This document shows, piece after piece, positions 1 through 35,806 of a stretch of 35,806 nucleotides of DNA. The DNA comes from Desulfovibrionaceae bacterium. GTDB lineage: Bacteria; Desulfobacterota; Desulfovibrionia; Desulfovibrionales; Desulfovibrionaceae. Positions within the stretch are counted from its first letter, which is position 1. Each line of letters opens with the position of its first letter. The translations under genes were made by a program, and so were the position numbers. Location of the stretch: positions 1-35,806 of the forward strand of contig JAVHLG010000039.1 in assembly GCA_031082225.1 (NCBI GenBank), read 5' to 3'. The notes beneath the pieces were generated by a model. It ran no database searches. It had not been told where the DNA came from and saw only the letters and a program-made list of their open reading frames with translations.

Positions 1-15
1 GGGGGCGACGCCCCC
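1..15. terminator. GC hairpin at window edge
   Basis: A perfect 15-base dyad (GGGGGCG, A, CGCCCCC) lies 35 bases beyond the stop of the heme-pathway gene. It could be the stem of that gene's terminator, but the bases where a T-tract would lie on the minus strand are outside the window, so this is only suggestive. Confidence 0.25.
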
Positions 16-49
16 TCCCCGACTCGTCTCTCCCCCGCACTGCCCTGCC

Positions 50-1231
50 CTAGGGGCGAATCTCGTCGTCTGTCAGGTAGCAGGCGGGGTCTTCGGCCCA
101 GATATCGCCGTAGAAGGCCTCGGCCCGGGCCCGGAAGTTGCCGCCGCAGATATCGAGGTACTTGCAGGCAGCGCAGCGGCCGCCCACGTATTTTTTCTTG
201 TCTTTGAGCCTGGCCAGAAGTTCGATGTCCGGGTCGTCCCAGATCTGGGAGAAAGGCCGCTCAAGGACGTTGCCGAAGGTGTGGTTGCGCCAGAACTGGT
301 CGGCGTACACCGCGCCGTCCCAGGAGATGCAGCCGATGCCGCGCCCGGAATTGTTGCCTTCGTTGAAGGAGAGAAGCGTCTTGACCTCTTCGGCCCGGGC
401 CGGGTCTTCGCGCAAAAGGCGTTGCAGGACGTAGGGTCCGTCGGCGTGGTTGTCCACGGTGAGGACTTCCTTGGGCAGACCGGCGTCGAAAAGGGCCCTG
501 GTGCGGTCCATGATGAGGTCCACGGCGGCGCGGGTCTCGGCGTGGTCCAGGTCTTCCTTGATGAGCTCCGAGCCGCGTCCGGAATAGACTAGGTGGTAGA
601 AGCAGATGCGCGGGACATTCAGGTCGCGCACGAGGTCGAAAAGGACGGGAATCTCCGAGGCGTTGCGCTTGTTGATGGTGAAGCGCAGGCCGACCTTGAG
701 CCCCTCGTTTTGACAGTTTTCGATGCCGCGCAGGGCCTTTTTGAAGGCCCCGGGCACGCCCCGGAAGCGGTCGTGGATGTCTTCTCCGCCGTCAAGGGAG
801 ATGCCCACGTAGGACAGGCCCACGTTTTTGAGCTCCTTGGCCTTTTCCGGGGTGATGAGGGTGCCGTTGGTGGAGATGACGGCGCGCATGCCCTTGGACA
901 CGGCGTGGTGGGCCAGCTCCACCAAGTCCTTGCGCACCAGGGGTTCGCCGCCGGAAAAGAGCATGACCGGCGCGCCGTAGGCGGCCAGGTCGTCGATGAT
1001 GACCTTGGCCTGGGCGGTGTCGATGGCGTCTTTTCCGTGTTCGTCCAGGGCCTTGGCGTAGCAGTGGACGCATTTGAGGTTGCACCGGCGGGTCATGTTC
1101 CAGACCACGACGGGTTTTTTATCCTTGGAGAATTGGAGCAGATGGGAGGGCAGTTTTCCCGAATGGCGTCCGTAACGCAGGGCGTCCGAGGCCTCGACCC
1201 CGCCGCAGTACAGTTTGGAGATTCCGATCAT
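50..1231 (-). CDS. ahbC: radical SAM protein, probable 12,18-didecarboxysiroheme deacetylase AhbC
   Basis: Likely AhbC, the radical SAM enzyme that removes acetate side chains from didecarboxysiroheme to give Fe-coproporphyrin in the siroheme-dependent heme pathway of sulfate reducers and archaea. The 393-aa product has the radical SAM [4Fe-4S] motif CNLKCVHC (C50, C54, C57), a GGEPL segment and a C-terminal second-cluster cysteine set (C353, C356, C362, C384) like the SPASM/Twitch region of AhbC, AhbD and NirJ. The N-terminal stretch MIGISKLYCGG and the LRYGR...LPSHLLQFSKDKKP segment match what I recall of the AhbC/NirJ1 group. I chose the ATG at 1231, preceded by AAGGATG; a longer frame reaches 1363 but its first 44 residues are Pro/Ala-rich and unlike the family. 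The closely related AhbD or NirJ is the main alternative. No other heme gene is seen in the window. Confidence 0.8.
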   Translation of the reverse strand: MIGISKLYCGGVEASDALRYGRHSGKLPSHLLQFSKDKKPVVVWNMTRRCNLKCVHCYAKALDEHGKDAIDTAQAKVIIDDLAAYGAPVMLFSGGEPLVRKDLVELAHHAVSKGMRAVISTNGTLITPEKAKELKNVGLSYVGISLDGGEDIHDRFRGVPGAFKKALRGIENCQNEGLKVGLRFTINKRNASEIPVLFDLVRDLNVPRICFYHLVYSGRGSELIKEDLDHAETRAAVDLIMDRTRALFDAGLPKEVLTVDNHADGPYVLQRLLREDPARAEEVKTLLSFNEGNNSGRGIGCISWDGAVYADQFWRNHTFGNVLERPFSQIWDDPDIELLARLKDKKKYVGGRCAACKYLDICGGNFRARAEAFYGDIWAEDPACYLTDDEIRP

Positions 1232-1322
1232 GGGGCATCCTTTGCAGAGTGATGTGGGAGGCCGTGTTACACCATTTCCCGGCGGCGCGGTAGGGGAAAA
1301 GGGGGGGGCGGCCCAGCCGGGT

Positions 1323-3407
1323 TCAGCTCGTGGAGTTGCCCGACTGGCGCAGGAAGGCCTCAAAATCCGGAGCCGGAAGGGGACGGCTTACGAGATAGCC
1401 CTGGCATTCGTCGCAGCGCAGGCCCAAAAGGAAGTTAAACTGTTCCGGGGTCTCCACGCCCTCGGCCACTACGGCCAGGTCAAGCCCCCGGCACATGGAG
1501 ATGATGGTGGTGGTGATGGCGATGTCGCTGGGGTCGCGGGGGATGTCGCGGATGAAGGATCGGTCGATCTTGATGGCCGCAAGCGGCATTTTCTTCAGGT
1601 AATACAGGGAGGAATAGCCGGTTCCGAAGTCGTCGATGGAGGCCGAGACCCCCATTTCGGCCAACTGGCCGAGCATGTTCGCGGCCGTGGCGATGTTTTG
1701 CATGAGCACGGTTTCCGTGACCTCCACCTCCAGGCAGGCGGGGGGAAGGCCTGTGGCGCCAAGGACGCGGGCCACGAGTTCGGGGAGGTTGGTGTCGGAG
1801 AACTGCCGGGCCGAGAGATTGACCGAGACCTTGAGCGACAGGCCCGTGGCGGCGTTGATGGCTGCGGTGCGGGCGCAGGCCGTTTCCAGGACGAATTCCC
1901 CCAGCGGCACGATAAGGCCGGTCTCCTCAGCCAGGGGAATGAACTCCATGGGCGGCACCAGCATTCCCGGTTCGCGCCGCCAGCGCACCAGGGCCTCCAT
2001 GCCCACGGTGCGCATGTTCACGAAGGACAGCCGGGGCTGGTAGTGCACCAGGAACTCGCCGCGATCCAGGGCCCGGCGCAGCCCGGCCTCCAGGTTGAAG
2101 CGCCTTGTGACGGCCTCGTTCATCTGCGGGGTGAAAAGCTGGTAGGCGTTTTTGCCCTGCTCCTTGGCCCGGTACATGGCCAGGTCGGCGTTTTTGATGA
2201 GCGCGTCCTGGGTATGGCCATCCTCGGGGAAGATGCTGATGCCCACGCTGGCCGTAAGCACCAGTTCACGCCCGTCCACATGGAACGGCTGGCGAAAGCT
2301 GTCGAGGATGCGCTCGGCCACGCGCACGGCGTCGCGCTCGTTGTCAAGCTCGCCCAACATGACCATGAACTCGTCCCCGCCAGGCCGGGCCACGGTGTCC
2401 TCGGGCCGCAACATGCCGCTGATGCGCCGGGCTGCGGCCTTGAGCAACTCGTCGCCCATGGCGTGGCCCATGGTGTCGTTGATGTTTTTGAAGTTGTCCA
2501 GGTCGAAGCAGATGACCCCGAGCTTGTGCCCGGCCCGGGCGGCGTGGGAGATGGCCTTTTCCAGAAGGTCGGACAAAAGGAGCCGGTTGGGCAGATTGGT
2601 CAGGGCGTCATGGGAGGCCTGATGGAGGATCTTGTCCTCCTTGCGTTTCATCTCGCTGATGTCGTGGAACACGGCCACGTAATGGGTGGTGCGGCCGCGA
2701 TCCTTGATGGCGCTGATGGACAGCCATTCGGGATAGGCCTCGCCGCTTTTGCGGCGGTTCCATATCTCGCCGGACCACTGGCCCTTCTTGATGATCTCGG
2801 ACCACATGGCCTTGTAGAATTCGGGGGGATGGCGGTCGGACTTGAGGATGCGGGGATTTTGGCCCAGGGCCTCGGCGGCCGTGTAGCCGGTGATCAGCGT
2901 AAAGGCCGGATTCACGGAGACAATGTCCCCGCGATGGTCGGTGACGGTGATGCCCTCCAGGGCGTTGTCGAAGACCTTTTCGAAGAGCTTGAGGCGCTGT
3001 TCGGCCAGCCTGCGGTCAGTCACGTCCCGGGCGAAGGCGGCCACGAACTCCTCGCCCCCCACGTTCTGGAAATTGGCCGAGACCTCCACCGGAAACGAAC
3101 GTCCGTCCCGGGCGACGTGGACGACATCGTAGAGGGCGCTTTTCTCGACCTGCAACTGTTCCCAGCGCGCCTCCCACAGGGCCGGGTTCAGGGTCCGGTC
3201 CACCTGGAAGACGGTCATCTGTAACAGTTCATCGCGGGTCCAGCCCAGCATCCGGCAGGCCGTGGCGTTGACGTAGGCGAAGCAGCCCCGCTTGTCGATC
3301 CAGTAGACGGGCTCGGCGGCCTGATCGACTGAAAATTGCAGGAAGCGGGTGAACTGCTCGTCCGTAAGCCGCAAGACGCAGTCGTGACTCGGCCTGTCGT
3401 CGTCCAT
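1323..3407 (-). CDS. PAS-PAS-GGDEF-EAL cyclic-di-GMP signalling protein
   Basis: A 694-aa cytoplasmic sensor with two PAS domains (about residues 15-130 and 140-260, each followed by a PAC-like segment), a GGDEF diguanylate cyclase domain and an EAL phosphodiesterase domain. The cyclase active-site motif GGDEF is intact at 342-346, and an I-site RPED lies five residues before it, so product inhibition is plausible. The phosphodiesterase side keeps EALVRW (EAL at 471-473), EVTET, DDFGTGYSSL, KIDRSFI and AEGVE, so both activities look possible from motifs alone; which dominates cannot be read from sequence. No membrane segment or signal peptide is visible. The ligand of the PAS domains is unknown; no cofactor-binding residue was identified. 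It is a single-gene unit, 340 bases downstream of the preceding lipoprotein gene. Given the flagellar genes nearby, a role in the motility-to-sessile switch is possible but is inference. Confidence 0.93.
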   Translation of the reverse strand: MDDDRPSHDCVLRLTDEQFTRFLQFSVDQAAEPVYWIDKRGCFAYVNATACRMLGWTRDELLQMTVFQVDRTLNPALWEARWEQLQVEKSALYDVVHVARDGRSFPVEVSANFQNVGGEEFVAAFARDVTDRRLAEQRLKLFEKVFDNALEGITVTDHRGDIVSVNPAFTLITGYTAAEALGQNPRILKSDRHPPEFYKAMWSEIIKKGQWSGEIWNRRKSGEAYPEWLSISAIKDRGRTTHYVAVFHDISEMKRKEDKILHQASHDALTNLPNRLLLSDLLEKAISHAARAGHKLGVICFDLDNFKNINDTMGHAMGDELLKAAARRISGMLRPEDTVARPGGDEFMVMLGELDNERDAVRVAERILDSFRQPFHVDGRELVLTASVGISIFPEDGHTQDALIKNADLAMYRAKEQGKNAYQLFTPQMNEAVTRRFNLEAGLRRALDRGEFLVHYQPRLSFVNMRTVGMEALVRWRREPGMLVPPMEFIPLAEETGLIVPLGEFVLETACARTAAINAATGLSLKVSVNLSARQFSDTNLPELVARVLGATGLPPACLEVEVTETVLMQNIATAANMLGQLAEMGVSASIDDFGTGYSSLYYLKKMPLAAIKIDRSFIRDIPRDPSDIAITTTIISMCRGLDLAVVAEGVETPEQFNFLLGLRCDECQGYLVSRPLPAPDFEAFLRQSGNSTS

Positions 3408-3541
3408 GACGTCATCTCATAGTTTGCGGCGCGACGATGGGCGCGGTTTCGCCGTAAAGCCCGAAACCGTCGGCGCTCGTGTCGTGTACTCGAAATCAGG
3501 GCACACGAATTATGAAATCAATGGCTTGAAAATACTGACCT

Positions 3542-3572
3542 TTTATAAACATTTCCGTGTTTTCCAAAACAC
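3542..3572 (-). promoter_or_regulatory. AT-rich promoter-like stretch with a dyad
   Basis: The 341-base gap before the GGDEF-EAL gene contains a markedly AT-rich patch. On the minus strand it has TATAAA (3542-3547) with a weak TTTTGG 16 bases upstream, and a dyad GTGTTTT-CC-AAAACAC (3557-3572, plus-strand reading) overlapping that -35. This could be a sigma-70 promoter with an operator, but the distance to the start codon (about 130 bases) and the weak -35 make it uncertain. I see nothing else definite in 3408-3748. Confidence 0.3.
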
Positions 3573-3748
3573 CCGACACGAACTGATGGCCCTCGTGCCG
3601 GACGCCACGGCGCCGCTCCCGGAATTCGGGGAGACGGCCTGGGCGTCCGGAAAAACACCCTGGACCGCCGTATGGGCGCATGAGGTGCATTCTGCACTTT
3701 TCCCAGTGGCCGCGTCCAGATATATTGCAGGCCCGGCCACGCGCCCGG

Positions 3749-4456
3749 CTACTGGACCGGAGGCGGCGGCGCGGGATTGGGGGAGGCCGGGGGCGGCGGC
3801 TTGTGGCCGTAGTTCCAGTTGACCACCGTGCCCCCCATGTCCGCCGCCAGGACCGTGGTCACGGCGTACACGGGATCTTCGGGCATGCGGTTTTGCTTGG
3901 CGAAGAAGATGTAGTCCCGGGTCAGGCCGGTCTCGATGCGGCCGCCATGGGCCATGGACCACAGCCTCTCCCCGGTGGCCACGTCGAAGATCTCGATGGA
4001 CAGGGACACGGAGGTGTCGCCGCGCGTGCCGCCGGACAACAGATAGGTCACGTTTCCGGTGACCAGGAGATCCACGCCCCGCTTGCGGGCCAGGGCCACG
4101 GCCTGGGGATGGCTCAGGGGAACCTGGCTCTGCTCGTAGAGGAACTTGGGGAATACCCGGTCGCGGGTCCAGGTCTGCCAGACGTACTTGGTGACCTGGT
4201 CCCCCAGAAGCTTCATGTAATTGATGTTCTGGGTCAGTTGAAAGGGCACGATCATGGCCGTCATGGGCGATCCGGGCGAGGCCAGGGGCTCCACGTAGAA
4301 GTCGGGATTCTCCCGCTTGACCCAGGCGTCCACGCTGACGATGGACAGGCTGGTCAGGCGGGGCTCCACGGAGCAGGAGACCAGAAAAAGGGCCAGCGTC
4401 AAAAAAAGGACGGCGAAACCGCCCCTTGTCTTGGATTCGAGGGGAGTGGCGGACAT
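3749..4456 (-). CDS. putative lipoprotein with CsgG/LpoB-like fold features
   Basis: A 235-aa predicted lipoprotein: hydrophobic segment AVLFLTLALFLVSC with a lipobox (LVSC, modified Cys near residue 28). The mature part has a VDLLVTGNVTYLLSGG segment followed by SLSIEIFDVATGERLWS, a pattern seen in CsgG, LpoB and FlgO-type lipoproteins, where a beta-strand rich domain sits at the membrane. This resemblance is by eye and the family assignment is an inference. The C-terminus is a short proline-rich tail (PPPPASPNPAPPPPVQ). Start ATG at 4456 follows a G-rich ribosome site. It is the last gene of a three-gene minus-strand set, 34 bases after the 111-aa gene. Function is not known; an envelope assembly or peptidoglycan-related role would fit the fold class. 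Confidence 0.75.
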   Translation of the reverse strand: MSATPLESKTRGGFAVLFLTLALFLVSCSVEPRLTSLSIVSVDAWVKRENPDFYVEPLASPGSPMTAMIVPFQLTQNINYMKLLGDQVTKYVWQTWTRDRVFPKFLYEQSQVPLSHPQAVALARKRGVDLLVTGNVTYLLSGGTRGDTSVSLSIEIFDVATGERLWSMAHGGRIETGLTRDYIFFAKQNRMPEDPVYAVTTVLAADMGGTVVNWNYGHKPPPPASPNPAPPPPVQ

Positions 4457-4490
4457 AAAACCCCCGGGCGTTGTGGCTGCGCTGGCCGCC

Positions 4491-4826
4491 TCATTGCCGC
4501 ATGGTGGTTGGCACGGGGGCGTCGCAGACCGTTTTGAGCAACTGATCCCTGGACGACAGCAGGCTTTCGCGAAGTTCCAGCCTTTTTTTGGGAGGCAGCA
4601 TGCGAAATTCGGGCCGACCGGTCATGCGGGCCAGGTCGTCCATCTCCCGCCGGATGCGCTTGACCCGAAGCTGGAAGGCGTGTTCGTCCGGCTTGATCCT
4701 GGCGGCGATGTCCGCCAGTTCCACCAGTTCGCCCGCCAGGGCGCGGAACGACTCGGGGTGGATGTCCCGGGCCTTCTGCCGCCTGGCGGCCAGCTCCCGT
4801 AGCATGTGCTTGAACCATTCGATCAT
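4491..4826 (-). CDS. small helical protein of unknown function
   Basis: I do not recognise this 111-aa protein. It begins MIEWFKHMLRELAARRQKA, is rich in Arg, Glu and Leu with heptad-like spacing, and is probably all-helical and cytoplasmic. There is no signal peptide or membrane segment. The frame extends upstream to 4946, but the extra 40 residues are Cys/Ser/Pro-rich and overlap the preceding gene. The ATG at 4826, with GGGAG upstream, sits 19 bases after the stop of the zinc-ribbon/Yip1 gene and is the better start. Position between that gene and the lipoprotein gene suggests co-transcription and a shared envelope-related task, which is inference. Confidence 0.7.
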   Translation of the reverse strand: MIEWFKHMLRELAARRQKARDIHPESFRALAGELVELADIAARIKPDEHAFQLRVKRIRREMDDLARMTGRPEFRMLPPKKRLELRESLLSSRDQLLKTVCDAPVPTTMRQ

Positions 4827-4845
4827 GGACGCGCTCCCATGGGCC

Positions 4846-6408
4846 TCAGCCTCCGCTGGAAAGACTGTGCAACATCCCGAGTAACAGGAACAGATACAGG
4901 GACCACTTGATGAGCACCACGGCCAGGGCCTGAGAATAGGCTGCACCGTGGACCTTTTTCAGGCCGATGGCCTGCAGCGTCATATACCAGATAAGGATCA
5001 CCGGCGAGAGCAACTGTCCGGCCACGGGCACGGCCGAAAGCACCGTGGGCGCGGCGCTGTAGCACATGACCCGGAAGGTCTCCTCGAATTTCTTGCTGTT
5101 CCCGCGCAGGAGCATGAGCAGAAGATGCGTCAGCCCTGCGTCCAGGAAGATGCCTGCGGCCATAAAGACCGGCACCATGACCAGAAGGATCAAAAACCCG
5201 ATGCCCGGCACCCCGGCCATGGCGGCCAGGGCGTCGGTCTGGCCCGTGTCCGCGAGTTTGGCCCGGACGCCCAGGATGGCCCAGAGAAAATCCACCAGGA
5301 GCAAAAATTCGCTCAGAAGCAGGTTGAAGACCATGGCCTTGCCCTTGCCCCGGCCAGGGGGCATGGACTCGAAAAATTCCACGGGCTGGAAAAGAATGCT
5401 TTTAAGCGTCAGCACCAGTCCCGGAAAAAATCCATAGACGTCGGGACGTTCCCAGGGCACCTCGCCTTGTGCGGCCTCGTCCGGCCGCCTCGGCGCAAAT
5501 CCCCCGGACGCTCCCGGCCAGTCCCCATCCGGTTCTCCGACTCCGGGCCCGGCGTCCGGCCCGGCGTCCCTTTCGGCAGACTGGTCATGATCCGCCCGGA
5601 TGGAGGGCCTGGCGGCGGCCGTGTCGCCGGGGGCCGGGGCCCCGGACGGGGCGTCCCCGGCGGAACCGTCCGATTCCTGTCCGGCGTCGCGCCCGGAGGT
5701 TTCCTGGACCAATGGATCCGCGGCGTTGCGGGGAGGGTTCGCCGCAGGGGGCGGGCCGGATCTGCCGGGCGGCATGGGACGCGGCGCGTCCTCATCGTCC
5801 ATGGCCTGGAGCCTGGCCCAGATGTCGCGCACGCCGTTTGACGCCTGCCCGGGGTCCGGGCGCGGCTCCGGCCGCGTCGGCGCAACGGCGGCCACATCCA
5901 CGCGCAGGCGTTCGTCCTCGTGCTCCGGCCGGGCCGGGGCGTCCTGGACCGCCGGATGCGACGCCCTTTGGGAAGGCGGGAGGGGCTCGGACGCAGGGGG
6001 GACGTCCTCGGCCGGGGCCGACGGCTCCCAGTGGGCCGACGGCGGCGGAAACACGCGACCGCGTTCCCGGGGAGACTCGGCCTCGGGACGGCTGCCCGTG
6101 GCCACGTTTTGGCGTCCATCGTAGCGCGCCGCGCCGCCGGGTTCAGAAAAACGGCGCTCCTGCCCCGGAAAACGCGGCATATCGTCGAGACCGACGCGCG
6201 CCCGATGTCCGCCCCCCGCCTCACCGGCAAAACCGGTATCGGATGCGGGCGGATCATGGGCGACGGCGGAAGGGTCGAAACCGTCGTCGAAATGGCGGAA
6301 ACGGAAGCGATGCCTGCACTTGGGACAGGTGGCCACGGCGGTCGAGGCGGGCACCTTCTCGTCAGGCACGTCCCGGCTGAAGCCGCATTCTGGACAGGTG
6401 ATGCGCAT
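4846..6408 (-). CDS. zinc-ribbon, disordered linker, Yip1-like membrane protein
   Basis: A 520-aa protein in three parts. Residues 1-35 form an MJ0042-type zinc ribbon with CPEC and CPKC knuckles (C5, C8, C28, C31). Residues about 40-325 are low-complexity, rich in Pro, Ala, Asp, Glu and Arg and almost certainly disordered. Residues about 330-515 are hydrophobic with about five membrane helices and resemble the bacterial Yip1/DUF1282-like domain: a soluble lead-in (VYGFFPGLVLTLKSILFQP), then helices around LLLSEFLLLVDFLWAIL, FLILLVMVPVFMAAGIFL, and a terminal helix VVLIKWSLYLFLLLGML. The zinc ribbon would face the cytoplasm. The start at 6408 is preceded by AGGGAG. It is the first gene of a three-gene set with short gaps (19 and 34 bases). 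Such zinc-ribbon/Yip1 fusions are known in deltaproteobacteria but have no defined role. The long linker is unusual. Confidence 0.8.
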   Translation of the reverse strand: MRITCPECGFSRDVPDEKVPASTAVATCPKCRHRFRFRHFDDGFDPSAVAHDPPASDTGFAGEAGGGHRARVGLDDMPRFPGQERRFSEPGGAARYDGRQNVATGSRPEAESPRERGRVFPPPSAHWEPSAPAEDVPPASEPLPPSQRASHPAVQDAPARPEHEDERLRVDVAAVAPTRPEPRPDPGQASNGVRDIWARLQAMDDEDAPRPMPPGRSGPPPAANPPRNAADPLVQETSGRDAGQESDGSAGDAPSGAPAPGDTAAARPSIRADHDQSAERDAGPDAGPGVGEPDGDWPGASGGFAPRRPDEAAQGEVPWERPDVYGFFPGLVLTLKSILFQPVEFFESMPPGRGKGKAMVFNLLLSEFLLLVDFLWAILGVRAKLADTGQTDALAAMAGVPGIGFLILLVMVPVFMAAGIFLDAGLTHLLLMLLRGNSKKFEETFRVMCYSAAPTVLSAVPVAGQLLSPVILIWYMTLQAIGLKKVHGAAYSQALAVVLIKWSLYLFLLLGMLHSLSSGG

Positions 6409-6616
6409 TGGTCTCCCTGAAAAAAAGCCGACCGATCACGAATCCCCCAAATCCAGACCGGCCGCGTTTCCTGGAGATGTTAGCCCGTCCCCGCGCGCAA
6501 AGCAACCGTGGCGGATGCCTGGCGGCGGACACCTGGGTACTGCAGGGAGGGAGGCCGGTCAGGGTTGCGAATGGGACAATCTGCGGCCCTGGGCCTTGCA
6601 GGGCGGTCTAGCCGGT

Positions 6617-6656
6617 CCCGGTCCGGGGTCGGCAGGGCATGACGCCCCGGACCGGG
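6617..6656 (-). terminator. 12-bp perfect hairpin after fliS
   Basis: CCCGGTCCGGGG (6617-6628) pairs perfectly with CCCCGGACCGGG (6645-6656) across a 16-base loop, about 45 bases beyond the fliS stop. There is no T-tract on the minus strand, so it is either an atypical terminator or an mRNA 3'-end stabiliser for the flagellar block. Confidence 0.4.
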
Positions 6657-6700
6657 CGATCGAAACGGTACTGGTCACGGCACGAGGTGCGGCATGCGCC

Positions 6701-7474
6701 TCACGATGCGCTTTTCTGCTCCCGGGCCGTGGCGTAGGCTGCAAACGCCCGCCGCATCGGACTGCGGGTCTGGGGCGGCGGCATGGGGGCCTGGGACGGT
6801 TCCGGAGACGCCTGGGGCGGCTCGGAAGACGACGCCGCGACGGGACGCGGTCCGGCGGCGGGTGGCGCGGCGACCAGAGGCGGCGCGGAAGGCGCGGCGA
6901 CGGATGGGGACGATCCCGGGGCAGACGGCGCGGACGCCTGGGCGGACAGGGACGGTGCGGCCTGCGCCGGTGCGGCCCGCCTGCCGAATCCGGGGAAGGC
7001 CAGGGGGGATTTGCCTGGCGACGTCTGGCCGTCAGCCCGGGCCATGACAGGCGGCGCAACGCCGTAGGAGGCGCTCTTGGGCTGGGGCGCGGGGACCGGC
7101 TGGCCCGTGACCTCGGCGTTGGCGGCGCGGAAGGCGTCGCGCAGCCCGGCGAGAATCCTCATGACCTCGTCGATGATGGCCGTGTCCATCTTCAGATTGG
7201 CCTGCAGGAGCTTTGTGCTGCAAATGAAGTAGAGTTTTTGCAGATTGTCGGCCAACTCCCCGCCCTTTTGGGCGTTGAGGCTCGATTGCAGTTCGGCCAG
7301 GATGTCCAGGGCCCGGGAGATGAGGATGCCCTTTTGGGCATAGTCCCTGGCGGCAATTTTTTCCTTGGCCTGCCCGAGAAACTTGATCGCCCCGTCATAG
7401 AGCAGAATCAAAATGTCGCCCTGGCTGGTGGTGTTCACCTGGGTCTTGAGATAGGCCTTGGCGGCTGTCTGCAT
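6701..7474 (-). CDS. fliS: flagellin export chaperone FliS with long disordered tail
   Basis: FliS binds the C-terminal end of flagellin in the cytoplasm and prevents its premature polymerisation before export. Residues 1-125 match the family: AAKAYLKTQV, then ILLYDGAIKFLGQAKEKI, a long helix ending KGILISRALDILAELQSSL, and YFICSTKLLQANLKMD, consistent with the helical bundle. The family is usually about 120-135 aa; this protein is 257 aa. The extra C-terminal half (about 130-257) is rich in Pro, Ala, Ser and Gln with no hydrophobic core and looks disordered, ending in a basic MRRAFAAYATAREQKSAS segment. The start at 7474 has GGAG 13 bases upstream, in a run also seen before fliD. It lies 36 bases after fliD and is probably co-transcribed with it. 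Confidence 0.9.
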   Translation of the reverse strand: MQTAAKAYLKTQVNTTSQGDILILLYDGAIKFLGQAKEKIAARDYAQKGILISRALDILAELQSSLNAQKGGELADNLQKLYFICSTKLLQANLKMDTAIIDEVMRILAGLRDAFRAANAEVTGQPVPAPQPKSASYGVAPPVMARADGQTSPGKSPLAFPGFGRRAAPAQAAPSLSAQASAPSAPGSSPSVAAPSAPPLVAAPPAAGPRPVAASSSEPPQASPEPSQAPMPPPQTRSPMRRAFAAYATAREQKSAS

Positions 7475-7510
7475 AACCTGCTTCTCCGTTCCGCTTCCTG
7501 TCTGCCCCGG

Positions 7511-9169
7511 TTAGTCGTCAAGATCCGCGATCTGGCTTTCCAGGGAGGTGCTGAGATTGTCGTAGTAGCCCAGAAGCGCGTCCAGCCTGGCGTAGCGCTC
7601 GCGCAGGCGGGTCTCCATTGTTGAGATGCGTGTCTCCTCGTACTCGATCTTCCTATCGATCATATCGGTGATATCATTATAGTTGTCTTCGAGAATAGCC
7701 AGAGGCCCGGTCTTCGAATCGGTCAAATCCTTAAGATTATTTATCAATTCTCCTGTCTTGCCGAGCTTCATGTCCGCCATTCCCGAATAGCTGCCGTCCG
7801 TGAGGTTCTTGACCTCCAGGAGCAGACCGGCCTCGGGGTTGCCGTACTTTCCCAGGATGGTGTTGCCGTCGATTGTGGCCTCATTGCCGTTGATCGTTGC
7901 CGAGGTGATGACCCCGCCGGACACGGTGTAGGCCACCTTGTAGCTTCCGGCCTGGGTGATGCCCTGGATGTGCGAGGCATAGCTGAAGTCCGTGGAGTTG
8001 GTGCTTCCCTCGTAGTATGCCGAAAAAAGCGAGGCCACGGCGTCGATGTCATTGTTCAGGGCCGTATCCAGGGCGTCGTCGTCGATGACCAGAAGTCCGG
8101 CGGTGACCGAGCCTTCTGCGGCGTCGGTCTTGATGCCGATGGAGGACAGGGAGGTATAGGGATCGGTCAACCAGTCAAAGCCGATGGCCGTGCCGGCCGT
8201 GGCCTCCTTGAGGCGGCTGCTGATGAGTTGGACGCCGTAGTTGCCGGTGAGCAGCGACCCCTTGTTGGTCGAGGTGTCCACGGCGGTCATGCCCTTGATC
8301 ATGGAGCGCACCGTATTGACCTGCTCCACAAAGGTTTCGATGTTTGCCTTGACCGCATCCAGGTCCGTCTCGATGTCCAGGGACACCTTTCCCGCGCTGC
8401 GCAGGTTCAGGGTCACCCCCTCGACGATGTCGGAGATGCTGTTGGTGGCCCGGGTCAGGTAATTGTCCTCCCCGGCTGGCCAGCCGTCCACCTTGAGCTT
8501 GGCGTCCTGGTTGGCCTGGGTCTGGGTGAACATGCCGCTGCCGAACCCGGCCAGGGTCGTGGAGGAATCCACCTCCAGGGTGGCGGCGGCCCCGGTGTCC
8601 ATGCCCCGCAGTTGCAGGTAGTTCCTGGTTCCGTCGTTGACGATGGCGGCCTTGACCCCGGGATTGTCGCCGTCCATGTTGATGAGGTTTTTGAGGTCGG
8701 CCATGGAGGCCCCGGCGGGCACGTCCACGGAGTAGGTCTTGCCCTTGTAGGTGTAGGCGAAGATGCGCGAGGCCCCGGAGGTGTTGATGCTCTCGGTGGT
8801 GGTGGCCGCGCCGGTCTGGGAGACCATGATCTTGTTTTGGGCGATCTGCTCCACCTCGATGACGTGGGTGCCGACCTGGGCCTCGGCCCCGGCCGTGGCG
8901 GCCAGCACGTTGCTGTCCGAGGAGCCTGCGGTCTTGACCAGGAATTCGCCCTTGGTGTCCATGCCTTCCAGGGCGGTCTTGAGCGAGAGCATCTGGGTGT
9001 TAAGCGCCTGGAAGGCCTCGATCTTGTCCGTCCAGGTGGTGCGCCACGTCTCCAGGGAGGTGATGCGGGTACGCTCCACCGCCACCAGCTTGTCGATCAT
9101 GGAGGCGAAATCCGTGCCGTTGCCGAGGCCCGTGAAGGTGATCGCCGCCGAGGTCGAGGTGGTGCTCAT
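7511..9169 (-). CDS. fliD: flagellar filament capping protein FliD
   Basis: FliD (HAP2) forms the cap at the filament tip and guides flagellin folding and insertion. The 552-aa product begins MSTTSTSAAITFTGLGNGTD, followed by FASMIDKLVAVERTRI, the typical FliD N-terminus. It ends with a helical region (DMIDRKIEYEETRISTMETR, then LRERYARLDALLGYYDNL) corresponding to the C-terminal coiled coil. Inner parts (LGTHVIEVEQIAQ-like segment near 120; NLTD/GKTGELINNLKDL near 460) also fit. The ATG at 9169 has GGAGAAG just upstream; a longer frame to 9226 adds 19 residues unlike the family. It lies between the flagellin gene (189-base gap with strong hairpins) and fliS. Because hairpins separate it from flagellin, it may have its own promoter or depend on read-through. 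Confidence 0.94.
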   Translation of the reverse strand: MSTTSTSAAITFTGLGNGTDFASMIDKLVAVERTRITSLETWRTTWTDKIEAFQALNTQMLSLKTALEGMDTKGEFLVKTAGSSDSNVLAATAGAEAQVGTHVIEVEQIAQNKIMVSQTGAATTTESINTSGASRIFAYTYKGKTYSVDVPAGASMADLKNLINMDGDNPGVKAAIVNDGTRNYLQLRGMDTGAAATLEVDSSTTLAGFGSGMFTQTQANQDAKLKVDGWPAGEDNYLTRATNSISDIVEGVTLNLRSAGKVSLDIETDLDAVKANIETFVEQVNTVRSMIKGMTAVDTSTNKGSLLTGNYGVQLISSRLKEATAGTAIGFDWLTDPYTSLSSIGIKTDAAEGSVTAGLLVIDDDALDTALNNDIDAVASLFSAYYEGSTNSTDFSYASHIQGITQAGSYKVAYTVSGGVITSATINGNEATIDGNTILGKYGNPEAGLLLEVKNLTDGSYSGMADMKLGKTGELINNLKDLTDSKTGPLAILEDNYNDITDMIDRKIEYEETRISTMETRLRERYARLDALLGYYDNLSTSLESQIADLDD

Positions 9170-9240
9170 ATGCTTCTCCAGGAAAAAACTGCCGTCGTCG
9201 GGTTTTTTCCCTTCCCAAGCAAGCATGATGCCGTTTGAAG

Positions 9241-9305
9241 AAAAGGGCCGGGCCGCCCGGGCGGCCCGGCCCTTGACGTGGCCCCGGGACGACCGGGGCC
9301 TTTTT
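9241..9305. terminator. tandem hairpins between flagellin and fliD
   Basis: Two strong dyads lie in the 189-base gap. A perfect 32-base palindrome at 9243-9274 (core GGGCCGGGCCGCCC and its complement) is followed on the minus strand by TTTTCTTC, which fits a rho-independent terminator for flagellin. Beside it, GGCCCCGG (9280-9287) and CCGGGGCC (9293-9300) form a second stem followed by TTTTT on the plus strand. Together they could act as a bidirectional terminator or an attenuator limiting read-through into fliD. Confidence 0.65.
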
Positions 9306-9358
9306 CCGTCTTATCGGCCGATTGCGGCGTTTCCATAGGGCGCCGCCGCCCAGAAGCA

Positions 9359-10234
9359 CTAGCCCATCAGCGACAGGGCCATGCGCGGCAGGGAGTTGGC
9401 CTGGGAGAGCATGGCCACCGCCGCCTGGGTCAGGATCTGCTGGCGCACGAACTCGGTCATCTCCGTGGCCACGTCCACGTCGGAGATGCGCGATTCGGCG
9501 GCCTGGAGGTTCTCGGCCTGGATCTCCAGGTTGGTGATGGTGTTCTCCAGACGGTTCTGCAACGCGCCCAGATTGGCCCGGATCTTGTCCTTGGACAGGA
9601 TGGCGTTCTGGATCGTCTGCAGGGAGGCCTGGGCCAGGGACTGGGTGGAGATGCTGTTGCTGGCGGCCAGGCCGACGCCCAGGGCCGAGGCCGTGGCCGT
9701 TCCGATCTGGATGTAGTAATAGTCCTCGGCGCTGTCGTTGGCCGTGCCGAAGTGGACCTTCAGCTTGCCGGTGGACTGCATGGCCGCGCCGCTGTGGGTG
9801 CTCGAGGACAGGTTGCCGTTGAGCAGATACAGGCCGTTGAAGTCCGTGGCATTGGCGATCCGGGTGATTTCCGAGGCCATGGCCTGGTATTCCGAGTCGA
9901 TGATCAGACGCTGGTCCGAGGTGTAGGTGCCCGTGGCCGCCTGCTCCGCCAGTTCCTTCATGCGGATGAGCTTTTCATCGATGACCCCGAGGGCGCCGTC
10001 AGCGGTCTGGATCAGCGAGATGGCGTCGTTGGCGTTGCGCACGCCCTGGTTCAGCGCTGCGATGTCGGCCCGCATGAGTTCGCGAACGGCCAGTCCGGCG
10101 GCGTCGTCGGCGGCGGTGGAGATGCGCAGTCCCGAGGACAGGCGGCGGGTGGAGGTGGCCAGGGCGCCGTAGGCGGTGCTCAGGTTGCGGGTGGCGTTTT
10201 GGGCCATCAAGTTGTGATTGATGACTAAGGACAT
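9359..10234 (-). CDS. fliC: flagellin
   Basis: The structural subunit of the flagellar filament, exported by the flagellar type III system. The 291-aa protein has the conserved N-terminal D0/D1 region (MSLVINHNLMAQNATRNL, then RRLSSGLRISTAADDAAGLA, then LNQGVRNANDAISLIQTADG) and the C-terminal D1/D0 region (LGALQNRLENTITNLEIQAE, then AESRISDVDVATEMTEFVRQ, ending LSQANSLPRMALSLMG). The centre is short, so the outer D2/D3 domains are small or absent. The ATG at 10234 follows an ideal AAGGAGG; an upstream in-frame extension to 10309 runs through the leader and is rejected. A sigma-28 promoter (10339-10367) and a leader hairpin with GGA in its loop are described separately. Only one flagellin is in the window; others may exist elsewhere. 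Confidence 0.96.
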   Translation of the reverse strand: MSLVINHNLMAQNATRNLSTAYGALATSTRRLSSGLRISTAADDAAGLAVRELMRADIAALNQGVRNANDAISLIQTADGALGVIDEKLIRMKELAEQAATGTYTSDQRLIIDSEYQAMASEITRIANATDFNGLYLLNGNLSSSTHSGAAMQSTGKLKVHFGTANDSAEDYYYIQIGTATASALGVGLAASNSISTQSLAQASLQTIQNAILSKDKIRANLGALQNRLENTITNLEIQAENLQAAESRISDVDVATEMTEFVRQQILTQAAVAMLSQANSLPRMALSLMG

Positions 10235-10239
10235 GGTTA

Positions 10240-10273
10240 TTCCTCCTTGAATGACGTTTCGGCTTCCTTGCCG
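10240..10273 (-). promoter_or_regulatory. flagellin mRNA leader with CsrA-like sites
   Basis: On the minus strand a small hairpin CGGC-AAGGAA-GCCG (10260-10273) shows GGA in its loop, 26-39 bases upstream of the flagellin ATG. A second GGA lies within the Shine-Dalgarno CAAGGAGG (10241-10248). One GGA in a hairpin loop plus one over the ribosome site is the arrangement by which CsrA represses flagellin mRNA in Bacillus. Whether CsrA acts here is inferred. Confidence 0.4.
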
Positions 10274-10338
10274 TTTTGTGAGCCTCCGCCGGACCGGACT
10301 TCCCGGCACGGGGCGGATCGCTGCGTGTGTTGCGATTC

Positions 10339-10367
10339 TTATCGACTTCGGCAGGGGGGTTCTTTAG
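10339..10367 (-). promoter_or_regulatory. sigma-28 (FliA-type) promoter of flagellin
   Basis: Minus strand reads CTAAAGAAC, then GTCGATAA, with 16 bases between TAAA (10363-10366) and GTCGATAA (10339-10346). The FliA consensus is TAAA, about 15 bases, GCCGATAA. It lies about 105 bases before the flagellin start codon. The same core with the same gap occurs at 18532-18560 before the 66-aa motility gene, which strengthens both calls. Confidence 0.8.
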
Positions 10368-10375
10368 CCGGGCGA

Positions 10376-10400
10376 CAAAAAACCGCGCCGTGGCGCGGTC
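10376..10400 (-). terminator. rho-independent terminator of the cdsA-tsaB operon
   Basis: Minus strand: ACCGCGCC, AC, GGCGCGGT (10382-10399) followed directly by TTTTTT and GT. It is 47 bases beyond the tsaB stop and ends only about 10 bases before the -35 element of the flagellin promoter, so it insulates flagellin from the operon upstream. Confidence 0.8.
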
Positions 10401-10446
10401 CAAGGGGGGATCGAGAAAAAAACGACCCGGGATGGCCCGGATGGGG

Positions 10447-11283
10447 TCAGGGCAGGGGCGAGGACAGGGCGGACCGGAGCCGGGCCGTGGCCGTGGCCGG
10501 ATCCATGCCACGATCCCGGGCGATGGCCGCCAGATTCTCCTCGGCGTCGCTTTGGCGCAGGTAGACGGGCTCCGGGGGCTGGGAGGCGTCCCGGCCCGGC
10601 CCCGTGGCCGCGGCGGCCAGAACGGCTGCGTCGGGAAAGGCCGCCTCGTCGGAAAGCAGGCAGGCCCCGGGGAGCACGGCGGCGAAGGCCTCCCGGTTGT
10701 TGCGCAGTCCCGACCCGGCAACCGCCGCCTCCTCCGGGGAGATTCCCCCGGCAGGCGAAAAAAGCCGTTCCAGGGCCATCCTGGCGGCCAGGGGCGCGGG
10801 CAGAACCCGGACAGGATGCCCGGGGACCGGGGCATGGCCCGCCAGCCGCGAAAAGATCTGAAAATAGGTCAGCCCCCGCCGGGCATGCACCACGGCGACG
10901 GCGCGCTTCGCCCCTGGGCGCTCGGCAAAGGCCCGCCTGGCCACCAGGGGCAGGGCGTCAAGCCCCCGCACGGGAAGCCCGCCGCCCAGGCGAAACCCCT
11001 CGGCCAGGGCCAGGCTCACCCGGATGCCGGTGAAGCTCCCCGGGCCGCGCACGCAGGCCACCTCGGCCAGCTCCCCCGGGGACAGGGCGGCCGCAGCCAG
11101 CATGTCCGCCACGGCCGGGGCCAGAAAGGCCATGGCCCCGGCCTGGCCATGCGCCGAGCGCGCCTGGCGCACGCGTCCGGCCTCGGCCAGGACCACGCAA
11201 AGGGCCTCTTCCACGGCGCACAACACCAGCGTCGGCCCCGGCCCCGGCCGGGGAGGATCAGACGAAGATGCGCTGCAGGTCAT
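10447..11283 (-). CDS. tsaB: tRNA threonylcarbamoyladenosine biosynthesis protein TsaB
   Basis: TsaB is the non-catalytic partner of TsaD in making the t6A modification at position 37 of ANN-decoding tRNAs. The 278-aa frame has the ASKHA-type signature GPGSFTGIRVSLALAEGF (about residues 80-97), preceded by AVADMLAAAALSPGELAEVACV, and GLDALPLVARRA afterwards. The C-terminal half is longer and more divergent than E. coli TsaB (231 aa), with PVYLRQSDAEENLAA near the end matching the usual closing motif. The ATG at 11283 overlaps the rseP stop by 26 bases and gives about 17 extra Pro/Ser-rich residues before the expected first strand (TLVLCAVE); a GTG start further in is possible. It is the last gene of the operon, before the terminator at 10376-10400. 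Confidence 0.88.
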   Translation of the reverse strand: MTCSASSSDPPRPGPGPTLVLCAVEEALCVVLAEAGRVRQARSAHGQAGAMAFLAPAVADMLAAAALSPGELAEVACVRGPGSFTGIRVSLALAEGFRLGGGLPVRGLDALPLVARRAFAERPGAKRAVAVVHARRGLTYFQIFSRLAGHAPVPGHPVRVLPAPLAARMALERLFSPAGGISPEEAAVAGSGLRNNREAFAAVLPGACLLSDEAAFPDAAVLAAAATGPGRDASQPPEPVYLRQSDAEENLAAIARDRGMDPATATARLRSALSSPLP

Positions 11284-12334
11284 TGTACAGGGCCAGGGCC
11301 ATGAGCCCGATCAGGAAGGCCAGCCCCGCCCGGGTGGTGATCTGCTGCCAGCGCTGGCTCACCGGGCGGCGGAAAACCGTCTCCAGGGTGTAGAAAAGGA
11401 TGTGGCCGCCATCGAGGACCGGGATGGGCAGGAGGTTCAGGATGCCCAGGTTGATGCTGATGACCGCGGTCAGGGCCAGTACGTTGGCCAGACCCTCGGC
11501 GGCCTGTCGGCTCACCAACTGGGCGATCATGATCGGCCCGCCCAGATTTTCCAGGGGCACCACGCGCTGGATGAGCTTGAGCATGCCCTGAAGGGTCATG
11601 GACACGACCTCCCAGGTACGTCCCAGGGCCTCTCCGGCCGACGACCCGGTCCCCAGCGGCGTGGACATGATCTTTCCGGCCGAGACCAGCCCCAGAAGCG
11701 GCACCCGCTCCTCCTCGCCGAAGATGTTCTTGGTCACCTGCATCCGGGGCGTCAGGGTCACCTGGACCCGGGAGGCCGCGCCGTCCGGGCCGCGCTCGAT
11801 GTCCAGGGTCACGGGCTTTTCCCCGGTCTGGCGCACGGTTCCGGCCAGGTCGTCCCAGCGCAACACAGGCTTGCCATCGATGGCCACCACCCGGTCGTCG
11901 GGAAGGATGCCCGCAATTTCGGCCGGGCTGTCCTTTTGCACCTGCCCGATGACCGGCAGCACCTCCATGCGGCCGTAGGACAGAAAAAGCCCCCAAAAGA
12001 TCAGCCAGGCCAGGATGAAGTTGAATCCGGGACCGGCGGCCACCACCAGCATGCGCTGCCAGGCCGGACGCAGCCGGAAATGGGTTTTCGGCGGAAAATC
12101 CGCCGGGGCCTCGTCCTCGGGATCCTGGGCCGCCAACTGCACGTAGCCGCCAAGGGGGATGGCCGACAGCAGGTAGCGCGTGGCCCCCATCTTGAAGCCG
12201 AACAGCTTGGGGCCGAAACCGAGGGAAAAGGTCACCACGCCGATGCCGAACATCCGGGCCACGGCAAAATGTCCGAGCTCGTGAAAAAAAATCAGGCCCC
12301 CGAGCACCAGGGCCACGGACAAGACGCTTTCCAT
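11258..12334 (-). CDS. rseP: RIP metalloprotease RseP (site-2 protease)
   Basis: An inner-membrane zinc protease that cuts transmembrane segments of anti-sigma factors and remnant signal peptides. The 358-aa product has HELGH at residues 18-22 in the first helix, a GGYVQL segment, a central PDZ domain (about 110-190, DSPAEIAGILPDDRVVAIDG), and the third zinc ligand motif NLLPIPVLDGGH near residue 310, followed by C-terminal helices. Length and order match family members. The ATG at 12334 follows AAGGAA; an in-frame extension to 12457 is rejected because HELGH must sit near the N-terminus. It is 46 bases downstream of dxr. The anti-sigma substrate (RseA-like) is not in the window. The pairing with cdsA and dxr is common in bacteria. 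Confidence 0.95.
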   Translation of the reverse strand: MESVLSVALVLGGLIFFHELGHFAVARMFGIGVVTFSLGFGPKLFGFKMGATRYLLSAIPLGGYVQLAAQDPEDEAPADFPPKTHFRLRPAWQRMLVVAAGPGFNFILAWLIFWGLFLSYGRMEVLPVIGQVQKDSPAEIAGILPDDRVVAIDGKPVLRWDDLAGTVRQTGEKPVTLDIERGPDGAASRVQVTLTPRMQVTKNIFGEEERVPLLGLVSAGKIMSTPLGTGSSAGEALGRTWEVVSMTLQGMLKLIQRVVPLENLGGPIMIAQLVSRQAAEGLANVLALTAVISINLGILNLLPIPVLDGGHILFYTLETVFRRPVSQRWQQITTRAGLAFLIGLMALALYNDLQRIFV

Positions 12335-12380
12335 CCGATTCCTTGTTGTTTTCGTGTTGCGACGGGGGCCAAAAAAGGCT

Positions 12381-13655
12381 TCAGCCCCGGTGGGCGCTCC
12401 CCCCGGCCCGCTCCCGGACCCGATGCCGGGTCGCACGGTCAATCTCCAATATAGCATCCAAATCGTCGGCGTAAACCCCTGCCGGGGCGTTCAAGGCGAA
12501 CTCCACCAGCCTGGGGATGTCCAGAAACGCGATCCGGTCGGCCAGAAAGAGGTCCACGGCCTCCTCGTTGGCCGCATTCAGCGCCACCGGCCCCCATGCG
12601 CCCAGGGTCAGGCTGTGCCGGGCCAGGGACAGGCAGGGAAAATCGTCGTGGCGCGGGGCCTCGAAGGTCAGGGAACCCAGGGCCACCAGATCCACGGGGG
12701 CGAGATCAAGGGGGATGCGCCCGGGATAGCCCAGGCAGTAGGCGATGGCCAGACGCATGTCCGGCGGCCCCAGGTGGGCCAGAAGCGACCCGTCGTGGTA
12801 GCGGGCCAGGGAATGGACGATGCTTTGGGGATGCACCACCACCTCCACCCGCTGCGGGGGCAGTCCGAACAGGCGGCAGGCCTCGATGACCTCCAGGCCC
12901 TTGTTCATGAGCGTGGCCGAGTCCACGCTGATTTTCGGGCCCATGGACCAGTTGGGATGGTGAAGCGCCTGCTCCCGGGTGACCGTCTGCAAAAAGGCGG
13001 CGGACTTGTCCCGAAACGGCCCCCCCGAGGCGGTCAGCACCAGGCTGGCCACATGGGGCAGCTCCGGCAGGCCCGGGCCGCCCAGGGCCTGGAACAGGGC
13101 GTTGTGCTCCGAGTCCACGGGCAGGATCACCGCCCCGCTGTCCCGACAGGCCTGCCGGATGAGGTTTCCGGCCAGGACCAGGGATTCCTTGTTGGCCAGG
13201 GCCACGATCTTCCCGGCCTGGACGGCGGCCAGGGTGGGCAAAAGCCCGGCCGCGCCCACGATGGCCGACACCACCACATCCGAGTCGGCGTCGGCGGCCA
13301 GACTGGCGTAGCCCTCGGGGCCGTGCACGATGTCCGGGCGGTATCCGGCCGGAAGCATCCCGGCCAGGGCGTCCGCGCCCTGCGCGGTCAGCACGCCCAG
13401 GCGGGCGGGGCGGAAGCGCGCGGCCTGTTCGGCCAGAAGCGCCAGGTTTCGGGCCCCGGCCAGGGCCGCCACAACAAACCGTTCCGGGTTGTTTTCCACC
13501 ACGCTAAGGGCGCTTGCGCCGATGGACCCGGTGCCGCCAAGCAGGCACAGCCGACGGGGAAATCCGGGCAACGCACCCTCCGGGGGAAGGGCGCTGATGT
13601 ATCCCTGCCCCGGACTGGTGTCCGGGGTCCGGGTCTGTCTGGCGGTCTGGGGCAT
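12381..13655 (-). CDS. dxr: 1-deoxy-D-xylulose 5-phosphate reductoisomerase
   Basis: Dxr converts DXP to 2-C-methyl-D-erythritol 4-phosphate with NADPH, the committed step of the MEP isoprenoid pathway. The NADPH-binding start LCLLGGTGSIGASALSVV is at about residue 36, and further hallmarks are ALANKESLVLAG, PVDSEHNALFQAL, LTASGGPFRD, HPNWSMGPKISVDSATLMNK, GLEVIEACRLFG and HPQSIVHSL. Asp in PVDSEH and Glu residues in this set are the metal ligands of the family. The protein has about 35 extra N-terminal residues (Pro/Thr-rich) before the Rossmann fold; the ATG at 13655 lies 8 bases from the preceding stop, but a later start cannot be excluded. Its product feeds undecaprenyl-phosphate, matching the lipid theme of the operon. 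Confidence 0.96.
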   Translation of the reverse strand: MPQTARQTRTPDTSPGQGYISALPPEGALPGFPRRLCLLGGTGSIGASALSVVENNPERFVVAALAGARNLALLAEQAARFRPARLGVLTAQGADALAGMLPAGYRPDIVHGPEGYASLAADADSDVVVSAIVGAAGLLPTLAAVQAGKIVALANKESLVLAGNLIRQACRDSGAVILPVDSEHNALFQALGGPGLPELPHVASLVLTASGGPFRDKSAAFLQTVTREQALHHPNWSMGPKISVDSATLMNKGLEVIEACRLFGLPPQRVEVVVHPQSIVHSLARYHDGSLLAHLGPPDMRLAIAYCLGYPGRIPLDLAPVDLVALGSLTFEAPRHDDFPCLSLARHSLTLGAWGPVALNAANEEAVDLFLADRIAFLDIPRLVEFALNAPAGVYADDLDAILEIDRATRHRVRERAGGSAHRG

Positions 13656-13663
13656 GGGGGGTG

Positions 13664-15289
13664 TCAGCCTTGGTTGTCCTCCCCGGAGGGAGATGGTTTG
13701 CCTTCGGATATGGCCGACCCGGGACCGCCGGGCGCAGCACCGCCGGGACCGGCCGTCTGGGACCTGGCCGCGCGCCGGGGGGCCACCCCGAACCGGGCCA
13801 GGATCTCGGCCACACGCTGGGCCGGATTGCCGGTCACCTTGGCCACGGCCTCCAGGTTGACCGCCACCAAAAATTCCACCTTGAAGGGCGCCGTCTCAAA
13901 GAGTCCGGCGATGCGGGCGGCCACGGTCTCGTCGAGCTGCAGCATGGCGCACAGCCCGGTCATTTCCTCGGCGGTCCGGGGTTTCCACACCAGCATGTCC
14001 GGCCTGTCCGGGTCGGCCTCGAACAGCCGCCGCCGCCCGATGCGGGTCAGATCCCCCTCCTCGCTCCCGACCAGGGAGGCCACCTCGGCCTCCACGGCCC
14101 GCCGCGTGCGCAGGGTGCGGACCACCGCCTTGCCGCCCTCGTCCCGGCATTTCTCCCGTAAAAAGGCCAGATAGGAGAATTCCAGGAGCAGGGGAATGAC
14201 CCGCTCCAGGCGCACCCGCTCAAAATTGCCCGCCAGGGAGGCGATGATCCGCCGCTGTGCGGCGTCGAACTCGCGGATGGCCCGTTCGAAATCCTCCCCG
14301 GCCACGGCCAGGACCAGCGCCGCCCCCAGGCAGCATCCCACGACCTGCCGGGCCAAAAACTCCTGCCGGGCCACGGCCTCTTCGGTGTCCGGCCTCCCGG
14401 CCGCCGCATATTCGCGGCCGACAGCATCCATGGCCGCCACCCGGGCCAGGTGCCGCATGACGGAAACCGGGGTTCCGGCCTCGCTCAGGGGATGGCCCCC
14501 GGCGTTCAGAAAGGCGGTCAGGGAGGCCACCAGGCGCTGGTTCTCCGGCCCGTCCTCCAGATCGTCGAAGGCGCTTTGCACCCGGGTCTTCTGGATGGTC
14601 TTGGTCGTGCCCCGCAGGGTGGCCAGCACCTCGTCGAAGGGCAGGCGCACCCCGGCGAAACCGCCCTCCCGGAAGACGGCGTATTTTTCGTCGGCCACGA
14701 TCCCGGCGTGGGCCGCCGCGATGCGCCTGAACACGAAGCTGTCCAGGTGGGCCCTCCACCAGGACTCGTCGAACTCGCAGCGCTCGGTGATGGCCTCGAT
14801 CTCGCCCAGGGCCGACTCCCCGAAGTGCAGGATGACGGCGTCGCTGAAATTGTCCTTGATCAGCGAGCAGGCGTACACCGCCCCCTGGACGCATTTGACC
14901 AGCAGGGCCTCGACCCCGGCCAACTCCGGTAAAAGCCCCTGGGCCTCGGCCTCGGCCCCCACGGCCCGGGCCTTGCCGTACTTGTTGAGGATCGCCAGGA
15001 ATTCGGCCGTGAGCCCCTTGAGGTGCTGGTGGGCCGGGTGCTCGGCGCCGCGACGCACAAGGATGTCGGTGAGGCTTTTCTGCTCGATCTCAAGCAGGGG
15101 AAATTCGTTGATACGCTCCCTGTTGACCCGGATGAATTCCAGGAAAACGCGCTCCTCCACCACCTCGCGCCGGGCCTTGGCCCGTTTGAGCTCCTCCAGG
15201 CGCTCCAGACAGGCGGCCACCCGGTCCGCGTCCGAAAATGCGCCGCCCTCCCGGGCGGTCGCGGTCCCAGCAGGCTCATCAACTTGCAT
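13664..15289 (-). CDS. unknown 541-aa protein in the cdsA-dxr operon
   Basis: I do not recognise this protein. It is 541 aa, mainly helical by composition, rich in Glu, Arg, Ala and Leu, with no signal peptide and no clear membrane segment except a moderately hydrophobic VVGCCLGAALVLAVAG near residue 320. Notable segments are KRAKARREVVEERVFLEFIR near 35-55, KCVQGAVYACSLIKDNFSDA near 135, FDESWWRAHLDSFVFRRIAA near 175, and a Gly/Pro-rich disordered tail after about 505. No catalytic motif is obvious. The start at 15289 has AGAGGA upstream. It lies 51 bases after cdsA and 8 bases before dxr, so it is clearly co-transcribed with envelope/isoprenoid genes. A cytoplasmic scaffold or regulatory role can be imagined but there is no direct evidence. 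Confidence 0.75.
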   Translation of the reverse strand: MQVDEPAGTATAREGGAFSDADRVAACLERLEELKRAKARREVVEERVFLEFIRVNRERINEFPLLEIEQKSLTDILVRRGAEHPAHQHLKGLTAEFLAILNKYGKARAVGAEAEAQGLLPELAGVEALLVKCVQGAVYACSLIKDNFSDAVILHFGESALGEIEAITERCEFDESWWRAHLDSFVFRRIAAAHAGIVADEKYAVFREGGFAGVRLPFDEVLATLRGTTKTIQKTRVQSAFDDLEDGPENQRLVASLTAFLNAGGHPLSEAGTPVSVMRHLARVAAMDAVGREYAAAGRPDTEEAVARQEFLARQVVGCCLGAALVLAVAGEDFERAIREFDAAQRRIIASLAGNFERVRLERVIPLLLEFSYLAFLREKCRDEGGKAVVRTLRTRRAVEAEVASLVGSEEGDLTRIGRRRLFEADPDRPDMLVWKPRTAEEMTGLCAMLQLDETVAARIAGLFETAPFKVEFLVAVNLEAVAKVTGNPAQRVAEILARFGVAPRRAARSQTAGPGGAAPGGPGSAISEGKPSPSGEDNQG

Positions 15290-15340
15290 GACGTCCTCTT
15301 TCGCCCCCTCGCCCGCCTCCGGCCATCTTTGTGGGCGGCC

Positions 15341-16159
15341 TCATACAAACAACTCCCGGGCCCACGAGGCCCAGGCATAGACCAGGATGGCGGGCAGGAG
15401 GCCGTCGATGCGGTCCAGGATGCCGCCGTGTCCCGGCAGAAGGTTTCCGGAATCCTTGATCCCGGCGGCGCGCTTGAGGGCGGACTCGTACAAGTCCCCG
15501 CATTGGGACGCCAGGTTGAGCGCCACCGCCAGCCATATCCAGGTCGCGGTCCCGGCCGCGCCCCACAGGGCGCCGTACGCCAGACACCACCCCACGCACA
15601 GGGCCATCCCCCCAAGGGCGCCGGCCCAGGTCTTCTTGGGGCTGACCGCAGGCCACAACCTGGGGCCGCCCATGAGGCTGCCGCTATAGTAGGCCCCGGC
15701 GTCGGACACGGCCACGGCCGAGAGCACGAAAAAAATCTCCGTGGGACTGAAGCGCAACAAAAAACCCAGGGCGCAGGGCACATACAAAAGCCCGGACACC
15801 AGCGCCCCGGGAAGGCCCGGCGGCGGGTCGTCCGGACGCGCGACGCCAAAGCGCGCCAGGAACATGGCCTTCTCGATCCAGACCGCGCCAAGCAGCACCC
15901 CCAGCACCAGGACCGAATCGCTGTCGCCAAACCCGGAAAGGACAGGCAGGGTCAGCACCGCTGCGGCCACGGTCAGGGCCGTTTTGCGCCAGGTCGTCGC
16001 GCCCCCTGCGCCCAGAGCGAAAAATTCCCGCAACCCCAGGACCGACACGGCGAATACCACGAAAAAAAGAACCCAGCCGCCTGTCAGGGCGACCGCGATG
16101 ACCGCCGGTATGGCCAGGGCGGAGGTGAGAAGGCGGGTGCGATGAGAGGATGGAATCAT
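15341..16159 (-). CDS. cdsA: phosphatidate cytidylyltransferase CdsA
   Basis: An integral membrane enzyme that makes CDP-diacylglycerol from phosphatidic acid and CTP, the branch point to phosphatidylglycerol and phosphatidylethanolamine. The 272-aa protein carries the CdsA signature near its C-terminus: SALKRAAGIKDSGNLLPGHG, then GILDRIDGL, with the KD and GHGG...DR residues conserved. SVSDAGAYYSG-like (AVAVSDAGAYYSGSLMGGP) and SPKKTWAG segments lie upstream, as in the family. About seven to eight membrane helices are visible. The ATG at 16159 lacks a clear ribosome site, so the start is less certain than the identity. In many bacteria uppS precedes cdsA; here the gene before it is an unknown 162-aa protein and uppS is absent. 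Confidence 0.94.
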   Translation of the reverse strand: MIPSSHRTRLLTSALAIPAVIAVALTGGWVLFFVVFAVSVLGLREFFALGAGGATTWRKTALTVAAAVLTLPVLSGFGDSDSVLVLGVLLGAVWIEKAMFLARFGVARPDDPPPGLPGALVSGLLYVPCALGFLLRFSPTEIFFVLSAVAVSDAGAYYSGSLMGGPRLWPAVSPKKTWAGALGGMALCVGWCLAYGALWGAAGTATWIWLAVALNLASQCGDLYESALKRAAGIKDSGNLLPGHGGILDRIDGLLPAILVYAWASWARELFV

Positions 16160-16268
16160 GATGCGTGCACGTATGCGGCCATGCCGGGCGGGCGCGGCGT
16201 TATGACGTAAAGGAGAGCCGCCTTAGGCCGGGCCCTCCCGGGTCGGTCGGGAGCGGGGGGCCGCAGCC

Positions 16269-16757
16269 TCACCCGCGCTCCCACCAGTTGGGATCTTCAA
16301 AGGTCACGGGAAGGATGGCGGCAAGTCCGGGCAGCACGTCCTGCCCGACCAGTTCCCGCACCCTGCCGCGCAGGCCTGTATAATAGATGTCGGCCTCGGC
16401 GATATACCACGCATCGCCCTCGGAGACGCCCTGGTCCATGCACAGCATGTAGTCGAATCCCTTGCCGAATCGGGCCTTGCCCATCACATGGTCGGCCCGG
16501 GAGGCGAAGGTGAACAGTTTCTGGAAGGCCGCGCCCACGGCGTTGTGCTCTGCCGGATCCGGCCCCATGTCCAACTGAAAGGTGAGCGTGAGATATCCCG
16601 ACCCGTCGGGCCGGATGAAGTCGGCGATTTTCAGCACGCCGTCCTTGTCGCCCACGGGGTCGCCCAGGTGCAGGACAAACCCGGCGAAGGCCGCCATCTT
16701 TTCCCCGGCCTTGAGCTCCCGCAACTGTTTCTTGAGGTCGATGATCCTGTCGGACAT
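16269..16757 (-). CDS. unknown 162-aa soluble protein
   Basis: A 162-aa soluble protein I cannot assign. It starts MSDRIIDLKKQLRELKAGEK and has a mixed alpha/beta look: FAGFVLHLGD, KIADFIRPDGSGYLTLTFQL, then AWYIAEADIYYTGLRGRVRE and ending DPNWWERG. No signal peptide or membrane helix, and no metal or nucleotide motif was found. The ATG at 16757 follows GGGAGGATC; the frame is open further upstream to 17294, but that stretch lies over dinB and reads as a shadow. It is 109 bases upstream of cdsA and 98 bases after dinB, so it may be independent or lead the cdsA operon. A GC-rich inverted repeat in the 109-base gap could be a weak terminator. Confidence 0.7.
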   Translation of the reverse strand: MSDRIIDLKKQLRELKAGEKMAAFAGFVLHLGDPVGDKDGVLKIADFIRPDGSGYLTLTFQLDMGPDPAEHNAVGAAFQKLFTFASRADHVMGKARFGKGFDYMLCMDQGVSEGDAWYIAEADIYYTGLRGRVRELVGQDVLPGLAAILPVTFEDPNWWERG

Positions 16758-16855
16758 GACGATCCTCCCGGCCTGTAGGCCGCATGCATCATGTGGGATA
16801 AAGGGCGAAACCGTCCCTCGCAATCCTTGTGCTATGACCAAAAAGCCCCCTGCGG

Positions 16856-18076
16856 TCAACGCCCGTCCCCGGCCCCGCCCCCCTGGCCCGTGTCCTGTTT
16901 CCAGCCCCGCGCGAACCCGAACAGCCGCCCCCGGCGGATGGCGTCGCGCCCGAAGCGGTCCCGGATGGCGTCGATGGCCCCATCCAGCCGCCGGGGCCGG
17001 TCCTCCCGGCCCGGGGCCTGCGGATCGTGCCACAGGTCGGGCCGGATCTGGACCTCCCCGAACCCCGACACCCCCAGCCCCACCAGCCGGACCGGACGGG
17101 AAAGGGGCACGGCATCCAGGAGTTCCCGGGCCATGGCGAAGATGGTTTCGTCGCAGTCCGTGGACGCGGCCAGGGTCTTGGAACGCGTGATCTGTTTGAA
17201 ATCCGAATACTTGAGCTTGAGCGTCACCGTGCGGCCCGCAAGACCCTTTTTGCGCAGCTGCCGCCCCACACGCTCGGCCTGATGCAACAGCCACACGGCC
17301 AGGGTCTCGCGCGAAGACACGTCCGCATCGAAGGTGTTTTCGGCGCTTACGGATTTGACCTCCCGGGAGAGGCGCACCGGGGAGGGATCGATGCCCCGGG
17401 CCCGGTCATACAATTCCGGGCCGTGCCTGCCCAGCCGACGTTCCCAGAACTCCCGGGGATGCGCCAGCATGTCCCCGGCGGTCTTCACCCCCAAAAGGGC
17501 CAACGCCTCCCGGGTGCGCCGCCCCACGCCCGGGATCTTCTCCACGGGCAAAACCGCTAAAAACCCCTGGACATCCCCCTCGCCAATCACCGTCAGCCCG
17601 TCGGGCTTGTGGAAATCCGAGGCGATCTTGGCCAGAAACTTCACCGGGGCCACGCCCACCGAGCAGGCCAGGCCCGTGGCTGAAAAGACCTCCCGTTTCA
17701 TGGCCATGCCGAAGTCCTGCGGCCCGCCGAAAAGGGTCGCCGACCCGGTCATGTCCACATAGGCCTCGTCGATGGAGGCCGGTTCCACCAGGGGGGAAAA
17801 CCGGCCAAGGCAGGCCATGATGCTCCGGGAGATCTCGGCGTAGCGGGCATGCCGCCCGGGCAGAAAGACGCCCTGCGGGCACAGCCTGCGGGCCTGGACC
17901 ACGGGCATGGCCGAGCGCACCCCGAAGGCCCGGGCCTCGTAGGAGGCGGCGGACACCACCCCCCGGTCCCCCACCCCGACGATCACCGGACGCCCCTTGA
18001 GGGAGGGATCGTCGAGCTGCTCCACCGAGGCGAAATAGGCGTCCATGTCCACGTGCACGATATGGCGAGCGGTCAT
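16856..18076 (-). CDS. dinB: DNA polymerase IV (DinB, Y-family)
   Basis: An error-prone translesion polymerase. The 406-aa protein starts MTARHIVHVDMDAYFASVEQ, with catalytic Asp in DMDAYF, then YEARAFGVRSAMPVVQARRL and the second acidic motif SIDEAYVDMTG. A helix-hairpin-helix segment EKIPGVGRRTREALALLG follows, then the little-finger domain with VSAENTFDADV and YSDFKQITRSKTL. The C-terminus (RRGRLFGFARGW and a Gly-rich tail) has no clear clamp-binding motif. The ATG at 18076 follows AAGGGGGG; the longer frame to 18127 is rejected because the polymerase starts at this Met. No LexA-like box was recognised in the bases upstream. It lies between unrelated genes. Confidence 0.95.
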   Translation of the reverse strand: MTARHIVHVDMDAYFASVEQLDDPSLKGRPVIVGVGDRGVVSAASYEARAFGVRSAMPVVQARRLCPQGVFLPGRHARYAEISRSIMACLGRFSPLVEPASIDEAYVDMTGSATLFGGPQDFGMAMKREVFSATGLACSVGVAPVKFLAKIASDFHKPDGLTVIGEGDVQGFLAVLPVEKIPGVGRRTREALALLGVKTAGDMLAHPREFWERRLGRHGPELYDRARGIDPSPVRLSREVKSVSAENTFDADVSSRETLAVWLLHQAERVGRQLRKKGLAGRTVTLKLKYSDFKQITRSKTLAASTDCDETIFAMARELLDAVPLSRPVRLVGLGVSGFGEVQIRPDLWHDPQAPGREDRPRRLDGAIDAIRDRFGRDAIRRGRLFGFARGWKQDTGQGGGAGDGR

Positions 18077-18284
18077 GTCCGGCCCCCCTTGTCCTGGGGG
18101 CATGGCCCATATTTGCGGGGATGGCAAGATGCGCCGGGCAGCCCTTTCTCCAGGCGGCGCATCAACTGGAAAGGGGGCAAGGGGGAGGGGGAGAGAAGGA
18201 GAAGGCTGAGAAGGGCCGCGACCCCGTCCCCGGTCCCGAACCTTCGCCGCCTTCCGGAAAAAGGGGCGTCATTCCCCGCGCGCG

Positions 18285-18485
18285 CTACACGTTGATGTTG
18301 AGGTTGCCACCGATGCCGGCCGCCGACAGCACCTTGGTCTGAAAGTCGTAATCCGCGTTGGTCGTGCCCGAGTTCTGGCTCTGGTTCATATAATCCAGGG
18401 TCTTGGTCACGAGTTGGGCCCCGAAGGTGTCTTTCTGCATGGATGCGGCCATGGAGGCCGTCCCCTGTGCGGTTCCAATGTCCAT
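18285..18485 (-). CDS. YjfB-like putative motility protein
   Basis: A 66-aa protein, MDIGTAQGTASMAASMQKDT and onward, ending AAGIGGNLNINV. Size, the MDI start, the Ala/Ser/Met-rich first helix and the TLDYMNQSQ segment resemble the YjfB putative motility family, small proteins known mainly from SigD-regulated genes of Bacillus. This is by eye, with moderate confidence. The gene has a strong ribosome site (GGGAGGGAG) and a sigma-28 promoter at 18532-18560 matching the flagellin one, which supports a flagellar or chemotaxis link independently of the homology. The family has no established biochemical function. It stands alone, between dinB and the divergent glgP. The 208 bases between it and dinB contain no clear gene or terminator. 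Confidence 0.75.
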   Translation of the reverse strand: MDIGTAQGTASMAASMQKDTFGAQLVTKTLDYMNQSQNSGTTNADYDFQTKVLSAAGIGGNLNINV

Positions 18486-18531
18486 AGGCTCTCCCTCCCG
18501 GCGACGGGGAATGACGCTGACTTACATGTTC

Positions 18532-18560
18532 CTATCGACTCCCCGCCCCCCGTTCTTTAG
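18532..18560 (-). promoter_or_regulatory. sigma-28 (FliA-type) promoter of the 66-aa motility gene
   Basis: Minus strand reads CTAAAGAAC, then GTCGATAG, with a 16-base gap (18540-18555) between TAAA and GTCGATAG. Ten of the first and last core bases equal the flagellin promoter at 10339-10367, and the gap is the same length. The predicted start of transcription is roughly 40 bases before the ATG at 18485. Confidence 0.78.
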
Positions 18561-18601
18561 GACGGCAAAAAAATAACGCCAACACCCCGGGAACGGAAAA
18601 A

Positions 18602-18629
18602 TGGACAATCCCGTCACCATTTTGTTAAT
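18602..18629 (+). promoter_or_regulatory. possible sigma-70 promoter of glgP
   Basis: TGGACA (18602-18607), 16-base gap, GTTAAT (18624-18629), about 48 bases before the glgP ATG. Matches to consensus are partial, so this is a weak call. Confidence 0.3.
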
Positions 18630-18676
18630 GTCCGGGCCTAACATCCACCCTTGCACCATCGCCTCCCGGAGGTCTC

Positions 18677-21154
18677 ATGCCCCCCAGACTGCGCCACACC
18701 GCCAAGGACTCCTCGGAAAAGGCCCTCAAGGGCTCCATCCTCGACCATCTGGCCCATTCCCTGGGCAAGACCTACGAGGAGCGCACCCCGCGCAGCCTGG
18801 CCAGCTCCCTGGCCCTCTCCCTGCGTGACCGCCTGGTGGACCGCATGCTGGAGACCCGGGGCCGCTTCCGGGCCGCCGGGGCCAAGCGCATGTATTACCT
18901 GTCCATCGAATACCTGCTGGGCCGGTGCATCGGCAACAACGTCTGCAACATGCTCCTGGACGAGCCGGTGGACAAGATCCTGCACGATCTTGGCGAAAGT
19001 ATTGATGACATGCGCGAACTGGAACGCGACCCGGCCCTGGGCAACGGCGGCCTGGGCCGTCTGGCCGCCTGCTTCCTGGACTCCCTGGCCACCATGCACC
19101 TGCCCGGCTACGGCTACGGCATCCACTATGAATACGGTCTGTTCAAGCAGGCCATCGAGAAGGGACGGCAGGTGGAAAAGCCCGACTACTGGATGGCCGA
19201 CGGCATGCCCCTGCAACTGGAGCGCCGGGACCAGGCCGTGCTGGTGCCCATGTACGGCCGGGTGGAGGACCACTATTTCCCCGACGGCTCCTTCATGCCC
19301 ACCTGGGTGGACTGGGAGGATCTCGTGGGCGTGCCCTACGACATCCCCATCGTGGGATTCGGGGGCAAGACCGTGGTCCTTTTGCGGCTTTTTGCTGCCA
19401 AGGCCTCGGAGAGCTTCGACATGCAGATCTTCGACCAGGGCGACTACATCAAGTCCATCCATCAGAAGGTCTATTCCGAGCTGGTCTCCAAGATCCTCTA
19501 TCCCAGCGAGTCCATCTCCTTCGGGCGCGAACTGCGCCTGGTCCAGGAATACTTCCTGGTGTTCTGCTCCATCCGCGACATCACCCGGCGCTTTCTCAAG
19601 CAGAACAAAAACATCGACGAATTTCCCAACTACGTGGCCATCCAGCTCAACGACACCCACCCGGCCCTGTCCGTGGCCGAACTCATGCGGGTGTTCGTGG
19701 ACGAACGCCGCCTGCCCTGGGAGCGGGCCTGGGAGCTGACCAACCGGACCCTGGCCTTCACCAACCACACGCTTATGCCCGAGGCCCTGGAGATGTGGCC
19801 CGTGGATCTCATGGAAAAGGTGCTGCCCCGCCATCTCCAGATCATCTACGAGATCAACCGGCGCTTTCTGCAGCAGGTGGAGCTCTCCTTTCCCGGCGAC
19901 ATGGACCGCCTGCGGCGCATGTCGGTCATTGAGGAGACGCCGGTGAAGCAGGTGCGCATGGCCAACTTGGCCGTGGTGGGCGCCCATTCGGTCAACGGGG
20001 TGTCGGCCCTGCACTCGGAGCTGGTCAAGACCCGCCTTTTCCCCGACTACCACGCCCTGTGGCCGGGAAAATTCAACAACAAGACCAACGGGATCACCCC
20101 CAGGCGCTGGCTGTACAAGGCCAACCCCTCCCTGGCCACCCTGATCTCCGACGCCCTGGGCGATGCCTGGGTCACCGATCTTGAACAGTTGCGCGGCCTT
20201 GAGCCCCTGGCCCGCGACGCGGCCTTTGCCGACGCCGTGGCCAAGGTCAAACGCGGCAACAAGGCGCTTCTGGCCCAATACATCGTCTCCACCACCGGCA
20301 TCACCGTGTCCCCCGACGCCGTCTTCGACATCCAGGCCAAGCGCATCCACGAATACAAACGCCAGCTTTTGAACCTCATGGGCATCATCCTGCAATACTT
20401 ACGCATCGTGGAGGACGGGATCGTTCCCCCGGCCCCGGCGGTCTACGTGTTCGCCGGAAAGGCCGCGCCGGGCTATTTCGAGGCCAAGGAGATCATCCGG
20501 CTGATTCTGGCCGTGGGCCAGACCATCAACCGCGACAAGCGGGCGGCGGACCTCCTCAAGGTGGTCTTTGCCGCCGACTACCGGGTGTCCGTGGCCGAAA
20601 AGCTGGTGCCCGCCGCCGACATCAGCGAACAGATCTCCACGGCCGGGACCGAGGCCTCGGGTACCGGAAACATGAAGTTCTCCCTAAACGGGGCACTGAC
20701 CGTGGGCACCCTCGACGGGGCCAACATCGAGATACGCCAGGCCGTGGGGCCGGAAAACTTCTACCTCTTCGGCCTGACCACCCCCGAGGTGGAGGACATG
20801 CTGTCGCGGGGGGCCTACAACCCCTGGGACTATCACGCCGCGCACCCCGAGATTCGCCGGGTGCTCGACACCCTGTCCGCCGGACGCTTCACCCCTGGCG
20901 ACCCCGGGGCGTTCCACTGGCTGCACGACAAGCTTTTATCCCCCAACGAACGCTACCTGCATCTGGCGGATTTCATGGCCTACGTGGGGGCCAAGGACGA
21001 CATGCTGCGGGACTACGCCGACCGGCGGGCCTGGACCGCCATGTCCATCTTAAACACCGCCCGCATGGGGGTCTTCTCCAGCGACCGGACCATCGCGCAG
21101 TACGCCCGGGAAATCTGGAACATCCACCCCGTGCCGCCCGAAGACGCCTCCTGA
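18677..21154 (+). CDS. glgP: glycogen/starch/maltodextrin phosphorylase
   Basis: A cytoplasmic PLP enzyme that releases glucose-1-phosphate from alpha-1,4-glucans. The 825-aa length is normal for family GT35. Motifs include YYLSIEYLLGRCIGNN near 75, ALGNGGLGRLAACFLDSLAT near 120, QLNDTHPALSVAELMR near 330, NGITPRRWL near 468, and the PLP site EASGTGNMKFSLNGALTVGT with the Schiff-base Lys at 667. The start ATG at 18677 follows GGAGG. It is transcribed divergently from the 66-aa motility gene and no other glycogen gene (glgA, glgB, glgC) is in the window. A hairpin follows at 21197-21220. It would support use of stored glycogen. Confidence 0.97.
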   Translation: MPPRLRHTAKDSSEKALKGSILDHLAHSLGKTYEERTPRSLASSLALSLRDRLVDRMLETRGRFRAAGAKRMYYLSIEYLLGRCIGNNVCNMLLDEPVDKILHDLGESIDDMRELERDPALGNGGLGRLAACFLDSLATMHLPGYGYGIHYEYGLFKQAIEKGRQVEKPDYWMADGMPLQLERRDQAVLVPMYGRVEDHYFPDGSFMPTWVDWEDLVGVPYDIPIVGFGGKTVVLLRLFAAKASESFDMQIFDQGDYIKSIHQKVYSELVSKILYPSESISFGRELRLVQEYFLVFCSIRDITRRFLKQNKNIDEFPNYVAIQLNDTHPALSVAELMRVFVDERRLPWERAWELTNRTLAFTNHTLMPEALEMWPVDLMEKVLPRHLQIIYEINRRFLQQVELSFPGDMDRLRRMSVIEETPVKQVRMANLAVVGAHSVNGVSALHSELVKTRLFPDYHALWPGKFNNKTNGITPRRWLYKANPSLATLISDALGDAWVTDLEQLRGLEPLARDAAFADAVAKVKRGNKALLAQYIVSTTGITVSPDAVFDIQAKRIHEYKRQLLNLMGIILQYLRIVEDGIVPPAPAVYVFAGKAAPGYFEAKEIIRLILAVGQTINRDKRAADLLKVVFAADYRVSVAEKLVPAADISEQISTAGTEASGTGNMKFSLNGALTVGTLDGANIEIRQAVGPENFYLFGLTTPEVEDMLSRGAYNPWDYHAAHPEIRRVLDTLSAGRFTPGDPGAFHWLHDKLLSPNERYLHLADFMAYVGAKDDMLRDYADRRAWTAMSILNTARMGVFSSDRTIAQYAREIWNIHPVPPEDAS

Positions 21155-21196
21155 CGCCAAGACGGCGGCCCAGGAAAAACCCCGCAGGCATGCACA

Positions 21197-21220
21197 GGCC
21201 CCGCCTCAGGCGGCGGGGCC
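21197..21220 (+). terminator. hairpin after glgP
   Basis: GGCCCCGCC and GGCGGGGCC pair perfectly across a 6-base loop, 42 bases after the glgP stop. There is no T-tract after it. A smaller stem CAGGGC/GCCCTG follows at 21256-21272. Transcription probably ends in this area, but this is not a classic terminator. Confidence 0.4.
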
Positions 21221-21649
21221 TCGGCTTGAGGACAAAACCCCTGTTGCGCCAAAACCAGGGCTTTGCGCCCTGTGGATGGTCCCTGCCCCCTGCCGGTCCT
21301 TTTCACCCGCAAAGGGACATCATCAAAATTGACGCCCTATCCGTGGACGCTGACGGTTTACCTTCCGGCGTAAGTGGGTTAGCATTGTACGGTTTGTTGC
21401 TTGCAACTCCGTGGGCAAGGACTCCCGTCGCGGCAGCCATTCCAGGCACAAGACCCATGCCACGTCGCGCGGGTGAAGAAACACTGTTCCCGGTTTTCGC
21501 AAGGCGACCTGCCTTGCGAGCCGCGCAACTTGTGCGCATAGTCTGTGTATGGCTTACTATTCGGAAAGATTCAGCCAGTTGGACGGATTTTCATGACAAA
21601 CACGGACTTTTGAAGACGCGTCGACGTACAGGAGACGAAGCCGGGAATT
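21221..21649. other. lower-GC spacer before the hydrolase operon
   Basis: About 430 bases without a supportable gene. Base composition is visibly less GC-rich than both neighbours. It holds a small stem CAGGGC/GCCCTG (21256-21272) and a perfect 8-bp stem CGCAAGGC-GACCT-GCCTTGCG (21498-21518). A TTGTGC and TACTAT pair (around 21530-21562) could be promoter elements, but spacing is poor. The regulatory region of the next operon is presumably here. Confidence 0.5.
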
Positions 21650-23602
21650 ATGAAGAATCTATCATTTTTCGCCACTGCCTGGATGTATATCAAAACACAT
21701 CTCCTGTTCCGTCATGGTGGCGTCCTTCTGGCCATCGGGCTTGTCGCCGTCGTGGCCTCCGGCTGCGCAGGCATCACGGTCAAGCGGGTGGATCCAGGCA
21801 AAAGGGTGGAGTCCTTTGACCGAAGCGCGCTTCATTCCAACCGGCCGAGCGAACGTACCCTCGCCTTCCTCAAACAGCGGGATCTGGAGGCGTTTTGGAA
21901 GAGCGATCCTCTGGGGCTCATTATCATGCTCGACGCGCAGTACCGTGACGACCCCTATGGGGACACGCTGTTTGCGCTCATGGAGATCTGCCATCTGGAG
22001 GCCGAACGGAGCAAGACCCTCCCGGAAGACGCCGCCGTCAGGCATCTTTCCTGCGCCCTCTATGCCTACCTGTACCTCATAAACCTCAAAGACAACCCCC
22101 AAGGCAACCTGTACCACCCGTATTCGCGCCTGGCCGCGCAATTCTACAACACCTCCCTGGCGAGATACCTGCTGTACGCCAGGGAAAGCGGCCTGCGGTA
22201 CGAGCACGGCCGCAAGCTCAGACTTGTCGTCGGGGAGATCGAACTCGACCGGCGACTTTCCGAGTTATCCTGGAATCCCGAGGAGTTCGCCGGGTTCAAG
22301 CTGGCCTACGAATACGAGGTGGGGGGGCTTGAGACATACAATGTGAATCCGGGACTCGGGGTTCCCGTGGCCCTTATCCGGAAGCAGCAGGAACGGGACA
22401 CGGCGCGTCCCGAGGACAGATTTCTTCCGACCATCGAGCAGACGTACGCGGCCACCGCGTTTTTGCGCATCAAGCCGGAACCGGAGGGCGGCCACACCTT
22501 CACGGCCGATTTCGAGCTCTACGACCCCATGAAAACCGACGCCATCCGGTTGGGCGACGTCTCCGTGCCCCTGGAGATCGACCTCACCACGCCCCTGGCC
22601 TACATGATCGCCAACGCCCCCTCGCCGCAGGGAATCACCGGCCTCATGGACCCCGAGGCCACGGCCCCGCAGCAAGGCCTGTACATGTTGCAGCCCTACC
22701 AGCCGGACAAGATCCCGGTGATCTTCGTGCACGGCCTCATGTCCTCTCCCCGTACCTGGCTGCAGATGCTCAACGGGCTCATGGGCGATCCGGTCCTGCG
22801 CCGCCGCTACCAGTTCTGGTTTTTCAAGTATCCGACGGGCAATCCCGTGTTGTATTCGGCCGCGACCCTGCGCGATTCCCTCACCCAGGCGCGGATGACC
22901 TTCGACCCCGAGGGCAGGGACGCGCAGTTCAACAAGATGGTCATCGTGTCGCACAGCATGGGGGGGCTGTTGACGAAGACCATGGTGCAGTCCAGCGGCG
23001 ACCACCTGTGGGACATGCTCTTCGACGTCGACATCAAGGACATGGACATCACGCCGGACGAGAGGGCGTTTTTGTCCAGGATGCTCTTTTTCGAGCCGCA
23101 GCCTGCCGTATCGCGGGTGGTGTTCATCGCCACGCCGCACCGTGGGGCCGGGATGGCCATGGGCACCATCGGCCGCATCGGCCGGGCATTGGTGACCCTG
23201 CCCGCCACCCTCGTCAAATCGACGGCAGGCGTGTTCGGCCAACTGGCGAAAAAACGCTCGCCCCATGCCTCGCAGGCCCTGCACCGCCTGGATTCCCTGC
23301 CCACGGGGATCGATTCCCTGTCGCCAAGCAACCCTGTTCTCAAGTACTTGGTGGAGGCCGAAATCCAGGTTCCCTACCACTCCATCATCGGCAACGAACG
23401 CGAGGCCAAGCCCGGCGGCACGGACGGCGTCGTGCCCTATACGAGTTCCCACCTGGACGGCGCGGATTCGGAACTCGTCGTGCATTCCGGCCACAACGCC
23501 CAGGAGCACCCCCTGGCCATCCGCGAGGTGCGGCGCATCCTGTTGGAGCATCTCGGGGAGGCCTCCGGCAGCGGCGGGAAGGCCGGGATGGGAAACCCGT
23601 GA
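21650..23602 (+). CDS. lipoprotein alpha/beta hydrolase (lipase/esterase-like)
   Basis: A 650-aa predicted lipoprotein with a hydrophobic segment ending VVASGC (Cys39). The N-terminal half (about 45-320) is an unassigned mixed domain with many aromatic residues (LYHPYSRLAAQFYNTSLARY). The C-terminal half (about 345-640) is an alpha/beta hydrolase: oxyanion-side motif PVIFVHGLMSSPRTW, nucleophile elbow VSHSMGG with Ser436, a likely acid Asp592 in GTDGVV, and His near 612-620 (SGHNAQEHP). A TPHRGAG motif also fits lipase-like members. The substrate is unknown. The ATG at 21650 has a weak GGGA site; a start at 21683 would give a shorter signal sequence. Its stop overlaps the GTG of the next gene by four bases (GTGA), so translation is likely coupled. 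The protein is probably on the periplasmic face of the inner or outer membrane. Confidence 0.85.
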   Translation: MKNLSFFATAWMYIKTHLLFRHGGVLLAIGLVAVVASGCAGITVKRVDPGKRVESFDRSALHSNRPSERTLAFLKQRDLEAFWKSDPLGLIIMLDAQYRDDPYGDTLFALMEICHLEAERSKTLPEDAAVRHLSCALYAYLYLINLKDNPQGNLYHPYSRLAAQFYNTSLARYLLYARESGLRYEHGRKLRLVVGEIELDRRLSELSWNPEEFAGFKLAYEYEVGGLETYNVNPGLGVPVALIRKQQERDTARPEDRFLPTIEQTYAATAFLRIKPEPEGGHTFTADFELYDPMKTDAIRLGDVSVPLEIDLTTPLAYMIANAPSPQGITGLMDPEATAPQQGLYMLQPYQPDKIPVIFVHGLMSSPRTWLQMLNGLMGDPVLRRRYQFWFFKYPTGNPVLYSAATLRDSLTQARMTFDPEGRDAQFNKMVIVSHSMGGLLTKTMVQSSGDHLWDMLFDVDIKDMDITPDERAFLSRMLFFEPQPAVSRVVFIATPHRGAGMAMGTIGRIGRALVTLPATLVKSTAGVFGQLAKKRSPHASQALHRLDSLPTGIDSLSPSNPVLKYLVEAEIQVPYHSIIGNEREAKPGGTDGVVPYTSSHLDGADSELVVHSGHNAQEHPLAIREVRRILLEHLGEASGSGGKAGMGNP

Positions 23603-24627
23603 GGTGGTTGCGGGCGCTTTCACGGATCGCGGCCGCCGCCGGGGCGACCCTGGCGACCGTCTGGGCCAGCCTGGCCGCCTACTGGTCGGATATCCCCGGC
23701 CAGACCGGGAAAACGGCCCTGGCGGCGGGCATTGTCCTGGCGGCGATCCTGATTTTTGCGGGCATCCGGCGGCGGGCCGTGGCGTATGGCGTCTTTGCGG
23801 CCGCGCTGGCGGGCTTTGTGTTGTGGTGGGCCGCCATCCCCGCCTCCGGCGTCCGCGACTGGCAGCGCGACGTGGCCGTGCTTCCCTTCGCCCAGATGCA
23901 CGGCGACATGGTCACGGTGCACAACATCCGCAATTTCGCCTACACGACCGAGACCGACTACACACCGGGCTACTACGACAAGACGTTCGACATGAAGACG
24001 CTTGATTCCGTGGACCTGATCGCGGTCTACTGGATGGGCGACGCCATTGCCCACGTCATGGTGAGCTTCGGCTTCGGGGGCAGGGACTATCTGTGCCTGT
24101 CCATTGAAACGCGCAAGGAGGTTGGCGAGGACTATTCCTCGATCAAGGGCTTTTTCAAGCAGTACGAGCTGACCTATGTGGCGGCCGACGAACGGGATCT
24201 GATCCGCCTGCGCACCAGCTACCGCACCCCTGCGGAAGACGTGTACATCTACAGGACGCGCATGACGCCGGAAAACGCCCGCCTGCTTTTTATGGAATAT
24301 ATGCAGGAAATTAACAGGCTGCACAAAACGCCCGCGTTCTACAACACGCTGACGACAAACTGCACCACCAACGTGGTGCGGCACCTGCGGGCCTTTGGCG
24401 GCAAGGCCCGGTACAACTGGAAGATCCTGCTTTCAGGCTATGCCCCACTGTATGCCTACGAACAGGGCGGGCTTGACGACACCCTGCCCTTTGAAACGCT
24501 TCGGGCCGCAAGCCATGTGAATGGAAAGGCCGCCTTGGCCGGTGATGGTGACGATTTTTCGGCCCGGATCCGGGAAGGCCTGCCGGGCGTGCCGCCTCGC
24601 GCCACCCGGGCGGCCGTCGGCCAGTGA
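23599..24627 (+). CDS. DUF4105 / Lnb_N-type membrane protein
   Basis: A 342-aa protein with three N-terminal membrane helices (about 8-28, 38-56, 61-81) and a periplasmic domain that matches the DUF4105 family (Pfam PF13387, recently named Lnb_N after a lipoprotein N-acyltransferase). Supporting segments are DMVTVHNIRNFAYTTETDYT, TLDSVDLIAVYWMGDAIAHV, and TTNCTTNVVRHL, in which Cys255 is the conserved thiol. Family members are thought to be cysteine acyltransferases or related thiol enzymes; a role here is inferred. The GTG at 23599 overlaps the stop of the hydrolase gene, and the frame upstream of it is a shadow. Partnering with a lipoprotein hydrolase suggests joint lipid or lipoprotein handling. 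It is followed by 112 bases without a clear terminator, then the convergent permease gene. Confidence 0.8.
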   Translation: MRWLRALSRIAAAAGATLATVWASLAAYWSDIPGQTGKTALAAGIVLAAILIFAGIRRRAVAYGVFAAALAGFVLWWAAIPASGVRDWQRDVAVLPFAQMHGDMVTVHNIRNFAYTTETDYTPGYYDKTFDMKTLDSVDLIAVYWMGDAIAHVMVSFGFGGRDYLCLSIETRKEVGEDYSSIKGFFKQYELTYVAADERDLIRLRTSYRTPAEDVYIYRTRMTPENARLLFMEYMQEINRLHKTPAFYNTLTTNCTTNVVRHLRAFGGKARYNWKILLSGYAPLYAYEQGGLDDTLPFETLRAASHVNGKAALAGDGDDFSARIREGLPGVPPRATRAAVGQ

Positions 24628-24739
24628 GGGGCGGTGGGGGTACGCCCGGGAGTTGTGGACCGCGCCGCAGACGACAGACGGCCCGTTGGTCCGGCCCCCC
24701 GATCCCAGCCCGGGACCAGGCGTAACGGCCGCCCGTGTC

Positions 24740-26054
24740 TCAGCCGATCTTCGTCAGCGCCCAGACATAGACAGCCGCCACCGTCAACTGGCACAGGGTG
24801 ACCGGCACGCCGTAGCGCAAAAAAGTGCCGAAGCGCACCGGACGGCCATGGGCGGCGCAGACCCCCACGGCAACGAGGTTGGACGAGGCCCCGATAAGCG
24901 TGGCGTTGCCGCCCAGAGTGCCGCCGAACATCATGGCCACGAAGACCGGGAAGGCCGCCTGGGGCCAGTCGGTGAATCCCGAGCTGGAGCAGCACCAGAT
25001 AGCCCTTGACCATCAGGATCGAGGCCGCAACCACCGGGATGTTGGCCAGATAGCCCGACACCAGCCCCACCGCGCCAAGCAGGGCAAAGGCGGCCAGGAG
25101 GATGTCGTCCCCGATTCCGGCGTGCAGGGCCCGGGACAGCCCGCTCATGAGCCCGGTCTTGGTGAATATCTCCACATAGCACATCATGCAGAAGATAAAG
25201 AGCAGGGTCTTCCAGTCGATGTCCCGCAGGACCGCCTCCACCGGTTCGACTTTGAGGGTATGCACGGCCAGAAGGGCCAAGCTGGCCCCGATGATGGCCG
25301 CCGAGGGCGGCATGATGGGGTTGGGCATGGCCTCTCCCACCAGGAACAGGCCCACCATTATCAAAAGGGCCGCCAGGGAAAAGACGCAGAAGGTCTTGCG
25401 CTCGATGCGCCGGGGAACCAGGTTCGCAGGCAGGATGCGCCTGCTTTTCCAGACCGTGGGGAAAAGAAGCGGCATGAGTGGGATGAGCACCACAATGGCC
25501 AGCACGCCCCCCAGGCTGACCATGCGCAGATAGTCCATGAAGCTAAGGCCCATGGCCTGGCCCACCAAAAACGTGGCCGGATCGCCCACCAGGGTCAAAA
25601 GCCCGGCGGCGTTGCTGAGCATGGCCGTCAGGATCATGGGGCCCACGAAATCCACGTCGAGTTCCGCGCACACCCGGATGATGATGGGCGCCAGGAGGAC
25701 CACCGCTGTGGCGTTGGGCAGGATGGCGCAGACCACGGACACGAGCACCGTCAAAAGCAGCAGGAATCGCTTGCCGCTGCCCCCGGTCAGGATCAGGAAA
25801 CGCATGCCCACATGCTCGAAGATCCCGGTGGGGGCCAGAACCCGGGCCACCACCATGCCGCCGAAGAGCAGGGACAGGGCGCCCTCCGAGGCCAGGACGG
25901 CGTTTAACACGTCGGCGTTGGTGATGGCCCCGGCCAGGGTCAGAAGACACAGCCCGATGAGCGCGGCCAGGGCCAGGTCCATGAGGTTTGCGGCGATGCA
26001 GGCGATGACCGCCGCAAACACCATGCAGATGGCGTAGATGTGGTAGTCCGGCAT
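24740..26054 (-). pseudogene. ion-transporter superfamily permease (ArsB/NhaD/SLC13-like), frameshifted
   Basis: A transporter with about ten membrane helices, broken by a one-base shift. The first frame, from the ATG at 26054 (AAGGGA upstream), runs MPDYHIYAICMVFAAVIACI to about 24980. Motifs PNATAVVLLAPIIIRV and LVGDPATFLVG fit the ArsB/NhaD/SLC13 superfamily. After VKGYLVLLQL the frame changes; the -1/+2 frame continues GFTDWPQAAFPVFVAMMFGG, then TLGGNATLIGASSNLVAVG, the second superfamily repeat motif, and stops at 24740. Removing one C from the CCC at 24978-24980 joins both parts into a normal 437-aa protein. This may be a true recent mutation or a sequencing error in a homopolymer. The substrate (dicarboxylate, Na/H or an oxyanion) cannot be told. 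It is 40 bases after the binding-protein gene, so likely co-transcribed. Confidence 0.8.
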
Positions 26055-26094
26055 GGCCCGTCCCTTGTGGCGGCGTGCGCCAGTTGACCTGCGT

Positions 26095-27099
26095 TCAGAA
26101 AGGCTGGGCCCACATGAGGCCGCCGTTTTTCCACAGCGAGTTGAAGCCCCGGGGCAGGCCGAAGGGGCTGCCCGCGCCCAGGTTGCGCTCGAACATCTCA
26201 CCGTAGTTGCCCACGGCGGCGATGATCCGCGCCGCCCAACCCGGCTCCACGCCAAGCTGCCGGGACAGGGCGTCGGTGCGTTCGAGAAGGAGTCTGGCGT
26301 CCACGTTGTCCGGATCAAGCCCGGCCGCCGACGCCCGGGTGAAGCCGTATTCCTCGGCGGCCATGAGCACGGCGCGCACGGCCTGGGCCAGGTTGGCCCA
26401 CTGGGGGTCATCGAAACGCACCACGGGGGAGATGGGTTCCTTGGAGTGGACTTCGGGCAGGATGACGTACCGGGTCGGATCGTCCAGGGCGTAGAGCCTG
26501 CCGGCCATGAGCGTGATGCGGTCGCCGGTCGCCCCCCGGCATTCGCCCCGGGCCAGAGCCTCAAGGGCCTTTTCCCAGGAGGTAAACGGGACCGGTTCGA
26601 AGGTCAGGCCGGTCTTTTCGGCCACATCCTCAAGGTTGCGTTCATGGGTGGCCCCCTGGATCACCGCCACCCTGGCGTGGTCCAGGGCCGCCAGCCCATG
26701 GGCCGCATCCTCGGCCCGGATCATGAAGGCCTGGCTGGTGAAAAAAAGCGGCTCCAGAAAGACCACGCCGAAGGAGGCAGCCCGGCCGATGGTCCAAGTG
26801 GTGTTGCGTGCCAGAATGTCGACCTCCTTGCTCAAAAGGGCCGGGAACCTGGCCCGGGAGACGAGGGGCAAAAAGGAGACCTTGTCCGGGTCTTTCAGGG
26901 CGGCGGCGGCCACGGCCCGGCAAAAATCCACGTCTATGCCGGTCCATGCGCCGTTGCCGTCCCGCAGGGCGAACCCCGGCATCCAGTCAGCCACGCCGCA
27001 TCGCACGACCCCGATCCGTTTCACCCGTTCCAGTGTCTCCCCCGCCAGACCCGCAGAGGCTGTGCCAAGGATCAAGAAAAGGACAAGGACATGGCGCAT
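26095..27099 (-). CDS. AapJ/BztA-like amino-acid-binding periplasmic protein
   Basis: A 334-aa periplasmic solute-binding protein with signal peptide MRHVLVLFLILGTASAGLAG. It has GVVRCGVADWMPGFALRDGN, GIDVDFCRAVAAAAL, NTTWTIGRAASFGVVFLEP, then CRGATGDRITLMAGRL, HSKEPISPVVRFDDPQW and AVGNYGEMFERNLG, ending FNSLWKNGGLMWAQPF. This pattern is that of the general L-amino-acid-binding proteins AapJ and BztA. The ATG at 27099 has AAGGAG upstream; the longer frame to 27486 is rejected because the signal peptide starts here. No AapQ, AapM or AapP permease or ATPase genes are near, so it is an orphan, followed instead by an unrelated permease pseudogene. Its true partner is elsewhere or it acts as a sensor ligand protein. 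Confidence 0.9.
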   Translation of the reverse strand: MRHVLVLFLILGTASAGLAGETLERVKRIGVVRCGVADWMPGFALRDGNGAWTGIDVDFCRAVAAAALKDPDKVSFLPLVSRARFPALLSKEVDILARNTTWTIGRAASFGVVFLEPLFFTSQAFMIRAEDAAHGLAALDHARVAVIQGATHERNLEDVAEKTGLTFEPVPFTSWEKALEALARGECRGATGDRITLMAGRLYALDDPTRYVILPEVHSKEPISPVVRFDDPQWANLAQAVRAVLMAAEEYGFTRASAAGLDPDNVDARLLLERTDALSRQLGVEPGWAARIIAAVGNYGEMFERNLGAGSPFGLPRGFNSLWKNGGLMWAQPF

Positions 27100-27546
27100 G
27101 ACGATCTCCTTCGCTTTGCGGCGGGAACGCTTCGACAAACCGGCCTGGGGCGACCTGGGCCGGAATCCCCGCGCCACGGTGTCTGCAACGGTTGTGCAAG
27201 CAGTCCCGGCAAGGCGCAACCGCCCGTATGAAACAGCGGTGCGGCGTCTTCCCGGTTCTGGGCGGCGGAAAAGATAGCATGCCGCAGCCGTCTTCGACAA
27301 CAAAAGGGGGGTGCAAGACACCTGTCCGGGGTATGCCTGTCCCTGATCTGGAAACGTATGCCCGGGGCGGGGGATGGCGCTCCGAAGGGGGAAAGATGGC
27401 TTAAACCATGCACTTTTCGAGGTCGGGAGTCGCTTTCGAAGGGGGATCTCCAATACCTGCGAAGAGTTCGAATTCGTCTTTTTCATCCTTGCTTCCCTGC
27501 GAAAAAAAAACGATACTCGCGCGACTAATCAAAAGGAGCCCGAACG
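27100..27546. other. divergent intergenic region
   Basis: About 450 bases between the divergent binding-protein and RND-adaptor genes. No supportable gene. It is AT-richer toward the adaptor side, with an A9 run (27501-27509) and AAAGGAG before its ATG. Promoters for both genes should lie here, but I could not define convincing -35/-10 pairs and saw no clear operator for a TetR-type regulator. Confidence 0.5.
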
Positions 27547-28746
27547 ATGCCGCAGCGTGTTCTGTCTATTTCCATAAATATCTCTTTCCTGCTTTTCTGT
27601 ACCGTCGCCCTGTGCGCTTGTGGAAACGGCGACGATACCCAGAAGGCCGCCGCCCCCGAAAAGGCCCCCCCGGCCGTGTCGGTCAGGACCATGCTCCCGG
27701 TGAGCCGCGACGTGCCGGTCTACGGCGAATTCGTGGGCCGCACCGACGCCAAGGAGACCGTGGAGATACGGGCCCGGGTGGAAGGGTTCCTCAAGGAGCG
27801 CCTGTTCGAGGAAGGCTCCCTGGTCAAGGCCGGAGACACGCTGTTTGAGATCGAATCCCGGCAGTATGACGAGGCCCTGAAGCGGGCCCAGGCCGATCTG
27901 GACCGGCAGCAGGCCCTTTTGGCCAAGGCCGCCACGGACCTGTCCCGGTTCGAGGCCCTTTTCAAGCAGCAGGCCATCAGCCGCGACGAATACGACACCA
28001 AGGTCACCAGCCAGAAGGATATGGCCGCCCAGGCCGACCGGGCCCAGGCCGAACTGGAGACCGCCCGGCGCGACTTGAGCTATACCAAGGTCGTGGCCCC
28101 CATCTCCGGGCGCATCGGCAAATCCCTGGTCAAGCCCGGCACCCTGGTGGGCAAGGGCGAAAACACCCTGTTGGCGGAGATCTCCTCCACCGACCCCATC
28201 TACGTGGACTTCAACATCAGCGAGCGCGAATACCTGACCCTTGTCAAGGACATGGTGGAGGCCGAGAAGCAGGGGAAAACCTCCGGAAAGGCCGAGTTGA
28301 CCCTGATTCTGGCCGACGACTCGGTCTATCCCCACACCGGGCGGCCGGAGATGGCCGACCGGGCCGTGGACTCCAAAACCGGCACCCTTCCCGTGCGGGC
28401 CAGCTTCCCCAACCCCGAAGGCATCCTCAAGCCCGGCCAGTTCGCCAAGGTGCGGGCCCTGGTGGACACCCTGGAGGGGGCCCTGTGCGTGCCCCGGACG
28501 GCGGTCATGGATGTCCAGGGGGTCAAGACCCTGTACGTGGCCGGACCGGACGGGACCGTTGAGGCCAAAAGCGTCACCCTGGGCCCCGTGGCGGAAGACC
28601 TGGCGGCGGTGGTCAAGGGGCTTTCCCCGACCGACGCGGTCATCGTCGAGGGCGCGCAGAAGGTTCGTCCCGGGATCAAGGTCGCGGTCCAACCCGAGGC
28701 CCAGGCCGCCGGGCAGCCCGCAGCCGCCAAGCCTGCCGGGAACTGA
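27547..28746 (+). CDS. RND efflux periplasmic adaptor (AcrA/MexA family lipoprotein)
   Basis: The membrane fusion protein linking the RND pump to an outer-membrane channel. A 399-aa lipoprotein: signal segment with lipobox LCAC (Cys25), then a lipoyl/barrel-sandwich half (AKETVEIRARVEGFLKERLF, then EGSLVKAGDTLFEIESRQY), a coiled-coil hairpin with many Ala/Gln/Arg (about 110-180), the second lipoyl half (VVAPISGRIGKSLVKPGTLV), a beta-barrel (TDPIYVDFNISEREYL) and a membrane-proximal domain (VVIVEGAQKVRPGIKV-like segment near the end). The tail is Ala/Pro-rich. The ATG at 27547 follows AAAGGAG. It precedes the pump gene by 161 bases with no gene between. No TolC-type gene is in the window, so the outer-membrane partner is elsewhere. 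Confidence 0.95.
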   Translation: MPQRVLSISINISFLLFCTVALCACGNGDDTQKAAAPEKAPPAVSVRTMLPVSRDVPVYGEFVGRTDAKETVEIRARVEGFLKERLFEEGSLVKAGDTLFEIESRQYDEALKRAQADLDRQQALLAKAATDLSRFEALFKQQAISRDEYDTKVTSQKDMAAQADRAQAELETARRDLSYTKVVAPISGRIGKSLVKPGTLVGKGENTLLAEISSTDPIYVDFNISEREYLTLVKDMVEAEKQGKTSGKAELTLILADDSVYPHTGRPEMADRAVDSKTGTLPVRASFPNPEGILKPGQFAKVRALVDTLEGALCVPRTAVMDVQGVKTLYVAGPDGTVEAKSVTLGPVAEDLAAVVKGLSPTDAVIVEGAQKVRPGIKVAVQPEAQAAGQPAAAKPAGN

Positions 28747-28907
28747 GCCGCCCGGACCGCATTCCGTAGGCGTCTTTGGGAGGGGATGGCCCCTGCCAAC
28801 GACGCCCGGGCATGATTTCCCACGAGAGCAGGGACGGGGCGTTCCCCCGTTCCTCCGGCCGCAGCGCTACGGGCCGCAACCTGTATCCCTGAAGGCGACG
28901 CCATCCC

Positions 28908-31900
28908 ATGGTCAATTTTTTCATCGAACGCCCCATCTTCGCCTCGGTCCTGTCCATCATCATCACCCTGGTGGGGGCCATCTCCATCTTCACCCTGCCC
29001 GTGGCCCAGTATCCCGACCGCATGTCGCCGCCCATGGTCCAGGTCCAGGCCAACTACACCGGGGCCGGGGCCGCCGTGGTGGAGGAGACCGTGGCCGCGC
29101 CCATCGAGCAGGAGGTCAACGGGACCCAGGACATGATCTACATGAACTCCGTCAGCTCCAACGACGGGCTCATGACCTTAAACATCTCCTTCGACATCAG
29201 CCGCAACCTGGAACTGGCCACGGTGGACGTGCAGAACCGGGTGCAGCTGGCCGAGCCCAAGCTCCCCGACGATGTGCGCCGCTCGGGCATCTCCGTAAAG
29301 AAGCAGAGCCCGGACATGGTGGTGACCGTCAACCTCCTGTCGCCCGACGCCACCCGCGATTCGCTGTTCCTGGAGAATTACGCCCGCATCAACATCGTGG
29401 ACGCCCTGGCCCGCATCCCCGGGGTGGGCAACGTCTTCCTGGTGGCGGACCTGACCTACGGCATGCGCGTCTGGCTCGATCCGGACAAGCTGGCCAACAT
29501 TGGCCTGACGGCCTCGGACGTGGCCGCCGCGCTTCGGGAGCAGAACATCCAGGCCCCGGCCGGACAGCTCGGCCAGCCGCCCGCACCGGAGAACACGCCC
29601 TTCCAGATGAGCGTCCAGGTCAAGGGCCGCCTGACCGACCCGGCCGAATTCGAGGACATCATCCTGCGCGCCGAAGAGGGCGGCAACCTCGTACGCATCA
29701 AGGACGTGGGCCGGGTGGAACTGGGGGCCCAGAGCTACAAGGCCTTCACCCGCCTAAACGGCCAGCCCACCTCCACCATCATCATCTACCAGTTGCCCGG
29801 GGCCAACGCCATCGAACTGGTGAAACAGGTGCGGGCCACCATGGCCGAGGTCTCGAAGATCTTTCCCACGGGCATGGAATACCGCATCCCCTACGACACC
29901 ACGAAATTCGTGACGACCTCCATCAAGGAAGTCATCCACACCCTGTTCGAGGCCATCCTCCTGGTGCTGGTGGTGGTCTTCGTCTTTTTGCAGAACTGGC
30001 GGGCCACGGTCATCCCCATGATCGCCGTGCCCGTGTCCCTGGTGGGCACCTTCGCCTTTTTCAACGTCTTCGGGTTCTCCATCAACACCACCACGCTGTT
30101 CGCCCTGGTTTTGGCCATCGGCATCGTGGTGGACGACGCCATCGTGGTGGTGGAGGCGGTGCAGCACAAGATCGACCACGACAAGCTCTCCCCCAAGGCC
30201 GCGGCCAAGGCGGCCATGGCCGAGGTGGCCGGGCCGGTGGCGGCCATCTCGCTGGTGCTGATGTCCGTGTTCCTGCCTGCCTCGTTCATGGGCGGCACCA
30301 CGGGGCGGCTCTACCAGCAGTTCGCCCTGACCGTGGCCATCTCCGTGGCCCTTTCGGCCATAAACGCCCTGACCCTCTCCCCGGCCCTGTGCGCGGTCAT
30401 GCTGCGACCGGCGGGCACGGGCACGGGCGGCCCCCTGGGTTGGTTTTTCCGGGGATTCAACCGGGCCTTCGACGTGTTCACCCGGGGCTACGGCGGCATC
30501 GTGCGCCGGGCCATCCGGCTGGCGCTTCTGACCCTGGCGGTGCTTGGGGCGGTCTATGCGGGCACGGCGGGCATCCTCAAGGTGCTGCCCACGGGATTCG
30601 TGCCCGACGAGGACATGGGCTATTTCTTCGTCAACGTCTCCCTGCCCGAGGCCGCGTCGCTCGGGCGAAACGACGTAGCCACGGCCAAGGTCGAGGCCGT
30701 GCTCATGAATACCCCGGGGGTCGCGGACGTGCTCACCCTGGGGGGCTTTAACGTGCTCATCAGCGGCTATTCGTCCTACACCACCATGATCATCCCCATC
30801 CTGACGCCCTGGGAGGAACGCACCACGCCGGACCTTTCGGTGGCGGCCATCATGGCCCGGCTGCAACGGGAGTTCGCCTCCATCCCCGAGGCCCGCATCA
30901 ACGTCATCGCCGCCCCCACCATCCCCGGCATGGGCACCACCGGCGGCTATACCTTCGAGTTGCAGAGCCGGGGCGGGGGCGATCTGGCCGGGCTCGACGC
31001 CGCAGCCAAAAGCTTCCGGGAGACGGCCATGCAGGATGCCGCCGTGGGCGGGCTTTTTACGGACTTCAGCATCAATGTGCCGCAGCTTTATTTCGACGTG
31101 GACCGCTCCAAGGTCAAAACCCAGGGCGTGCCCCTGGAATCGGTCTTCGAATCCATGCAGACCTACCTCGGCGGCCTGTACGTCAACGACTTCAACAAGT
31201 TCGGCCGCACCTACCGGGTGATGGTCCAGGCCGAACCCCGCTACCGGGCCAAGCCTGAAGACATCGGCCGGTTCTTCGTGCGCAGCGACAAGGGCAACAT
31301 GCTGCCCCTGTCCACCCTGGGCGCGGTCTCGGAGATCAAGGGGCCGGAATACATCCGGCGCTACAACCTCTACCGCACCGTGGAATTCAGCGCGTCCACG
31401 GCCCCGGGCCAGAGTTCCGGCCAGTTGATGACGGCCCTGGAAGACGCGGCCGGGAAGCTGCCCCAGGGATTCGGCTATGAATGGACCGGCATCGCCTTCC
31501 AGGAAAAAACGGCCGGAACCCAGTCGGCGGTGGTCTTCGGGCTGGCCCTGGTGCTGGTCTTTCTGGTGCTGTCGGCCCAGTACGAGTCCTGGTCCATCCC
31601 CTTTGCGGTCATCCTGTCCATCCCCTGCGCCGTGCTCGGGGCCATGGGATTCCAGATGCTGCGCGGCTTCGACAACAACGTCTACGCCCAGATCGGGCTG
31701 GTGGTGCTCATTGGCCTTGCCGCCAAAAACGCCATCCTCATCGTGGAGTTCGCCAAGATGCGCCGGGAACAGGGCCTGGGGGTGGCGGACGCCGCCGTGG
31801 AGGCCGCCACCCTGCGGCTTCGGCCCATCCTCATGACCTCGTTCGCCTTCATCCTGGGCGTGACGCCCCTGGCCATGGCCACCGGGGCGGGCGGCGCGGC

Positions 31901-32036
31901 CCGGAGCACCATGGGGACGGCAGTCATGGGCGGCATGATCGTGGCCACGGTTTTGGGGCTTATGATCGTGCCCGTGCTGTATACGACCATCCAGAGACTG
32001 AGCGACAGGCTTGGCGGCGGCAAAAAGAAGCCGTGA
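28908..32036 (+). CDS. RND multidrug efflux pump (AcrB/HAE1 family)
   Basis: The inner-membrane proton-driven pump, 1042 aa, typical of HAE1. Start MVNFFIERPIFASVLSIIIT is the family N-terminus. Proton-relay residues are kept: VLAIGIVVDDAIVVVE (two Asp in helix 4) and GLAAKNAILIVEFAK (Lys in helix 10). Other motifs include GNVFLVADLTYGMRVWLDPD, AIELVKQVRATMAEV, and LVFLVLSAQYESWSIPFAVI. The ATG at 28908 follows GAAGGCGA. It ends GGGKKKP at 32036. The last 120 bases of this gene, with the stop, are copied 174 bases downstream (see repeats). Substrates cannot be told from sequence; drugs, bile-type detergents or solvents are usual. Confidence 0.97.
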   Translation: MVNFFIERPIFASVLSIIITLVGAISIFTLPVAQYPDRMSPPMVQVQANYTGAGAAVVEETVAAPIEQEVNGTQDMIYMNSVSSNDGLMTLNISFDISRNLELATVDVQNRVQLAEPKLPDDVRRSGISVKKQSPDMVVTVNLLSPDATRDSLFLENYARINIVDALARIPGVGNVFLVADLTYGMRVWLDPDKLANIGLTASDVAAALREQNIQAPAGQLGQPPAPENTPFQMSVQVKGRLTDPAEFEDIILRAEEGGNLVRIKDVGRVELGAQSYKAFTRLNGQPTSTIIIYQLPGANAIELVKQVRATMAEVSKIFPTGMEYRIPYDTTKFVTTSIKEVIHTLFEAILLVLVVVFVFLQNWRATVIPMIAVPVSLVGTFAFFNVFGFSINTTTLFALVLAIGIVVDDAIVVVEAVQHKIDHDKLSPKAAAKAAMAEVAGPVAAISLVLMSVFLPASFMGGTTGRLYQQFALTVAISVALSAINALTLSPALCAVMLRPAGTGTGGPLGWFFRGFNRAFDVFTRGYGGIVRRAIRLALLTLAVLGAVYAGTAGILKVLPTGFVPDEDMGYFFVNVSLPEAASLGRNDVATAKVEAVLMNTPGVADVLTLGGFNVLISGYSSYTTMIIPILTPWEERTTPDLSVAAIMARLQREFASIPEARINVIAAPTIPGMGTTGGYTFELQSRGGGDLAGLDAAAKSFRETAMQDAAVGGLFTDFSINVPQLYFDVDRSKVKTQGVPLESVFESMQTYLGGLYVNDFNKFGRTYRVMVQAEPRYRAKPEDIGRFFVRSDKGNMLPLSTLGAVSEIKGPEYIRRYNLYRTVEFSASTAPGQSSGQLMTALEDAAGKLPQGFGYEWTGIAFQEKTAGTQSAVVFGLALVLVFLVLSAQYESWSIPFAVILSIPCAVLGAMGFQMLRGFDNNVYAQIGLVVLIGLAAKNAILIVEFAKMRREQGLGVADAAVEAATLRLRPILMTSFAFILGVTPLAMATGAGGAARSTMGTAVMGGMIVATVLGLMIVPVLYTTIQRLSDRLGGGKKKP

Positions 32037-32042
32037 TGCGGC
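31923..32042 (+). repeat. direct repeat, copy 1 (3' end of pump gene)
   Basis: A 120-base unit covering the last 38 codons of the pump gene, its stop and six bases beyond. A second copy lies at 32097-32216 with no gaps and five mismatches (about 96% identity). This copy is functional coding sequence. Confidence 0.95.
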
Positions 32043-32061
32043 GTCATCTGATGGAAGCGTA

Positions 32062-32081
32062 AAAAATACATTCGTATTTTT
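32062..32081 (+). terminator. AT-rich hairpin between the repeat copies
   Basis: AAAAATAC and GTATTTTT pair perfectly across a 4-base loop, 25 bases after the pump stop. It is weak in GC and is followed by CACG, so termination is uncertain. It is strikingly AT-rich for this genome. Confidence 0.35.
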
Positions 32082-32096
32082 CACGTGAGGTCTGCG

Positions 32097-32216
32097 GTCA
32101 TGGGCGGCATGATCGTGGCCACAGTCTTGGGGCTTATGATCGTGCCCGTGTTGCATCCGACCATCCAGAGACTGAGCGACAGGCTTGGCGGCGGCAAAAA
32201 GAAGCCGTGATGCGGC
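32097..32216 (+). repeat. direct repeat, copy 2
   Basis: Second copy of the 120-base unit from the pump gene's 3' end, starting 54 bases after copy 1 ends. Differences from copy 1 are two silent third-position changes (ACG/ACA, GTT/GTC) and three clustered changes where CTG TAT ACG became TTG CAT CCG. The spacer has no match upstream in the gene. Confidence 0.95.
32100..32210 (+). pseudogene. pump C-terminal fragment (36 codons)
   Basis: The repeat copy keeps an open frame from ATG 32100 to the stop at 32208-32210, encoding the last membrane helix and the basic tail of the pump (VATVLGLMIVPVLHP, then TIQRLSDRLGGGKKKP). A GAGG lies upstream. It is most likely a gene remnant; translation as a small membrane protein is possible but unsupported. 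Confidence 0.7.
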
Positions 32217-32266
32217 CCCTTTGAACGTCAACAACAGTCCCAAACAGGGACACGGTGGAGATTGGC

Positions 32267-33013
32267 ATGACCATTTCGAGGCGGTGTGGATATCTTGTGA
32301 TTCTGGTGTTGGCGCTTTCCCTGGCTGCGGGCTGCAAATCCATGAAGGCCAAACCGTCGGAAGGGGCGGGGTTCGTGCCCATGAGCCAGATGTCGAGCCG
32401 CGAGGATCTGCCGTTCCAGAAGGTCTGGGTCAAATCCGGAGTGGACTGGAAGGCATACAAAAATCTCTATATCGCCAAGGTGAATACGTCCTATCTGATG
32501 AATTCAAATTGGTGGCAGCAGTCCGTGCGGAGCGCGGACATGCAAAAAGACGTCGATGAGGTGGCCGCATACATGCGCGAGGCATTCCAGAAGGCCTTCG
32601 CGGCCGACCCCAACAATCGCTTCAAGATCGTGAACACCCCGACGCCCGACTCCCTGACCCTGGAACTGGCCATGACCGAGCTTGTGCCGAGCCATGTGGT
32701 CATGGAGGCCCTGTCCCTGGTCGCGCCCTACGGCTCCGGCGTCGCGGTGCAGGCCGCAGCCAAGGAGTCGGACGCCAAGTGCACGGTGGCCTTCGAGGCC
32801 AAGATCCTCGCAAGCGCCGACAAGCAGGTGTTGGCCATGGCCGCCGACCGCGAGCAGGGCAAGTTTGCGCCCATCAACCTCAACGCCCTGACCTGGTACG
32901 GCGAGGCCCACGTCATCATCGACGAATGGGCCGGGCAGTTCGTACAGATCGCCAACCGTCGTCCGGGCGAGGCGGTCAAGGACTCCAGTCCCTTTACGCT
33001 CTCGCCCTGGTAA
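32267..33013 (+). CDS. DUF3313-like lipoprotein
   Basis: A 248-aa predicted lipoprotein with signal sequence MTISRRCGYLVILVLALSLA and lipobox AAGC (Cys23). The mature part begins with GFVPMSQMSSREDLPFQKVW, then GVDWKAYKNLYIAKVNTSYL, which resembles the DUF3313 family of envelope lipoproteins; I recall the pattern but the call is moderate. Later segments include ELAMTELVPSHVVMEALSLV and TWYGEAHVIIDEWAGQFVQI. The ATG at 32267 has GGTGGAG six bases upstream; a GTG at 32255 is less likely. It is 12 bases before the MscS gene, so the two are one operon. The role of the family is not known. Confidence 0.78.
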   Translation: MTISRRCGYLVILVLALSLAAGCKSMKAKPSEGAGFVPMSQMSSREDLPFQKVWVKSGVDWKAYKNLYIAKVNTSYLMNSNWWQQSVRSADMQKDVDEVAAYMREAFQKAFAADPNNRFKIVNTPTPDSLTLELAMTELVPSHVVMEALSLVAPYGSGVAVQAAAKESDAKCTVAFEAKILASADKQVLAMAADREQGKFAPINLNALTWYGEAHVIIDEWAGQFVQIANRRPGEAVKDSSPFTLSPW

Positions 33014-33025
33014 CCGGATGACGCC

Positions 33026-35383
33026 ATGAAACGAACGCTTGCGGCCGTCCTTGCGGTATGCGCCGTCGCCTTCTCCCTGGGCTGGGACCAGACGGCCTTC
33101 GGGGCCTCGATCCCCGGCTTTGCGGCCAAGGCGTCCAAAAAAGACGGCGCGGCCGCAGTCGCGCCCCGGGAGGACGCCCCCCCCGAGGCCCGGCTGGCGG
33201 CTATGACCGACGCCCAGGCCCGGACGCTACTCCTGGAAAAGCTGACTGCCGAGGCCGCCGCCGCGCGGGCCGTACAGGCCCCCCACGATCAGGAGCCGGT
33301 GGTCCTTTTTACCCTGTTTTTTGGCCTCGAAACCGGGATACGGGGGTTCATCGCCCGGGCGGCGGGGCTTGTGGAGGCGGCCCGGGGGGAGCTGTCGGAT
33401 ACCGGGGGCATCGTAAGCCGCCTCACGCAGGGCCGGGGGGCCGGGCATCTGGCCCGGTTTGCGGCCACGCTTTGCCTGGTGCTGGCCGCCTGCCTGTGGG
33501 CCGCCCGCCTGTCGCAGCGACTGGTCGGGCCGCTGCTGCGCGACCGCAGGGAAGGCGACCCGGGCCGACTCTGGCGGCTTGTGACCTTCCTCCTGCAGGC
33601 CTGCCTGCGCGCCCTGGCCCCGGCGGTGTTTTACCTCTTCGGCTTCATTCTGGTCCTGGCCGTCTTTCCTGCCCACGGCCCGGAACACGGCATGGCCGTC
33701 ATCGTGGTCGTGGCCGTGACCTATTTTCTTCTCATCCGGGTGCTGGCCCTGTGCCTCCTCTCCCCGGACAGCGTGTCCCGGCGTCCGGCGCCCATGGCCG
33801 ACGCCCATGCCCGGACCCTGTACCGCTGGCTCATGGCCATCGCCTACGGCGGCCTGGTCTGCGCCGTGGGGAGCGCCATCCTGGAGCAGGAAGCCCTGGC
33901 CCCGGCCCTGGCCCGCGTGGTCCATGCCTGCGCCGGGGTGCTCACGGGAGGGCTGCTGGCGGCCATGATCCTGTGCAACCGGCGGCGCGTGGCCCAGGCC
34001 ATCATCGATTCCGGCCCGTCCGGCGGCGAGGCGACCCTGCGCCTGTCCATGGCCCGCTCCTGGCACATCCCGGCCCTGGCCTACGCCCTGTTCGTGGGTC
34101 TGTACTGGACCGCCCAGGACCTGGTGTCCGAGATTCCCATTTTGCGCCTGATCTTAAGCCTGTTCCTCATCCCGGCCTGTATCGGCATCGACCTCTGGGT
34201 CCGCCGCATCCTGGCCATGGCGGCGGGTGAGGACCAACAGATCATCCCCATCTCGTCCGGGAACGCCTCGGCCGCCATCCCGCCTGACGGCCCGGCCGAG
34301 GCGTCCGAAGCGCCGGACAAAAAGACCCTGAGCCAGTACATCCCCCTGATCAAAAAGATCGTGCGCGCGGCGTTGATCGTGTTTCCGGCCTTTGTCATGC
34401 TCCGGCTGTGGGGCGTGGAGATTCCCCTGGGCTGGCTGTTCGCCAGAAACGTGGTCAGCATCCTGCTGGTGGTCGTGGCCGGGCTGGTCATGTGGGAGAT
34501 CATCCGCATCCGCATCGACCGCAAACTGAAGGAGGAGATGTCGCTAAGCGGCGACGAAATGGAGGAAGGCGGCGGCGCGGGCGGCTCACGCAGCGCCACG
34601 TTGCTCATGCTCCTGCGCAAGTTCCTCCTGTGCGTCATCGTGGTCATGGGGGCCCTGGTGGTCCTGTCGTCGCTTGGGGTGGACATTGCGCCGCTCATCG
34701 CCGGGGCCGGGGTGGTCGGCCTGGCCATCGGGTTCGGGGCCCAGACCCTGGTCAAGGACATCATCTCCGGCGTCTTTTTCCTGATCGACGACGCCTTCCG
34801 GGTGGGGGACTATGTGGAGGCCGGCACGGCCAAGGGCACGGTGGAGCAGATATCCCTGCGGTCCATGAAGCTGCGCCATCCGCGCGGCATGGTGTTCACG
34901 ATTCCCTACGGGGGGCTCAAAATCATCCAGAACTTCAGCCGCGACTACATCGTGTCCAAGCTGGATTTCCGGGTCAAATACGACGCCGACATCGACAAGA
35001 TCCGAAAGATCATCAAGCGCATCAACAAGGAGATCATGGGCAACGAGGAGCTACGGCCCGGGATGTTGAGCGACATCAAGTCCATGGGCGTGCGCAAGAT
35101 GGAGGACTCGGCCATGATCCTGCGCATCAAGTTCCGAACCATCCCCGGACATCAATTTCTGGTGCAGAAGGAATTGTACCGTCGGGTGCAGGAGGCCTTT
35201 CGGGAGAACAACATCGACTTCGCCCACCGCAACGTGACGGTGTATTTCCCGCCCGAGATGCAGGCCATGGTGGGCGGCGCAGCCACGTCCGAGGCCGCTC
35301 GGGCGGCCGTCGCCGGGGCCGCGGCCGGGGCCATGGCCATGGAGCAGGAACTGGCCGCCAAGGAGAAATCGTCCGGGGAGTGA
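33026..35383 (+). CDS. large MscS-family mechanosensitive channel
   Basis: A channel that opens under membrane tension and releases solutes on osmotic downshock. The 785-aa product has a signal peptide (MKRTLAAVLAVCAVAFSLGW), an Ala-rich periplasmic lead, and a long region with about nine to ten membrane helices, as in the YbiO/MscM-type large members. The conserved MscS core is at about 548-740: pore helix APLIAGAGVVGLAIGFGAQT, then LVKDIISGVFFLIDDAFRVG and DYVEAGTAKGTVEQISLRSM, then the beta domain (FTIPYGGLKIIQNFSRD) and the cage domain (HRNVTVYFPP). The tail after 745 is Ala-rich. The ribosome site is weak (CCGGATG). It shares an operon with the lipoprotein gene and ends at a strong hairpin (35413-35459). 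Confidence 0.94.
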   Translation: MKRTLAAVLAVCAVAFSLGWDQTAFGASIPGFAAKASKKDGAAAVAPREDAPPEARLAAMTDAQARTLLLEKLTAEAAAARAVQAPHDQEPVVLFTLFFGLETGIRGFIARAAGLVEAARGELSDTGGIVSRLTQGRGAGHLARFAATLCLVLAACLWAARLSQRLVGPLLRDRREGDPGRLWRLVTFLLQACLRALAPAVFYLFGFILVLAVFPAHGPEHGMAVIVVVAVTYFLLIRVLALCLLSPDSVSRRPAPMADAHARTLYRWLMAIAYGGLVCAVGSAILEQEALAPALARVVHACAGVLTGGLLAAMILCNRRRVAQAIIDSGPSGGEATLRLSMARSWHIPALAYALFVGLYWTAQDLVSEIPILRLILSLFLIPACIGIDLWVRRILAMAAGEDQQIIPISSGNASAAIPPDGPAEASEAPDKKTLSQYIPLIKKIVRAALIVFPAFVMLRLWGVEIPLGWLFARNVVSILLVVVAGLVMWEIIRIRIDRKLKEEMSLSGDEMEEGGGAGGSRSATLLMLLRKFLLCVIVVMGALVVLSSLGVDIAPLIAGAGVVGLAIGFGAQTLVKDIISGVFFLIDDAFRVGDYVEAGTAKGTVEQISLRSMKLRHPRGMVFTIPYGGLKIIQNFSRDYIVSKLDFRVKYDADIDKIRKIIKRINKEIMGNEELRPGMLSDIKSMGVRKMEDSAMILRIKFRTIPGHQFLVQKELYRRVQEAFRENNIDFAHRNVTVYFPPEMQAMVGGAATSEAARAAVAGAAAGAMAMEQELAAKEKSSGE

Positions 35384-35412
35384 TGGCCCCCCCGGGGTGT
35401 CGCCGACACGCC

Positions 35413-35459
35413 TAAAGGCGGTCCGGACCAAGGCCTGGCCGTGGTCCGGACCGCCTTTA
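35413..35459. terminator. perfect 18-bp hairpin between convergent genes
   Basis: TAAAGGCGGTCCGGACCA (35413-35430) pairs perfectly with 35442-35459 across an 11-base loop, between the MscS stop and the stop of the convergent edge gene. Flanking A and T bases make it a likely bidirectional terminator. Confidence 0.8.
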
Positions 35460-35493
35460 CGTCAGGATATCCGCTTCGATGCAGCCGTTCCCG

Positions 35494-35806
35494 TCAGGGG
35501 CAGGGTATCGGCTGGTACACCGTCTTTCCTGCCTCGCGGGTCTCCAGGTAGCACTGCTTCGAATCCTTGTAGATGACCTGTCCCGAGGAGGAATTGGCGA
35601 TGGCCACGGCCGTGGCCGGCAGGACGACGAGCATCGCGCCCAGGGCCGCTCCGGCCGCCACGCTGGCGCCTGGGCCGTAGTACCCGTATCCGCCGTAGTA
35701 CGGCGGCGGCACGGGAACGGGCACGGGGACTGGAACGGGCACAGGCGCTGGCGGCCGATACCCCGGCGGCGGCGGCGGCGTGCCGCCCCGGGGACAGGTC
35801 ACGCCG
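35494..35806 (-). CDS. proline/valine-repeat protein, 5' end outside window
   Basis: The C-terminal 102 residues or more of a protein that continues past the window end; the GTG at 35802 is probably internal. It has a Pro-rich stretch (TPPPPPGYRPPAPVPVPV), a PV repeat of about seven units, a Tyr/Gly segment (PPYYGGYGYYGPGA), one hydrophobic helix (ASVAAGAALGAMLVVLPATA) and a tail with two Cys (KQCYLETREAGKTVYQPIPC). The pattern suggests an envelope protein with a glycine-zipper-like helix. I do not recognise the family. The repeat length could vary between strains. Confidence 0.6.
   Translation of the reverse strand, partial: GVTCPRGGTPPPPPGYRPPAPVPVPVPVPVPVPPPYYGGYGYYGPGASVAAGAALGAMLVVLPATAVAIANSSSGQVIYKDSKQCYLETREAGKTVYQPIPCP

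Follow-up and report, generated by a model that had tools for sequence, protein, structure and literature searches.

What would a lipase-like lipoprotein and a protein of the DUF4105 (Lnb_N) family do together in a bacterium of the Desulfovibrionaceae, such that their genes overlap? The genes lie in a contig stretch of 35,806 nucleotides (the window), on the plus strand at 21650..23602 and 23599..24627, respectively. As the hydrolase gene ends at 23602 and the DUF4105 gene starts with GTG at 23599, they overlap by exactly 4 nt, and the shared sequence GTGA (23599..23602, plus strand) holds the start of one and the stop of the other, as an earlier note made from the sequence alone had described. 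Loci L003 and L006 also have a 4-nt overlap, as does L049, where the two genes stand in the opposite order. The reading we favor, at a probability of about 0.5, is that the pair forms a periplasm-facing lipid-acyl module for phospholipid deacylation or acyl transfer that operates apart from lipoprotein maturation.

By its open reading frame, profile matches and predicted fold, the first gene product is a lipoprotein of 650 residues with a C-terminal alpha/beta hydrolase domain of the lipase type. The lipid anchor and catalytic triad claimed in the earlier note are borne out by a lipobox cysteine, Cys39 (...VVASGC39-AG; 21764-21766, plus strand), and by Ser436 (22955-22957), Asp592 (23423-23425) and His615 (23492-23494), all on the plus strand and each identical in 28/28 sequences. 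The strict lipobox pattern is found in 20/28 hydrolases, with Asp at +2 in 0/20, and the Cys column is at least 90% Cys; the nucleophile motif of the window hydrolase is S-H-S-M-G, and position 434 is Gly in at least 90% of the alignment. Profile matches to Abhydrolase_6 (E 6.5e-5) and PGAP1 (E 7.8e-4) fall under the curated cut-offs, and a sequence comparison with solved structures gives weak lipase matches (best E 0.00016). The predicted fold is lipase-like and nearest to lipases such as BlEst2 (E 7.1e-7, Z 20.7), with a bacterial phospholipase also matching (Z 19.5). The alpha/beta hydrolase fold is so common (1000/1000 aligned chains at Z >= 8, with esterases and haloperoxidases within the top 50 structural matches) that this resemblance is no proof of a lipid substrate. 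Taking sequence and model together, we regard the protein as a lipid-anchored, lipase-like enzyme with putative activity on lipid esters. Its N-terminal part, mostly helical over residues 43-180 and beta-rich over 190-310, is without fold assignment.

The second gene product (342 residues) combines three N-terminal transmembrane helices with a permuted NlpC/P60-like domain. It matches PF13387 (Lnb_N) at E 3.5e-41 and 141 bits against a cut-off of 22.2 bits, and its AlphaFold2 model has a mean pLDDT of 92.5 with helices at 2-27, 34-54 and 58-77; the inner-membrane location is one that these helices would provide. Residues are numbered here in a 341-residue count from 23602, so that the thiol pointed out earlier as Cys255 is our Cys254. 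This cysteine (24361..24363, plus strand) lies at the start of helix 254-263 and His151 (24052..24054, plus strand) in strand 150-158, according to DSSP of the model, and both are invariant in 49/49 aligned sequences. The alignment holds 49 of 57 sequences, the window protein included, eight broken, truncated or over-long calls (L008, L010, L028, L032, L036, L038, L052 and L054) having been dropped from it and from search profile A1. Tyr247, seven residues ahead of Cys254, and Tyr233, Glu169 and Ser167 are also conserved in 49/49, and by analogy with the permuted enzymes discussed in part of PMC3142127 one or more of these may have a catalytic role. A histidine on a strand preceding a cysteine at a helix N-terminus is the hallmark of permuted NlpC/P60 enzymes. 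In a structure search, a check suggested in the earlier note, the best match was TseH (Z 9.8, rmsd 3.8, 154 residues aligned), followed by the Bacillus cereus permuted enzyme 3kw0 (Z 7.4, rmsd 3.7, 136 aligned) and CLN5 (Z 6.1). Foldseek by itself returned no PDB match at E <= 0.001, and searching solved structures by sequence turned up mediator and RPB9 chains (best E 0.0098) but nothing credible as a relative. The fold is predicted, from the model, to be that of permuted NlpC/P60 enzymes of the LRAT and Tox-Act1 kind.

The earlier note had staked its idea in advance on conservation of the cysteine, which holds, and on the pair recurring elsewhere, and it does recur. The 56 DUF4105 loci compared here were collected in a single scan, using six peptide patterns taken from the window protein; this set will have missed distant DUF4105 proteins because of the way it was found, and at least three genomes contribute two loci each to it (L005/L038, L032/L037 and L026/L044). 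The same hydrolase type lies close to the DUF4105 gene in 27/56 of these loci, from several phyla, always on the same strand (27/27), upstream in 15 and downstream in 12, and at no more than 280 nt or overlapping in 23/27. In a phylum sample of 296 genomes, both genes were found in seven, the hydrolase only in two and DUF4105 only in none (Fisher p ~1e-12), so that 7/7 DUF4105-positive genomes, from seven different families, carry the hydrolase. One of the seven hydrolases is represented by a fragment of 98 bits at the end of a contig (p 2e-10 without counting it) and another is in pieces (G252 and G221, respectively). These surveys are mutually dependent, since the phylum and family samples overlap the 56 loci (G425 and the genome of L002, for example, share the hydrolase position) and search profiles A1 and A2 were built from those loci. 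Pairwise distances correlate over 23 of 28 pairs (r 0.62; 0/9999 permutations as high). The pairing is non-random. The passages of PMC12994826 and PMC10318531 on DUF4105 do not mention it.

The association is not obligatory. The family sample of 199 genomes includes 25 with a full hydrolase, 17 of which have no DUF4105, so the hydrolase can do without its partner. Conversely, 12/56 DUF4105 loci have no neighbour from any of the three hydrolase clusters and lie in genomes without a full-length window-type hydrolase, several of these contigs ending close by and their neighbours having been family-scanned in part. Strict co-inheritance of the pair is rejected: the hydrolase and DUF4105 trees conflict at depth, with the window hydrolase grouping with those of Planctomycetota and its DUF4105 with deltaproteobacterial ones.

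Other acyl hydrolases take the partner position elsewhere. A patatin-Omp85 phospholipase lies behind DUF4105 in six betaproteobacterial loci (L018, L024, L033, L036, L052 and L056) and a DUF900 alpha/beta hydrolase neighbours it in L031 and L053. (The tree, used for branching only, labels L024 as 'none', its patatin-Omp85 neighbour having been identified later, so that the tree's count of three patatin rows is too low.) Lipid-transport neighbours occur as single cases: MlaA in L014 (E 2.9e-65), a TamB-like protein in L043 and a TamA-like protein in L035. MscS channels, glycine-zipper-like proteins and MacB/FtsX-type permeases recur. The scanned selection of neighbours included lipases and patatins, and in it we found no Lgt, Lsp or Lnt and no secretion or toxin-immunity genes. 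A role in anti-phage defence was considered and rejected, as neither protein matches PADLOC at E <= 0.1.

A lower-GC spacer ahead of the pair had been taken as a hint of transfer, and this idea survives in part. The spacer separates the glycogen phosphorylase gene from the pair (21155..21649) and has a GC content of 0.588 against 0.655 for the window; 79/1413 sliding windows are lower, so that its composition is ordinary and we reject it as a sign of transfer. In a genome of the same genus (G388), homology on the glgP side stops at window position 21221 and resumes on the hydrolase side at 21705, 55 nt within the hydrolase ORF, and the two blocks lie ~535 kb apart. There is a rearrangement breakpoint in or beside the spacer (21221-21705), and together with the patchy occurrence of the pair it lends partial support to mobility or rearrangement. 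No RNA element above the Rfam gathering score is present within the window, and NCBIfam profiles gave only matches far under cut-off. Between 21100 and 24900 there are two promoter-like sites (0.7 in shuffles), both on the minus strand, and six terminator-like sites (2.6 in shuffles), from which we draw nothing.

We envisage that the hydrolase, tethered to the membrane as a lipoprotein, would use its Ser-Asp-His triad to cleave acyl esters in glycerolipids of the envelope, with phospholipids the most likely substrates. The DUF4105 protein would be held in the inner membrane by its three helices with the permuted domain facing the periplasm, where Cys254, with His151, could form an acyl-thioester and then pass the chain to a lipid acceptor (or water). 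Acting together, the two might deacylate and re-acylate, or trim, phospholipids. The predicted fold, the catalytic residues and the types of hydrolase that occupy the partner position all speak for a coupled lipid-acyl function at the periplasmic face; the topology, the substrates, the direction of acyl flow, transfer over hydrolysis and joint action we infer. There is precedent for lipid chemistry in this fold: fatty-acid binding or activity on lipids is described for permuted NlpC/P60 members (PMC3142127, in part), Tox-Act1, from a clade that is sister to DUF4105, is a phospholipase (PMC12994826, in part), and BMP is made by CLN5 through deacylation and transacylation, as described in part of PMC13015511. 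Against this reading, TseH, the best structural match, gave no detectable lysophospholipid from PG or PE in an MS assay (PMC12994826, in part).

The same arrangement would also be served by two hydrolases in series, the lipase making lysophospholipid and the DUF4105 protein taking the remaining chain (or the reverse), so that mislocalised phospholipid is cleared without transfer. We consider this possible but somewhat unlikely. It fits the phospholipase-type alternative partners and the MlaA, TamA and TamB neighbours, as well as the hydrolysis of PG and PE by the sister-clade enzyme Tox-Act1 (PMC12994826, in part). On the other hand, Lnb, the nearest named family member whose function is known, acts as a transferase (PMC12994826, in part), and sequence by itself does not separate hydrolysis from transfer. 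Lnb also raises the lipoprotein half of the earlier idea, namely that the DUF4105 protein is a second N-acyltransferase beside Lnt while the hydrolase removes chains. Shared membership of a Pfam family with Lnb speaks for this, as do the repeated displacement of DUF4105 genes by Lnt in three genomic contexts (PMC12994826, in part) and the case of Staphylococcus aureus LnsA, another permuted NlpC/P60 enzyme, which N-acylates lipoproteins jointly with a further protein (PMC7387801, in part). Against it, Lnt (TIGR00546) scores 316 bits in the own genome and exceeds its curated cut-off in 10/10 genomes tested, including all seven DUF4105-positive ones of the phylum sample (own included). 5TMH_Lnb (PF25221) is absent from the own genome (a Bacteroides ihuae control was positive), Lnb_N is the sole Pfam domain listed for the protein at E <= 1, and the scanned neighbours lack lipoprotein-maturation genes. 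This half of the idea is weakened, and lipoprotein editing now seems distinctly unlikely; it is because Lnt is present that we place the module apart from lipoprotein maturation, while the lipid half fares better.

Least probable, and by our estimate very improbable, is that the protein is a cysteine peptidase or amidase whose targets are peptidoglycan or lipid-amide bonds, or a transporter accessory, linked to the lipase by a shared envelope-stress response only. The NlpC/P60 superfamily does include peptidoglycan hydrolases, and a lipid-amino-acid amidase role was proposed for two permuted members (PMC3142127, in part); support of resistance transporters or translocation has been guessed for DUF4105 from genome context in part of PMC10318531, and the recurrent MscS, glycine-zipper-like and MacB/FtsX-type neighbours would suit this. 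However, His precedes Cys here as it does in the permuted enzymes active on lipids, and three different types of serine acyl-hydrolase pair with DUF4105.

Apart from PldA, PagP and the Mla system, phospholipid editing at the periplasm and outer membrane is, to our knowledge, poorly understood. That distant bacteria keep such pairs together suggests an unstudied two-step editing of envelope lipids. A bolder version of the favored lipid-acyl module, offered tentatively and in our view rather unlikely, is a Lands-type cycle of phospholipid remodelling that needs neither CoA nor ATP and runs in the periplasm of Lnt-bearing bacteria, in which the hydrolase would make lysophospholipids and a membrane-anchored DUF4105 thiol transacylase would re-acylate them or build new acyl-lipids from a phospholipid donor. 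The hydrolase role would fall to the lipoprotein lipase here and to a patatin-Omp85 or DUF900 hydrolase in other lineages. A conserved module with a lineage-exchanged lipase partner offers a defined gene pair for testing periplasmic re-acylation. It would also be unsafe to annotate PF13387 ('Lnb_N') proteins outside Bacteroidota as lipoprotein N-acyltransferases by default.

Among known systems, the DUF4105 protein shares with Lnb the PF13387 catalytic domain and its conserved His and Cys. In Lnb, a 5TMH_Lnb domain follows Lnb_N, whereas the window protein has three N-terminal helices instead and a lipase as its partner. Lnb, the Bacteroides lipoprotein N-acyltransferase (Armbruster 2024, as cited in passages of PMC12994826, PMC12345273 and PMC13103446), serves where Lnt is missing, unlike the DUF4105 protein, whose host has Lnt. 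With the permuted NlpC/P60 enzymes (LRAT, HRASLS, YiiX, TseH and Tox-Act1, and CLN5, grouped by fold match only), it shares the order of His before Cys and the conserved Tyr and polar residues, the Tyr-Cys spacing of seven being that of LRAT Tyr154/Cys161; it differs from them in its predicted inner-membrane anchor and its operon partner, a lipoprotein lipase. PlpD-type patatin-Omp85 proteins, which adjoin DUF4105 in the six betaproteobacterial loci, resemble the pair in being periplasm-facing acyl hydrolases (PlpD has its patatin domain in the periplasm, and membrane lipids rise when plpD is deleted; PMC11116518, in part), but are absent from the window and have an outer-membrane barrel and a hydrolase fold unrelated to the pair's. 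LnsAB of S. aureus likewise joins the products of two genes in an acyl system, one of them a permuted NlpC/P60 protein, but there the other, LnsB, belongs to the CPBP family of membrane proteins and is not encoded next to LnsA, whereas in the window the partner is a serine hydrolase and its gene overlaps.

The lipoprotein hydrolase gene (21650-23602, + strand, 650 aa) and the DUF4105/Lnb_N gene (23599-24627, + strand, 342 aa) overlap by four bases, GTGA, as had been read from the DNA alone, and the PF13387 profile (E 3.5e-41) firmly assigns the predicted product of the second gene to DUF4105. Upstream of the pair lies the glycogen phosphorylase gene glgP (18677-21154; PF00343), and downstream, on the opposite strand, a CitMHS-type transporter gene; an MscS-type mechanosensitive channel gene (33026-35383) is 8 kb away. 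A 92-nt tRNA-Ala called by ARAGORN on the minus strand (13718-13809) falls within a 541-aa open frame and is probably spurious.

Our genome scan yielded 56 DUF4105 loci (best-segment identity 42-69%) in hosts deposited as deltaproteobacteria, beta- and gammaproteobacteria, Nitrospirota, Planctomycetota, Elusimicrobiota and Verrucomicrobia. The pair recurs well outside the window: a hydrolase gene lies close to DUF4105 in 27 of the 56 loci (upstream in 15, downstream in 12), on the same strand in all 27 and with an overlap or a gap of at most 280 nt in 23. A patatin-Omp85 gene follows DUF4105 in six betaproteobacterial loci (in L056 with one intervening gene) and a DUF900 alpha/beta hydrolase gene in L031 and L053, while nine loci have a full-length hydrolase elsewhere in the genome at E < 1e-200 (L002, L009, L011, L012, L022, L035, L042, L044, which shares its genome with L026, and L045); at L002 weak hydrolase scraps (E 0.04 and E 1) are all that adjoins DUF4105. 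For 12 loci, several on contigs ending near the gene, cluster membership and a family scan of selected neighbours gave no nearby hydrolase, patatin-Omp85 or DUF900 gene, and the genome gave no full-length hydrolase. Among these 12, the L020 genome holds a 47-bit hydrolase fragment, and L014 retains, immediately upstream of DUF4105, a hydrolase tail of 30 residues (70% identical, E 1.3e-6), with an MlaA gene (L014:5107-5880) ahead of it at the usual hydrolase place. In the elusimicrobial loci L050 and L055, DUF4105 comes after BtpA, PfkB and IndA-like genes of pseudouridine-type catabolism, and the lipase cluster is absent beside it (L055 neighbours were family-scanned; L050 has the same clusters).

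Other recurring neighbours are less telling as to function. These are (i) MscS-type channel genes (neighbour cluster c12, present at 5 of the 56 loci, 2 of them family-scanned, plus L087; L037:8951-10588, L087:2584-4287, L026:4311-5012); (ii) MacB/FtsX-type permease genes (L011:3282-5148, L030:3678-5658, L019:899-2128), with an ABC ATPase gene beside them in L011 and L030, where this was tested; and (iii) from the set of clusters c6, c7, c8 and c13, small envelope proteins of DUF3313 type (8 loci, 3 tested) and Ysc84 type (5 loci, 3 tested) and a glycine-zipper-like protein below cut-off (8 loci, 2 tested). The same set of small envelope proteins includes one of 160-190 aa that recurs in 7 loci and, in the 2 tested, matched no family over the cut-off.

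Co-occurrence extends to whole genomes. In a sample of 296 genomes from the phylum, this DUF4105 type occurs in seven, representing seven families, and the hydrolase is clear in the same seven plus G174 and G263, adjoining DUF4105 in six of the seven (Fisher p 1e-12, from genomes that are not independent). G252 was counted as hydrolase-positive from a 98-bit fragment located where a contig ends; without this genome the table is 6/2/1/287 (p 2e-10). The G221 hydrolase is broken into pieces across two contigs, and the piece adjoining DUF4105 is the tail. A further 18 genomes with weaker matches, mostly to the generic hydrolase core alone, were excluded. Within the window's own family (199 genomes), 25 genomes carry the full hydrolase (E < 1e-100) and 8 carry DUF4105; none of these 8 lacks the hydrolase, which is adjacent in 6, and the other 17 have the hydrolase alone (p 2e-8), which argues that DUF4105 leans on the hydrolase and not the reverse. 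PF13387 had no match in the hydrolase-only G174 and G263 or in same-genus G224, which has neither gene.

Pairwise distances for the two proteins correlate across 23 of 28 pairs (r 0.62; none of 9999 permutations was as high). The window hydrolase clusters with Planctomycetota hydrolases and the window DUF4105 protein with deltaproteobacterial ones, and these conflicting groupings, together with the patatin and DUF900 partners, read as DUF4105 retaining an adjacent acyl hydrolase but swapping one such hydrolase for another. In G388, a genome of the same genus, where the glgP product is 95% identical and the hydrolase and DUF4105 proteins 90%, the block from the hydrolase to an AcrB-type gene is kept about 535 kb from glgP. 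The synteny breakpoint falls somewhere between 21221 and 21705, either in the spacer pointed out in the earlier note or within the opening 55 nt of the hydrolase ORF, and may reflect acquisition or rearrangement. Immediately upstream of the hydrolase, in place of glgP, G388 has genes for a Cache/PAS hybrid sensor kinase, a receiver-like protein (by eye) and a substrate-binding protein (L115:10675-15776).

All Pfam matches to the hydrolase sequence were under cut-off. Its structure model (mean pLDDT 81.4) matches lipases (BlEst2, Foldseek E 7.1e-7; Z 20.7 across 214 residues) in searches that mainly covered the part beyond the first ~250 residues, the part to which we assign a fold, and, as 1000 of 1000 aligned chains reach a Z of at least 8, the alpha/beta hydrolase fold is clear and the substrate is not. 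The catalytic residues named in the earlier note stand, the histidine being His615: Ser436, Asp592 and His615 are invariant in 28 of 28 hydrolases (27 homologues and the window's). A strict lipobox pattern is present in 20 of the 28; its +2 residue is Ala in 15, Gln in 2, Ser in 2 and Gly in 1, and never Asp.

The same note had proposed lipid or lipoprotein acyl handling by the pair. The lipid part is supported by the neighbours of DUF4105, which are often phospholipid-directed: patatin-Omp85 in six loci, and MlaA, TamA-like and TamB-like genes, each at a single locus. In the excerpt of PMC11116518, the patatin domain of the patatin-Omp85 prototype, P. aeruginosa PlpD, is periplasmic, and plpD deletion raises membrane lipids. 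The lipoprotein part would be expected if the host lacked Lnt and the protein had the Lnb architecture; Lnt is present and the architecture is absent, which weakens this part, and we consider lipoprotein acyl editing improbable. G082, which has the pair, carries four Lnt homologues over the curated cut-off. Given the presence of Lnt, the absence of the Lnb architecture and the phospholipid-directed neighbours, we favor a periplasmic phospholipid deacylation/acyl-transfer module (probability roughly 0.5), for which we infer the topology, the transfer, the substrate and the physical partnership. The main rival, serial hydrolysis by both enzymes, seems unlikely, if less so than lipoprotein editing.

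His151, Ser167, Glu169, Tyr233, Tyr247, Asn253 and Cys254 are invariant in 49 of 49 DUF4105 proteins, so the thiol singled out earlier (as Cys255, counting the GTG codon; Cys254 in 341-aa numbering) is conserved throughout. Ahead of the domain are three hydrophobic segments in 43 of the 49 and two in 6. A second PF13387 architecture, DUF7843-Lnb_N-DUF7840 (~650 aa; L090:495-2438 and, minus strand, L091:1110-3068), occurs in G221 and G252, which carry the three-helix type too. In the confident DUF4105 model (mean pLDDT 92.5), His151 opens a strand and Cys254, ~100 residues on, opens a helix, the same His-then-Cys order as in the permuted NlpC/P60 enzymes of the PMC3142127 excerpt. Foldseek gave no PDB match at E <= 0.001; aligned with VIA-align, its candidates were led by TseH (Z 9.8, rmsd 3.8, 154 aligned), the permuted B. 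cereus enzyme 3kw0 (Z 7.4, rmsd 3.7, 136 aligned) and CLN5 (Z 6.1, rmsd 4.2, 157 aligned), a Z below 8 being weak support when taken alone. Lower rows (Z <= 5.1) mostly align the membrane helices; a few extend to the catalytic domain, at Z below 4. The seven-residue spacing of Tyr247 and Cys254 is that of Tyr154 and Cys161 in LRAT, two residues that appear in the title of a reference in PMC3142127. According to excerpts of PMC3142127, PMC7387801, PMC13015511 and PMC12994826, phospholipids are substrates of the LRAT/HRASLS enzymes, of Tox-Act1 and of CLN5; for TseH, PMC12994826 reports lysophospholipid as undetectable in its MS assay. PF13387 is already known, as are the permuted NlpC/P60 enzymes and the lipases, and the excerpts of literature naming DUF4105 do not describe an acyl-hydrolase pairing of the three-helix type. 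What is new is a three-helix DUF4105 subfamily that coexists with Lnt and has a conserved, exchangeable acyl-hydrolase partner.
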